A stretch of 64,000 nucleotides of DNA from Thiobacillus sp. 65-29 (GTDB lineage Bacteria; Pseudomonadota; Gammaproteobacteria; Burkholderiales; Thiobacillaceae), in NCBI GenBank assembly GCA_001899775.1, contig MKWN01000044.1, positions 1 through 64,000 on the forward strand. The letters run 5' to 3'. Shown here one piece after another: positions 1-64,000 of the stretch (positions are counted from its first letter, which is position 1; each line of letters begins with the position of its first letter). The translations under genes were made by a program, and so were the position numbers. Below the pieces are notes generated by a model. That model was not told the DNA's origin, did not search any database, and was given only the letters and a program-made list of their open reading frames with translations.

Positions 1-13
1 GCCCCCCCTGTAG

Positions 14-100
14 GAGCACCCGCAAGGGGCAGGCCGTGGTTGTAATGCCAATGAATTGGCAGCAACCACGCACCGGCGCCTTTATGCCCTCCGGGTGCTC
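14..100. repeat. Nested imperfect palindrome (REP/MITE-like hairpin)
   Basis: Arms GAGCACCCG (14-22)/CGGGTGCTC (92-100), CGTGGTTG (35-42)/CAACCACG (63-70), TGCCAAT (46-52)/ATTGGCA (55-61). Confidence 0.6.
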
Positions 101-232
101 GCCGCGATGATGCGTTTGGTTCGCTGGTTCCGGCGTGCGACAATTTGCCGCACCGCGCGCGGCACCCGGGCGCGGGACAATTGCACCTTAGTGCCCCCGC
201 GTCGGGGGCGAATACAGCATCAAGGAGTCCGC

Positions 233-691
233 ATGAAAACCACTCTCGCCGCCCTCATCCTGGGTCTCGCCAGCCTGCCCGCCTGGGCCGCCGACGTCAC
301 GGTGAGCGACGCTTGGGCGCGCGCCACCATGCCCGGCCAGAAAGTCAGCGCCGCCTACATGCGCATCGTCGCCAGCGAGGATGCGCGCCTGGTGTCCGCC
401 TCCAGTTCCGTGGTGCCGCGGGTCGAAATCCACGAAATGAAAATGGACGGCAGCGTGATGCGCATGCGCGAAGTCAAGGCGCTCGACCTGCCGAAAGGCA
501 AGACGGTTTCGCTCGAGCCCGGCGGCTATCACATCATGCTGATGAACCTCGCCAAACCCATCGCCGCGGGCGACCGCGTGCCGCTCAGCCTCGTCATCGA
601 ATCCGGCGGCGTGCGGCAGACGGTTGAAGTGCAGGCGGAAGCACGCACACCCGGCAACGCCGCACCGGCGCAGCCGCACCACGCCCACTGA
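233..691 (+). CDS. Copper chaperone PCu(A)C family protein
   Basis: Signal peptide; H..M..M motif 'VEIHEMKMDGSVMRMREV', 'GGYHIMLMNL'; RBS-like AAGGAG before ATG at 233. Confidence 0.85.
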   Translation: MKTTLAALILGLASLPAWAADVTVSDAWARATMPGQKVSAAYMRIVASEDARLVSASSSVVPRVEIHEMKMDGSVMRMREVKALDLPKGKTVSLEPGGYHIMLMNLAKPIAAGDRVPLSLVIESGGVRQTVEVQAEARTPGNAAPAQPHHAH

Positions 692-749
692 TTCGGATGC
701 AGGCGCGGCCTGCATCCGCGTGGCGGCTCTTGGCGTAAAATCGCGTCTG

Positions 750-1840
<1,091 letters not shown>

Positions 1841-1856
1841 GTCTCATTCGCCTCCC

Positions 1857-3494
1857 TCACCATTTCCACCCCATGCCCGCGCGCAGCGCCAGTTGCCCGC
1901 CGTCGGCATGGCTCGCGCCCAGATTGAGCTGCACCCCGCCGCGGGTGACGTGGCTCATCGCCACACCGAGCGCCGACTGGCCGTCATAGTTGCCCACCCC
2001 CACGCCGAAACCGGTCTCGCCGGCGGCCAGATTGAGCTGCGGCGCATTGGCCATCGCCGCGGCGACGCCGCGCGCGGCGTACTTGCGCGCACGGTCGAGC
2101 GTCTGTGCACTGTCGACACCAATCTGCTCGATGCGCCCGTCGACGTAGGCGCGGGTGGCCGCGTCATCCGCCGCCAGCGGCGCGGCGACGTGACTGATGC
2201 GCCGCGGCATGTCCGGCGCGCCGACCGCCACCGTATCCGGCGCGCTGGTCACCGAGCCGTTGCCCAGCGCCACCGCGTTGTCGTGCAGCGCCTGCGCGCC
2301 ATTGCCCAGCGCCACCGACAGATCGCCCGTCGCGCTGGCGTCATCGCCCAGCGCCGTAGTGTTGGTGCCCAGCGCCTGCGCACCGACCCCCACCGCCACC
2401 GACGACTGCGCACGCGCACCGCGGCCGATCGCCACCGAATTGGACATCACCGCCGTCGCCCCGTCGCCGATCGCCACCCCGCCACTCGCATGCACCTGGG
2501 CGGCGCTGCCGATCGCCACCGCGCCGGCGGCGCCGTCGGCCACCGTCGCGCCGCCCAGCGTCACGCTGCCGGCGCAGGCGATCGTGCCGCTCGCCATATT
2601 GCACACCCCGGCCTGCAGCAACTGATTGACCGCCGCCTGCAGATTGGCGAGCGCGGTATTGGCGGTGCCCTGCGCGCCGACGGCCGTGGTCTGCGCCGTG
2701 GCGGCCGTGCTCAGCGCGGTGTTGGCCGTGGTTTTCGCCGCCGCGGCTTCACTATGCGCCGTATTCGCCGTACCCTGCGCGGCATCGGCTTTTCCCTCCA
2801 CCCCATCGAGCTGATTCTTGTTCACCGCATCGGTGCCGGCCGTGCCGTTGGCGACGTTGACCACGCGCCGCTGGTAAGTGGTACTGCCGACCGAAATCGT
2901 GTCGCTCTCGTCGGCGACCGAATCCGAGCCCAGCGCGACCGCACCGGTGACATTCTCATTCACCTTGGCTTCCGTGCCGATCGCCACGGATCCGTCGGCG
3001 CCCGACGCGACTGTGTTCATGTAACCGAGGGCGATACTTTTGCCGGCAATGGCCTCATTGTCGCTACCGAGCGCGATGCTACCTTCGCCACTGGCCTTAT
3101 TGTTGGCGCCGAAGGCGCTGCTTTCCGCCCCAGTGGCTTGGTTCATGTAGCCGAAAGTACTGCTGTAAGCCGCCTCGCTTCTGTTGTAGGCACCGACCGC
3201 GGTGCTGTTGTCTTTAGTCTGGTTTCGATTGCCGACAGCGGTGCTGGCGTGCCCCAAGGCGGTATTGTTGCGGCCGATCGCACTGCTCCTCGATCCGCTG
3301 ACCGTATTGTCCGAGCCGCAGACGAAGTTCTCGGTTCCAAATACAATACTACCGGAATCACCATCGCAATTATCGGTCGCCCACGCCGGCATCCCGTACG
3401 CCGCCAGACCCAGCAGCAGTGCCTGAACCCCCTGTCGAGCCATGCGCCGCAAGCGCGTCTGTCCCGCTTCACCCGTTTTCGATCCGTTCATCAT
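1857..3494 (-). CDS. YadA-like trimeric autotransporter adhesin
   Basis: Repeated SxAxG head motifs (AVGxxxxA), neck 'VVNVANGTAGTDAVNKNQLD', stalk, second head, C-terminal anchor ending GMGWKW. Confidence 0.9.
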   Translation of the reverse strand: MMNGSKTGEAGQTRLRRMARQGVQALLLGLAAYGMPAWATDNCDGDSGSIVFGTENFVCGSDNTVSGSRSSAIGRNNTALGHASTAVGNRNQTKDNSTAVGAYNRSEAAYSSTFGYMNQATGAESSAFGANNKASGEGSIALGSDNEAIAGKSIALGYMNTVASGADGSVAIGTEAKVNENVTGAVALGSDSVADESDTISVGSTTYQRRVVNVANGTAGTDAVNKNQLDGVEGKADAAQGTANTAHSEAAAAKTTANTALSTAATAQTTAVGAQGTANTALANLQAAVNQLLQAGVCNMASGTIACAGSVTLGGATVADGAAGAVAIGSAAQVHASGGVAIGDGATAVMSNSVAIGRGARAQSSVAVGVGAQALGTNTTALGDDASATGDLSVALGNGAQALHDNAVALGNGSVTSAPDTVAVGAPDMPRRISHVAAPLAADDAATRAYVDGRIEQIGVDSAQTLDRARKYAARGVAAAMANAPQLNLAAGETGFGVGVGNYDGQSALGVAMSHVTRGGVQLNLGASHADGGQLALRAGMGWKW

Positions 3495-3621
3495 TCATTT
3501 CCTCCAAGCGTTCGTTCGACGAGATTCGGCCGCCGTGCGCGGCGCGCCCGGGGTCCAGTATCCACATCCGCCGTCAGTCGAGCGTCAGGCGGTGCGCGGG
3601 GGGTGATACCATCCAGCGGTC

Positions 3622-6600
3622 ATGCTCTGTCTGCGCCTGCTCGGCCCCGTCGACATCCGTCTGAACCAGACGCCACTGGTCAAGGCCGGGCGCGACAAGG
3701 GCTGGCTGCTGCTCGCCTATCTCGCCGCCACCGCCGGACAGCCCCATGCGCGCGAGGATCTGGCCGCGCTGTTCTGGCCGCGGCTGCCGCGCGAGCGCGG
3801 CCTGCACAACCTGCGCCAGATTCTCCTGCGCCTGCATGGCCTGCTGCCGGAAGCGTCGCCGCGCGCGCCGCCCATCCTCATCGCCGAAGCGCACCGCATT
3901 CGGCTCGAACGCGACGCCGACGTGTGGATCGACGTGGACGCCTTCTTCCGTCCGTCTCCGGATGACAATCCGGCGGCGCTCGAACGGCGCGCCGCGCTCT
4001 ATCGCGGTCCGTTTCTCGACGGCATGGATGCCTTTATCGGTGCGCGCTTCGACGCATGGCTCGGGCGCATGCGCGAGGACAGCCAGACCCTGGCGCTGGC
4101 CCTGGAAGAAAAGCTCGCCCGCATCCACGAAGCGGAGGGGCGCCTGGAGCGGGCGGTGCAGCACGCGCAGCGCTGCGTCTCGATCGATCCCTGGCGGGAG
4201 GCGGCCGGACGCCGCGTGATGCGGCTGCTCGCCGCGTGCGGGCAGCAGGCGGCGGCACTGCGTCATTTCGATGTCTTGCACGCGCTGCTGCGCGACGAAC
4301 TGGGTTGCCTGCCGGAACCGGAAACCGTGCGCCTGGCCGAGCGCATCCGCCTGGGGGAGGAGGACTCCGGCGCCGCTCCGGACGCACGCCTCGCCAGCGA
4401 GCGGCGCCCGGTGACGGTGCTCGATTGCGCGCTGGCGTGCCTCCCGGGCTGCACCGCGGACTGCGCCGACCCCGAAAGTCTGGCGGCGCGCCTGGCGCCC
4501 GCTCTGGCGCAGGCACGCGCCGTCGTCGAGCGCGCCGGCGGCTGTGTGCACGAGGAACGGCCCAACGGCTTGACGGTGCTCTTCGGCTGGCCGCATGCCG
4601 ATGAGCACGCCAGCCGCCAGGCCGCGCACTGTGCCTTGCAACTGCGGCATGAGCTGGCCGGAGCGGATGCGCGCGTCGCACTCAGCGTGGGACTCGACAG
4701 CGGGCTCATGCTGGTGGACCCGGCCGGTTCCGGCGCCTGGGAAGTCACTGAACGCGCCCGGCGTCTGCGCTTCGCCGCCGAGCCGGATGCGATCCGCGTC
4801 GGCGCGGCCGCACGCAACGCCCTGCGCGGCCGTTTCGCGCTGCGAGCGGTGACGCCGCCCGCCGCACCCTGGCCCGCCTGGCAGCTCGGCGCGGTGCGCA
4901 CGGCGGGCACCGACGCGACCGCTGCGCGGCCGGACCGGCCCCTGATCGGACGCGACGAGGAACTCGACCGGCTGGCCGCGGCGTGGACGGATGCCCGGCG
5001 CGGCCGCGTGCGCGTGCTCGTGATCCGCGGCGAAGCCGGCCTCGGCAAGAGCCGTCTGCTGCAGGCGTTTCTGCACGGAACGGGCGCCGCGACGGAGCCG
5101 GTCGTCTGGCTCGAGGCCGCGCCGCACGGCGCGCACACGCCCCTGATGCCGGTCGTGCAGGTGCTGCGCAGGCGCCTGAAGCTGCCGCCGCAGCGCGACC
5201 AATGCGGCGCCGCAGAGCCGGACGCGCAGGAAGGTGCGCTGCGCGAAGCCCTGCAGGCGTTGAGCGACGATGAAACGGCGCGGCGACTGTTGCCGCTGCT
5301 GCACACGGCGACGCCGGCACCGGCGCCGGGACGCAAGCCCGCCTGGCTGCAGGCGCTCGGCGCAATCCTGCTGCCGCCCCGGCAGCCGGGGGTGGTGGTG
5401 CTCGACGATGCCCAGTGGGCCGACGCCAGCACGCTGGAATGGCTCGATCACCTGCTGGCCGCGCCGCGCAGCGCCGGCCTGCTGCTGGTGCTCGCCACGC
5501 GGACGCCCCTCGACCTGCCGCCCGCCCTTGCGCGGCGGGCCGAGACGCTCGCGCTCGCCCCGCTCGATACGGCCGCGGCGCAGCGGCTCGCCGGCATGCT
5601 CGAAGGCGAACCGGCGCGTGAAATCGTCGAGCTGTGCGCCGGCGTGCCGCTGTTCATCGTCGAGCTGGCGCAGATGCGCGCCGCTGGCGCGAACCCGGAG
5701 CATCTGCCCGCCAGCGTGCAGGAACTGCTCGCCGCGCGTCTCGAACAGGCCGGGGCGCAACGCGAACTGGCGCAGCTCGCCGCCATCATGGGGCAGGAGA
5801 TCGACGTGCGTCGCTGGCGGCAGCTCGCCAGCCGTTGCGGCCTGTGCGTGCAACCCTTCGACGAAGCCCTGGCGGAACTGGTCGATCGGGGCCTGCTGGA
5901 ATACGCGCCGGATGCGGAACGGGTGCGCTTCACCCACGCGCTGTTGCAACGCTGCGCCGTCGCCGGCCTGCCGCACGCGCGTCGTATCGAGTTCCATCGT
6001 CTGTGCGCCGCCTTGCTGGAGGACGAAGGCGAGGCTCCGGAGCGCATCGCCCAGCACCTCGCCGAAGCGCAACTGCCGGGCGAGGCCGCCGAGTGGTGGC
6101 TGCGCGCCGCGCGCCAGGCGGTGCGTATGGAGGCCTACGTCGAGACGGCGCAACTGGCCGAACGTGCGCTCGCCGCGGGGGGGCGTCGCGAAACCGGGCT
6201 GGGGGCGACCTTGCTGGCGGCATACGCGCGCATGGCCATGGGGGGCTACAACGACGCTTTGGCCCAGACGCTCTATGCCCGCGCGCGCAGCTTCGTCACC
6301 CGGAGCGAGGCGGGGTTGGCGGAAGTCCTGGCGACCTTGCGCGGCCACTGGCTTGGCGCCAGCAGCCGCGCCTCGTTTCAGGAAGCGCGCGCCATCGCCG
6401 AGGAGATGTGTGTGTTGGCCGATGCCGGTGAATCGGATCATGCCCGCGGCATGGCGCATTATCTGGCCGGCAACACCGCACTGTGGCAGGGAGACTTCGC
6501 GGCGGCCCGCGCACGGCTCGAACGCGCCGTCGGTTTGCTGCGAAAATCACCCGTCGGCGTCGGTCTGCTGAATTTCCATGACCAGGATTTTCTCGCCACC

Positions 6601-7296
6601 GCGACCGGCTATCTGGGCTGGGCCTGCTGGTTCGCGGGCGACAGCGCGCGTGCGCTCGCGCTCGGTCGCGAAGGCGTCCGCCTCGGCCGCGACAGCGGTC
6701 ATGCGATGACCCGGTTGCACACCCTGGCGAGCCTGTGTTCCATCCTGATGGGCGTGGAGGACGCGGCGCAGGTTCTCGAACACGCCGACGCGATGCTGGC
6801 CCAGGCCGAGGCGTCCGAGCTGACGATGTGGGCGGACATTGCCCGCCTCAACCGCGCCTGGGCGCTGGCCCGTCAGGGCGCGAACGGGGCAGCGACGGAG
6901 GTGGGCGAAGCGCTCGCGCGCCTGTGCGAGAGCTACCCCGGGGGCGCGGCGGCCTTTTACACGATTGCCACCGAAATCGCGCTGTACTGTGGTCAACTGG
7001 CTGAGGCGGCGCAATGCATCGGGCGCCTGCAACACAGCGTCACGCGCACGGGCGCCGACCTTTTCGCCGCCCCGCTGCAGTTGCTGAAAGGCGAACTCGA
7101 GCATCGGCGCGGTAGTCGGCGCCAGGCCCGGTCCGCGTATCGTCGTGCGCTGACGACGGCGCAAACGCAGCGATCTCCCGCGCTCGAACTGCTCGTCTGG
7201 AGGGAATGGCACGCGCGCCTGCCGGACGCCCACACGCAGGCCGGTCTCACAGCCGCCCGCATGCGCGGTGCGTCGCTCGCGCCGCCGGAACGCTGA
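3622..7296 (+). CDS. BTAD (SARP/AfsR-like) regulator with cyclase-homology-like segment, AAA ATPase and TPR region
   Basis: N-terminal BTAD-like 'LRLLGPVDIRLN...LLAYLA'; 'RPVTVLDCALA' cyclase-like region; 'LIGRDEELDRL...GEAGLGKSRLL' Walker A; long helical C-terminus. Confidence 0.8.
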   Translation: MLCLRLLGPVDIRLNQTPLVKAGRDKGWLLLAYLAATAGQPHAREDLAALFWPRLPRERGLHNLRQILLRLHGLLPEASPRAPPILIAEAHRIRLERDADVWIDVDAFFRPSPDDNPAALERRAALYRGPFLDGMDAFIGARFDAWLGRMREDSQTLALALEEKLARIHEAEGRLERAVQHAQRCVSIDPWREAAGRRVMRLLAACGQQAAALRHFDVLHALLRDELGCLPEPETVRLAERIRLGEEDSGAAPDARLASERRPVTVLDCALACLPGCTADCADPESLAARLAPALAQARAVVERAGGCVHEERPNGLTVLFGWPHADEHASRQAAHCALQLRHELAGADARVALSVGLDSGLMLVDPAGSGAWEVTERARRLRFAAEPDAIRVGAAARNALRGRFALRAVTPPAAPWPAWQLGAVRTAGTDATAARPDRPLIGRDEELDRLAAAWTDARRGRVRVLVIRGEAGLGKSRLLQAFLHGTGAATEPVVWLEAAPHGAHTPLMPVVQVLRRRLKLPPQRDQCGAAEPDAQEGALREALQALSDDETARRLLPLLHTATPAPAPGRKPAWLQALGAILLPPRQPGVVVLDDAQWADASTLEWLDHLLAAPRSAGLLLVLATRTPLDLPPALARRAETLALAPLDTAAAQRLAGMLEGEPAREIVELCAGVPLFIVELAQMRAAGANPEHLPASVQELLAARLEQAGAQRELAQLAAIMGQEIDVRRWRQLASRCGLCVQPFDEALAELVDRGLLEYAPDAERVRFTHALLQRCAVAGLPHARRIEFHRLCAALLEDEGEAPERIAQHLAEAQLPGEAAEWWLRAARQAVRMEAYVETAQLAERALAAGGRRETGLGATLLAAYARMAMGGYNDALAQTLYARARSFVTRSEAGLAEVLATLRGHWLGASSRASFQEARAIAEEMCVLADAGESDHARGMAHYLAGNTALWQGDFAAARARLERAVGLLRKSPVGVGLLNFHDQDFLATATGYLGWACWFAGDSARALALGREGVRLGRDSGHAMTRLHTLASLCSILMGVEDAAQVLEHADAMLAQAEASELTMWADIARLNRAWALARQGANGAATEVGEALARLCESYPGGAAAFYTIATEIALYCGQLAEAAQCIGRLQHSVTRTGADLFAAPLQLLKGELEHRRGSRRQARSAYRRALTTAQTQRSPALELLVWREWHARLPDAHTQAGLTAARMRGASLAPPER

Positions 7297-7378
7297 AGCG
7301 AAATCCGTCCGCAAGCGCCGTCCCGGTTGCGGGCAGGAAGGGCGGGCTTTGATCCGGCACGCGGGCGGTCGAGGGCCA

Positions 7379-7396
7379 GTCGGGCTGAAGCCCGAC
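7379..7396. repeat. REP-like hairpin GTCGGGCTGAAGCCCGAC
   Basis: Near-perfect palindrome in an intergenic region. Confidence 0.5.
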
Positions 7397-7802
7397 CCAC
7401 GGGACCATGCGCATAACCCGGTGAGGTTTCGAGCCGGCCGGTTCATTGGATGATCCAACCAAAGCGATTCCTCCTCCCGAAAGACGCAGCCGGTTGGGCG
7501 CGTGGAAGAGAGCCTGTTTGAAAACATCGTATAATTTTTAATTTATTGCCTTTCAAGGAGCATCGACGACCTGCCATGCGCTACGGGCTGAGTAGTGCAT
7601 CGATTTCCGGTGATGGCTGCGCGATGGTAAGAGGTGTGTGGCATTTGCAATTTGATCCGGCCGGGAGATCGAAACCTCCTGCCTGCGTCCGGAAGAAAGT
7701 GGTTCGGTCAAACCCGAACAATGCCCGTGCCCAGGAGTCTTTCAAGCCATTCGGTCAGACCAGCACGATTGCCCCCGGCGATTGGGTGCTCATGTCGTTT
7801 TG

Positions 7803-10223
7803 TTATGGGGCCACGAAATCAGATGGCTGCCAGTTCACGGCTTGCCGCTCATACAGATATTTCTGGAACCCTGCAAACACACACCCAATCTCCGTCGGAC
7901 GGCCAAGGTCTGCAACGGCATCAGCAATTGACCCGCGATACTTCAACAGCAGCAGTGGTGTCAGTTTTGCCTGATCCAGCTCCTCGACCCCAACGCTGAC
8001 GTAATGATCGAGAACAAAGTCGAGGAAGTCTCGTTGCCTGTCGTTGAATTGCCTGGTGATGACCGTTCGCGCCCTGGCGGCGCGATCTTTCCGCGTGAGC
8101 GGCGTCAGAGCGTAAGCCACGTTTGCCAGCACGTCGAATATGTCGCTGTTTTCGGCGTCGATGATTTTCTGCATTTCGGCGAGCTGGTCTTTCCCGAAGC
8201 CTTTTTCGGCCAGCCCCTCCAGTAGTTTCCTGCGTGTGTCCGGTGCGCTCCAGATGGCGCGAAGCTCATCCTCATTCTTGAAGAACTCCGGCAGCTTGCC
8301 GAAGAGCGCTTCCACGAACTGCTGCGCCGACATGGGAGAGCCATCGGGGTGCCAGAAGGTCGTCACCATGATGTGCTGGATGGTGCGGGCCTTGCCGTCG
8401 GCCAGCTTGACGGTGGCCTTCTTCCTGCACACACACGGTACCTGCCCACATTTCGGGCATGGCGCCTGCTTGCACTCGCAAGGCTGCTTGCCGCAAACGT
8501 AGCAAGGTGGCGGAGGCTCCTTGATACAGACACAAGGATAGTGCCCGCACGCATTGCAGGTTTCCGGATCGACCGGCTCGCCGTCCCATTCGGTGTCGCT
8601 GAAATGGTGGTGCGCCTTCACGAAGTCGTAGATCGTGAAGTAGTCCTTGCCGTCATACAGCCGTGTGCCACGTCCGATGATCTGCTTGAACTCGATCATC
8701 GAATTGATCGGGCGCAGCAGCACGATGTTGCGCACGTTGCGGGCATCCACGCCGGTCGAGAGCTTCTGCGACGTGGTCAGGATGGTGGGGATGGTCTTCT
8801 CGTTGTCCTGAAAGTCCCGCAGATACTGCTCGCCCAGCGCGCCGTCATTTGCAGTTACGCGCACGCAGTAGAGCGGGTCGGTGCTGGTCTTGATCTGGTT
8901 GATCAGGTCACGGATCACCAGTGCGTGGGCCTGATTCGCACAGAACACCAGCGTTTTCTGTCGCTGGTCGATCTGCGACATGAAGATTTCGACCCGCTTC
9001 TTCTCGCGCTCGCGGATCTCGATGATCCGGTTGAAGTCGGCTTCCTCGTAGCGCTTGCCGGCCTCGATCTCGCCTTCGACAAGGGTGTCGTCGGGCGTAT
9101 AGACGTACTCGTCCAGCGTCGTCGCGATCTGCTTGACCCGGAATGGCGTCAGGAAGCCGTCGTTGATGCCGTCCTTGAGCGAGTAAGTGAACACCGGCTC
9201 GCCGAAATACGCATAGGTGTCCACGTTGTCGCGGCGCTTGGGCGTGGCCGTCAGGCCAAGCTGCACGGCCGGGGCGAAATAGTCGAGGATGCCGCGCCAG
9301 TTGCTCTCGTCGTTGGCACCGCCGCGGTGGCACTCGTCGATCACGATGAAGTCGAAGAAGTCCGGCGGATACTCGCCGAAGTAGGGCGAGGGCTTGCCGT
9401 TCTGCGGCGGCCCGCTCATGAAGGTCTGGAAGATCGTGAAGAACAGGCTGCCGTTCTTCGGCACCTTGCCTTTCTTGCGGATGTCCGCCGGCTCGATGCG
9501 CACCAGTGCGTCTTCAGGGAAGGCCGAAAACGACGTGAAGTCGCTCATTGCCTGATTGGCCAGATAATTCCGGTCGGCCAGAAATAGAATGCGCGGCTGG
9601 CGCGAAGGTTCATCGCCCAGATTCCAGCGCGATTGGAACAGCCGCCACGTAATCTGGAAGGCAATCGAGGTTTTGCCCGTGCCGGTTGCCAGCGTCAGCA
9701 GGATGCGACGTTGCCTGTCTGCAATGCGTTCAAGCACCCGGTTGACGGCGATTTCCTGATAGAACCGGATCTGCCAGGAGCCGCTCTTGTCGGGATAGGC
9801 CACGCCTGCAAACCGGTCGCGCCACAGATTCTGCGTGGTAAACGTGCGGTTCCAAAGTTCTTCCGGCGACGGGTACTGAGCCAGTTCGCCCTCGGCACCG
9901 GTATCCATGTCGATGCCATAGATGCCCTGGCCGTTGCTGGAATAAGTGAAGCGAATGGCAAGCTTTCCGGCATAGTCCTTGGCCTGGCCCACGCCTTCGG
10001 TCAGGGCTTCGTCCCAGGCCTTCGCCTCGATCACCGCCAGTTTGGTGTTGCGATACTCCAGCACGTAGTCGGCAACCACGCCCTTGGCCCGTTTGCCCGC
10101 CCCCTCCAGCCGGCCGGGCGTTATCGGGTACTCGCGGCGGATGCGGCTACCCTCCACCACGCCCCAGCCCGCCGCTTTCAGTGCGGGGTCGATATGTTCG
10201 GCGCGGGTCTCGGCTTCATTCAT
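7803..10223 (-). CDS. hsdR: Type I restriction endonuclease subunit R (EcoEI-like)
   Basis: 'TGTGKT', 'IVIDECHRGG', 'GLTATPKR', 'IIGRGTRL'; Cys-rich insert; start overlaps the fic stop. Confidence 0.93.
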   Translation of the reverse strand: MNEAETRAEHIDPALKAAGWGVVEGSRIRREYPITPGRLEGAGKRAKGVVADYVLEYRNTKLAVIEAKAWDEALTEGVGQAKDYAGKLAIRFTYSSNGQGIYGIDMDTGAEGELAQYPSPEELWNRTFTTQNLWRDRFAGVAYPDKSGSWQIRFYQEIAVNRVLERIADRQRRILLTLATGTGKTSIAFQITWRLFQSRWNLGDEPSRQPRILFLADRNYLANQAMSDFTSFSAFPEDALVRIEPADIRKKGKVPKNGSLFFTIFQTFMSGPPQNGKPSPYFGEYPPDFFDFIVIDECHRGGANDESNWRGILDYFAPAVQLGLTATPKRRDNVDTYAYFGEPVFTYSLKDGINDGFLTPFRVKQIATTLDEYVYTPDDTLVEGEIEAGKRYEEADFNRIIEIREREKKRVEIFMSQIDQRQKTLVFCANQAHALVIRDLINQIKTSTDPLYCVRVTANDGALGEQYLRDFQDNEKTIPTILTTSQKLSTGVDARNVRNIVLLRPINSMIEFKQIIGRGTRLYDGKDYFTIYDFVKAHHHFSDTEWDGEPVDPETCNACGHYPCVCIKEPPPPCYVCGKQPCECKQAPCPKCGQVPCVCRKKATVKLADGKARTIQHIMVTTFWHPDGSPMSAQQFVEALFGKLPEFFKNEDELRAIWSAPDTRRKLLEGLAEKGFGKDQLAEMQKIIDAENSDIFDVLANVAYALTPLTRKDRAARARTVITRQFNDRQRDFLDFVLDHYVSVGVEELDQAKLTPLLLLKYRGSIADAVADLGRPTEIGCVFAGFQKYLYERQAVNWQPSDFVAP

Positions 10224-11283
10224 CGTTCAGGGTGATCCGCGTCAAAAGCTCGAACAACGGCCGGTTGATGTAAAAGTTCGTGCGCCCGATCTTCCTCTTT
10301 TCCACAAAGCCATTTTTAGCCAGCGTATCCAGATGCTTGGCGGCCGTGATCCGCGAAACCCCCAGATCCTTCTCGACGAACTCGATTTTTGTATACGGGT
10401 AGCGGAACAGGTTATTCAGCAGCTCCTGGCTGTAAATTCTGGGCAGTTCATCGCGCAGCCGGTGCTTGGTGGCCTGCATCAGCGTACGCAAATTCTTCAC
10501 CAGCCTGATTTCGCTTCTCGCGGTGATGGCCACGCCTTTCACGATATACACGCACCAGTCCACCCAATCCCGCGTTTCGCGCGTCGATTGCAGCAATTGG
10601 TAATACTGGCTCTTGGTCGAAGTGATATAGCGGCTCAGATACAGCACGGGCAAATCCAGCAAGCCCTCGCGTTGCAGCATCAATAGATTCAGGATGCGCC
10701 CGGTGCGGCCATTGCCATCGTAAAACGGGTGGATGCTCTCGAACTGATGATGCGCAATCGCCATGCGCAACAAGGGGTCCAGCTCGTCATCCGCATGCAT
10801 GAACGCCACCAGATCCGTCATCAGCTTTTCGATCAGTGCGGCATCTTGCGGCGGCTCATACACGGTGGCGCCGGTGGTCTGGTTTTTCAGCACCGTTCCC
10901 GGCACTTTCCTGAAGCCGGCATTGTTCTGTTCGACCGCCTCCTGCACCCGCAAAATCGTGCTCATGCGGATCAGGCCGGAATCCACCACATCCTGAAAGC
11001 CCACACGCAAGGCGGCGATGTAGTTTTGCACTTCCTTTGCCGCAGGCGAGGCCGAGCTGCTCTGGTCGTACGCATACAGCTCATCGTGGGTGGTGATGAT
11101 GTTTTCGATTTCCGAACTGTCCTTCGCCTCCTGGATGGAGAGCGTATCCAGCAAGATGGCGCTGTTGGGCAGCGCTTCGCACAAGCCTTTCAGCTCGGCC
11201 AGATGGCGGTGCGCCTCGGCCAGGCACTGCCAGACTGCTTTCACTTCCAGGCTGGCGTGGCCAGGAATATCCAGTTCGGTCAT
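10216..11283 (-). CDS. Fic family protein with C-terminal winged-helix domain
   Basis: Fic motif HPFYDGNGRTGR; N-terminal inhibitory-type SSEIEN; wHTH 'LGVSRITAAKHLDTLAKNGFVEKRKIGR'. Confidence 0.92.
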   Translation of the reverse strand: MTELDIPGHASLEVKAVWQCLAEAHRHLAELKGLCEALPNSAILLDTLSIQEAKDSSEIENIITTHDELYAYDQSSSASPAAKEVQNYIAALRVGFQDVVDSGLIRMSTILRVQEAVEQNNAGFRKVPGTVLKNQTTGATVYEPPQDAALIEKLMTDLVAFMHADDELDPLLRMAIAHHQFESIHPFYDGNGRTGRILNLLMLQREGLLDLPVLYLSRYITSTKSQYYQLLQSTRETRDWVDWCVYIVKGVAITARSEIRLVKNLRTLMQATKHRLRDELPRIYSQELLNNLFRYPYTKIEFVEKDLGVSRITAAKHLDTLAKNGFVEKRKIGRTNFYINRPLFELLTRITLNDE

Positions 11284-11300
11284 GCGCTGCCCTTCACGGT

Positions 11301-11380
11301 GACGCGATAAGAAATTTCAAAAATCTTATCACGTCGCGGGCGACGTGTATAAAAAACACCCGTTTCTTATCACGTTGCGG
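11301..11380. promoter_or_regulatory. Three copies of TTTCTTATCRCGTYGC-like motif upstream of fic (candidate operators)
   Basis: 11301-11314 (inverted), 11324-11337 and 11363-11380 (direct). Confidence 0.55.
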
Positions 11381-11389
11381 TGCATGTGT

Positions 11390-11896
11390 TTAGCCCTGCT
11401 TGATGCCGTGCCCGGCCCAATAGTCAGTCGGCTTGTTGCGCGTTTCCTGCCCGGTCATGCGTTGCTGGATCCATTTCTCGCTGCGCCCGTGCTTTTGCCA
11501 GGTCTCGCGGGCGCGCTCCAGCGACAGCGCCGGGTCGGCCATTTCGCGCATGCGCTCGTAGCCGACCCTGGCCAGCCACAGCTTGATCGGCTCGGCCTTC
11601 GGGCTGGGCACGGACTGCACCAGCCGCAACAGGGTTTCGGCGGTGGCCACGTCGGTGAGATAGTTCTTGCCATCGGCGGCAGGCAATTTCAGTCGGTTAC
11701 AGTTTGTAACCGACTCACTGCCTTCTTTGGCCAAGCGGTTCTTCAGCACCTTCCAGTAATTTCTCGCCGCCTGGTAGTCGGGCTGCTGGGTCAGCACCTG
11801 CACGATGTCCACCACCGAGAACCACCAGGTTTCGGTGTCCTCGTCATAGACGCGCCGAATGGCGTGGGATTCAAACAGGGCGGACTGAATCTTCAT
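11390..11896 (-). CDS. BRO/antirepressor-like protein, probably C-terminally truncated
   Basis: N-terminal BRO-like 'WWFSVVDIVQVLT...ARNYWKVLKNRL'; ends abruptly at 'TDYWAGHGIKQG'. Confidence 0.7.
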   Translation of the reverse strand: MKIQSALFESHAIRRVYDEDTETWWFSVVDIVQVLTQQPDYQAARNYWKVLKNRLAKEGSESVTNCNRLKLPAADGKNYLTDVATAETLLRLVQSVPSPKAEPIKLWLARVGYERMREMADPALSLERARETWQKHGRSEKWIQQRMTGQETRNKPTDYWAGHGIKQG

Positions 11897-11907
11897 GGAC
11901 AGGCTCC

Positions 11908-13083
11908 TTAAATTTGCCCGCTGAAGGCCTGGTGCAGCAGAGATTTTTTCAGGTCGTCGAGCGCGGCCAGTTTTTGCTGGTAGAGGGATTCGAGGCGTTG
12001 GGTTTCGGTGGCGAGGGCGTCGAGTCGGGCCGCCATTTCACTCTGTTCCTTGAGTGATGGAAACGAGACCACAATCTTTCTCAAATCACCGATGTTGATC
12101 TGCATCAGTGCGGCGCCGTAGGTTTTGGCCCGGATTTGGCTCTGAACCGCTTCCGAAGTCATCAGGAAATAACCAAAGTCTTGCCGAATAAGTGATGGGG
12201 CGAAAACAATTGGCACGATGCCTCGGGTGACATTCGCTCCCGCAAGTTCCGGTGCGGTCACAGAAACGGCGCCGGTGCCTCCCCGAACACAGAGCAGAAG
12301 TTCGCCACCACGCAATGTCGTTCTTCGATAGCCATCGCCAATCTTGGGGTCAATCCGTTTCAATCCATCGAGCGTAATCGTCTTCGCCGTCAAATCCGTG
12401 GGGCGAACTACTGGCATGCCATTCGTGTAGTCGTGTCCAGGCTGGACGATGCCGTACGAGAGAGTACATTGTGCATCGACCACATCTTCAAGAGGTTTCT
12501 CCACCCATCCCTCACCCCGCTGCGCGAAAACAGATTGCAGGTGGCTCTCGAACAAGGCGCGGGCGTTCTGGAGGTTTTTTTCGGTGTTGGCCTTGGCGGT
12601 GGCGATGCCGTCGAAGGCTTCGTCGAGGATGGCGACGATGCGGTGTTGTTCGGAAAGCGGGGGGATCGGAAACTCGATGCCGAGAATTTGTTTCGACGAA
12701 AGATGCTTCACCGTGGCGAAGCCGGTTACGTCCTCGATTGCTTTCAGGTGGTCGTTTACTCCGTAAAACAAGAATCGAGGAACGAGTCCGCCGGAGAATC
12801 CCTGAAGCCTGCATACTCGTTGGTTAAGCAAGGCAGGCTCGCCTTTCCATTCGTAGCATCCAAACTCCCCATCCATCCCGATCAGCAAGTCTCCAGCTTT
12901 CACAACATACTTCTCGTCGTATTGGCCATCAAATCGAGTTTCGGTTTCTACCCCCGCTTTCAAACTGCGAATTCGGACAAGCGGTAGGCCCTTCGTGGTA
13001 TTGAAGCTTTTTGAGTCGAAGGCGTAGCCATTTTGAATTTGCAGCACATCGCCTAGTTGTTTGATTGCCCAGCCCATTTTCAT
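11908..13083 (-). CDS. hsdS: Type I restriction-modification specificity subunit
   Basis: Two target-recognition halves, 'IPPLSEQHRIVAILDEAF' and 'FPSLKEQSEMAARLDAL' helices; 4-bp overlap with hsdM. Confidence 0.93.
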   Translation of the reverse strand: MKMGWAIKQLGDVLQIQNGYAFDSKSFNTTKGLPLVRIRSLKAGVETETRFDGQYDEKYVVKAGDLLIGMDGEFGCYEWKGEPALLNQRVCRLQGFSGGLVPRFLFYGVNDHLKAIEDVTGFATVKHLSSKQILGIEFPIPPLSEQHRIVAILDEAFDGIATAKANTEKNLQNARALFESHLQSVFAQRGEGWVEKPLEDVVDAQCTLSYGIVQPGHDYTNGMPVVRPTDLTAKTITLDGLKRIDPKIGDGYRRTTLRGGELLLCVRGGTGAVSVTAPELAGANVTRGIVPIVFAPSLIRQDFGYFLMTSEAVQSQIRAKTYGAALMQINIGDLRKIVVSFPSLKEQSEMAARLDALATETQRLESLYQQKLAALDDLKKSLLHQAFSGQI

Positions 13084-14537
13084 ACGAGCAGCGCCCTGAT
13101 ATTCGCCAGCACCTGCGCACTCTCGGCATCGAGCGCCACGATCTCGTCCATGATGACCTGCGGACTGCGGTGGACGACTTCCTCACCACCGTTCGGGTTC
13201 TTCACCGACAGGTCGAAGGTCGCCGGGTCGATGTCCGTGGCGTCCACGCTCCAGCTCTTCGGCGAGTCGGCGAAGGTCTTCTGCAGCGCAATGAATTCGG
13301 CCAGATCGGTGTCGTTGAGCGGGTTGGTCTTGCCGAGGTTGCGGCCGGGATCGAGCTGGTAGTACCAGACCTTGCGGGTCGGTGCGCCTTTCTCGAAGAA
13401 CAGCACCACGGTCTTCACGCCGGCGCCCTGGAAGGTGCCGCCGGGGCAGTCGAGCACCGTGTGCAGGTTGCAGGACTCCAACAATAATTTGCGCAGGCTG
13501 ACCGAGGCATTGTCGGTGTTGGATAAAAACGTGTTCTTGATGACCACGCCGGCGCGGCCGCCGGCCTTGAGCATCTTGATGAAGTGCTGCAGGAACAGGA
13601 AAGCGGTCTCGCCGGTGCGGATGGGGAAGTTCTGCTGGACTTCCTTGCGTTCCTTGCCGCCGAAGGGCGGGTTGGCGAGGATCACGTCCATGCGGTCCTT
13701 GTCCTGGATGTCGGCGAGGTTCTCGGCCAGGGTGTTGGTGTGGACGATGTTCGGCGCCTCGATGCCGTGCAGGATCATGTTCATGATGGCGATGACGTAG
13801 GCGAGCGACTTCTTCTCCTTGCCGTAGAAGGTGCGCTCCTGCAGCGTCTTCAGGTCGGCGGTGGTCAGCCTGGGCCGGGACTTGAGGTGGTCGAAGGCTT
13901 CGCACAGGAAGCCCGCCGATCCCACTGCGCCGTCGTAGATGCGCTCGCCGATTTTGGGGTTGACCACCTGCACGATGGCGCGGATGAGCGGGCGCGGCGT
14001 GTAGTACTCGCCGCCGTTGCGCCCGGCGTTGCCCATGTTCCTGATCTTGGCTTCGTACAGGTGGCTGAGTTCGTGTTTCTCGGTCTGCGAGCGGAAGCGC
14101 AGCTCGTCGATGTGGTCGATGATTTCGCGCAGGTTGTAGCCGCTGTGGATCCTGTTCTTGATCTCGCCGAAGATCTCGCCGATCTTGTATTCGATGGTGT
14201 TCGCGCTATCCGCTTTTTGTTTGAAGCCGTGCAGATAGGGGAAGAGCTTGCGGTCAACGAAGTCGCGCAGGTCGTCGCCGGTCAGCGCCTTGTTGTGGTC
14301 GAGCTTGCCGTCCTTGTCCTTCGGCGCCGCCCAGCTTTCCCAGCGGTAGGGCGTGTCGAGGATGAAGCTGTACTTCTTTCCCTCCAGTTCGGCCTCCATC
14401 GCCTTGTCCTGCTCCAGCCCGTCCAGGTATTTCAGGAACAGCAGCCAGGAAGTCTGCTCGGTGTAGTCGAGTTCCGTGGTGCAGCCGGCCTCTTTCCTGA
14501 GAACGTCGTCGATGTTTTTGAAGGCTTGTTCGAACAT
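13080..14537 (-). CDS. hsdM: Type I restriction-modification DNA methyltransferase subunit
   Basis: 'GEYYTPRPLIRAIVQ', 'NPPFGGKE', HsdM N-terminal domain; start MFEQAFKNIDDVLR. Confidence 0.95.
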   Translation of the reverse strand: MFEQAFKNIDDVLRKEAGCTTELDYTEQTSWLLFLKYLDGLEQDKAMEAELEGKKYSFILDTPYRWESWAAPKDKDGKLDHNKALTGDDLRDFVDRKLFPYLHGFKQKADSANTIEYKIGEIFGEIKNRIHSGYNLREIIDHIDELRFRSQTEKHELSHLYEAKIRNMGNAGRNGGEYYTPRPLIRAIVQVVNPKIGERIYDGAVGSAGFLCEAFDHLKSRPRLTTADLKTLQERTFYGKEKKSLAYVIAIMNMILHGIEAPNIVHTNTLAENLADIQDKDRMDVILANPPFGGKERKEVQQNFPIRTGETAFLFLQHFIKMLKAGGRAGVVIKNTFLSNTDNASVSLRKLLLESCNLHTVLDCPGGTFQGAGVKTVVLFFEKGAPTRKVWYYQLDPGRNLGKTNPLNDTDLAEFIALQKTFADSPKSWSVDATDIDPATFDLSVKNPNGGEEVVHRSPQVIMDEIVALDAESAQVLANIRALLV

Positions 14538-14946
14538 AGGGAGTACGGCTGATTCTTGTGATGGGCCACGGTTGGCCAAGGGGTAATTTAACCGGGATGG
14601 GTGCTGTTTGGCCAAGGAAAGCGATCACTCGGGCAAAGCACTGTTGAGCGCCTCGGTCAACTCGCCATCGAGTTCAAGCCAATCATGGAGTTCTACGTTC
14701 AGGCGGCAGGCCCCGTTGACGATCCACACGGACGCTTGCATTGGTCCGCCAGCCCGTTACCGTCAGATGGCGCGACAGGATTTCAGTTTCGCCGGGTTGC
14801 CCTGGCATCAGGGAACGCGCTTAAAATTGTAATGGCTCCGGGCGGGATTCTCCTGGCACTGTCAGGAACAAACAAGCACAATACCCGGCCGCATTCCAGG
14901 TAAAGGTGTGGATCGCGGGGCAGGTCAGGAAACACAAAGGATAGAT

Positions 14947-15396
14947 ATGCGCTACTGGCTGATGAAAAGCGAGCCGTCCGAATACAGCATCGACGATTTC
15001 GCCCGTGACGGTTCGACCCCGTGGTTCGGCGTGCGCAACTATCAGGCGCGCAATTTCATGCGCGACCAGATGAAGGTCGGCGACAAGGTGCTGTTCTATC
15101 ATTCGTCGTGCGCGGAGCCGGGCATCACCGGCCTGGCCGAAGTGAGCGTGCCGGCCTATCCGGATGCCAGCCAGTTCGACCGCGACGGCCATTATTTCGA
15201 CCCCAAGGCGACACCAGAAAACCCCCGCTGGTTCAACGTCGAAGTCAGGCTGGTGAAAAGGACGCGGCTGATGCCGCTGAAGGAAATCCGCAGCTACCCC
15301 GAGCTTGCCAACATGCGCATTCTGCAGCGCGGCAATCGTCTGTCGATCACCCCGGTCGACCCGGCGGAATACGCCTTCATCCTGAAGAAGCTTTGA
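14947..15396 (+). CDS. EVE domain-containing protein
   Basis: 'MRYWLMKSEPSEYSIDDF...WFGVRNYQARNFMRDQMKVGDKVLFYHS'. Confidence 0.93.
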   Translation: MRYWLMKSEPSEYSIDDFARDGSTPWFGVRNYQARNFMRDQMKVGDKVLFYHSSCAEPGITGLAEVSVPAYPDASQFDRDGHYFDPKATPENPRWFNVEVRLVKRTRLMPLKEIRSYPELANMRILQRGNRLSITPVDPAEYAFILKKL

Positions 15397-16202
15397 TGCC
15401 CGAACTCGCGCCGGCACTGCTGGCCGCCTACGCCGGTCTCGGGCTGCTGGTCGGCTTCGTCGCCGGCCTGCTCGGCGTGGGCGGCGGGCTCATCATCGTG
15501 CCGGTGCTGATCATGCTGCTGCACGCGCAGGGTCTCGCGGCGGGCATCGAACCGCAGGTCGCGCTCGGCACCTCGCTCGCCTCCATCCTGTTCACCTCGC
15601 TGTCCAGCGTGCGCGCCCACCATCGGCGTGGCGCCGTCGACTGGCCCCTCGTTGGCCGCATCGCACCCGGCATCCTTGCCGGTACACTGGCCGGCGCGCT
15701 CGTCGCCGCACAGGTGCCGGCGACACTGTTGAAGGGTTTTTTCGTGGTCTTCCTGTTCTACGCTGCGGCACAGATGTGGGCGGACTTCAAGCCGGCCCCG
15801 CATCGCGGCCTGCCCGGGCGTGCCGGCACCACGCTGGCCGGCGGCGTGATCGGCGCCGTGTCGAGCTGGGTCGGCATCGGCGGCGGCACCCTGTCGGTGC
15901 CCTTCATGCTGTGGCACAACATTCCCCTGCACCGCGCCATCGCCACCTCCGCCGCGATCGGCTTCCCCATCGCCTTCGCCGGCGCCATCGGCTATGTGCT
16001 GGGCGGCCGGGACAGTCCCGATCTGCCGGCGGCAAGCCTCGGCTTCGTCTATCTTCCCGCACTCGCCGGCATCGTCGTCGGCAGCGTGCTGACCGCCCCG
16101 CTCGGCGCCGCGACCGCGCACCGTCTCCCCGTGCGGCCGTTGAAACGCGCGTTCGCGCTGCTGCTGTTGACGCTGGCGCTGCGCATGGCCTGGACACTCT
16201 AG
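15396..16202 (+). CDS. TauE/SafE-family sulfite exporter-like permease
   Basis: 'GLLVGFVAGLLGVGGGLIIVPVL' and a second repeat; TGATG coupling with the EVE gene. Confidence 0.88.
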   Translation: MPELAPALLAAYAGLGLLVGFVAGLLGVGGGLIIVPVLIMLLHAQGLAAGIEPQVALGTSLASILFTSLSSVRAHHRRGAVDWPLVGRIAPGILAGTLAGALVAAQVPATLLKGFFVVFLFYAAAQMWADFKPAPHRGLPGRAGTTLAGGVIGAVSSWVGIGGGTLSVPFMLWHNIPLHRAIATSAAIGFPIAFAGAIGYVLGGRDSPDLPAASLGFVYLPALAGIVVGSVLTAPLGAATAHRLPVRPLKRAFALLLLTLALRMAWTL

Positions 16203-16616
16203 TCGCGCGACTGCGTAAATTCGCACGAGACGGCACGCTACAGCGAAAAGCGCCTGCTCGAATGCAGCGCAGGACGTGCGGCATTCCTCGCTCGCATAAG
16301 CCGCAACGATGGCATCGTCGCGCCTACCGTGCGTCTCGGAGTCGTGGCGGAGCGGTTTCGCCTGCGGACGACGCCGCCGAAAGCGAAGGCGCAATACAGC
16401 CTTCATGGCTTTGGCTTTAACGACGGTGGCATCGCGACAGCGGCGCGAGAAGGTGGGGTACAGGGGCAGGCCTTTCCTTTTGCCTTCACGCTCCGGCCGC
16501 TCAGACAGAAGGGAGGATTAAGGAAAGACGCCGCCCCACGCTTCTCCTGCGCTCGCGACCCCTCGCTGTGGGCGGTACAAGCATTGCTCCCTGATTCGAT
16601 AACGGTTCATTGATCC

Positions 16617-16685
16617 CCCTAACGTCAGAGTTGAGCGGCCTCGCGCGGCTTTATGCGCGAGGCCCGCTCGAACGACGGGTTGGAC
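16617..16685 (-). other. Integron attC-like recombination site (69 bp)
   Basis: On minus strand: R'' GTCCAAC, L'' TCGTTCGAGCGG, stem GGCCTCGCGC/GCGCGAGGCC, L' CCGCTCAACTC (one-base bulge), R' GTTAGGG. Confidence 0.8.
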
Positions 16686-16998
16686 GTCGCTTGGCCGTGG
16701 CGCCCGGAGGCTGCTTGGAAGTCCCCGCTTCGGACAATCGGCCCGTAACGTACTTGTGCAAAACGCTAGCTATTAGTGTTTGGTACGGCACCCCTTCTTC
16801 CAGGGCTTTGACCTGAATATCATTCAGATCGCCAGAGGACAGGCGGATATTGACCCGGCGATCCTTGATCGCGGTGGCGCGCGCAGCGGCCTTGAACTTA
16901 GCAAGTTCGGCTTTCGTTGCAACAGACCTCAGTTGACCTTTCTCGAAGGCGTTCAACACTTCGAGTTCATATTCATCAATTTTCGGCATCTGGTTCAC
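16651..16998 (-). CDS. RHH/BrnA-like antitoxin
   Basis: 'RVNIRLSSGDLNDIQVKALEEGVPYQTLIASVLHKYVTGRL'; C-terminal residues encoded by the attC-like site. Confidence 0.78.
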   Translation of the reverse strand: MNQMPKIDEYELEVLNAFEKGQLRSVATKAELAKFKAAARATAIKDRRVNIRLSSGDLNDIQVKALEEGVPYQTLIASVLHKYVTGRLSEAGTSKQPPGATAKRRPTRRSSGPRA

Positions 16999-17269
16999 CT
17001 TGATTCAGATAGTCGCGGGTAGCCTTGCGGCTTGGGATCGCAGTCTTGAGGAAGAAGTAATCCTCCTCCTCGACGAATGGCACCAAGCAGGCGTAGTTGT
17101 CGCACGAGACGACAAGAACACGCTGCCTTGGATATTTCGACTGGTTCGGGTGAGCCAGGATGTCCAGCAACCCGGCAGACTCGATGGCGACCACGATGCT
17201 CTCAAACGAAATGCCCCGCTCAGACGAGAGCGCCCCATTCTTGTCGGCGTTCCAGCGAAATGGTCTCAT
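16976..17269 (-). CDS. BrnT-like toxin
   Basis: Small ORF directly upstream of and overlapping the antitoxin; 'FRWNADKNGALSSERGISFESIVVAIE' resembles BrnT-type 'W..K...N..KHGI.F'. Confidence 0.7.
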   Translation of the reverse strand: MRPFRWNADKNGALSSERGISFESIVVAIESAGLLDILAHPNQSKYPRQRVLVVSCDNYACLVPFVEEEDYFFLKTAIPSRKATRDYLNQGEPDAEN

Positions 17270-17318
17270 CGAGTCATCTTACGCTGATGTGTGCCTATTG
17301 TCACCACGGACTCAAGAC

Positions 17319-17340
17319 GCCCAACGTTTGAGTTCACCCG
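17319..17340 (-). other. Partial attC (3' half) upstream of the TA cassette
   Basis: Minus strand GTGAACTCAAACGTTGGGC: L' TGAACTC and consensus R' GTTGGGC; the 5' half is replaced. Confidence 0.6.
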
Positions 17341-17520
17341 CGGCCGGAAGCGGGCGCAGCCCGCTGTAGACCGTTCATCGCCTCGACGTAGGCGTTGCTG
17401 CGCCCGCCGAGCATGCCGCGTACGATGCCACCAAGGTAGTCCTTCAGCGTCGCGGCCAGGCGCTTGAACGGATCGCCGCGGCCGAGGCGCGCATCTCCAC
17501 GCGGCGCACCTCATCCATCG
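17341..17520 (-). pseudogene. Transposase C-terminal remnant (ISL3-like)
   Basis: Minus-frame translation GDPFKRLAATLKDYLGGIVRGMLGGRSNAYVEAMNGL... resembles ISL3-type C-termini, followed by frame loss. Confidence 0.5.
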
Positions 17521-17575
17521 AGAGCAGAAATAGCAGAAATAGGGTCAGACTCTGAGGTTTCCCCACGAATCCTCA

Positions 17576-17761
17576 TTGCAAATCAATGAATTTGTCTCGC
17601 TGCTCGATCAGATCGTCAGTCACCAGGCGCTGCTCATGGCGACCAATGACATCTTCTGGCTCTCGGGCGTATTCTTTCTCGGCCTGATGGCGCTGTCCTG
17701 GCTCACCCGTCCCCCTCGCCAGGGTGGCGCACCGACTCCAGCCGACGCGGGTGCGCATTGA
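17576..17761 (+). pseudogene. C-terminal remnant of DHA2/EmrB-family MFS transporter
   Basis: 'LLDQIVSHQALLMATNDIFWLSGVFFLGLMALSWLTRPP' matches the family C-terminus; no N-terminal part upstream. Confidence 0.65.
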
Positions 17762-17832
17762 TGCCGGCAGTCCGCTTCGATGCAAGCCCGCCACGCACGC
17801 GGTATCCTTTCCACAGCTCAAGGAGGCACACG

Positions 17833-18303
17833 ATGCATCAGCGACTCGATTACCGACTGGCTTCACCCGAGGCATTCAGGACCATGCTCCACGTCGAGCA
17901 GCAGATCCACAAGAGCGGCCTGGAAGCTTCGCTGCTCGAACTGGTCAAGACGCGCGCCTCGCAGATCAACGGCTGCGCCTGGTGCCTGGATATGCACACC
18001 AAGGATGCGCGCGCGCAGGGCGAAACCGAGCAGCGCCTGTACCTGCTGACGGCCTGGCGCGAAGCGCCGTGCTACAGTGCGCGCGAGCGCGCCGCACTGG
18101 CCTGGACCGAGGCGCTCACCCGGATCGCGGACACGCACGAAGTATCCGACGCGGTGTACGACGAGGCGCGCCGCCACTTTGACGAGAGAGCGCTGGTCGA
18201 CCTGACGCTGGCGGTCATCGCCATCAACGGCTGGAACCGGATGAACGTGGCCTTCCGTACCACCGTGGGCGACTACGTGAGTCCGCACGCGACGGCAGGC
18301 TGA
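17833..18303 (+). CDS. Carboxymuconolactone decarboxylase / AhpD-like protein
   Basis: CxxC 'NGCAWCLDMHTKDAR'; RBS AGGAGG. Confidence 0.9.
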   Translation: MHQRLDYRLASPEAFRTMLHVEQQIHKSGLEASLLELVKTRASQINGCAWCLDMHTKDARAQGETEQRLYLLTAWREAPCYSARERAALAWTEALTRIADTHEVSDAVYDEARRHFDERALVDLTLAVIAINGWNRMNVAFRTTVGDYVSPHATAG

Positions 18304-18376
18304 CCCGCCTGCCGGACAGGCCCGGGGGCCTCCCGACCGGAGCACGAAGCAACGCCACCACGCCACGAAAACACCG

Positions 18377-20149
18377 ATGCTGCGCCACTTCACGACTACC
18401 CGCCAACGCCTGCACGCCACACAAGACCAGTTGCGCGCCGCCGAAGAGGCACTGCGCGTGGCGGACGCGATTTTCCAGAATGTGGAAGCCGTGATGGTGA
18501 CCAATGCGCGCGGACGCATTCAGCGCGTCAACGCGGCCTTCAGTGCATTGACCGGCTACGCTGCGGACGAAGTGGTCGGCAAGACGCCCTGGCTGTTGCG
18601 CTCCGGCCACCATGACGAGGCTTTCTACGTCGCCATGCGCGCGGCGATCGCCAGCACCGGCCGCTGGCAGGGCGAGATCTGGGACCGCCACAAGAGCGGC
18701 GCCGTGTTTCCCAAATGGCTGACCATCGTCGCCGTATCCAATGGCGCCGGGGAAATCACGCACATGGTGGCCACCTACGTCGACATCCGCGAGCGCAAGC
18801 GCGCCGAGGCGCAGATCCATCAACTGGCGTTCTACGACGTCCTCACCGAGCTGCCGAACCGGGTCCTGCTGCGCGAACGGCTGCAGAGCGCGATGCGGGC
18901 GTGTGCCGACGGCGGAGGTCACGGCGCGCTGTTGCTGCTGGACCTGGACGATTTCCGGACCCTGAACGACACCCGGGGCCACAGCCAGGGCGATGCGCTG
19001 CTGCAGCAGGTGGCGCAGCGCCTGGCGGGTTGCGTGGCGGGCAACGACACGGTGGCACGCCTGGGCGGTGACGAGTTCGCCATCGTTCTGGCCGATCTGT
19101 GCAGCGCACGCGAGCAGGCCGCGGCCCGGGCCGAGGCGTTCGGCCGGAAGGTGCTGCAGGTGCTGCGCCCGGCCTACGTCCTGGGCGATGGCGACCACCA
19201 CGGCACCGCCAGCATGGGTGTGGCCCTGTTCGGCGGCACGGAACAGGACGTCGATACCGTACTCAAGCAGGCCGAGATGGCCATGTACCAGGCCAAGGCC
19301 AGCGGCCGCGACACCCTGCATTTCTTCGACGCCGCGCTCGAACGCGCCATCACCGAGCGCGTGCAGCTGGAACGCGCGCTGCGCGAGGGCATCGAGCGTG
19401 GCGAACTGGTGCTGCACTACCAGCCGCAGCTGGCCGCCCTGGACGGCGGACTGCACGTGGTGGGCGCCGAGGCGCTGGTGCGCTGGCAGCATCCCGGGCG
19501 CGGGCTGCTCGGGCCAGGGTTGTTCATCCCGCTGGCCGAGGAGACCGGCCTTATCCTGGCGCTGGGCCGTTGGGTGCTGCGCACCGCCTGCGCGCAACTG
19601 GCGGCCTGGGCCACGCAGCCCGACCTCGCCAGCGTGACCCTCGCGGTCAACGTGAGCGCACCCCAGTTCCTCGAGGACGGCTTCGCCGACGAAGTGCTGG
19701 CGTTGCTGCGGCACGCCGGTGCGCGCCCGGAGCGGCTGAAGATCGAATTGACCGAAAGCATGCTGATGAACGGCGCCGACACGGTGATCGCCATCATGCG
19801 CACGCTTCAGGAGCAAGGCGTGCAGTTCTCGCTCGACGATTTCGGCACGGGTTATTCCTCGCTCTCCTACCTGCGACGCCTGCCGCTTGATCAGCTGAAG
19901 ATCGACCAGTCCTTCGTGCGCGACCTGGCAGGCGACGACAGCGATGCCGCCACGGCGCACTCGATTGCCGGTGCCATCGCTGCCTTGGGGCACAGTCTGG
20001 GCCTGACGGTGATCGCCGAGGGCGTGGAGACCGCCGCGCAGCGCGACGCGCTGGCCGCGATCGGCTGCACCACCTGGCAGGGCTACTTCTTCAGCCGCCC
20101 GCTGCCGCTGGAGGCGTTCGAGGCCTGGCTGCGCACGCGGGCGGCCTAG
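18377..20149 (+). CDS. PAS-GGDEF-EAL protein
   Basis: PAS; intact 'GGDEF'; intact 'EALVRW'; 'DDFGTGYSSLSYLRRLPLDQLKIDQSFV'. Confidence 0.95.
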   Translation: MLRHFTTTRQRLHATQDQLRAAEEALRVADAIFQNVEAVMVTNARGRIQRVNAAFSALTGYAADEVVGKTPWLLRSGHHDEAFYVAMRAAIASTGRWQGEIWDRHKSGAVFPKWLTIVAVSNGAGEITHMVATYVDIRERKRAEAQIHQLAFYDVLTELPNRVLLRERLQSAMRACADGGGHGALLLLDLDDFRTLNDTRGHSQGDALLQQVAQRLAGCVAGNDTVARLGGDEFAIVLADLCSAREQAAARAEAFGRKVLQVLRPAYVLGDGDHHGTASMGVALFGGTEQDVDTVLKQAEMAMYQAKASGRDTLHFFDAALERAITERVQLERALREGIERGELVLHYQPQLAALDGGLHVVGAEALVRWQHPGRGLLGPGLFIPLAEETGLILALGRWVLRTACAQLAAWATQPDLASVTLAVNVSAPQFLEDGFADEVLALLRHAGARPERLKIELTESMLMNGADTVIAIMRTLQEQGVQFSLDDFGTGYSSLSYLRRLPLDQLKIDQSFVRDLAGDDSDAATAHSIAGAIAALGHSLGLTVIAEGVETAAQRDALAAIGCTTWQGYFFSRPLPLEAFEAWLRTRAA

Positions 20150-20313
20150 GAGCCTGTCGGACTTGAGCACGATCTACTGCGCCGGTGGGATAGCGGTCCA
20201 TATTTGTCCATTTTTTCGTTACATAGGCCCACTATGCGCCTCAAAAATGGACAAATCTGTCCTCGCTCTCCCACTCGGCTCGCTACGATCGCTCAAGTCC
20301 GACAGGCTCCTAG
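20146..20313. mobile_element. MITE-like palindromic element (~168 bp) with possible CTAG target duplication
   Basis: Perfect 23-bp terminal arms CTAGGAGCCTGTCGGACTTGAGC (20146-20168)/rc (20291-20313); inner TTTGTCCATTTTT/AAAAATGGACAAA. Confidence 0.75.
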
Positions 20314-20322
20314 CGGGCGTGC

Positions 20323-20350
20323 AAAAAAAAGCCCGGCCGGGCCGGGCGTT
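20323..20350 (-). terminator. Rho-independent terminator
   Basis: Minus strand GCCCGGCCCGGCCGGGC followed by T8. Confidence 0.8.
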
Positions 20351-20364
20351 CAAGGGAGCGGGCG

Positions 20365-21507
20365 TCAATCCCTCTTCGCGATGGTGAACCCGGCTTCCTT
20401 CCACTCCGGAAACCCGCCGCGGAACCAGTAAATGTTCTTCCAGCCGGCGTTCATCGCCATGATCGCGGATTTGTAGCTCTTCCAGCAGATGGTGCCGTCG
20501 CAATACATGATGAGCGGGGCGTTCTTGTCCTTGGGCAGGCGGTTGAGGGAGAACTGGTCGTCCGCCGCGTCGAAGCCGACTTCCTTGGCGCTGCCTTCCT
20601 TGTAGGGTACATGGATGGAGCCGGGCACGTAGCCGTTCTTGTAGGCCTCGTCGTCGCGCACGTCGTAGACCGGCACGCCCTTGGCCATGAGATCGCGCGC
20701 CTCGGCGGCGCCGATCACCTTGGCTCCCGGAAGGGCGGTTGGCGTGGTGTTCAGCATCGAGGCGATGCCCTTGAAGTCGTCCTTGCTGGCGGTGGCGAGG
20801 GCGAGCTTGAGGCTGTTGCCGCTGCGCAGGCTGCTCGCCAGCTTCTGCTGCGCGGGTGCGCCCACGCTTTCGGTTTTCACGGACAGCGCGCGCAGGGGCA
20901 CGACGCTGCTGGTGTAGACGATGCGCCCGCCGTTGGCGGAGGCCCAGGTCTTGGCCTCCTCGGCCGACGCGACGGCAAGATCGTAGCGACCCAGTTTCAG
21001 CCCGTACAAGGGTGCCTCGGGCATGCGGTGGAACTTGACCTCGGTGAAATCGGCCCGGGCCAGGCCACGGCTGTTGATTTCGCTGCGCGCGAGCCCGCCC
21101 ATCAGCGACTCATAGTCGGGCATGCCGAGCCGGGCGCCGGATTTCGCAGACAGGTTGCCCTGGTACTGCGGACCGGCGACGAAGGACGCAGCGGTGGTCT
21201 GCTCGGTCTTGAGAATGGGCTCGAACTTGAACTTGCCGATGTTGGCGATCACCTGTGCGGGAGCGTAGACCATGTCGAGCACGCCTTCCTTGGCGTGCTT
21301 GATGGCGATGAAACCGCGCGAGTAGTACTGCAGGCGCACCGGCTGGCCCACCGAGCGTTCGACCTCGCCGGCAAAGGCGCGATAGCGCTGGGTCGTGGCC
21401 GTGTCGCTCAAGGATTCGTTCTGGTCCAGGACGACGCCCAGGGTGAGGGGATCGGCGTGGGCGAGCGCCGCGGCACAGAAAAGGGTCAGTACGGCAAGTG
21501 AGCGCAT
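20365..21507 (-). CDS. PhnD-like substrate-binding protein fused to rhodanese domain
   Basis: N-terminal 'PLTLGVVLDQNESLSDTATTQRYRAFAGEVERSVGQPVRL'; C-terminal 'VYDVRDDEAYKNGYVPGSIHVPY...MYCDGTICWKSYKSA'. Confidence 0.82.
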   Translation of the reverse strand: MRSLAVLTLFCAAALAHADPLTLGVVLDQNESLSDTATTQRYRAFAGEVERSVGQPVRLQYYSRGFIAIKHAKEGVLDMVYAPAQVIANIGKFKFEPILKTEQTTAASFVAGPQYQGNLSAKSGARLGMPDYESLMGGLARSEINSRGLARADFTEVKFHRMPEAPLYGLKLGRYDLAVASAEEAKTWASANGGRIVYTSSVVPLRALSVKTESVGAPAQQKLASSLRSGNSLKLALATASKDDFKGIASMLNTTPTALPGAKVIGAAEARDLMAKGVPVYDVRDDEAYKNGYVPGSIHVPYKEGSAKEVGFDAADDQFSLNRLPKDKNAPLIMYCDGTICWKSYKSAIMAMNAGWKNIYWFRGGFPEWKEAGFTIAKRD

Positions 21508-21576
21508 GGCGAACTCCGGAAATGCTGAATGGGCCTTTGGAGTATCGGCAGAAACGGAGAGAAATTTAGGGATCGA

Positions 21577-21962
21577 TCAGGCGTCGGCCGGCTTCCAGGC
21601 GAGCAGGACTTCGCGCAGGCGCACTTCATCGGCCGGCAGCGTGAGTGCCGCGTCGATACGCAAGCGAGCACTCACTTTGTCCAGCGCGGCTTGGTGCGCC
21701 GGATCATAGAAGACCAGGACGCGCGTATCGGGCAGACGTTGCGCCGCGGCGAGCACGGATTCGAGGTTGGAGAGGCGGTCGCGAAAATCCGCCTGGTGGT
21801 AAAAATCGGCGACGATCACCGCCGGCGGCGATTTCTTCAGGGCGCTGAGTGCGCGGCGCTCGGAGCCCTCGACGGTGACGGCGTAGCCGAGCTGCTGATA
21901 GAGTTTCTTGTAGCCTGCGGTGCCAAGAAAGGTGTTGACCATGAGCAGGCCGGGCGGCGTGC

Positions 21963-21966
<4 letters not shown>
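21577..21966 (-). CDS. Hypothetical protein downstream of topA
   Basis: ATG overlaps the topA stop; alpha/beta receiver-like composition 'AVIVADFYHQ...DTRVLVFYD'. Confidence 0.6.
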
Positions 21967-24526
<2,560 letters not shown>

Positions 24527-24527
<1 letters not shown>

Positions 24528-24973
24528 CAGTGCAGGCGTCCCGGCTCGTGATTCAGCAACATGTCTTCCAGGTGGGTGAAATGCTCGATGCGGCCGCGGC
24601 TCCACAGCACGATGAGCGTCATCCAGCGCACATGGTCAGGCTCGATGTCCTCGTCCACCAACTGCATGAGCCCGGAAACCACCCATTCGCGCGATTCGGG
24701 ATCGAGCACCTCGGCGTCGACGAGAAACGCGATTTCGGCGCGACAGGCCGCGTCCAGCCGTTCCAGCTCCTCCACCGCGTAATGGCGCTCGAAGGCCTGC
24801 GCCAGGCGCTCGTGCGTGGCGCTCTCGGACAGATGGCCGAACCAGTCCAGGGTCGCGTTGATGTGCGTCTCGTCGAAACCGGCGGCGAACAGGCGCTTCT
24901 CCAGCGCGTCGCGGTCGGGCGCGAGTTCCGCCATGCGGAAGCTTTCGTAAAGATAGACCAGGATGTCGAGCAT
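24527..24973 (-). CDS. smg: DUF494 family protein Smg
   Basis: 'MLDILVYLYESF', 'W..LIVLWSRG'; position between topA and dprA. Confidence 0.85.
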
Positions 24974-24977
24974 GATG

Positions 24978-26048
24978 TCAATGGAGCTTCTGGTAGCGCC
25001 CACCCGGCAGGGCCGCTACGCGGCCCTCGAGTTCGAGCGTCAACAGCTTCGCCGAAAGTGCATCCAGCGTCAACCCGCTTCGCTGCGCCAGGGTGTCGAG
25101 CGTCGCCGGCGCACCATCGAGGGCGTCGAGCAGCGGGTCACCGCCGGTCTCGGGCAGCGCGGGCGGCGCCAGGCGGCCGGGCCAGGCGAGTTCTTCCAGG
25201 ATGTCGGCGGCGGATTCGACCAGCTTGGCGCCCTGCTTGATGAGCGCATGACAGCCACGCGCCAGCGGCGAATGGATCGAGCCGGGGATGGCGAACACCT
25301 CGCGCCCCTGTTCCGTGGCGACGCGGGCGGTGATGAGCGAGCCGCTGCCGGGCGCCGCCTCGACCACCAGCACGCCGCGCGCGAGCCCGCTGATGAGGCG
25401 GTTGCGGCGCGGAAAATTGCCCGGCAGCGGCGGCGTGCCCAGCGCGAATTCCGTGATGATGAGACCGTTTTCGGCAAGCGCACGCGCCAGCGCCTGGTTG
25501 CCGGCCGGATAGATGCGATCGAGCCCGGTGCCGATGACAGCAACGCTGGAGCCAACGCCAGCGAGTCCGCCGCGGTGCGCGGCGGCGTCGATGCCGAGCG
25601 CGAGCCCGCTGACGACGACGAGCCCGGCGTCGGACAGCGCATGCGCGAAGGCTTCCGCGTCGCGCACGCCCTGCGGCGTGGCATTGCGGCTGCCGACGAT
25701 GCCGAGCGCCGGGCGGCCGAGCAGTTCGCGGCGCCCCTTGCAGTACAGCAGGGGCGGCGGATCGGGGATTTCCAGCAACTGGCGCGGGTAATCCGCATCG
25801 GCAAGGGTCAGGATGCTGTTGCCGGGCTGATCGAGCCAGGCGTGCACGGCGTCGAGCGTCGTCGCCTCGGGCCCGGCGAGGAGGGCCTCGCATTGCGCGG
25901 CGGACAGATGTGCCGACAGGGCGCCGCGGCCGCATGCCAAGACGGCCTCCGGAGAACCGAAGGCCGTCAGCAGGCGCAGCAGGCTGGTGTTGCCGATGCC
26001 CGGCACCAGGGCCAGGCGCAGCCAGGGGTCGAGTTCGGATGCGCTCAG
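24978..26048 (-). CDS. dprA: DNA-processing protein DprA
   Basis: 'ALGIVGSRNATPQG', 'VVVSGLALGIDAAAHRGGL', 'PLPGNFPRRNRLISGL'; start codon uncertain (CTG at 26048 or further upstream in the ORF). Confidence 0.9.
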   Translation of the reverse strand: MSASELDPWLRLALVPGIGNTSLLRLLTAFGSPEAVLACGRGALSAHLSAAQCEALLAGPEATTLDAVHAWLDQPGNSILTLADADYPRQLLEIPDPPPLLYCKGRRELLGRPALGIVGSRNATPQGVRDAEAFAHALSDAGLVVVSGLALGIDAAAHRGGLAGVGSSVAVIGTGLDRIYPAGNQALARALAENGLIITEFALGTPPLPGNFPRRNRLISGLARGVLVVEAAPGSGSLITARVATEQGREVFAIPGSIHSPLARGCHALIKQGAKLVESAADILEELAWPGRLAPPALPETGGDPLLDALDGAPATLDTLAQRSGLTLDALSAKLLTLELEGRVAALPGGRYQKLH

Positions 26049-27349
26049 GGGTTCTTGACCGTATCCAGCAGGTATACCGGGCGCTCGGACTGCATGACGA
26101 GCGCGTAGGCGACGCGATCGAACACGCGGTACACCATCACCAGGCCGGTGCGGGTGTCGGGCAATTGCACCGAATCGGCTTTTTTCTTCTCGACGCAATC
26201 ACGGTCGTACACGTCCTTCGGATCGAAGAACTGGTCGAAGCTCACCTTCTTGCCCGGCTTGAGACAGCCGACGTCCATATAGGCCCAGGGGCCCGCCTGC
26301 ACCTCGGCCGGCTTGCAGTCCTGCATGGTCTGGCGAACGTCGTGGAACTGATCGTAGCTCACTTTCTCGCCCGGCTTGATGCAGCCGTAGTCGATGAACA
26401 CCCAGCGCTGGCGACCGTCGGTGGTCTTCTCGTTCTTCACCAGTCGGCCGGCGCGATGCACGGCCAGCACGTGGCCGGGCTCGAGACCGTCGCGCGTGCC
26501 GCGGTTGATGACCACGGTCTGGTAGCGGCCGGTGTTGGACAGCCCTTCGCCGCCGTACGCGGAAATGACCTTGCCGGACACCGGCTTGTCCGGCGCGTGC
26601 GGCACGAATTCGAACACCGACTCCTGGCGCGCCGGCAGGATGCGGTCCTTCACCAGCACTTCCTGGGTGGTGCGGGTGATCAGCAGCTTCTGCGGATCGC
26701 CCGGCAGGGTGGTTTCCGCGTCACCCAGGTACACCGCCTCGTGGCCGAGCGACTCGCCGTTGTCGGGGTTGGTCAGCGCCTGGCCCTGGCGGTAGATCTG
26801 CCAGTTGCGCGTAGGCGATCCGTCACCGCTCGCCCAGGCGCTGTCGCCGGCGGCGAGGATGACGCGGTCCTCGTTGCTGCCGAGGATCTGCGGCGAATGA
26901 TCGAGCTGGCCGGGTTCGACCACCAGCGGCTGCTTCAGGAAGGCCTGCACCGCGCCGACGGGGATCGGCGGGATCGCCTCGTCGGTGATTTCGGTGGCGC
27001 GTGCACCCGGCGACAGGCGGACCGTCGGCAGGCCGCTCGCATCGCCGCGCTCCAGCGTCAGACGCGGGGTCGCGCCGCTGCGATCGAGCACCACGCGGTC
27101 GCCGGGATAAATCCAGTGCGGATCCTTGATTTCCTTGCGGTTCAGGTTCCAGATTTCCGGCCAGCGCCATGGATCCTTGAGGAAACGCCCGGAAATGTCC
27201 CACAGGGTGTCGCCCTTGACCACGACGTACTGGTCCGGTGCGTTGTCCCGCAGGGCAAGGGTGTCGGCCAGGGCTGGCACGGCCAGCAGCATGGCAAGGG
27301 AGGCTACGAATCGGCGCACAGGGGAACCCTCCATCTGAACTTTGTCCAA
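26045..27349 (-). CDS. LysM domain-containing protein
   Basis: Signal peptide; 'QYVVVKGDTLWDISGRFLKDPWRWPEIWNLN'. Confidence 0.9.
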   Translation of the reverse strand: MDKVQMEGSPVRRFVASLAMLLAVPALADTLALRDNAPDQYVVVKGDTLWDISGRFLKDPWRWPEIWNLNRKEIKDPHWIYPGDRVVLDRSGATPRLTLERGDASGLPTVRLSPGARATEITDEAIPPIPVGAVQAFLKQPLVVEPGQLDHSPQILGSNEDRVILAAGDSAWASGDGSPTRNWQIYRQGQALTNPDNGESLGHEAVYLGDAETTLPGDPQKLLITRTTQEVLVKDRILPARQESVFEFVPHAPDKPVSGKVISAYGGEGLSNTGRYQTVVINRGTRDGLEPGHVLAVHRAGRLVKNEKTTDGRQRWVFIDYGCIKPGEKVSYDQFHDVRQTMQDCKPAEVQAGPWAYMDVGCLKPGKKVSFDQFFDPKDVYDRDCVEKKKADSVQLPDTRTGLVMVYRVFDRVAYALVMQSERPVYLLDTVKNP

Positions 27350-27479
27350 TTTGCGTTGAATTTATTGAAGGTGCGCATAGCTTACGGTCATTCCGTCCCG
27401 TATATTTAGGGTTGCGTGCGAACCGGCGCAGATTTTCTTTTAAATTCTGCGCCCATCCCTTTAATTCGTAAAGTTTTTT

Positions 27480-28013
27480 ATGGCCAGACTGCCCATCCTG
27501 CACTACCCCGATCCGCGCCTGCATACCGTCGCCAAGCCGGTGCAGGCGGTCGACGAACGCATCCGCGCGCTGGTCGACGACATGGCGGAGACCATGTACG
27601 CGGCGCCCGGCATTGGGCTGGCCGCGACCCAGGTCGATGTTCACGAGCGCGTGGTGGTGATCGACATCTCCGAGACGCACAAGGACCTCAAGGTGTTCAT
27701 CAACCCGGAAATCGTCGCCCAGTCGGGGCGCGCGGAAGGGGAAGAGGGGTGCCTGTCGGTGCCGGGCGTGTTCGACCGCGTGACACGCGCCGAGCGCGTT
27801 ACGGTGCGCGCGCTGGACCGCGACGGCCAGCCGTTCGAACTGGAAGCCGAGGGGCTGCTCGCCGTGTGCATCCAGCACGAGCTCGACCACCTGCAGGGCA
27901 AGGTGTTCGTCGATTATCTGTCGATACTCAAACGCAACCGCATCCGCACCCGGTTGCAGAAGCAGGCACGCGAACACCGCCCCGACCCGGTGCCGGTGCG
28001 CGCATCGCTCTGA
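27480..28013 (+). CDS. def: Peptide deformylase
   Basis: '[10 protein letters not shown]', 'EEGCLSVPG', '[11 protein letters not shown]'. Confidence 0.97.
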
Positions 28014-28024
28014 GCGCGCCGCGC

Positions 28025-28957
28025 ATGCGTCTCATCTTCGCCGGCACGCCGCCGTTCGCGGCGGCTGCCCTCGATGCGCTCGCCGACGCCGGCCACGACA
28101 TCGTGCGGGTGCTGACCCAGCCGGACCGCCCCGCGGGGCGCGGCATGAAGCTCGCCCACAGCGCGGTGAAGCAGGCGGCGCTGGCGCGCGGCTTGCCGGT
28201 GGTGCAGCCGGCCAGCCTGAAGACGCCCGAAGTTCAGGCTGAGCTCGCCGCGCTCGCGCCCGAGGTCATGGTGGTCGCCGCCTATGGCCTGATCCTGCCG
28301 CAGGCGGTGCTCGACCTGCCGCGTCACGGCTGTCTCAACATCCATGCCTCGCTGTTGCCGCGCTGGCGCGGCGCCGCGCCGATCCAGCGCGCCATCCTCG
28401 CCGGCGATGCACAAACCGGCGTCACCATCATGCAGATGGATGCCGGGCTCGATACCGGGGCCATGCTCACCCGCACTGCGGTGCCGATCCGCCCGGACGA
28501 TACCGCCGGCAGCCTGCACGACACCCTCGCCGCACTCGGCGCCGAGGCCATCGTCGCCGCGCTGGCGCAGCTCGACACGCTGGCGCCCGAGGCGCAGGAC
28601 GAACGCGAAGCCACCTATGCCGCCAAGCTCGGCAAGGACGAGGCGCGCCTCGACTGGACCCTGCCGGCCGACGTGCTGGTGCGCGCGGTGCGTGCCTACG
28701 ACCCGGTGCCCGGCGCCTGGACCCTGCTCGACGGCGCACCATTGAAGGTGTGGGCGGCCGAGGCAGTGGCCGGTGAGGGTGCGCCGGGCACGGTGCTGGC
28801 GGCGCACGGCGGCGAACTTCACGTCGCCTGCGGCCAGGGCGCCCTGGCGCTGCGCACGCTGCAACCCGCCGGCGGCAAGCGCATGAGCGCAGCGGCCTTT
28901 CTCGCCGGACGGCCGCTCGCGCCGGGCACGCGCCTGGGCGGCGACACCGGTGCATAA
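28025..28957 (+). CDS. fmt: Methionyl-tRNA formyltransferase
   Basis: '[13 protein letters not shown]', '[21 protein letters not shown]'. Confidence 0.97.
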
Positions 28958-30206
28958 GCTGCAGCGGCTCGCCGCCGACACGCTCGCCGAGGTGCTGGGC
29001 GGCACGGCGCTGCACCAGGCCTTGCCGCCGCGCCTCGGTGAGCTCGCCACCGCGGGCGAGCGCGGTGCGCTGCAGGACATCGTCTACGGCAGCCTGCGCC
29101 AGCTCGGCCGCCTCGACGCCTGGCTCGACGCGCTGCTCGAACGGCCGCTCACCGATCCCGCGCTCGGCTGGCTGCTGCGCGTGGCGCTCTATCAACTGGC
29201 GTGGACGCGCGCGCCGGCGCACGCCGTGGTGCACAACGCGGTCGACGCCGCCGGTCCCGGCTGGCGGCGCGGGCTGACCAATGCGGTGCTGCGCAATTTC
29301 CAGCGCCGTCGCGCCGGGATCGAGAGCATGGCCGACGCCCGTCCGTCCGCGCGCTGGTCGCATCCCGACTGGTGGATCGCCAGGCTGCAAGCCGACCATC
29401 CCGACGCCTGGCAGGCCATCCTCGAAGCCGGTCTCCTGCATCCACCGTTCACCCTGCGCGTGAACGTCCGCCACGGCGACGTCGCCGGCTATCTGCAACG
29501 CCTGGCCGAGGCCGGCCTGCCCGCGCGCCAGAGCGGCCCCGACGCGGTCACCCTCGAGCGCGCGGTGCCGGTACACGCCCTGCCCGGTTTCGACACGGGC
29601 GAGGTGTCGGTACAGGACGCCGGCGCGCAGTGGGCGGCGCGCCTGCTCGACGCGCAGCCGGGCGAGCGCGTGCTCGACGCCTGCGCCGCGCCCGGCGGCA
29701 AGACCGGCCATATCCTCGAACGCGCCGACGTCGATCTCGTCGCGCTCGACGTCGATCCCGCGCGGCTGGCGCGTGTGCAGGAGAACCTCGACCGCCTGGG
29801 CCGCCACGCCACCCTGATCGCGGGTGATGCCGCGCACCCCGAAACCTGGTGGGACGGCCGGCCGTTCGACCGCATCCTTGCCGACGTGCCGTGCAGCGCC
29901 TCCGGCGTGGTGCGCCGCAATCCCGACATCAAGTGGCTGCGCCGGCCGGAGGACATCGCCCGCTTCGCCGCACAGCAGGCGGCCATGCTGGATGCGCTCT
30001 GGCGGCTGCTCGCCCCCGGTGGTACATTGCTCTACGCCACCTGCTCGGTCTTCAGGGAGGAAAACGACGGGCAGGTACGGGCGTTCCTCGCGCGCCACGC
30101 AGAGGACGCCACACAATGTCCACTGCCCGAACCCGTTTCCGACGGGGTGCTGCTGCCCGATGCCGAGCATGATGGTTTTTTCTACGCCCTGCTGCGCAAG
30201 ACCTGA
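28950..30206 (+). CDS. rsmB: 16S rRNA (cytosine(967)-C(5))-methyltransferase
   Basis: '[15 protein letters not shown]', '[19 protein letters not shown]', '[11 protein letters not shown]'; GTG start. Confidence 0.95.
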
Positions 30207-30795
30207 CACCGCCCCGCGGCGCTGGGGCTGGCTGTTGCTCGCGCTTTGGCTCGGTGTCGCGGCGAGTGCGCTGGCCGCCGAGCGCAGCGCGGTGCGCCAG
30301 GCCACGCTGCGCGCCACGCCGCAGGGCTACACACTCGACAGCGACGTCGACATCGCGCTCAACGCCACGCTGGAAGACGCGCTGGCGCGGGGCATCCCGC
30401 TGCATTTCCTCCTCGAACTGGAAATCACCCGGCCACGCGAGTGGTGGTTCGCCGAGGACATCGCCGAGCCGGTACGCAAGCTGCGCATCTACTACCATCT
30501 GCTGCTGCGCCGCTACGTGGTGGAGTCGGGCTATCGCACCCAGACCGCCGCTTCGCTCGCCGAGGCGCTGGCGCTGCTCGGACACGTGGAGGACTGGGCG
30601 GTGCTCGAGCGCGGTGCGCTGAAGGCCGGCAAGACCTACGCAGCGCGCCTGCGTCTGCGGCTCGACACCGCTCAGCTGCCGAAACCGCTGTCGATCGGTG
30701 TGGTGACCGGCGACAAATGGGAACTCGCCACGCCCTGGTACGAGTGGACGTTCGAGCCGCCCGTGCTGTCCCGCCCCGCCCCGCCCCTTCCCTGA
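30172..30795 (+). CDS. DUF4390 domain-containing protein
   Basis: 'YTLDSDVDIALNATLEDALARGIPLHFLLELEITR'; located between rsmB and ntrY; start uncertain. Confidence 0.8.
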   Translation: MVFSTPCCARPDTAPRRWGWLLLALWLGVAASALAAERSAVRQATLRATPQGYTLDSDVDIALNATLEDALARGIPLHFLLELEITRPREWWFAEDIAEPVRKLRIYYHLLLRRYVVESGYRTQTAASLAEALALLGHVEDWAVLERGALKAGKTYAARLRLRLDTAQLPKPLSIGVVTGDKWELATPWYEWTFEPPVLSRPAPPLP

Positions 30796-32927
30796 TGCGT
30801 CGTCTCATCGCCGCCGTTCTGGTGACGGGCATCGCTCTCCTGGCGCTGCTGTTCAACGCCAGCAGCGACAGCGCCGCGTTTTCCGAAAGCCTGCCCGGCC
30901 TGTTCGCCATGGGCGGGCTGCTGGGTGCGGTGTTGCTCGGCCTGCTCGGCTGGCGGCTGTGGTGGCTGCAGAAGCGCATCCGCCGCGGGGTATTCGGTGC
31001 CAAGCTGACGCTGAAACTTCTGGGTATGTTCGGCGTGGTCGCCATGCTGCCGGGCCTGGTGGTATACGGCGCCTCGGTGTTCTTTCTCAACCGCTCGATC
31101 GAAACCTGGTTCGACGTGCGCGTCGACAACGCGCTCACCGCCGGTGTCAACCTCGGCCAGGCGGCGCTCGACGATCTGCTGCGCGAACTCGGCAAGAAGG
31201 GCGAGCGCATGGCGCTCGCCCTGTCCGACGAAGGTCCCGGTTCGGTGATCACCAGCCTGTCGACGCTGCGCGAGCAGAGTGCGGTACAGGAAGTGACCCT
31301 GTTCGACGAGCGCGGTGGCGTGGTCGCCCACGCCGGCGGCGAGCGCGGCGCGCTGCTGCCGGTGCTGCCCGAGCGCAGCGTGCTGTGGCAGGTGCGCCAG
31401 CAGCAGCCCTACAGCCGCATCGAGGACCTTGGCGAGCGTGGCCTGGTGATGCACGTCATCGTACCCGTCTACACCACCTCGCTCACCGGCGAGACACGGT
31501 TGCTGCAACTGGTGCAACCGGTTCCCGCCGGCCTCACCCGCGACACGCAGGCGGTGCAGGTCGCCTATCAGGAATACCAGCAGATCGCCGTGGCGCGGCT
31601 GGGGATCAAGCGCATCTATGGCGTGGCGCTGACGCTCACCCTGATGCTCGCCCTGCTGATGACCTTCGTCATCGCCTATGTGCTGTCGGACCGCCTCGGC
31701 TCGCCCCTGCGCACGCTGGCACGCGGTACCCGCGCCGTGGCCAAGGGCGATTTCTCGCAAATGCCGTCGGTGACCAGCCGCGACGAGCTCGGCGTGCTGA
31801 TCCAGTCGTTCAACCGCATGACGCGACAGCTTTCGGATGCGCGGGAACAGGCGGCGCTGAATCACCAGCAGACCGAGCAGGCCAAGGCGTTTCTCGAACG
31901 CGTGCTGGCGAACCTGTCCTCGGGCGTGGTCGTGCTCGACGAAACGCTGGGGGTGCGCGCGGTCAATGCCGCAGCGCTGCACATCCTCGGCGTCGACGCC
32001 GCGGTGTTTCAAGGGCAGGTGCTGGACACTCTGGGTGCGCCGGATTCGCCGCTGCGCGAATTCGGCGCCACCGCGGCCGCGCGCTTCGACACGCCGGAGG
32101 CCGAATGGCAGGCGCAGATCGACCATGCCGGCGCGGGCGGCAAGCAATCGCTGCTGCTGCGCGGCACGCGTCTGCCGGCGGGGGTGGAGCGCGGCTTCGT
32201 GCTGGTGTTCGACGACGTGACCCGGCTGATCGACGCCGAGCGCAACGCCGCATGGAGCGAGGTCGCGCGCCGCCTGGCGCACGAGATCAAGAACCCGCTC
32301 ACACCGATCCAGCTGTCGGCCGAACGCATCGCGAGAAAGCTCGCCGGCCGCCTCGAGGCGGCGGATGCCGAATTCCTCGCGCGCGCCACGGAAACGATCG
32401 TCAGCCAGGTGGTGGCGATGAAGAACATGGTCGACGCTTTCGCCAGCTATGCGCGCATGCCGCGCGCGCGCCTGGACGCGCTCGACCTCAACGCGCTGGT
32501 GCGCGAGGTGCTGGCGCTGTACGACGCGCGCGCGCTCGGTCTCGTGCTCGAACTGGACGACGGGTTGCCGTTCGTCGCCGGGGACTCCACATTATTGCGT
32601 CAGGTGATACATAATCTGATGCAAAATGCGCAGGACGCGCTGGCCGGACACGAAGCCCCGCAGGTTCGGGTCGGCACGCGCCTGGATAACCATGCAGTGT
32701 GTCTTACCGTTGCTGACAATGGAGCCGGTTTCCCGGAACACCTGATGACGCGGCTGTTCGAGCCCTATGCAACCACCAAGGCCAAGGGAACGGGCCTGGG
32801 GCTCGCCATCGTCAAGAAGATCGTGGAAGAACACCACGGCAGGATCCAGATCGAAAATCCGAAGACCGGTGGCGCGGCCGTATACATCGCGCTGCCGGTC
32901 TTTGCCGCACCCGGGGGGGAGACGTGA
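30795..32927 (+). CDS. ntrY: NtrY-like sensor histidine kinase
   Basis: N-terminal TM region, HAMP, PAS, 'RRLAHEIKNPLTPIQLSAER', HATPase 'GTGLGLAIVKKIVEEHHG'. Confidence 0.9.
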   Translation: MRRLIAAVLVTGIALLALLFNASSDSAAFSESLPGLFAMGGLLGAVLLGLLGWRLWWLQKRIRRGVFGAKLTLKLLGMFGVVAMLPGLVVYGASVFFLNRSIETWFDVRVDNALTAGVNLGQAALDDLLRELGKKGERMALALSDEGPGSVITSLSTLREQSAVQEVTLFDERGGVVAHAGGERGALLPVLPERSVLWQVRQQQPYSRIEDLGERGLVMHVIVPVYTTSLTGETRLLQLVQPVPAGLTRDTQAVQVAYQEYQQIAVARLGIKRIYGVALTLTLMLALLMTFVIAYVLSDRLGSPLRTLARGTRAVAKGDFSQMPSVTSRDELGVLIQSFNRMTRQLSDAREQAALNHQQTEQAKAFLERVLANLSSGVVVLDETLGVRAVNAAALHILGVDAAVFQGQVLDTLGAPDSPLREFGATAAARFDTPEAEWQAQIDHAGAGGKQSLLLRGTRLPAGVERGFVLVFDDVTRLIDAERNAAWSEVARRLAHEIKNPLTPIQLSAERIARKLAGRLEAADAEFLARATETIVSQVVAMKNMVDAFASYARMPRARLDALDLNALVREVLALYDARALGLVLELDDGLPFVAGDSTLLRQVIHNLMQNAQDALAGHEAPQVRVGTRLDNHAVCLTVADNGAGFPEHLMTRLFEPYATTKAKGTGLGLAIVKKIVEEHHGRIQIENPKTGGAAVYIALPVFAAPGGET

Positions 32928-34198
32928 GCGGGCATATTCTCGTCGTCGACGACGAAGTGGGCATTCGTGAGTTGCTGTCGGAGATCCTCACCGACGAGGG
33001 TTACGACGTGCATCTCGCGGAAAACGCGGAAGCCGCGCGCGCCTTCCGCCAGCAGCGCCGCCCCGACCTCGTGCTGCTGGACATCTGGATGCCCGACACC
33101 GACGGCGTCACGCTGCTCAAGGAATGGGCCGGCGGTGGCCAGCTGACCATGCCGGTGGTGATGATGTCGGGCCACGGCACCATCGACACCGCAGTCGAAG
33201 CGACCAAGCTCGGCGCCACCGATTTCCTGGAAAAGCCGGTGGCGCTGGCCAAGCTGCTCGACACCGTCAACAAGGCGATCCGGCGCGGCGTATCGCTGCC
33301 GCGTCGCAGCGCGGGCATGGACCTGTCGGCGCTCGGGCGCAGTGCTCAGATCCAGGAACTGAAGAAGCGCCTCAGCCAGATCGCCGGCAACACCGCGCCG
33401 GTGATGCTGCTCGGCGAAGCCGGCAGCGGCTTCGAAATCTGCGCACATTTCCTGCACCAGCCGGGTACGGCCTGGGTCGAGATCAAGGACCGCGCGCGCC
33501 TGGTGTCCGACCCGCTGGGCTTCGTCGAAGGCCTCGGCAACGGCACCCTCTATCTGCCCGACGCCGGCGAGCTCGCGCGGCTGGAGCAGAAGGGACTGGG
33601 CCTGCTGCTCGACCGCATCGAGGGCAGCGGCGCGCGCCTGGTGTGCGGCAGCAGCCGCAGTCTCGACCCGCTGGTCGCCTCCGGTGAATTCGACAGCCGC
33701 CTGTATTACCGCCTGTCCAGCCTGGCGATCCAGATCCCGCCGCTGCGCGAGCATCGCGAGGACGTGCCGGAAATCGCCAACTTCATGCTGGCGCAGTTGA
33801 TCGAGGCGGGCGTCTGCCCGGTGCGCCGGCTCACCACCCCGGCCCTGAACCAGCTGCGCAATTTCGACTGGCCCGGCAACCTGCCGCAGCTCAACAACGT
33901 CGTGCGCACCCTCGCCGTCACCGCGCTGGCGAGCGAGATCGACGCCATCGACATCAACCGCGTGCTGGCGCCGCTGAAACAGGCCGCACCCGCGGTGGCG
34001 CATGGCATCCCCCTCGACATCCCGCTGCGCGAGGCGCGCGACGCCTTCGAGCGCATGTATTTCGAGCACCTGATCCAGAAGGAGGGCGGCAGCATGACCC
34101 GCGTGGCCGACAAGTCCGGGCTCGAGCGCACCCATCTGTATCGCAAGCTCAAGCAGCTCAACATCCGCCACGGCCGCCGTCTCGACGAGGATCTCTGA
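32924..34198 (+). CDS. ntrX: NtrX-like response regulator with degenerate AAA+ domain
   Basis: Receiver 'LVLLDIWMPDTDG'; AAA+ with 'GEAGSGFE' in place of GESGTGKE; no GAFTGA; Fis-type C-terminus. Confidence 0.87.
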   Translation: MSGHILVVDDEVGIRELLSEILTDEGYDVHLAENAEAARAFRQQRRPDLVLLDIWMPDTDGVTLLKEWAGGGQLTMPVVMMSGHGTIDTAVEATKLGATDFLEKPVALAKLLDTVNKAIRRGVSLPRRSAGMDLSALGRSAQIQELKKRLSQIAGNTAPVMLLGEAGSGFEICAHFLHQPGTAWVEIKDRARLVSDPLGFVEGLGNGTLYLPDAGELARLEQKGLGLLLDRIEGSGARLVCGSSRSLDPLVASGEFDSRLYYRLSSLAIQIPPLREHREDVPEIANFMLAQLIEAGVCPVRRLTTPALNQLRNFDWPGNLPQLNNVVRTLAVTALASEIDAIDINRVLAPLKQAAPAVAHGIPLDIPLREARDAFERMYFEHLIQKEGGSMTRVADKSGLERTHLYRKLKQLNIRHGRRLDEDL

Positions 34199-34225
34199 CC
34201 CCGCGGCGGGCGCATTTCATCCCCA

Positions 34226-35599
34226 ATGAAAATCATCATTCTCGGCGCCGGCCAGGTCGGCGCCAACCTGGCGGAAAGCCTGGTCGCCGAAAACAACGAC
34301 ATCACCGTGGTCGACGTCGATCACACGCGTCTCGCGCTGCTGCAGGACCGCTTCGACCTGCGTACCGTGCGCGGCCACGCGGCACATCCGTCGGTCCTCA
34401 GACAGGCCGGGGTGGACGACGCCGACATGCTGGTGGCGGTGACGCAGAGCGACGAAACCAACCTCGTCGCATGCCGGCTGGCGGCCACTCTGTTCAACGT
34501 GCCGACGCGCATCGCGCGTATCCGTTCGAGCGACTTCCTGGGCCTGGACGCGGAATTCCTCAACGAACAGTTCGGCGTCAACGACGTCATCAGTCCGGAG
34601 CAGGAAGTCACCGACACGCTGCGCCGCCTCATCGAACACCCCGAGGCGCTGCAGGTACTCGACTTCGCCGGCGGCAAGGTCCGCCTGGTGGCGGTACGCG
34701 CGTATCACGGCGGCCCGCTGGTCGGCCACGAACTGCAGGACATCCGTCGCCACATGCCGAACATCGACTGCCGAGTGGCGGCGATCTACCGCAGCAATCG
34801 CGGCATCGTCCCGCACGGCGCCACGGTGATCGAACCCGGCGACGAAGTGTTCTTCATCGCCCGCCGCCAGGACATCCCGACGGTCATGCGCGAACTGCGG
34901 CGCATGGAGCGTCCGGTCAGGCGGGTGATGATCGCCGGCGGCGGCAACATCGGCCAGCGCCTGGCGGCGTGTCTCGAGCGCGGCCACCAAGTCAAGCTCA
35001 TCGACCACAACAAGGCGACCACCAGTCACCTCGCCGAAAAACTGCACCGCACGCTGGTGCTCACCGGCGACGCCACCGACGAGGACCTCCTGGAGCAGGA
35101 GAACATCGAGTCGATGGACGTTTTCTGCGCACTCACCAACGACGACGAGGACAACATCATGTCCGCGCTGCTTGCCAAGCGCATGGGCGCCCACCGGGTG
35201 ATTGCCCTCATCAACCGCTCTGCCTACGTCAACCTGGTGCAGGGCGGCGAGATCGACATCGCCATCTCGCCGGCGCTGGCGACGGTCGGACCTCTGCTGT
35301 CCAAGATCCGCCGCGGCGACATGGCGGCGGTGCACAGTCTGCGGCGTGGCGCGGCGGAGGTGCTGGAAATCGTCATCCACGGCGACCTCAAGACCTCCAA
35401 GGTGGTGGGCCGGCGCATCGGCGACGTGGCACTGCCGGAAGGCGCGACGATCGCCGCCCTCATCCGCGGCGAGGACGTGCTGATCGCCCACCACGACACC
35501 CCGATGCAGACGGAGGACCACCTCATCGTGTTCGCCCTCAACAAGCGCATCATCCCCAAGGTCGAAAAGCTCTTCCAGGTCGGCTTCGGTTTCTTCTGA
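34226..35599 (+). CDS. trkA: Trk system potassium transporter TrkA
   Basis: Two RCK repeats 'MKIIILGAGQVGANLAESL' and 'VMIAGGGNIGQRLA'. Confidence 0.95.
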   Translation: MKIIILGAGQVGANLAESLVAENNDITVVDVDHTRLALLQDRFDLRTVRGHAAHPSVLRQAGVDDADMLVAVTQSDETNLVACRLAATLFNVPTRIARIRSSDFLGLDAEFLNEQFGVNDVISPEQEVTDTLRRLIEHPEALQVLDFAGGKVRLVAVRAYHGGPLVGHELQDIRRHMPNIDCRVAAIYRSNRGIVPHGATVIEPGDEVFFIARRQDIPTVMRELRRMERPVRRVMIAGGGNIGQRLAACLERGHQVKLIDHNKATTSHLAEKLHRTLVLTGDATDEDLLEQENIESMDVFCALTNDDEDNIMSALLAKRMGAHRVIALINRSAYVNLVQGGEIDIAISPALATVGPLLSKIRRGDMAAVHSLRRGAAEVLEIVIHGDLKTSKVVGRRIGDVALPEGATIAALIRGEDVLIAHHDTPMQTEDHLIVFALNKRIIPKVEKLFQVGFGFF

Positions 35600-35686
35600 G
35601 AGCGTCCGCCGCGCGGCGGGGACTGGTAACATCGCGCCGATGAAAAAACCGACCGACGGTGCAGCCGAAATCCCCAGGACCGCCCC

Positions 35687-37144
35687 ATGTCGCAAATCCT
35701 GCCCGTAGTCCACGTCCTGTCGAAGGTGCTGATGATCTATGCCTGCGCCTTCCTGCTGCCGCTCGCCATCTCGCTGGGCCTGGCCGACGGCGCACACCGC
35801 GCATTCGACGCGGCGATCGCCGCCACCCTCGTGTCCGGCTTCGCGCTGTGGCTACTCTCCCTGCGGAACAGCCGGGAACTGCACACCCGCGACGGCTTCC
35901 TGCTGGTGGTGTTGGTGTGGACGATCATGCCGCTGTATTCGACCATTCCGCTTCTCGTCCAGCTGCCTGAGCTCAGTTTCACCGACGCCTATTTCGAGGC
36001 GGTATCCGGCCTCACCGCCACCGGCGCGACCGTACTTTCCGGCCTCGATGCCCTGCCGCCCTCGATCAACGTGTGGCGCACCCAGATGCACTGGATCGGC
36101 GGCATGGGGGTGATCGTGCTGGTGGTGGCGGTGCTGCCGCTGCTGGGGGTGGGGGGCCGGCAGATGTTCAAGGCCGAGACGCCGACACCGATGAAGGACA
36201 GCAAGCTCACCCCGCGCATGGCGGAAACCGCCAAGGGCCTGTGGTTGGTGTACGTGCTGTTCACGGCGCTGTGCATTCTCGCCTTGCGGGCCGGCGGCAT
36301 GAGCTGGCTCGACGCCCTGATCCACGCCTTCAGCGTGATGGCCCTGGGCGGCATGTCGTCGCATGACGCCAGCCTTGGCTATTTCGATTCGGTCACGCTG
36401 GAGATCGTCGTCATGGTGTTCGCGCTGGTCTCGGCGATCAGCTTTTCCACCCATTTCATGGCATTTCGTACGCGCAGCCTGCTGGCGTATCGCCATGACG
36501 TCGAAATCCCCTGGCTGTTCGGCGTGCTCGCCGTCAGCATCCTGGGGCTGAGTCTGTTCCTGCTGAACCGGGGTTTCTACCTGGATTTCCCGGAGGCCTT
36601 GCGCTACGCGGCATTCCATACGGTATCGATCGCCACGACACTCGGCTTTGCGACCACCGACTACAACGTCTGGCCGTATTTCGCCCCCTTGTGGATGCTG
36701 TTCCTGTCGAGCTTCATCACCAGCTCCGGTTCCACCGGCGGTGGCATCAAGATGCTGCGCGCGGTGCTGCTCTATAAACAGCTCTACCGCGAGCTGATCA
36801 AGCTGGTCCACCCCAACGCGGCCATCCACACCAAGCTGGGTGCGCAGGCGGTGCCGAACAAGATCATCTATGCCGTGCTGGCCTTCCTCTTCGTCTACGT
36901 CGCCTCGGTCGTGGTGCTCTCGTTCATCCTGTCCGCCTCGGGGCTGGACATCTTCACCGCGTTCACCGCGGTTGTCGCGATGGTCAACAACACCGGCCCC
37001 GGTCTCGGCCAGGTCGGCCCTGCCAGCACCTATGCGGTACTCAGCGATTTCCAGACCTGGGTGTGCAGCTTCGCCATGCTGCTCGGGCGGCTGGAGTTCT
37101 TTACGCTGCTGGTGGTACTCACGCCAGTCTTCTGGCGCAAGTGA
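35687..37144 (+). CDS. trkH: Trk potassium transporter TrkH
   Basis: '[25 protein letters not shown]', 'GSTGGGIK', 'NNTGPGLG'. Confidence 0.95.
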
Positions 37145-37214
37145 AAAACCAGGCTGGCACGTCGCGCGAAGGCCTGGGTTAGAATTCCCCTATCGATTTT
37201 TTCAGGAGCAGCAA

Positions 37215-37490
37215 ATGGCACGCATGGTGAACTGTGTGAAGCTCGGTCGCGAGGCCGAGGGTCTGGCGTTTCCCCCGGTTCCGGGCGAGTTGGGCAAGAA
37301 GATTTTCGATAGCGTATCGAAGGAGGCCTGGGCCGGCTGGCAGCGCCAGCAGACCATGCTGATCAACGAGAACCGTCTCAACATGGCCGACGCGCAGGCA
37401 CGCAAGTACCTGATGGAGCAGATGAGCCGCTACTTCTTCGGCGGTGGCGCCGTCGACCAGGCGGCGGGCTACGTGCCGCCGACCCGCTGA
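37215..37490 (+). CDS. yggX: Probable Fe(2+)-trafficking / oxidative damage protection protein YggX
   Basis: '[17 protein letters not shown]', '[12 protein letters not shown]'. Confidence 0.95.
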
Positions 37491-37499
37491 TCGCGCCGC

Positions 37500-37541
37500 A
37501 TCACGCACAACGGGCGCCCGCGGGCGCCCGTTGTGCGTGAT
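37500..37541. terminator. Perfect 42-bp palindrome between convergent yggX and phoU (bidirectional terminator candidate)
   Basis: ATCACGCACAACGGGCGCCCG/CGGGCGCCCGTTGTGCGTGAT. Confidence 0.75.
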
Positions 37542-37550
37542 ATGCGCCGC

Positions 37551-38252
37551 TTACAGGACTTCCTTCTCGATCTCTTCCAGCGAGGTGTGGCGCACGTCCT
37601 TGCCCTTGACCATGTAGATCACGTATTCCGACATGTTCTCGGCATGATCGCCCATGCGCTCGATCGCCTTGATGACGAACAGGATATCGATGGACACGGA
37701 GATGGTGCGTGGGTCCTCCATCATGTAGGTGATGAGATAGCGCAGGTTGCGGCGGAATTCCTCGTCCACCGCCCGATCCAGACGCGCGATCTCGACCGCC
37801 TTGCTGGCATCCAGACGGGCAAAGCCGTCGAGCGCCTTCCTGAGCATGTCGAGCACCATGCCGCCCATGTACTTCACTTCCGAAAACGGCGGCAGGCCGA
37901 CGCGTTCCGACTCGTGGATCAGCCGCGCCATGCGCGCGATTTTCGCCGCCTCGTCGCCGATGCGCTCGAGGTCGGTGATCGTCTTCACCACCATCATCAC
38001 TATGCGCAGGTCGGACGCGGTGGGTTGGCGCCGCGCGATGATGCGCGTGCAGTCCTCGTCGATGCTGACTTCGAGGGCATTCACCTGATGGTCGTTGCGG
38101 TCGACGCGCTCGGCAAGCTCCATGTTGCCGGTGACGAGCGCCTCGATCGCGTCGGTGATCTGCGCCTCGACCAGCCCGCCCATCTTCAGCACGCTGGCGC
38201 GCACCGCTTCGAGTTCGGCATCGAATTGTTTATAGGTATGTTCGGTCGGCAT
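37551..38252 (-). CDS. phoU: Phosphate signaling protein PhoU
   Basis: 'Y..FD.EL', two three-helix repeats, 'IERMGDHAENMSEYVIYMVKG'. Confidence 0.95.
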   Translation of the reverse strand: MPTEHTYKQFDAELEAVRASVLKMGGLVEAQITDAIEALVTGNMELAERVDRNDHQVNALEVSIDEDCTRIIARRQPTASDLRIVMMVVKTITDLERIGDEAAKIARMARLIHESERVGLPPFSEVKYMGGMVLDMLRKALDGFARLDASKAVEIARLDRAVDEEFRRNLRYLITYMMEDPRTISVSIDILFVIKAIERMGDHAENMSEYVIYMVKGKDVRHTSLEEIEKEVL

Positions 38253-38319
38253 CGTGTCTCTCCAGGATTCTGCCTTTCATTATAGGCAGCAATGATGACG
38301 GCTTGATGACCGGCGGGAT

Positions 38320-38733
38320 TCAGCCGGTATGGAAATCCAGACTGTAACGGGTGCCGTCGAGTTCCAGGAAGAGCGTCCAGGCGCGTCCACCCGTGACGCA
38401 CACCGGCAGCGTCGCCTGCGCGACGAAACCGCCATCGCCGTCGCGGTGCAGGTCGTAGCGGTTGAAGCCCATGTCCATGCCGACCATCTGGAATTCGGCG
38501 CTGACCCGCGTGGCACCGGGTGCATCGACCCGCAGGGTGAAGCGCTCCAGCGGCAACGGGCGCGTGGCGAAGCGCACCCGCGCCGGCAGGCTGCGATGCA
38601 CGAAGGCACAGCCGGCGACCGGGTCGCTGCACGCGATCGCCACGGCCGTGGCAGGGCGCTGCGTCCGGTAGCCGGCAACCGCGATCGCCACCAGTGCCAG
38701 CGCCAGCAGCAGCGGCGCGACCACGCGCTTCAT
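38320..38733 (-). CDS. Hypothetical membrane-anchored protein
   Basis: N-terminal TM helix; no family recognised with confidence. Confidence 0.6.
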   Translation of the reverse strand: MKRVVAPLLLALALVAIAVAGYRTQRPATAVAIACSDPVAGCAFVHRSLPARVRFATRPLPLERFTLRVDAPGATRVSAEFQMVGMDMGFNRYDLHRDGDGGFVAQATLPVCVTGGRAWTLFLELDGTRYSLDFHTG

Positions 38734-39722
38734 GTCCACGCTCCGCGCAGCAGCGCGACGCCATGCGCGCCGTGCGTCTGCGCGAGGCGCACGTCCTCGC
38801 GCGCCAGCCCGCCGAGGCCGTACACCGGAATGGGACTGGCCGCCGCCAGCGCTGCGAAACGATCCCAGCCAAGCGTAGGGGCGCCGGGATGGGTGAGCGT
38901 CGGCAGCACCGGCGAGAGCAGCGCGAAGTCCGCGCCGAGTGCCGCCGCATGCGCCAACTCCGTGGCGTCATGGCAGGACGCGCCGACCCATGCGCAGGCG
39001 GGGCGCACGTCGAGCGCGGCCATGGCGGCGGCGTCCAGATGCACGCCGTCGGCGCCGACCGCGTGCGCCAGATCCTCGCTGCCGTTCACCAGCACGCGTG
39101 CGCCGTGGGCGTGCGCACGGCGCACCGTTGCGCGCGCGAGTTCGCGGCGCTGTGCTTCCGGCAGCGACTTGTCGCGCACCTGGATCAGGCGCAGGCCGGC
39201 GGCGAGCGCCGCGTCGAGCCGTTGCAGAAAGACGTCGACGCCAAGCGCTTCGGCGTGCGTGATGCCGAGCAGCGGCGGCAGCGCCAGGGCCTTGAGCACC
39301 GGAAAATTGGCGGGCAACAGCGGCGTCACTGACACGGCCTCCGGACGCTGCCATGAAAACACCTGGCCCTCGTGCGGATGCGGCTCGCCCTGCCAGTCGA
39401 ACACGCGAAAAAAGTTGAGCCGTACCGTCGCATGCGGATAGCTGAACACGCGGGTGATCCAGCGGCAGGGCGTGCCGATGGCGATACCGAGCTCCTCCGC
39501 GAGCTCGCGTGCGAGCGCGGCGGCGAGCGCCTCGCCCGCTTCCACCTTGCCGCCGGGAAATTCCCAGTAGCCGGCGTAGGCCTTGCCCGCCGGGCGTTGC
39601 GCCAGCAGCACACGGCCATCGGGGCGCGTCAGTACCGCGGCGACGACTTCGATGAGGCCGCCACGGGCTTCGTGTTCGCTTCCCCCCACGCTTGCGGAAG
39701 AGGGGGGCAGTTCGTGTGTCAT
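38730..39722 (-). CDS. Nudix (MutT-like) hydrolase fused to ThiE-like domain
   Basis: Nudix box 'GKVEAGEALAAALARELAEELG'; C-terminal 'LIQVRDKSLPEAQRRELAR...VLVNGSEDLAHAVGADGVHL'. Confidence 0.92.
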   Translation of the reverse strand: MTHELPPSSASVGGSEHEARGGLIEVVAAVLTRPDGRVLLAQRPAGKAYAGYWEFPGGKVEAGEALAAALARELAEELGIAIGTPCRWITRVFSYPHATVRLNFFRVFDWQGEPHPHEGQVFSWQRPEAVSVTPLLPANFPVLKALALPPLLGITHAEALGVDVFLQRLDAALAAGLRLIQVRDKSLPEAQRRELARATVRRAHAHGARVLVNGSEDLAHAVGADGVHLDAAAMAALDVRPACAWVGASCHDATELAHAAALGADFALLSPVLPTLTHPGAPTLGWDRFAALAAASPIPVYGLGGLAREDVRLAQTHGAHGVALLRGAWT

Positions 39723-40558
39723 CGCGTCCCCGCCCAGTCGCGTGCGAACTGCCACGCCACCCGCCCGTTGCGCGCGCCGCGTCCCTGCGCCCATTGCAGG
39801 GCAGCGCGCTCGAAGCCCGCATCCGGCGGCGTGCCGAGCACGGTTGCCCAGTGGCGCGCGACGGCGAGATAGGTGTCCTGGTCCATCGCGTAGAACGCGA
39901 TCCACACGCCGAAGCGGTCGGACAGCGAGATCTTTTCCTCGATCGCCTCGCCGGGCTGCACCTCGCCGCCGCGGTACGTCGCGTCCAGGTTCTCCGCCAT
40001 GTATTCCGGCATCAGGTGGCGGCGGTTGCTGGTGGCGTAGATCAGCACGTTGTCGGAAGGCCCCGCCAGCGAGCCGTCGAGCGCGGCTTTCAGGCTGGCG
40101 TAGCCGGGCTCATGTTCGGCGAACGTGAGGTCGTCGATGAAGATGATGAAACGCCGCTCGCTGTCGGCGAGCAGTTCGAACAGGTCGGGCAGATGTGGCA
40201 GGCCCGCCTTGTCGACCTCGATCAGGCGCAGGCCCTTCGCCGCGTACTTGGCGTGCACCGCCTTCACCAGCGAGGACTTGCCGCAGCCGCGCGCGCCGGT
40301 CAGCAGCACGTTGTTGGCGGGCCTGCCGGCGACGAACTGGCGCGTGTTGGCGTCGACACGACGCTTCTGTGCGTCGATTGCCAGGAGGTCCTTCAGCGCC
40401 ACCCGCTGCGGATGCAGAATGGGTTTCAGACCGCCCGCCTGTGTCGACCAGCGCGCGGCGCGCACGCGCGCCCAGTCGGGCGGCGGCTGGCGAGTCGGGG
40501 CGTCGAGACAGTCGAGCAGGCGCTCGATGCGGGGAAGGAGCGAGCCAAAGTCGTTCAT
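39719..40558 (-). CDS. DUF815-type ATP-binding protein
   Basis: 'NNVLLTGARGCGKSSLVKAV', 'RFIIFIDDLTF', 'NVLIYATSNRRHL'. Confidence 0.88.
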   Translation of the reverse strand: MNDFGSLLPRIERLLDCLDAPTRQPPPDWARVRAARWSTQAGGLKPILHPQRVALKDLLAIDAQKRRVDANTRQFVAGRPANNVLLTGARGCGKSSLVKAVHAKYAAKGLRLIEVDKAGLPHLPDLFELLADSERRFIIFIDDLTFAEHEPGYASLKAALDGSLAGPSDNVLIYATSNRRHLMPEYMAENLDATYRGGEVQPGEAIEEKISLSDRFGVWIAFYAMDQDTYLAVARHWATVLGTPPDAGFERAALQWAQGRGARNGRVAWQFARDWAGTR

Positions 40559-40640
40559 TTTGAAATTCTAGCCCGTGACTTGGCGAAAATTCGCGGAGAT
40601 CGCAGGCAAGGGCTTATCCTTGTTACGGCGCGTCACTCGA

Positions 40641-41417
40641 TCATTCACGTGCTGCCCGCTTGTCCCGTACCTGCAGACCTTTCCCGTGGGTGCGCACGTC
40701 GAAAAGGCCGATAGCCTGGAACAAGCCACTGAGTTTCGCATAGCCGTAATTGCGCGAATCGAATGAAGCCTGCTTGGAAATATGCTGGCCGACGGCGCCT
40801 AGTCCCGCCCAGCCTTCATCATCGGCCGCCGCCTCGACGGCCTTGCGCAGCAGGTTGACCAGACGGGTATCGCCGCGCAGGGTGGCGGCACTCGCCCGGG
40901 TGGGGGATGGCGCACCGTTTTTCTGTTCAGCGGACTTGAGCGGCGCGGCTTCCGCCGGGTCAAGCACCGCCCCTTCTTCGGGACGGCGCAGGCTCTCGAG
41001 GTAGAGAAACTTGTTGCAGGCATTGACGAAGGGTTTTGGCGTCTTCTGTTCGCCGAAGCCATAAATCTTGAGGCCATTGGCCCGCAAACGCATCACCAGC
41101 GGTGTGAAATCGGAATCACTCGAAACAATGCCGAAGCCATCGAGCTGCTTCATATAAAGCAGATCCATCGCATCGATGATCATTGCCGCATCGGTCGCAT
41201 TCTTCCCCTTCGTATAGTCGAATTGTTGAATCGGCTGGATCGCGTAATCGTGCAGCAGCGCCGCCCAGGCATTGAGATGCGAGCTTTTCCAGTTGCCGTA
41301 GGCGCGGCGGATATTGATCACGCCCTCTTTCGCCAGCTCGTCCAGCACTTCGTCGATCATGTCGGCCGGGCTGTTGTCGGCATCGATCAGCATGGCAATG
41401 CGGTGCTCGTGAGTCAT
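40641..41417 (-). CDS. NYN domain protein with C-terminal OST-HTH/LOTUS-like domain
   Basis: 'IAMLIDADNSPADMIDEVLDELAK', 'DAAMIIDAMDLLY', 'GFGIVSSDSDFTPLVMRLR'. Confidence 0.9.
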   Translation of the reverse strand: MTHEHRIAMLIDADNSPADMIDEVLDELAKEGVINIRRAYGNWKSSHLNAWAALLHDYAIQPIQQFDYTKGKNATDAAMIIDAMDLLYMKQLDGFGIVSSDSDFTPLVMRLRANGLKIYGFGEQKTPKPFVNACNKFLYLESLRRPEEGAVLDPAEAAPLKSAEQKNGAPSPTRASAATLRGDTRLVNLLRKAVEAAADDEGWAGLGAVGQHISKQASFDSRNYGYAKLSGLFQAIGLFDVRTHGKGLQVRDKRAARE

Positions 41418-41469
41418 GGGGCGGGTCCAGGTCAGCGGGGGTCGGAATGTGCTCTGACGGAGTCCGTCG

Positions 41470-42696
41470 TCAGGTCCGGTACTCCGCGTTGATCTTCACG
41501 TAATCGTAGGAGAAATCGCAGGTCCACACGGTGGCGCTGGCGGCGCCGCGGTTCAGTGCGACGCGCACGGTGATCTCGGCTTCCTTCATGACCGCGGCGC
41601 CCTGCGCCTCGGTGTAGCTCGCGGCGCGGCCGCCGTGCTCGGCGACCAGCACGTCGCCGAGCCACACTTTCAGGGCGTCGACGTCGAGGTCGCTCACCCC
41701 GGCATAGCCGATGGCGGCGAGGATGCGGCCGAGGTTCGGGTCGGAGGCGAAGAACGCGGTCTTCACCAGCGGCGAGCGCGCGATGGCGTAGGCGATCTGT
41801 TTGCATTCGGCGCGGTCGCGCCCGCCTTCGACCGCGATGGTCATGAACTTGGTCGCGCCTTCGCCGTCGCGCGCCATCGCCTGGGCGAGTTCGATCGCGA
41901 CTTCGCTCAGCGCGGTCTTCAGCACGGCGTAGTCGGCGCCGCCGGCGTCGGCGATTGCGGCGTTGCCGGCCTGACCGGTGGCGATGAGGATGAAGCTGTC
42001 GTTGGTCGAGGTGTCGCCGTCGACGGTGACGCAGTTGAACGACACATCGGCGACGTCCTGCACCAGCCGCTGCATCAGCGCCGGAGCGATGGCCGCGTCG
42101 GTGGCGACGAAACCCAGCATGGTCGCCATGTTGGGGTGGATCATGCCGGACCCCTTGGCGATGCCGGTCACCGTCACGGTCCGGCCGCCGATCTCGACCT
42201 GACGGCTGGCGCCCTTGGCGACGATGTCGGTGGTCATGATGGCGTGGGCCGCTTCGCTCCAGTGACCCGGCGCAAGGTCGGCCTGCGCGGCGGGCAGCGC
42301 GGGGAGAATCCGGTCGACCGGCAGCGGTTCGAGGATCACGCCGGTGGAAAACGGCAGCACGTTTTCGGCCTTCACGCCGAACAGCGCGGCGACCGCCTTA
42401 CAGGTGCGGCGTGCGCGCGCGAGCCCCTCCGCGCCGGTGCCGGCGTTGGCGTTGCCGGTGTTGATGAGGAGGGCGCGGATGTCGCCCTGCGCGAGGTGCA
42501 GTTTGCACACGGTCACCGGCGCGGCGCAGAAACGGTTCTGTGTGAACACGCCGGCGACCTGCGCGCCGGCCGTCAATTCGATGAGGGTGAGGTCGCGCCG
42601 GCCGGGTTTCTTGATACCGGCGGAGGCGATGCCGAGGCGCACGCCGGCAACGGGCAACAGGGAAGCGGGATCGGGAGCGGCGAGGTTGACAGGCAT
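41470..42696 (-). CDS. argJ: Bifunctional glutamate N-acetyltransferase / amino-acid acetyltransferase
   Basis: '[12 protein letters not shown]', '[11 protein letters not shown]', ends '[10 protein letters not shown]'. Confidence 0.97.
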
Positions 42697-42741
42697 GGCG
42701 GCAGACCGGAATGGAAAGCCGCTATTTTATGCCTCCCGCGC

Positions 42742-42981
42742 CTAGGGCGTGCGCCGAAGCAGACGGTCGAGCGCGCGGCGGAACCCCGGCCGCCACGGCC
42801 ACACGGGGTCGAGTTCGATCGAGCGGGCGAGCGCGGCCAGCGCGATCAGCGCGAACACCGCGAATAGGGCCTGCGATACCAGTTGGCGGGGCGTGAGCAG
42901 GGCGAGCGGCATGTCCAGGAATCCCGGGACATAGAACAGGCTGGCAAACGCCGCAAAGAGAAAAGCCGGAACCAGATACAT
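42742..42981 (-). CDS. Small hypothetical membrane protein
   Basis: 79 aa with hydrophobic segments. Confidence 0.45.
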   Translation of the reverse strand: MYLVPAFLFAAFASLFYVPGFLDMPLALLTPRQLVSQALFAVFALIALAALARSIELDPVWPWRPGFRRALDRLLRRTP

Positions 42982-43124
42982 GATTTCCGCGGTTCAGTCG
43001 TGACATACGAAGCCTAGCACGGTGCGTGCCACCCGCACAAAATCGCACAAAAACAAGGTGTTGTGCCTTGCCGGTGCGTCAGGGGCGAAGTCGTGTGTAA
43101 AGCGCGCCGACAGCGGCAGGGGGG

Positions 43125-43463
43125 CTATTTGCCCAGCGGCGCGCCCGCCAGACGGCGCAGGATTTCGTGCGACAGCGAGTAAAAGCGCGGTGTCGGCCCA
43201 AGATCCTCGTAGATCGGGTCGCCGTAATCGTCCTCGGCGATGACGCGCTTGCCCGGCACGTAGGGCATCGCCACCTCCAGTTCGTCGAGCGCCGCACGGA
43301 TGAGGTCGGCCATCAACTGGGAATCGGTGCGCGCCGGATACATGAGGTGCAAGGCCTCGATGCGGGCCGCGTCGCGCAATGGCAGGTCGACGGCATAGGA
43401 ACGGGCCACGGCGCTGGCCTGGCTGGTCTGTCTCCAGCGTTGGATCAGTTCGGCAATACGCAT
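43125..43463 (-). CDS. Hypothetical protein
   Basis: 112 aa ORF with plausible start; no confident family. Confidence 0.5.
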   Translation of the reverse strand: MRIAELIQRWRQTSQASAVARSYAVDLPLRDAARIEALHLMYPARTDSQLMADLIRAALDELEVAMPYVPGKRVIAEDDYGDPIYEDLGPTPRFYSLSHEILRRLAGAPLGK

Positions 43464-43527
43464 CCCGGGTTCCCCTGCACTTCGATGGTCCCGTTATAGC
43501 AAAGGACGCGGCGAGGAAAAGCCGGAA

Positions 43528-44130
43528 TCAGCGCAGGCGGCGCCACACCAGGGTGCGGTTGTTGGCCGGCATCGGGACGTCATCGGCCAGTACCAGGCCC
43601 ACGCCACGCGCCAGCGCGTCGACGGCTTCGAAGTCGCGCACACCGGAGGCGGGGTCGCGGGCCTTCAGCCAGGCGTCGAAGCGGGCGTTGCTTTCCGCGG
43701 TGAAGGCCCCGCCGTAATTGAACGGACCGTACACCGCAAGCACGCCTGCGGGCTTCAGCACCGCGCCGACCCCGCGGAAGAAGTCTGCGACCTCCGGCCA
43801 CCCCATGATGTGCAGCGTGTTGGCGGAAAACACCGCGTCGTAGCGCCCGCCATGCCAGTCATCGCGGCGGACGTCGAGCGCGAGCGGCGGCAGCACGTTG
43901 GGCAGCGCCGCCTCATCGAGCCACATGCGCATGCCGGCGTGGTGCGCCGGCAGGTCCGCCGTCTGCCACACGAGATGGGGCAGGGCGGCGGCGAAATAGA
44001 CCGCGTGCTGGCCGGTGCCGCTGCCGATCTCGAGCACCCGCTGACGGTCGGCAAAGACCTCGCGCAGTACCGCGAGAATGGGCTCGCGGTTCTGCTCGCA
44101 GGATTCGGCGTAGGGCTTGTCGTTCAGGTG
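43528..44130 (-). CDS. DUF938 SAM-dependent methyltransferase
   Basis: 'RVLEIGSGTGQHAVYFAAALPHLVWQTAD', 'YGPFNYGGAFTAESNARFDAWLK'; start uncertain. Confidence 0.88.
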   Translation of the reverse strand, partial: HLNDKPYAESCEQNREPILAVLREVFADRQRVLEIGSGTGQHAVYFAAALPHLVWQTADLPAHHAGMRMWLDEAALPNVLPPLALDVRRDDWHGGRYDAVFSANTLHIMGWPEVADFFRGVGAVLKPAGVLAVYGPFNYGGAFTAESNARFDAWLKARDPASGVRDFEAVDALARGVGLVLADDVPMPANNRTLVWRRLR

Positions 44131-45095
44131 CGCGAGGCGGAGGTGTAGCTGCCGGCGTGACGCGCCGCGCCGCCGTTGGTCTCCAGCCAGTCCTTGATGC
44201 GGGCGGCATCGCCGGCGCGGCTGTTCTTGCCCTGCGCGTCGAGCAGCACGATGATGACGTTGCGCTGCGCAACCTGTGCCTGCATCACCAGGCAATAGCC
44301 GGCTTCGTTGATGAAGCCGGTCTTGGAAAGACCGATGTTCCAGTCGTCGGCACGGGTGAAGCGGTTGGTGTTGTTGAACGCGACGTCGCGGTAGTACACA
44401 CGCGGCGCGTGGCGCTTCTTCTTCACCACCACGCGCTGGGTACCGAGCGTATAGTGGCCCGACGAGCTGATCTGGCGGATTTCCGGGTAGTTCTGGTAGG
44501 CGTGGTCGGCCAGGCGCGCGAGGTCGAGCGCGGTCGAGCGGTTGCCGCTGGACAGGCCGGTGGGCTCGACGTAGACGGTGTCGTGCATGCCGAGCGTGCG
44601 CGCCATGCGGTTCATGGTGGCGACGAAGCGCTCGACCCCGCCGGGGTAGCTGCGCCCGAGGGCATGGGCGGCGCGGTTGTCGGATGCGATCAGGGCAAGA
44701 TGCAGCAGCTGCCCGCGCGTATAGCGCGCACCGATGGCAAGGCGCGAGCCGGTGCCCTTGAGGGTGTCGCGGTCTTCTCCGGTGATGGCGATCGACTCGT
44801 CGAGCGGCAGGCCGGCATCGAGCACCAGCATCGCCGTCATCAGCTTGGTGATCGACGCGATCGGCGTTTGCAGCGAGGCGTTCTTCGCCAGCAGCGGCTG
44901 GCCGGTCGCCTGGTCGTACACCAGCACCGAGAGCGCGCTCAGCTCCGGCAGCGCGGCGGACTGCGGCACGAGTTCCCCCGCAGGCGCGGTGCCCAGTTGC
45001 GCGCTCCATTGCAGCGAAGCATGGCTGTCGAGCGCGGCGGCGCCGGTATGGGCGCCCAGCAGAAGCAGTCCGGTGACCAAGGCTTTCATGTTCAT
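44124..45095 (-). CDS. pbpG: D-alanyl-D-alanine endopeptidase (PBP7-like)
   Basis: SxxK 'SITKLMTA', SDN 'ASDNRAAHAL', 'SKTGFINEAG'; signal peptide. Confidence 0.92.
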   Translation of the reverse strand: MNMKALVTGLLLLGAHTGAAALDSHASLQWSAQLGTAPAGELVPQSAALPELSALSVLVYDQATGQPLLAKNASLQTPIASITKLMTAMLVLDAGLPLDESIAITGEDRDTLKGTGSRLAIGARYTRGQLLHLALIASDNRAAHALGRSYPGGVERFVATMNRMARTLGMHDTVYVEPTGLSSGNRSTALDLARLADHAYQNYPEIRQISSSGHYTLGTQRVVVKKKRHAPRVYYRDVAFNNTNRFTRADDWNIGLSKTGFINEAGYCLVMQAQVAQRNVIIVLLDAQGKNSRAGDAARIKDWLETNGGAARHAGSYTSASRT

Positions 45096-45247
45096 AAGCT
45101 TGCAGGATGAAAGGTTCGAACGCAACGGTAAGTGTGAAATACGGACATGCCGCGGAAAACTTGAAAACAACACTGCGGGTTCATGGGCCGGCAAATCACG
45201 CCTTCCTGATTGACGGTGTAGCAAATTTAATTTTATATAGCAATAAC

Positions 45248-47218
45248 ATGCAAGGACTTCCGGATAATTTACTGAAAATATCGGAGCTAACGGCATGCCT
45301 GTGTGCCCCCGGGGTGGTGGCCGAGGCGCTGGAGCATCTGATGCAGGGGGAGGCGGCCGCGCCGGCCTTCGTGGCCTGCGTGCGCCACGATCCGGTGCTG
45401 TCGCTGCGTATCCGTCCCTTTGCCGGTGAATTCGATGCCGCCCGTCGCGACCTGCTGCACGCGCTGCTGCTTGCGGCGCCGGTCGCATCCGGTGCCGCGC
45501 AGGCGGTCTATGTGCAGCACTGGCGGCAGTCGATCGGCGTGGCGCACCTCGCGCAGGCGCTCGCGGTACGCTCCGGGACGGCGGACGGCGAAGCCGCCTG
45601 GAGCGCCGGGCTTGCCCACAATCTGGGCGATTACGTCGCCACCGGCGCGGCCGACACGGCACGCGTGGCGCACTGGCTCGACACCCTCGATGCCGACGGC
45701 TGGACGGCAGACGCCGTGCGCTATCACGCGCAGCCGCTGCCGCGTGGACGGGCGGCCCATCCGCTGGTGCGCGTGGTGCAGCTCGCCTACCTTCTGGTGA
45801 CGCGCGCGGACGCCGTCGACAGTGTCGACGTGCGTGCCGCGCTGGCCGCCCTGCTGCTGGGGGCGGGCGACGCCGCGCAACTGCTCGCCGACAGCCAGGC
45901 GCAGACGCGGCTGCTGGCGCAACGCTATGGCATGGCCGACGCCCTGGCGGCGTCCGGCGGCCAGGGCTTCGACCGCTTGGCACGCCTGTATGCGGGGCAG
46001 GCCGCGCAAGCCGCGCTGCACAACCATTTCCGCAACGCCGGCGACGCCGCGCAAGGCGTCGTCCGCCTGCGTGAGGCCCTGCATGCCCTGTTCGGCATCG
46101 AGCGCGCCTGCCTGTTCGTTCCGGGCGGCGATGGACTGTTGCGCCTCTCGCCCCTGACGCCGGCCGCCGCCGGCCTCGCCGTGCTGGCGATTCCCCCCGA
46201 CGACGCCCATTCGGCGCTGCCACGCGCGCTCGCGCGCAACGCCCCGCAACAGCACGAGGCCGGCATGGCCGACGGCGCGCTGGTGGACGAGCAGGTAGCG
46301 CGCCTGCTCGGCGTGGCGCGCTTCATCTGCCAGCCCCTGACCTTACCCGACGGCCAGACCGGCGTGCTGCTGGCGGGTGACGCCCTGCCGGCCGCATCCA
46401 CGCAGCCGCTGTGGCGCTTCGTGCTTGCCGAATGCGCCGAGGCCTGGCGCGCGGAGCCGTGCGGTGCACGCGCGGCGGGCGAGCCCGCCGTCGCGGCGGT
46501 GGACGCCATTCCACGCGACCGCGTGCGGCGCGCCATTCACGAGGTGGCCAATCCGCTCACCATCATGCGCAACTACGTCAACCTGCTGTCCGAGCGCCTC
46601 GGCACGGATTCGGCGGTGCAGCGCGACCTGTCCATCATCGGCGACGAGATCGAGCGGGTCGCGCGCATCGTGCGCGGCATCACCACGGCGGAGACGGTCG
46701 AGCCGGCACCGCTGTCGCTCGAACTCGCCTCGGTCAACAGCGTCGTGTCCGAACTCGTGCGCATGGCCCTGGGTACGCTCTTCACGCCCAACAAGGTCAG
46801 CGTGCAGATCGACCTCAACCCCGACGTGCCGCCGCTGCCGCTGCAGAAGGACCTGTTGAAGCAGGTGCTGTTCAATCTGGCGAAGAATGCGGTCGAGGCG
46901 ATGCCCAGCGGCGGGCATCTGCGGTTCACCACGCGTCTGGTCGACGAGGCGGGCCAGCGCTTGGTCGAAATCGAGGTCGCCGATACCGGCCCCGGCCTGC
47001 CGCCGGCCGTGGCCGCGCACCTGTTCGAGCCCGTCCATTCGCAGAAGGGCGGCGAGCACGCCGGCCTCGGGCTCGCCATCAGCCGCGGCCTGGTCGAACG
47101 CATGAACGGCAACATCCAGTGCAACAGCACGCCGCAAGGCACGCGTTTCCTCGTCCGCCTGCCCACCCTGCAGAGCGGACACACCCAACCCACGACAATG
47201 CGCTACGGGTCGACGTAA
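45248..47218 (+). CDS. HDOD-like/GAF-like sensor histidine kinase
   Basis: HDOD-like N-terminus with degenerate HD ('AHNLGD'); 'RRAIHEVANPLTIMRNYVNLL'; HATPase 'GLGLAISRGLVERMNG'. Confidence 0.82.
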   Translation: MQGLPDNLLKISELTACLCAPGVVAEALEHLMQGEAAAPAFVACVRHDPVLSLRIRPFAGEFDAARRDLLHALLLAAPVASGAAQAVYVQHWRQSIGVAHLAQALAVRSGTADGEAAWSAGLAHNLGDYVATGAADTARVAHWLDTLDADGWTADAVRYHAQPLPRGRAAHPLVRVVQLAYLLVTRADAVDSVDVRAALAALLLGAGDAAQLLADSQAQTRLLAQRYGMADALAASGGQGFDRLARLYAGQAAQAALHNHFRNAGDAAQGVVRLREALHALFGIERACLFVPGGDGLLRLSPLTPAAAGLAVLAIPPDDAHSALPRALARNAPQQHEAGMADGALVDEQVARLLGVARFICQPLTLPDGQTGVLLAGDALPAASTQPLWRFVLAECAEAWRAEPCGARAAGEPAVAAVDAIPRDRVRRAIHEVANPLTIMRNYVNLLSERLGTDSAVQRDLSIIGDEIERVARIVRGITTAETVEPAPLSLELASVNSVVSELVRMALGTLFTPNKVSVQIDLNPDVPPLPLQKDLLKQVLFNLAKNAVEAMPSGGHLRFTTRLVDEAGQRLVEIEVADTGPGLPPAVAAHLFEPVHSQKGGEHAGLGLAISRGLVERMNGNIQCNSTPQGTRFLVRLPTLQSGHTQPTTMRYGST

Positions 47219-47239
47219 CCCGAGCCCGAGGAGAACCCA

Positions 47240-49444
47240 ATGTCCGACGAAAAGCACGATATCCTTCCACCCGGCAACACGGTCAGCGCCTTTCCCGCAC
47301 GCTCGCGCGTGCTGGTGGTCGACGATGAGCCTCTGATCCTGGAGGGGCTGGCGCGCCTGCTGGAAGGCCGCGAGTACGACGTCACCACGGCCGGCGGCGG
47401 CTGCGACGCCTTGATCGCGGTGGGCAAACAGCAGTTCGACGTCGTGCTGCTCGATCTGGGCATGCCCGACCTCAGCGGCACGGAAGTCCTGCGCTTCATC
47501 GCCGACCGCAGCGCGGACACCTCGGTGATCGTCGTGTCCGGAGACAGCTCCATCGACGCGGCGATCCGTGCGTTGCGCGGCGGCGCCACCGATTTCGTGC
47601 GCAAGCCCTACGAGCCCGAGGAACTGCTGCGCCGCATCGACAACACGCTGGTGCGCCGCCGCCTGGAAAGGGAAAACAACCATATCCTGCAGCGCCTGCA
47701 GCAGTCGGAAAAGTGGCACCGCTTTCTCGTCAACAGCTCGCCCGACTTCATCTACACCCTCGACAGCGAAGGCCGCTTCACCTTCGTCAACGACCGCGTC
47801 GAAAGCCTGCTCGGCTACCGGCGCGAGGATCTGCTCGGCCAGCACTACAGCCTGATCATCCACGAGGACGACATCGCCCGTGCCGAACACGTCTTCAACG
47901 AGCGCCGCGCCAGCGACCGCAGCGCGCGCAACATCGAGATCCGTCTCAAGTGCAACCCCGGCATGCGCCGGCCGCGCCCGATGAACTGCCGCTGCCGCGC
48001 GGTCGAGCTGACCGCCACGGGCATGTACGACGAGGAGGCGGGGCCCTTCGAAGGGCGCTTCATCGGCAGCTACGGTGTCGCCAAGGACATCACCGAACGC
48101 AAGCAGGCCGAGGAAACCGTCCACTTCCAGGCCTACCACGACCTCCTGACCGGCCTGCCCAACCGCGCGCTGTTCCGCGACCACCTCGGCCTCATGCTGG
48201 CGCAGGCGCGGCGCAACCAGAAACCGCTGGCGGTGCTGAGCCTCGACCTGGACCACTTCAAGGTCATCAACGACTCGCTCGGCCACGCCATCGGCGACGA
48301 ACTGCTGCTCGCGGTTGGCACGCGGCTGCGCCAGTGCCTGCGCGAAGGCGACACCCTGGCGCGCCTGGGGGGCGACGAGTTCGCGGTGCTGCTGCCGACA
48401 CTGGTTTCGCGCAGCGACGTCGACCACATCTGCCGCAAGATCATCCAGGTGCTGTCCAAGCCGGTCTACGTGAAGGGCCACGAAATCTACATCTCGGTGA
48501 GCATCGGCGCCTGCGTCGCGCCGGACGACAGCGAGCAGATCGACAGCCTCATCCGCCAGGCCGAGATCGCCATGTACCAGGCCAAGACGCAGGGGCGCAG
48601 CCGCCTGCAGTTCTGGGAATCCGGCATGCAGGCGCCCTATTCCGAGCGCATGCAGATCGAGACCGATCTGCGCCGCGCGCTGGCGCGCAACGAGTTCGTG
48701 CTGTTCTACCAGCCGCAGGTCGATACCGTCACCGGGGAAGTCCGCGGTTTCGAGGCGCTGCTGCGCTGGTGGCATCCGCAACGGGGCCTGCTCACACCCG
48801 CCGACTTCATCGCGGTGGCCGAGGAATCCGGCGTCATCGTGCCGCTGGGCGACTGGGTGCTGCGCGAGGCCTGCGCGCAAATGGCCGACTGGCACAAGAC
48901 GGGCCTGGCGCGGGTGCGCCTGTCGATCAATATTTCCGCGCGTCAGCTGGAAAGCGCGGACTTCGTCGAGAGTGTCATGCGGGCCTTGCAGGTACACGGC
49001 CTGGATGGCCGCAACATGGAGCTGGAGATCACCGAAAGCCTGCTGATGCGCGACTTCGAGGCCAATGCGATCAAGCTCGGACGCCTGTCCGCCACCGGCA
49101 TCCGCCTTGCCATCGACGACTTCGGCACCGGCTACAGTTCGTTCAAGTACCTGTCACGCTTCCCCATCCACACCCTGAAGATCGACCAGTCCTTCGTGCA
49201 GGATCTCGAACGCGAGGAGAACCTGTCCATCGTCAACGCGATGGTGGCGATGGGACGCGGCATGAACCTCAACGTCGTCGCCGAAGGCGTGGAGACCGAA
49301 GCGCAGCGCATGCGCCTGGAAAAGATGCAGTGCCCGGAAATCCAGGGCTATTACTGCCGCGGCCCGCTGTCGCCGCAGGACGCCACCACACTCATCGCCC
49401 AGCACGCGCGCGGCTTCGATTCCACACATCGCGCCGCAGGGTAG
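47240..49444 (+). CDS. Response regulator with PAS-GGDEF-EAL output
   Basis: Receiver 'VVLLDLGMPDLSG'; intact GGDEF and EALLRW. Confidence 0.95.
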   Translation: MSDEKHDILPPGNTVSAFPARSRVLVVDDEPLILEGLARLLEGREYDVTTAGGGCDALIAVGKQQFDVVLLDLGMPDLSGTEVLRFIADRSADTSVIVVSGDSSIDAAIRALRGGATDFVRKPYEPEELLRRIDNTLVRRRLERENNHILQRLQQSEKWHRFLVNSSPDFIYTLDSEGRFTFVNDRVESLLGYRREDLLGQHYSLIIHEDDIARAEHVFNERRASDRSARNIEIRLKCNPGMRRPRPMNCRCRAVELTATGMYDEEAGPFEGRFIGSYGVAKDITERKQAEETVHFQAYHDLLTGLPNRALFRDHLGLMLAQARRNQKPLAVLSLDLDHFKVINDSLGHAIGDELLLAVGTRLRQCLREGDTLARLGGDEFAVLLPTLVSRSDVDHICRKIIQVLSKPVYVKGHEIYISVSIGACVAPDDSEQIDSLIRQAEIAMYQAKTQGRSRLQFWESGMQAPYSERMQIETDLRRALARNEFVLFYQPQVDTVTGEVRGFEALLRWWHPQRGLLTPADFIAVAEESGVIVPLGDWVLREACAQMADWHKTGLARVRLSINISARQLESADFVESVMRALQVHGLDGRNMELEITESLLMRDFEANAIKLGRLSATGIRLAIDDFGTGYSSFKYLSRFPIHTLKIDQSFVQDLEREENLSIVNAMVAMGRGMNLNVVAEGVETEAQRMRLEKMQCPEIQGYYCRGPLSPQDATTLIAQHARGFDSTHRAAG

Positions 49445-49451
49445 CGGCGTT

Positions 49452-50993
49452 TCACGCGGCCGGTGTGCATTCGCCGACCGGCAGGACGATGCCGTCCTCG
49501 TCCACGCTTTCGATGCGCACCGGATAGCCCCACAGTCGGGCGACGTGGCGCAGCATTTCCGGCGTGGAGTCGCCGAGCGGGCGGCGGTCGTGCATGGTGT
49601 GGCGCAAGGTCAGTGAACGGTCGCCGAAGATATCGACAGCATAGACCTGGATGTTGGGTTCGCGGTTGCCGAGGTTGTAGTGTTCGGCCAGCTGCCGGCG
49701 CACCGCACGGTAGCCGGCATCGTCGTGAATCGCGGCGACTTCCAGCTTGTCGTCACGATCGTCGTCGACCATGGCGAACAGCTTGAAATCGCGGATCAGC
49801 TTCGGCGAGAGATATTGCGCGATGAAGCTCTCGTCCTTGAAATTGCGCATGGCGAAGTCGAGTGATTTCACCCAGTCGCTGCCGGCAAGCTCCGGGAACC
49901 AGCGGTGGTCCTCCTCGGTGGGGGCTTCGCAGATGCGCCGCAGGTCGGTGAACATGGCGAAGCCCAGCGCATACGGATTAAGGCCGTTGTAGAAGCGGGC
50001 GTGGTAGGGCGGCTGGTACACCACGTTGGTATGCGATTGCAGGAACTCCATCATGAAGCCGTCGGTGAGGCGGCCTTCCTCGTACAGGTGGTTGAGCAGG
50101 GTGTAGTGCCAGAAGGTCGCCCAGCCCTCGTTCATCACCTGGGTCTGGCGCTGCGGGTAGAAATACTGCGCGATCTTCCTCACGATGCGCACGATCTCGC
50201 GCTGCCAGGGTTCCAGGCGCGGCGCATGCTTCTCGATGAAGTACAGCAGGTTTTCCTGCGGTTCCGCGGGGAAGCGTGCCGCCTGCCGGGCCTGCGCATC
50301 CTCCTGGCGGGCGGGCAGCGTACGCCACAGGTCGTTGACCTGCGATTGCAGGTAGGCCTCGCGCTCGGCCTGGCGCACCTGCTCCTTGGCCATCGACAGG
50401 CGCGCGGGACGTTTGTAGCGATCGACGCCGAGGCTCATCAGGGCGTGGCAGGAATCGAGCAGTTCCTCGACCGCGTCTTCGCCGTGGCGCTGCTCGCATT
50501 CGGCGATGAAGTTGCGTGCGAATACCAGGTAGTCGAGGATGCCCTCGGCGTCGGTCCAGGTGCGGAACAGGTAATTGCCCTTGAAGAAGGAGTTGTGGCC
50601 GTAGGCGGCGTGCGCGATCACCAGCGCCTGCATGGTCATGGTGTTCTCTTCCATGAGGTAGGCGAGGCAGGGGCTGGAATTGATGACGATCTCGTAGGCC
50701 AGACCCATCTGGCCGCGCTGGTAGCTCTTCTGGGTGGAGAGGAAGTGCTTGCCATAGGACCAGTGGTGGTAGCCGACCGGCATGCCCACCGAGGAATAGG
50801 CGTCGATCATCTGTTCGGAAGAGATGATCTCGATCTGGTTGGGATAGGTGTCGAGTCCGTAATGCGCGGCGACGCGGGCGATTTCGCGGTCGTAGGCCTC
50901 GATCAGTTCGAAGGTCCACTCCGAGCCCTCGGAGATCGGCTGGCGCACTCTGGTGGGTGCGGCCGGGAGGGCGGTTGCGGTGCCGGTTTCCAT
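49452..50993 (-). CDS. SpoVR family protein
   Basis: 'WTFELIEAYDREIARVAAHYGLDTYPNQIEIISSEQMIDAYSSVGMP', 'NEGWATFWHYTLL'. Confidence 0.95.
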   Translation of the reverse strand: METGTATALPAAPTRVRQPISEGSEWTFELIEAYDREIARVAAHYGLDTYPNQIEIISSEQMIDAYSSVGMPVGYHHWSYGKHFLSTQKSYQRGQMGLAYEIVINSSPCLAYLMEENTMTMQALVIAHAAYGHNSFFKGNYLFRTWTDAEGILDYLVFARNFIAECEQRHGEDAVEELLDSCHALMSLGVDRYKRPARLSMAKEQVRQAEREAYLQSQVNDLWRTLPARQEDAQARQAARFPAEPQENLLYFIEKHAPRLEPWQREIVRIVRKIAQYFYPQRQTQVMNEGWATFWHYTLLNHLYEEGRLTDGFMMEFLQSHTNVVYQPPYHARFYNGLNPYALGFAMFTDLRRICEAPTEEDHRWFPELAGSDWVKSLDFAMRNFKDESFIAQYLSPKLIRDFKLFAMVDDDRDDKLEVAAIHDDAGYRAVRRQLAEHYNLGNREPNIQVYAVDIFGDRSLTLRHTMHDRRPLGDSTPEMLRHVARLWGYPVRIESVDEDGIVLPVGECTPAA

Positions 50994-50994
50994 C

Positions 50995-52257
50995 TCAGGC
51001 GGCCTTCTTCTGGAACAGTTCGCGGAAGACCGGATAGATGTCTTCCAGCGTGAGGATGCGCTGCATCGCGAAGCGCGGGCTCATCGCCTTCACCTGTGCG
51101 TAGTGATGCCACAGACTTTGCGGCTCCTCAGCCTCGATTTCGACGTAGGCGAAATGCTGCACCAGCGGCAGGATCTTCTGCATCAGGAGTTCGCGGCAGC
51201 GTGGCGAATCGTCGTCCCAGTTGTCGCCGTCGGACGCCTGCGCGGCGTAGATGTTCCAGTTGGCGGAGGGATAGCGGGCGAGGATGATTTCGTGCATCAG
51301 TTCCAGCGCACTCGACACCACCGTGCCGCCGCTTTCGCGCGAGGAGAAGAATTCCTCCTCCTCGACTTCCCTGGCGACGGTATGGTGGCGGATGAACACC
51401 ACGTCGATGCGCTCGTAGTTCTTCGTCAGGAAGAGATACAGCAGCATGAAGAAGCGCTTGGCGATGTTCTTGCGGTCCTCGTCCATCGAGCCCGACACGT
51501 CGAGCAGACAGAACATCACCGCCTGGCTGCTGGGGGTGGGCTGGTCGACGCGATGGGCGTAGCGCAGGTCCCAGGTGTCGAGAAAGGGTACTGCGGCGAT
51601 GCGCGCCCTGAGCGCGGCGATATCCTCGCGCAGCGCATCGGCCTCGGCACTCGCGCCCAGCCCTCGCGCTTCCAGGTCGGCGAGCGCTTCCTCGGCCTCG
51701 CGCAGCGCGTCGCGTGGCGCGGCCGCCATCGCCAGCCGCCGGCCGATGGCCTGCTTCATCGAGCGCACCACGTGCAGGTTGGACGGGTTGCCCTGGCTGA
51801 CAAAACCGGCGCGCGCCTTCTTCACCTCGGGCACCGCGGCAAGCTGCTTCTTCACCAGGTCGGGCAGGGCCAGATCCTGGAAGAAGTACTCCATGAATTC
51901 TTCCTTCGACAACTCGAACACGAAGTCGTCCATGCCCTCGCCGTCGGGCGAGCCGCCGCTGCCGCCACCTCCGGCACCGCCCTCGGGGCGGTCGACGCGG
52001 TCGCCGCTGACGAATTCGCGGTTGCCCGGCAGCACGATGTTGCGCCGCCCGCCGGCACCGTGATGGAAGATCGGTTCCGACAGGTCCTTGGACGGAATCG
52101 AGATCTTCTCGCCGCGCTCGAGGTCGGCCACCTTGCGCCCGGATACCGCCTCCGCCGCCGCCTTGCGGATCTGCGTCTTGAAGCGGCGCAGGAAGCGCTG
52201 CCGGTTGACGGCGCTGCGGTTCTTGCCGGACAGGCGGCGGTCGACGAGCTGGCTCAT
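50995..52257 (-). CDS. YeaH/YhbH family protein (DUF444)
   Basis: 'VMFCLLDVSGSMDEDRKNIAKRFFMLLYLFL', 'GGTVVSSALELM'. Confidence 0.95.
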   Translation of the reverse strand: MSQLVDRRLSGKNRSAVNRQRFLRRFKTQIRKAAAEAVSGRKVADLERGEKISIPSKDLSEPIFHHGAGGRRNIVLPGNREFVSGDRVDRPEGGAGGGGSGGSPDGEGMDDFVFELSKEEFMEYFFQDLALPDLVKKQLAAVPEVKKARAGFVSQGNPSNLHVVRSMKQAIGRRLAMAAAPRDALREAEEALADLEARGLGASAEADALREDIAALRARIAAVPFLDTWDLRYAHRVDQPTPSSQAVMFCLLDVSGSMDEDRKNIAKRFFMLLYLFLTKNYERIDVVFIRHHTVAREVEEEEFFSSRESGGTVVSSALELMHEIILARYPSANWNIYAAQASDGDNWDDDSPRCRELLMQKILPLVQHFAYVEIEAEEPQSLWHHYAQVKAMSPRFAMQRILTLEDIYPVFRELFQKKAA

Positions 52258-52270
52258 GGATGCTTCCCGC

Positions 52271-54190
52271 TCAGGACGCCTTCCTCGCGCGCAGGTACCA
52301 CTCGGCGAGCAGGCGCACCTGCTTGTCAGTATAGCCCTTGGCGACCATGCGCGCAACGAAATCCTGGTGTTTCTTCTGCTCGTCGCTGGACGCCTTGGCG
52401 TTGAAGGAAATCACCGGCAGCAGGTCCTCGGTGCTGGAGAACATGCGCTTCTCGATCACCACGCGCAGCTTTTCGTAGCTCGTCCACGCCGGATTCTTGC
52501 CGTGGTTCTGCGCACGGGCGCGCAGCACGAAGTTCACCACCTCGTGGCGGAAATCCTTCGGATTGGCGATGCCGGCCGGCTTCTCGATCTTCTCCAGCTC
52601 GATGTTGAGCTGGCCGCGGTCGAGAATCTCGCCGGTGTCGGGATCGCGGTATTCCTGGTCCTGGATCCACATGTCGGCGTAGGTCACGTAGCGGTCGAAA
52701 ATGTTCTGGCCGTATTCCGAATACGACTCGAGATAGGCCGTCTGCAGTTCCTTCTCGATGAACTCGGCGTAGTGCGGTGCAAGGTATTCCTTGAGGAAGG
52801 CGACGTAGCGCTGTTCGGTCTCCGGCGGCAACTGCTCCTGTTCGATCTGCTGCTCCAGCACATAGAGCAGATGCACCGGATTGGCGGCGATCTCGCTGTG
52901 GTCGAAGTTGAACACGCGCGACAGGATCTTGAACGCGAAGCGTGTCGAGATGCCGGTCATGCCCTCGTCGACGCCGGCGAAGTCGCGGTATTCCTGGTAG
53001 CTTTTCGCCTTGGGGTCGGTGTCCTTGAGGTTTTCGCCGTCGTAGATGCGCATCTTCGAATAGATGCTGGAGTTTTCCGGTTCTTTCAGGCGCGTGAGCA
53101 CCGAGAAACGCGCCAGCATTTCCAGCGTGCCGGGTGCGCACGGTGCCTCGGACAGCGAGCTGTGGTGCAGCAGCTTCTGGTAGATCTTCATTTCCTCCGA
53201 CACGCGCAGGCAGTACGGCACCTTGACGATGTAGATGCGGTCGAGGAAGGCCTCGTTGTTCTTGTTGTTGCGGAAGGTGGTCCACTCCGACTCGTTGCTG
53301 TGCGCCAGCACCACGCCGTCGAAGGGAATTGCGCCGAAACCCTCGGTGCCCTTGTAGTTGCCCTCCTGCGTGGCGGTCAGCAGTGGATGCAGCACCTTGA
53401 TCGGCGCCTTGAACATCTCGACGAACTCCATCAGGCCCTGGTTGGCGAGGCTGAGGCCACCGGAATAGCTGTAGGCATCCGGGTCGTCCTGGGAGAATTT
53501 TTCCAGCTTGCGGATGTCGACCTTGCCGACCAGCGAGGAAATGTCCTGGTTGTTTTCGTCACCGGGCTCGGTCTTGGAAATGCCGACCTGGCCCAGCACC
53601 GAGGGCCAGCGCTTGATGACGCGGAACTTGGTGATGTCGCCGTTGTACTCGTGCAGGCGCTTCACCGCCCACGGCGACAGCACGCGACCGAGGTAGCGGC
53701 GCGGGATGCCGTATTGCTGTTCGAGAATTGCGCCATCCTCGTCGGGCGAGAACAGCGACAGCGGCGAATCGTTCACCGGCGAACCCTTGATGGCGTAGAA
53801 CGGCGCCTTTTCCATGAGATGCTTGAGCTTCTCCGCCAGCGAGGACTTGCCCCCACCGACCGGGCCGAGCAGATAGAGGATCTGCTTGTTCTCTTCCAGA
53901 CCCTGTGCGGCGTGGCGGAAGTAGGAAACGATCTGCTCGATCGTGTCCTCCATGCCGTAGAAATCCCTGAAGGCCGGATAGACCTTGATGATCTTGTTGG
54001 AAAAGATGCGCGACAGGCGCGAATCCTTGCGGGTATCGACCAGCTCCGGCTCGCCGATGGCAGCGAGCATGCGCTCGGCGGCACTGGCGTAGGCCATGCG
54101 GTCCGCCTTGCAGATGTCGAGGAATTCCTCGAGGGAGTATTCCTCTTCCTCACGGCGGTAGCGCTCGATGTACTGGTTGAACAGGCTCAT
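52271..54190 (-). CDS. PrkA family serine protein kinase (YeaG-like)
   Basis: 'GPVGGGKSSLAEKLK', 'LAHSNESEW', PrkA C-terminal domain. Confidence 0.95.
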   Translation of the reverse strand: MSLFNQYIERYRREEEEYSLEEFLDICKADRMAYASAAERMLAAIGEPELVDTRKDSRLSRIFSNKIIKVYPAFRDFYGMEDTIEQIVSYFRHAAQGLEENKQILYLLGPVGGGKSSLAEKLKHLMEKAPFYAIKGSPVNDSPLSLFSPDEDGAILEQQYGIPRRYLGRVLSPWAVKRLHEYNGDITKFRVIKRWPSVLGQVGISKTEPGDENNQDISSLVGKVDIRKLEKFSQDDPDAYSYSGGLSLANQGLMEFVEMFKAPIKVLHPLLTATQEGNYKGTEGFGAIPFDGVVLAHSNESEWTTFRNNKNNEAFLDRIYIVKVPYCLRVSEEMKIYQKLLHHSSLSEAPCAPGTLEMLARFSVLTRLKEPENSSIYSKMRIYDGENLKDTDPKAKSYQEYRDFAGVDEGMTGISTRFAFKILSRVFNFDHSEIAANPVHLLYVLEQQIEQEQLPPETEQRYVAFLKEYLAPHYAEFIEKELQTAYLESYSEYGQNIFDRYVTYADMWIQDQEYRDPDTGEILDRGQLNIELEKIEKPAGIANPKDFRHEVVNFVLRARAQNHGKNPAWTSYEKLRVVIEKRMFSSTEDLLPVISFNAKASSDEQKKHQDFVARMVAKGYTDKQVRLLAEWYLRARKAS

Positions 54191-54351
54191 GACGTCCTCC
54201 TGGTCGGTGAATCGGTGGCCAGCGCGGCGTTGCTCGCGCAACATTCGTGCCTGAAACCTTAACGGTCACAATTCGACGAGGTTGAGCGGATTTAGTGCCG
54301 GGAGGGGAAAATTTTTTTACTGCGGCGCGGCGTCGCACGCGCGGTGTATGC

Positions 54352-55713
54352 TCATGCCGTACCGCTACGTGGCAAGCTGACCGTGAACCGCACCATGCCG
54401 TTCGCCGTCGCGGCATCGATGCGGCCGCCGTGCGCCTCGACGATGGAACGCACGATGGCCAGCCCCAGCCCGACGCCCTCGGCGCCGCTGCGCCGCGCCG
54501 GGTCGCCGGTGTAGAAGCGGTCGAATACGCGCGCAAGCCGGTCATGGGGAATCGTTCCCGGATTCTCGACCACGAGCTCGACGTCCTGATCACCGGAGCT
54601 GAGGCCGATGCGCACGGTTTCCGCGTCAGGGCAGTGGCGAATGGCGTTGGACAGCAGATTGGAGACGGCGCGGCGCAGCATGAGGCGATCCCCGGCCACG
54701 TGTGCACTACCCTCCAGCCTGAGGTGCACGCCACGCTCCTCGGCGACGAGACCATGGAACTCGATCAGCTCGCGGATCTCCCGGCCGAGATCGACGGCAT
54801 CGCGTCGCGGCACCACCTGGCGATTGTCGGCCTTGGCGAGAAACAGCATGTCCTCGACCATGCGTGCGAGGCGTTCGTATTCCTCCATCGACGATTGCAG
54901 CACTTCCCGATATTCGGCGGCGCCGCGTTCGCGGGCCAGCGCGACCTGGGTCTGCGTCATCAGGTTCGATACCGGCGTGCGCAGTTCGTGCGCGAGGTCG
55001 GAGGAGAATTCCGACAGGCGTCGGAAAGCGTCCTCGAGGCGTCCGAGCATGGCGTTGAACGCCGTGGCCAGGGTGCGGATTTCCGCGGGCAGCGCGGTAT
55101 CCGGAAGGCGCTCGCTCAGGTCCGTGGCGGACAGGCGGGTGGCGAGCCGCGCCATGTGTTCCAGCGGCCGCAGGCCGGTACGGGTGGCCGCCCAGCCCGC
55201 TGCCGCCATCGCCAGCATGGCGAGCACGGTGGCACCACCGAGTACGGCGTGGAAGCGGGTGAGGAAGCGCTGGTGATGGGTGATGTCGAGCGCCACCGCC
55301 ACGGTAAACGACGCATCCCCTGCCTGTACCGTCGTGGCAAAACCGCGCCACGTGCGCTCTTGCGCCATCCAGGTGGTGAGGGGTGCGGGGTGCAGCGGCA
55401 TGCCCTGCGGCAGGCCGTGGGCGCTGGCGTAGCCGACGTCGCCACGGGCGTCGATCAGGGCGACGGCAAGACCGTGATGACCGACCAGGGCATCGTCGAG
55501 CCGGTCGTGCAAGGCAGCGAGCGTGTTCGAAGGCTGCATCCGCGCCAGGAGGTTCTGCACCAGGGCGAGCTTGCCGTCGAGTTCATGGCGATCCATTTCG
55601 ACGAAGTGGGCATCGACCGCGCGTGCGACGATCCAGCCGAGCGCCAGCAGCACGACTGCGGCGCTCACCGCGAACAGCAGGCTGATGCGCGTGGTCAGCG
55701 AGACGGAATTCAC
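54352..55713 (-). CDS. Heavy-metal sensor histidine kinase (CusS-like)
   Basis: Two TMs, HAMP, '[24 protein letters not shown]', HATPase; GTG start overlapping regulator stop. Confidence 0.88.
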
Positions 55714-56387
55714 GCCGGCGCTTCCAGCACGTAACCCATGCCACGCACGGTGTGGATCAGTTTCGGCTCGAAACCGTCGTCGATCTTGCCACGCAGGCGG
55801 CGTACCGCCACATCGATGACGTTGGTGTCCGAATCGAAGTTCATGTCCCACACCTGCGAGGCGATGAGCGAACGCGGCAACACCTCGCCCTGGCGGCGCA
55901 TCAGGAGTTCGAGCAGGGCAAATTCCTTGGCGGTCAGCTCGATGCGCTGGCCCGCACGCACGGCGCGCCGACGCAACAGGTCGAGTTCCAGATCAGCCGC
56001 ATGCAGCAGCGTGGGGTCGAGCGTTCCGCGCCCGCGCCGGGTGAGGCTGCGCACGCGCGCCAGCAGCTCGGCGAAGGCAAAGGGTTTGACCAGATAGTCG
56101 TCGGCACCGCGCTCCAGTCCCTTGACACGATCCTCGACGGCGTCGCGCGCGGTGAGAAACAGCACCGGCGTATCAAGCCCGGCGCGGCGCACGCCGTCGA
56201 GCACCTGCCAGCCGTCGAGGCCGGGCAGCATGACGTCGAGCACGAGCAGGTCGTAAGGCTGGGCGCGTGCGAGTTCCAACCCCTCCCAGCCATCGCGTGC
56301 CAGATCGACGATGAATCCCGCTTCGGTAAGCCCCTGTTTCAGGTAGTCGCCGGTCTTGATCTCGTCTTCGACAAGGAGGATTTTCAT
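55710..56387 (-). CDS. Heavy-metal response regulator (CusR/CopR-like, OmpR family)
   Basis: '[25 protein letters not shown]', '[15 protein letters not shown]', 'VRGMGYVLE'. Confidence 0.92.
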
Positions 56388-56396
56388 GGCGCAAGG

Positions 56397-56588
56397 CTAT
56401 TGAGGCGGCACGAAGAAATTTGAAACCGTATCGGTTTGCAAGTGCTTCAGGGGTGGACAGATTCGTTGAGCCGCCTCAATAGAGTGCTGTTTTAATTGCT
56501 TATTGCTTCGGCCCATTCACCTTCCCAACCTTGCAATATCGAATCGGATTACCCTGCCACTTCAAACTTCAGATGGCCGAATCAATAA
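56397..56588 (-). repeat. 192-bp bipartite inverted-repeat element, copy B (ends 9 nt before cusR-like ATG)
   Basis: Reverse complement about 96% identical to 750-941; M2 56397-56482, spacer 56483-56499, M1 56500-56588. Confidence 0.9.
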
Positions 56589-56632
56589 GAAGACCCGCCC
56601 ATCCTGCCACAAACGCGGTGCCTCGGTCGCGC

Positions 56633-56648
56633 ATGACAAAAATGTCAT
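56633..56648. promoter_or_regulatory. Candidate CusR/CopR-type operator ATGACA-AAAA-TGTCAT
   Basis: Hexamer inverted repeat upstream of the efflux operon, in the region shared with the divergent regulator. Confidence 0.55.
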
Positions 56649-56714
56649 TTTCGCGTCACCGTCGCGTCGTCCACGGGGGGGCACAGTGCAGATACTGCCG
56701 TTGCGGATCGCCCC

Positions 56715-57914
56715 ATGCCATCTGTCCTCCCCGTTCTCGCCGGACTTCTGCTGACCCTGTCGTGGGCGGACGGTGCACGCGCCGACAGCCTGGCCGCGGC
56801 GCTCGACGCGGCCTGGGCGCACCACCCGCAGGTCGCCACGTGGGCCGCGCGCAGCGAGGAGGCGGCGGCACGCGCGGCGCTGGCGGCCGCGCCGACGGCA
56901 GGACCGCCCAGCCTCGCGTTCGGACACCTCGGTCGTGGTCCTGGACACGACGGCGGCCGGCGTGAATGGGAAGTCGAGCTGGCTGCGCCGCTGTGGCTGC
57001 CCGGCCAGCAGGCCGCACGCCAGAGTGAAGCCGCCAGTGGAGCGAACGTGCTTGCCGCGACACAGGATGCGCTACGCCTGCAACTGGCAGGTGCGGTGCG
57101 CGAAGCCGGCTGGGCGGTGGTGGAAGCGCGCGCGGTACGCGATCTCGCGCAGCGACGCGAGGCGTCGGCACGCGCCCTCGAGGCCGAGGTCCAGCGCCGC
57201 CATGCCGCCGGCGAACTGGCGCGCATCGACGCCAACCAGGCGCAGGGCGAGCGCCTTGCGGCACAGGGCGAAGCGGCCGACGCCGCCAGCACACTGCGTG
57301 CCGCCGAACAGGCCTGGCGCGCCCTCACCGGCCTGCCGGCGCCGCTCACGCTCGAGCCCGAACGCGTGGCCGACGCAAGCGGCGCAGAGCATCCGCAGCT
57401 GACGGCGGCCACCGCAGCGCTGCATGCGGCACAGGCGCGCCTGCGGGCGAGTCGGGCCAGCCGCCGCGATCCGCCCGAGCTGGGACTACGGCTGGTGCGC
57501 GAGCGCGACGCCGTGGCGGAACCTTGGAGCAGCCTGCTCGGCGTGCAGTTCAAGCTCCCGTTCTCCACTGCCGCGCAGGTGCGCGTCAACGATGCCGCCG
57601 CGCAGGCGGAGCTGGCCGAGGCCACGGCCATGCTGGAGCAGGTGCACCGGGTCCACGCTCTCGATGTGGAACGGGCACGCGCCGAGCTCGATGCCGCTGC
57701 GGAGCGGGACGCAGCGACCGCGCAGCGCCAGGCGCTCGCCGCCGAGTCCCTGCGTCTGGCCGAAAAGGCGTTCGCGCTCGGCGAATCCGATCTTGCGACG
57801 CTGCTGCGACTGCACGCGAGTGCACGCGAGGCCGACGCCGCCCATACACGTCAACGCATCGCCCGCGCGGCGGCGGTGTCGCGTCTCAACCAGGCCCTGG
57901 GAGTGCTGCCATGA
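56715..57914 (+). CDS. TolC/CzcC-like outer membrane efflux protein
   Basis: Signal peptide; OEP coiled-coil 'A..RRHAAGELARIDANQAQGERLAAQGEAADA'; first gene of RND cluster. Confidence 0.85.
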   Translation: MPSVLPVLAGLLLTLSWADGARADSLAAALDAAWAHHPQVATWAARSEEAAARAALAAAPTAGPPSLAFGHLGRGPGHDGGRREWEVELAAPLWLPGQQAARQSEAASGANVLAATQDALRLQLAGAVREAGWAVVEARAVRDLAQRREASARALEAEVQRRHAAGELARIDANQAQGERLAAQGEAADAASTLRAAEQAWRALTGLPAPLTLEPERVADASGAEHPQLTAATAALHAAQARLRASRASRRDPPELGLRLVRERDAVAEPWSSLLGVQFKLPFSTAAQVRVNDAAAQAELAEATAMLEQVHRVHALDVERARAELDAAAERDAATAQRQALAAESLRLAEKAFALGESDLATLLRLHASAREADAAHTRQRIARAAAVSRLNQALGVLP

Positions 57915-58408
57915 AGCGTATCGTCCCGTTCATCGTCGCGGCGAGTCTCAGTTTTGCCGCATGGGCGCACGATGCGTCCGGTGAAATCCACCCGCCCGCC
58001 CCACCCGATACGCCGCGCGCGGCGGCGCATTCGGAAGATTTCGAACTGGTGGCGGTGCCCGTGGTGGGTGAGCTGCGCCTGTATCTCGACCGCTACGCCA
58101 CCAATGCGCCGGTGAGTGGCGCGCGCGTCGAGGTGGAAAGCGGGGCCTTCCGGGCGACGGCACGGGAGAGCGAAGCCGGCGTCTACACGGTGCCGGGCGA
58201 TGTCTTCACCGCGCCCGGCCGCCATCCCCTCAGCGTCAGCGTCGAAACCGACGACACCGCCGACCTGCTCGCGGCCACCCTCGACCTGGGTGGCGCCGCT
58301 GCCGCACATCATGGCGGCTTTGCCGTGTGGACGACCTGGAGCGGGGGTGGACTTCTTGCCGGCGTCGCGGCCATGGCGCTGTGGCGCCGGCGCGGACGCG
58401 CGGCATGA
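57911..58408 (+). CDS. Accessory periplasmic/membrane protein of RND cluster
   Basis: Signal peptide, Ig/FixH-like segment, C-terminal TM; coupled to neighbours (ATG-stop overlaps). Confidence 0.7.
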   Translation: MKRIVPFIVAASLSFAAWAHDASGEIHPPAPPDTPRAAAHSEDFELVAVPVVGELRLYLDRYATNAPVSGARVEVESGAFRATARESEAGVYTVPGDVFTAPGRHPLSVSVETDDTADLLAATLDLGGAAAAHHGGFAVWTTWSGGGLLAGVAAMALWRRRGRAA

Positions 58409-59532
58409 ACGGCGCGCTGCGTGCCGCGCTCATTCTTGCCGCGCTGCTGTGTGCCGCGTGGGGCCCGCCGCTTGCCGCGCACGACGGTGCGGACCGCGCG
58501 GCGCGACCGGGTCACGCTCCCGGCGCTCCGGATGCGCCGCCGCCGCGCCGCCTGCCGGATGGCAGCCTGTTCGTCCCCAAGCCCACGCAGCATGCGATCG
58601 GTGTGCGTCATGTCATGACGGCGATGCGGGACATGCCGGTGAGCGTGCAACTGAATGGCCGCGTGATCGCCGATCCGGCCAGTGGCGGGCGTGTGCAGGC
58701 ACTGCAGGCGGGGCGGATCGTCCCCGCGCCCGGCGGCCTGCCGCTGCCGGGGCAGCGCGTCGCGCGCGGCCAGGTGCTCGCCCTGCTGCACCCGGCCGCC
58801 AGCAGCATCGAGCGCGGCAACCAGCGGGAACGGCTGGCGCAACTGGAGGCGGAACTCGCGATCGCCGAACGCCGCCACGCGCGTTATCTGCAACTCGAAG
58901 GCGTGATTCCACAAAAGGACATCGACGCCGCACGCGACGAGCGTGACGCCCTGCGCCGGCGACGTGCCGCGGTTGCCGCGAGTCTGGGTACGGCGGAAAC
59001 CCTGCGCGCCCCCGTTTCCGGCATCATCGGTGCAACGCATGTGGTGGCGGGACAGGTGGTCGACGCGCGCGAGGTGTTGTTCGAGATCGTCGACCCGGCG
59101 CGTCTCGCCGTCGAAGCCATCGCCTACGATGCGGCGCTGGCCGGTGCCGTGCGCAGCGCCAGTGCAACCCTGCCCGGCGCAGGAACGCTGCCGCTCACGT
59201 TTCTGGGTGGCGCGCGCGTGCTGCGCGACCAGGCGCTGCCGCTGCTGTTTCGCATCGGTGTGACGGACGCACCGGTGGCGGTGGGGCAGCCGCTCGCCGT
59301 CATCGTGCAGACGCGCGCCACGCAAAAGGGTGTCGCGCTGCCCGCCGCCGCGCTGGTGAAGAACGGCAGCGGCGGCAGCGCGGTCTGGGTGCGCGACGGT
59401 GCGGAACGCTTCGTGCTGCGCACCGTGGAGGGGCAGGCGCTCGACGCCGCGACCGCCGTCGTCATCGCAGGCCTGCGCGACGGCGAGCGCGTCGTCACCG
59501 TCGGCGCCAGCCTGCTCTCGCAGGTGCGTTGA
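58405..59532 (+). CDS. Efflux RND transporter periplasmic adaptor subunit
   Basis: Signal peptide; 'QLNGRVIADP', lipoyl-like 'GQRVARGQVLALL', 'LRAPVSGIIGATHVVAGQVVDAREVLFEI'. Confidence 0.88.
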   Translation: MNGALRAALILAALLCAAWGPPLAAHDGADRAARPGHAPGAPDAPPPRRLPDGSLFVPKPTQHAIGVRHVMTAMRDMPVSVQLNGRVIADPASGGRVQALQAGRIVPAPGGLPLPGQRVARGQVLALLHPAASSIERGNQRERLAQLEAELAIAERRHARYLQLEGVIPQKDIDAARDERDALRRRRAAVAASLGTAETLRAPVSGIIGATHVVAGQVVDAREVLFEIVDPARLAVEAIAYDAALAGAVRSASATLPGAGTLPLTFLGGARVLRDQALPLLFRIGVTDAPVAVGQPLAVIVQTRATQKGVALPAAALVKNGSGGSAVWVRDGAERFVLRTVEGQALDAATAVVIAGLRDGERVVTVGASLLSQVR

Positions 59533-59536
59533 ACCC

Positions 59537-62500
59537 ATGTTCGCAGCCATCGTCCGCACCAGTTTGCAGCAACGTCTGCTCGTGCTCGGCGCGGCGCTGG
59601 TATTGATGGTGTGGGGCATGCTCACGCTGCGGCAGATGCCGGTCGATGTATTTCCCGATCTCAACAAGCCGACGGTGACGCTGCTGACCGAGGCGGGCGG
59701 CATGGCGCCGGAGGAAGTCGAACAGCTCGTCACCTTTCCCATCGAGACCGCAATGAACGGCATGCCCGGTGTGACCCGGGTGCGCTCGGTGTCGGGCATC
59801 GGCCTGTCCGTGGTCTATGCGGAATTCGACTGGGGCACGGACAACTACCGCAACCGCCAGCAGGTCGCCGAACGGCTCAACCTGGTGCGCGAGCAGCTGC
59901 CGCCCGGCAGCGTGCCGCAACTCGGACCGATTGCCTCCATCATGGGCGAGATCCTGCTCGTCGCCCTGCCCGCCGATCCCGCGCAGACCAGCCCCATGCA
60001 GGTACGCGACTACGCCGACTGGGTGGTGCGGCCACGCCTGCTCACCGTGCCGGGTGTGGCGCAGGTCGTCGCCATCGGCGGCGAGGTGCGCCAGTATCGC
60101 GTCGAGCCCGATCCGGTGCGCATGCAGGCACTGGGCATTTCGCTCGCCCGGCTGGAGGAGGCGTTGCGCGATTTCGGTGGCAACAGCAGCGGTGGCGTGC
60201 TCGAAGCGCAGGGACGCGAATACCTGGTCCGCCATATCGGGCGCACCCAGCGCGTCGAGGATCTGCAGAACCTCGTCCTCGCACTCCGGGGCGGCCAGCC
60301 CCAGGTGCTCAAGCAGGTCGCTGATGTGCGGCTCGCCCCCGCCGTCAAGCGCGGCGATGCGGGTTACAACGGCACGCCCGCGGTGATCCTGTCGGTGCAG
60401 AAACAGCCGGGCGCCGACAGCGTCGCGCTCACCCGCGCAATCGAGAACGCACTCGCCGGCCTCGCGGCATCCCGGCCGGCCGGGATCGAGGCGCCACGCT
60501 TCCTGTTTCGCCAGGCGGATTTCATCGAGCGCGCGGTTGGCAACGTCGAGGACGCGCTGCGCGACGCCGCCGTGCTCGTCGCCGTGGTGCTGTTCCTGTT
60601 TCTTCTGAATGTGCGCAGTACCGTCATCGCCCTTGCCGCAATCCCGGTTTCGCTGCTCGCCACGGTGCTGGTGTTCGACTATTTCGGTCTGTCCATCAAC
60701 ACCATGACGCTCGGCGGCCTCGCCATCGCCATCGGCGAACTGGTCGACGATGCCGTGGTCGGCGTCGAAAACGTCATGCGTCGCTTGCAGCTCAACCGTG
60801 CTGCCGCGGTGCCCCACTCCGCGCTGGAGGTGATCGCGCGCGCCACCCTCGAAGTACGCTCCGCCATCCTGTACGCCACGCTCATCGTCGTCCTGGTGTT
60901 CGTGCCACTGTTCGCCCTGCCCGGCGTCGAAGGCCGCCTGTTCACCCCGCTGGGCATCGCCTACATCGTTTCGATCCTCGCCAGCATGCTGGTCGCCGTC
61001 ACGCTGACTCCGGTCCTCGCCTACCTCCTTCTGGCCAATGACCGCCTTCCGTCTCCCGCTCCCCGTCCTCTGCCCTCTGCCCCCCTCGTCTCCTGGCTCA
61101 AGCGTGTCGACACCCCTGTGCTCGACTGGTCCTTCGCGCATGCGCGCGCGCTGCTCGTAGCGGCTGTTGCGCTGGTGACGCTGGCGGCAGCCAGTGTCGC
61201 CTTCCTGCCGCGCAGCTTTCTGCCCGCGTTCAACGAAGGCACGCTCACCATCAACGTACTGCTCGAACCGGGTACGGCGCTGGCGGAGTCGAACCGCATC
61301 GGCGCGCTGGCCGAGAAGCTCATCGCCCAGGTGCCGGAAGTGACGCAGACCGGCCGGCGCAGCGGGCGCGCCGAGCTGGACGACCACGCCGAGGGCACGC
61401 ACTACACCGAAATCGACGTCGACCTGCGGCCATCCGGGCGCAGCCGCGATGCGGTTATCGCCGACCTGCGCGCGCGCCTTGGCGTGCTGCCGGCAACGAT
61501 CAACATCGGTCAGCCCATCTCGCACCGGCTCGACCATCTGCTTTCCGGCGTGCGCGCGCAGATCGCACTCAAGATCTATGGCGACGATCTCGACACCCTG
61601 CGTGGGCTGGCCGATGGCCTGCGCGCACGTCTGGCCAACGTCGCCGGCGTCACCGACCTGCAGATCGAGAAACAGGTACGCGTGCCGCAGGTGAAGGTGC
61701 ACGTGGATTACGCCGCCGCGACGCGTTACGGTATTACGCCCGGCGAGTTGCTGCGCGTACTCGAGCGTCTGGTGGGCGGCGCCCACGTCACCCAGATCGT
61801 CGACGGCAGCCGCCGCTACGATCTCGTCGTGCGCCTGCCCGATAGCGGGCGTGGCGTGCACGCGCTGCGGGATCTGCTGATCGAGACACCCGCCGGCCAT
61901 GTGCCGCTGGCGCGCCTGGCGCACGTCGAGGACGGCGAAGGTCCCAACCAGATCGGTCGCGAGAACGCGCGCCGCCGCATCGTCGTGTCCGCCAACGCAA
62001 GCGGGCGCAATCTGTCGGAGGTGATCGCCGACATCCGCGCCGCGCTGGCGGCACAGCCCATGCCGGAAGGCTATTTCACCGCCCTCGAAGGCCAGTTCCA
62101 GGCGCAGGAAGCGGCGGTTCGGCGCATCGCGCTGCTCGCCGCCGCGTCGCTCGCGATGGTTTTTCTCGTCCTCTACGGCCGTTACCGTTCCACCGTGCTC
62201 GCCCTCATCGTCATGGGCAACATCCCGCTCGCCCTCGTCGGCAGTGTCGCTGCGCTATGGATCGCCGGCCAGCCGCTGTCGGTCGCCACCCTCGTCGGCT
62301 TCATCACCCTCACCGGCATCGCCACGCGCAACGGCATTCTCAAGATCAGCCACTACATCAACCTGTGCGCATTCGAGGGCGAAACCTTCGGCAAGCCGAT
62401 GATCGTGCGCGGCTCGCTCGAACGGCTCACGCCCGTGTTGATGACCGCGCTCGTCACGGCCATCGCCCTCGTTCCGCTTATGCTGTCCGCCGACGCCCCC

Positions 62501-62656
62501 GGCAAGGAGATTCTCTATCCCGTCGCCATTGTCATCTTCGGCGGGCTCATCAGCGCCACCCTGCTTGACACCGTACTCACCCCTGCGCTGTTCTGGCTGT
62601 TCGGCGAAAAGCCGCTGGCCCGCCTGCTGCAGGACAAGAGCGGTGAAAGTTTCTGA
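59537..62656 (+). CDS. Heavy-metal efflux RND permease (CzcA/CusA family)
   Basis: 'LRQMPVDVFPDLNKPTVT', TM4 'AIGELVDDAVVGVEN', 'TGIATRNGILKISHY'. Confidence 0.93.
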   Translation: MFAAIVRTSLQQRLLVLGAALVLMVWGMLTLRQMPVDVFPDLNKPTVTLLTEAGGMAPEEVEQLVTFPIETAMNGMPGVTRVRSVSGIGLSVVYAEFDWGTDNYRNRQQVAERLNLVREQLPPGSVPQLGPIASIMGEILLVALPADPAQTSPMQVRDYADWVVRPRLLTVPGVAQVVAIGGEVRQYRVEPDPVRMQALGISLARLEEALRDFGGNSSGGVLEAQGREYLVRHIGRTQRVEDLQNLVLALRGGQPQVLKQVADVRLAPAVKRGDAGYNGTPAVILSVQKQPGADSVALTRAIENALAGLAASRPAGIEAPRFLFRQADFIERAVGNVEDALRDAAVLVAVVLFLFLLNVRSTVIALAAIPVSLLATVLVFDYFGLSINTMTLGGLAIAIGELVDDAVVGVENVMRRLQLNRAAAVPHSALEVIARATLEVRSAILYATLIVVLVFVPLFALPGVEGRLFTPLGIAYIVSILASMLVAVTLTPVLAYLLLANDRLPSPAPRPLPSAPLVSWLKRVDTPVLDWSFAHARALLVAAVALVTLAAASVAFLPRSFLPAFNEGTLTINVLLEPGTALAESNRIGALAEKLIAQVPEVTQTGRRSGRAELDDHAEGTHYTEIDVDLRPSGRSRDAVIADLRARLGVLPATINIGQPISHRLDHLLSGVRAQIALKIYGDDLDTLRGLADGLRARLANVAGVTDLQIEKQVRVPQVKVHVDYAAATRYGITPGELLRVLERLVGGAHVTQIVDGSRRYDLVVRLPDSGRGVHALRDLLIETPAGHVPLARLAHVEDGEGPNQIGRENARRRIVVSANASGRNLSEVIADIRAALAAQPMPEGYFTALEGQFQAQEAAVRRIALLAAASLAMVFLVLYGRYRSTVLALIVMGNIPLALVGSVAALWIAGQPLSVATLVGFITLTGIATRNGILKISHYINLCAFEGETFGKPMIVRGSLERLTPVLMTALVTAIALVPLMLSADAPGKEILYPVAIVIFGGLISATLLDTVLTPALFWLFGEKPLARLLQDKSGESF

Positions 62657-62681
62657 CCCGCCCCAGCGAAAGGAGCAAACC

Positions 62682-63059
62682 ATGTCCCGCCTCAGCCGCA
62701 CCCTCCCGCTCGTGCTCATCCTCGCCGCCGGCCCGCTGCACGCGCACCAGGACCATCTCGTACCGCAATACGGCGGCGTCACCGCCGAGGCCGGTTACTT
62801 CCAGGTCGAAGCCGTCAGCCAGGGCACGCGCATCACCCTGCATCTCACCCAGCACGGCGTACCCATCGCCGCCAAGGGCGCACACGGCAAACTCATCCTC
62901 TTGTCCGGCAACGGGAAGAGCGAAGCACCCTTGGCCGTCGCCGGCCCGCACAGTCTCGTCGCGCAGTTCCCCGCAGCACCGGCGTCGGGCGCGAAAGCCG
63001 TCGCCACCATCGATATTCCCGGTACGGGTGCGGGCAACGTACGCTTCGTGTTGAAGTAG
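62682..63059 (+). CDS. Hypothetical secreted protein downstream of RND cluster
   Basis: RBS AAAGGAG, signal peptide 'RTLPLVLILAAGPLHAHQDH'. Confidence 0.7.
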   Translation: MSRLSRTLPLVLILAAGPLHAHQDHLVPQYGGVTAEAGYFQVEAVSQGTRITLHLTQHGVPIAAKGAHGKLILLSGNGKSEAPLAVAGPHSLVAQFPAAPASGAKAVATIDIPGTGAGNVRFVLK

Positions 63060-63169
63060 GGCCGCCGTATCCATGCCTGCGGGAAGCCCGGTTGGCGCAC
63101 CGATTCGACATCCCGGTCACCCTCGACTAGAGTGGTTGATTCGAGTCACGTCTGCAGGAGGGTACGTTC

Positions 63170-64000
63170 ATGGATCAGAAGAAACTCACCACCACCGCCG
63201 GCTGCCCGGTCGTCGACAACCAGAACGTGATGACCGCCGGCGCGCGCGGACCGCAGTTGCTGCAGGACGTCTGGTTCCTCGAGAAGCTCGCCCACTTCGA
63301 CCGCGAAGTCATTCCCGAGCGCCGTATGCACGCCAAGGGTTCCGGTGCCTATGGCACCTTCACCGTCACCCACGACATCACCCGTTACACCCGCGCCAGG
63401 CTCTTTTCCGCGATCGGCAAGCAGACCGACCTGTTTGTGCGTTTTTCCACCGTCGCCGGCGAGCGCGGCGCGGCCGATGCCGAACGCGACATCCGCGGCT
63501 TCGCCATCAAGTTCTACACCGAGGAAGGCAACTGGGATCTGGCCGGCAACAACACGCCCGTATTCTTCCTGCGCGATCCGCTGAAGTTCCCCGACCTGAA
63601 CCATGCTGTCAAGCGCGACCCGCGCACCAACCTGCGCAGCGCACGCAACAACTGGGATTTCTGGACCCTGCTGCCGGAAGCCCTGCACCAGGTCACCGTC
63701 GTCATGTCCGACCGCGGCATTCCGGCGAGCTACCGCCACATGCACGGCTTCGGCTCGCACACCTTCAGCTTCATCAACGCGCAGAACGAGCGCTTCTGGG
63801 TCAAGTTCCACTTCAAGACCCAACAGGGCATCAGAAACTGGACCGACGCGGAAGCCGAAGCCGCCATCGGCAAGTGCCGCGAAACCCACCAGCGCGATCT
63901 GTACGAAGCGATCGAGCGCGGCGATTTCCCGAAGTGGACGCTGTACGTGCAGGTCATGCCCGAGCTCGACGCCGGGAAGGTGCCCTACCATCCCTTCGAC
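63170..64000 (+). CDS. Catalase (5' part, truncated by window end)
   Basis: '[58 protein letters not shown]', '[45 protein letters not shown]'. Confidence 0.97.

Follow-up and report, generated by a model that had tools for sequence, protein, structure and literature searches.

A probable stranded integron cassette with a divergent BrnT/BrnA-like toxin-antitoxin operon in Thiobacillus sp. 65-29

Clusters of attC cassettes without an integrase nearby, known as CALINs, are thought to represent degraded integrons, and those with a single attC site may be true positives; the default of IntegronFinder 2 is to report CALINs with at least two attC sites (PMC9024848). Cassettes that encode BrnT/BrnA toxin-antitoxin (TA) pairs are known from both chromosomal integrons and CALINs, and are reported to carry their own promoters (PMC7370490, PMC7923331, PMC8876359). 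Here, we describe a cassette located in a stretch of 64,000 nucleotides (the window) on contig MKWN01000044.1 (C44) of Thiobacillus sp. 65-29, the genome of which is a 2.9 Mb draft assembly in 61 contigs. Similar to a CALIN, the cassette has an attC site and no integron integrase (IntI) above the cut-off is listed on C44. It differs in that it contains one complete attC site and one half site, and falls below the IntegronFinder 2 default because only one site is complete, and also in that the truncated site is fused to a remnant of an insertion sequence and thus shows the route of degradation. Like the known BrnTA cassettes, it carries a BrnTA-type pair with a promoter of its own, but the subfamily is divergent and below the Pfam cut-offs, has an arginine at a key histidine position and an antitoxin tail that is encoded by the attC site. 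The chromosomal integron of Thiobacillus, as seen on contig C16 of the same genome and in relatives within the genus, has attC sites of the same style as the window and provides an IntI in the genome; however, it is located on another contig, and the array on C16 consists of only two complete attC sites and a truncated third. BrnTA cassettes, CALINs and single-attC CALINs have all been published, and the cassette in the window plainly belongs to a kind that is already known.

The complete attC site is located on the minus strand at positions 16685-16617 and covers 69 nt. It consists of R'' (GTCCAAC), L'' with an extra C, a stem, L' and R' (GTTAGGG), and reads GTCCAAC CCGTC GTT-C-GAGCGG-G-CCTC ... 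GAGG CCGCTC AAC TCTGAC GTTAGGG, such that R'' pairs with R' and L'' with L', leaving the extrahelical base or bases that are characteristic of integron cassettes. The site was scored with a covariance model based on 23 attC sites from the vicinity of intI genes in relatives, with the variable loops trimmed and with the window, its own genome and the attC site of the homologous cassette omitted from the training. The training sites covary in 84 double-sided cells, versus 34 in shuffled alignments, and the covariation score of their structure is 0.43, versus at most 0.15 for slid structures. The site in the window scores 55.8 bits, with E = 5.7e-15 for the window and E = 2.5e-13 for the genome; all 58 model positions are matched and the alignment shown marks no broken pair. 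Only eight sites in the genome match the model with E < 0.01, among which this site ranks second; they are grouped in clusters that hold between one and three sites each, with one cluster adjoining IntI. The best score elsewhere in the genome, away from these clusters, is 17 bits. IntI recombines the bottom strand of attC, and the fold of this strand has a z-score of -4.5, equalled by none of 200 shuffles, while the top strand with its flanks gives z = -3.5. An Rfam search of the whole window at the gathering thresholds gave no match, which is not informative for attC. Judged by its sequence and predicted fold, this is a confirmed attC site, for which recombination by IntI is predicted. The architecture given in the preliminary description of this DNA is correct in letters and coordinates, and the check with a covariance model that was proposed there gave a very strong match. 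The alternative raised in the same description, that the site belongs to an unrelated family of palindromic repeats, is excluded by the small number of clustered sites in the genome, with one cluster beside IntI.

The R' sequence GTTAGGG had been described as deviating from the GTTRRRY consensus at its last base. The letters are correct, but they do not represent a mutation. IntI crosses over at the point G^TT, so that, once an attC site has been integrated, its final six bases are supplied by the DNA that follows it. The first bases of the cassette are TTGGGC, which follow the G of the upstream crossover point, and its last base is the G that precedes TTAGGG; the unit spans 702 bp on the minus strand (17324-16623). 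Its start, GTTGGGC (17325-17319), pairs with R'' at seven of seven positions, including one G-T pair. GTTAGGG is thus the start of the downstream DNA rather than a damaged R', and it also ends other attC sites in the relatives. Searched against 300 genomes from the order, the downstream DNA (16400-16640) gave no recognisable cassette homologue, and hence no sign of a following cassette. On the same side, near the cassette, an open reading frame on the minus strand at 14615-13080 resembles by eye the methylase subunit of a type I restriction-modification system (HsdM-like), so that the cassette is located in a possible defence neighbourhood.

Upstream of the toxin gene, the minus strand contains the 3' half of an attC site (17369-17319) from a lost upstream cassette, with an inner stem, L', a spacer and R' (GTTGGGC). 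The half site reads GCGGGCTGCGCCCGC...GGGTGAACTCAAACGTTGGGC, ends with TGAACTC-AAAC-GTTGGGC at about 17337-17319, and is matched by a complete attC site of another genome (G051, L005), with 85% identity across 47 nt. It scores only 12.7 bits in the window because the 5' arm, with R'' and L'', is missing. The bases upstream of 17369 correspond to the C-terminal region of a transposase of the ISL3 family (17520-17368, minus strand), which is decayed, internally deleted and fused to the half site. The protein matches to this remnant are below the cut-offs (21.1 bits to PF01610 and 20 bits to NF033550), and two longer copies of the transposase gene align to it with 80% and 75% DNA identity up to position 17368, where both alignments stop. 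The homology to attC begins where the homology to ISL3 ends, which places the junction at 17369/17368 to within one base and implies that a join at TCTAC removed R'' and L'' of the preceding site. The half site had also been pointed out in the preliminary description, and it is real. Since the upstream site is a 3' half attC that is cut at an ISL3 remnant, the cassette is most likely the remainder of a longer array, and most likely at least one more cassette once preceded it.

The same unit was identified in another Thiobacillus genome (G013, L080), in which the counterpart of 17324-16623 shows 77% identity over 726 alignment columns. The order of promoter, brnT, brnA and attC is the same in both cassettes. 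The cassette in G013 is flanked by an upstream attC site (41.5 bits) and by its own attC site (53.7 bits), and both of its neighbours differ from those in the window. A unit bounded by the G^TT points has thus moved as a whole between differing neighbours, which bears out the earlier suggestion of a gene cassette. An array of eight attC sites in G004, on a contig that also carries IntI, includes the pair as a decayed copy. The same array (G004:C61, L078, minus strand 2500-689) holds two different complete cassettes of the brnT type in addition to the decayed copy. The same covariance model was applied to 80 close relatives from GTDB genomes and placed an attC site at a cassette border in at least 16 of them; most of the 80 have no attC site nearby, and by this measure the BrnT-like family of the window toxin occurs both inside and outside of cassettes. 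A search of plasmids with the toxin retrieved only relatives with less than 60% identity, and there is therefore no sign of this toxin in sequenced mobile integrons.

The two genes run in the same direction just upstream of the complete attC site, as had been described. The brnT-like toxin gene (17269-16976, minus strand) encodes 97 amino acids, and the brnA-like antitoxin gene (16989-16651, minus strand) encodes 112 amino acids and overlaps the toxin gene at its start. A small RelE-like toxin that is followed by an overlapping CopG/RHH antitoxin is the arrangement of a BrnTA-type operon. The toxin matches PF04365 with 20.5 bits (E = 6e-4), short of the curated cut-off of 34.5, and the antitoxin matches PF12441 (CopG_antitoxin) with 26.7 bits (E = 1e-5), which just misses the cut-off of 28, and the BrnA antitoxin family NF047399 with 17.5 bits against a cut-off of 60. 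The label BrnT/BrnA-like from the preliminary description therefore stands for these real reading frames with one refinement: by sequence, the pair is divergent and below the curated cut-offs for membership. Close relatives of the toxin were identified in 80 cases. Its AlphaFold model has a pLDDT of 90, and the best structural matches in the PDB are the toxins HigB, RelE, ParE and MqsR, none of them significant; a sequence search of the PDB gave a single weak match (7vd7, E = 0.84), and PADLOC gave none. The genome also encodes three further, canonical BrnT toxins that pass the Pfam cut-off (C16:43622, C38:76005 and C47:74486). The antitoxin gene runs into the attC site, which contains its final 11 codons and its stop codon, and the tail of the antitoxin is thus encoded by attC; the antitoxin has a different tail in G064, where no attC site was found by the copy. 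In the BrnT homologue Aave_1720, H18 and F29 matter for toxicity (PMC10714953). The window toxin instead has Arg18, which is invariant in 45 relatives, and Ile29, as matched by position. By analogy with the BrnTA model, type II autoregulation and RNase toxicity are predicted for the pair, but the RNase activity of the toxin is uncertain because it has, by position, neither the histidine nor the phenylalanine that matter in Aave_1720.

Between the start of the cassette and brnT there is a sigma-70-like promoter, GTGACA-17-TAAGAT (17304-17276, minus strand), with a -10 hexamer that ends 6 nt before the ATG of brnT. It is the only promoter-like site in 1.1 kb, in which 0.3 such sites are expected, and its position and sequence are kept in nearly all of the 80 relatives. 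Most of them have a TANNNT hexamer at a near-fixed spacing, usually with its end 6 nt ahead of the start codon. The -35 hexamer is overlapped by a conserved box of 17 bp, GGTGACAATAGGCACAC (17305-17289, minus strand), and a box with at most three mismatches to GGTGACAAAAGGCACAC is placed 16-20 nt before the start codon in 79 of the 80 relatives (L095-L174). We regard GGTGACAATAGGCACAC as a probable operator. From the usual geometry of promoters, the transcript would probably start at the A of the ATG and yield a leaderless toxin mRNA, and leaderless TA mRNAs have been documented in Mycobacterium tuberculosis, as indicated in PMC8485053. A more tentative idea, against which the odds lean somewhat, is that the BrnT-like subfamily represents a distinct toxin-first system, with a promoter and operator at one fixed distance, a leaderless mRNA and catalytic residues unlike those of BrnT.

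The window contains no integrase, as had been stated, and the only IntI above the cut-off in the genome is encoded on C16. This protein of 327 amino acids matches TIGR02249 with 487 bits, contains the GTGMR, HTLRH and LGH motifs, the tyrosine motif and the IntI-specific insert, and looks intact. The description of the cassette as an orphan is hence correct locally, for contig C44, but not for the genome as a whole. The search for intI and further attC sites that had been suggested showed that IntI on C16 is followed by two complete attC sites and a third that is cut short, and revealed clusters on contigs C23 and C32. The integron on C16 (L009, 10384-12560) comprises IntI, a cassette for an unknown protein of 370 amino acids, a cassette with an Imm33-like immunity domain and a third cassette, in which repeats of the type AAAATGGGGTCAGACTCGATTTC truncate the attC site. 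We also considered whether this truncated 5' half and the 3' half in the window are the parts of one split site, and rejected it, as the arms are by inspection not complementary. The three attC sites on C23 belong to cassettes for a pyrimidine-dimer glycosylase-like protein, a cation efflux protein and a DUF389 protein. This cluster (C23:160000-179000; L076, about 9838-12623) has no integrase and is placed beside an open reading frame with a DUF772 transposase domain. Two further attC sites are located at C32:4145-4710 (L175), on a contig of 6 kb. Together with the cassette in the window, the genome thus contains three attC clusters away from IntI.

We favour the reading, at a probability of roughly 0.8, that the window contains an integron cassette with a divergent BrnT/BrnA-type operon that is the last readable unit of an otherwise lost array, with IntI on C16. 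It is based on the match to the attC model and the covariation in its training sites, the unit in G013 and the array in G004, the attC sites at the borders in at least 16 of the 80 relatives, the IntI motifs, the junction of half site and ISL3, and the conserved promoter. The single and isolated position of the cassette could also mean that IntI inserted it on its own at a secondary site of the genome, similar to the recombination at attG sites that is described in the literature, as indicated in PMC12901181, in which case the half site would be due to chance or be a separate feature. We consider this unlikely, since the stretch of 51 nt that leads up to the crossover point resembles attC, with the 85% identity to a real site noted above, and since the ISL3 homology stops exactly at the start of the half site, which fits a truncated attC site and not a random target.

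It is far less probable that the isolation is an artefact of assembly or binning and that the cassette belongs to the array on C16. The genome is a draft in many contigs and attC repeats can confuse assembly, but the cassette is located in the interior of a contig of 92 kb, with a genus-wide TauE gene and a CMD gene as its flanking genes and a decayed insertion sequence on one side, and C16 extends beyond the end of its own array. The scarcity of attC sites near most of the 80 relatives would be in line with an ordinary chromosomal TA locus beside a palindromic repeat that merely looks like attC, and it does show that the BrnT-like family also lives outside of cassettes. Yet this explanation is the least credible of all and is already contradicted, as the unit travels with its attC site in another species (G013) and the site combines its genome-wide E-value with a canonical geometry that only eight sites in the genome share.

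Under the favoured reading of a stranded cassette, the folded attC site would have allowed IntI to capture the cassette and place it beside another one. A deletion associated with ISL3 would then have eliminated the cassettes ahead of this one, together with the 5' arm of the attC site that precedes it. Without this arm, the usual excision between two attC sites is expected to fail, and the cassette would be trapped, while its own attC site could still accept new cassettes. In a search of relatives for an empty site, the TauE region matched every genus member searched, the downstream DNA was unshared, and strong matches to the CMD gene were obtained in only 4 of 56 genomes. As no relative shows an empty site, the order of these events is one that we infer. 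What led to the probable stranding is visible at base resolution, with the preceding attC site cut by the remnant of an insertion sequence and an integrase that persists elsewhere in the genome, and G013 provides a homologous copy for comparison that is still arrayed. The pair would not need the integron promoter Pc, because its own promoter and probable operator are placed just before the start of the toxin gene. The rigid promoter and the probable leaderless start bear on how TA cassettes can be expressed without the promoter of the integron. If the subfamily does represent a separate system in which the toxin comes first, its self-sufficiency would allow expression of the cassette at any landing site, stranded positions like the present one included.
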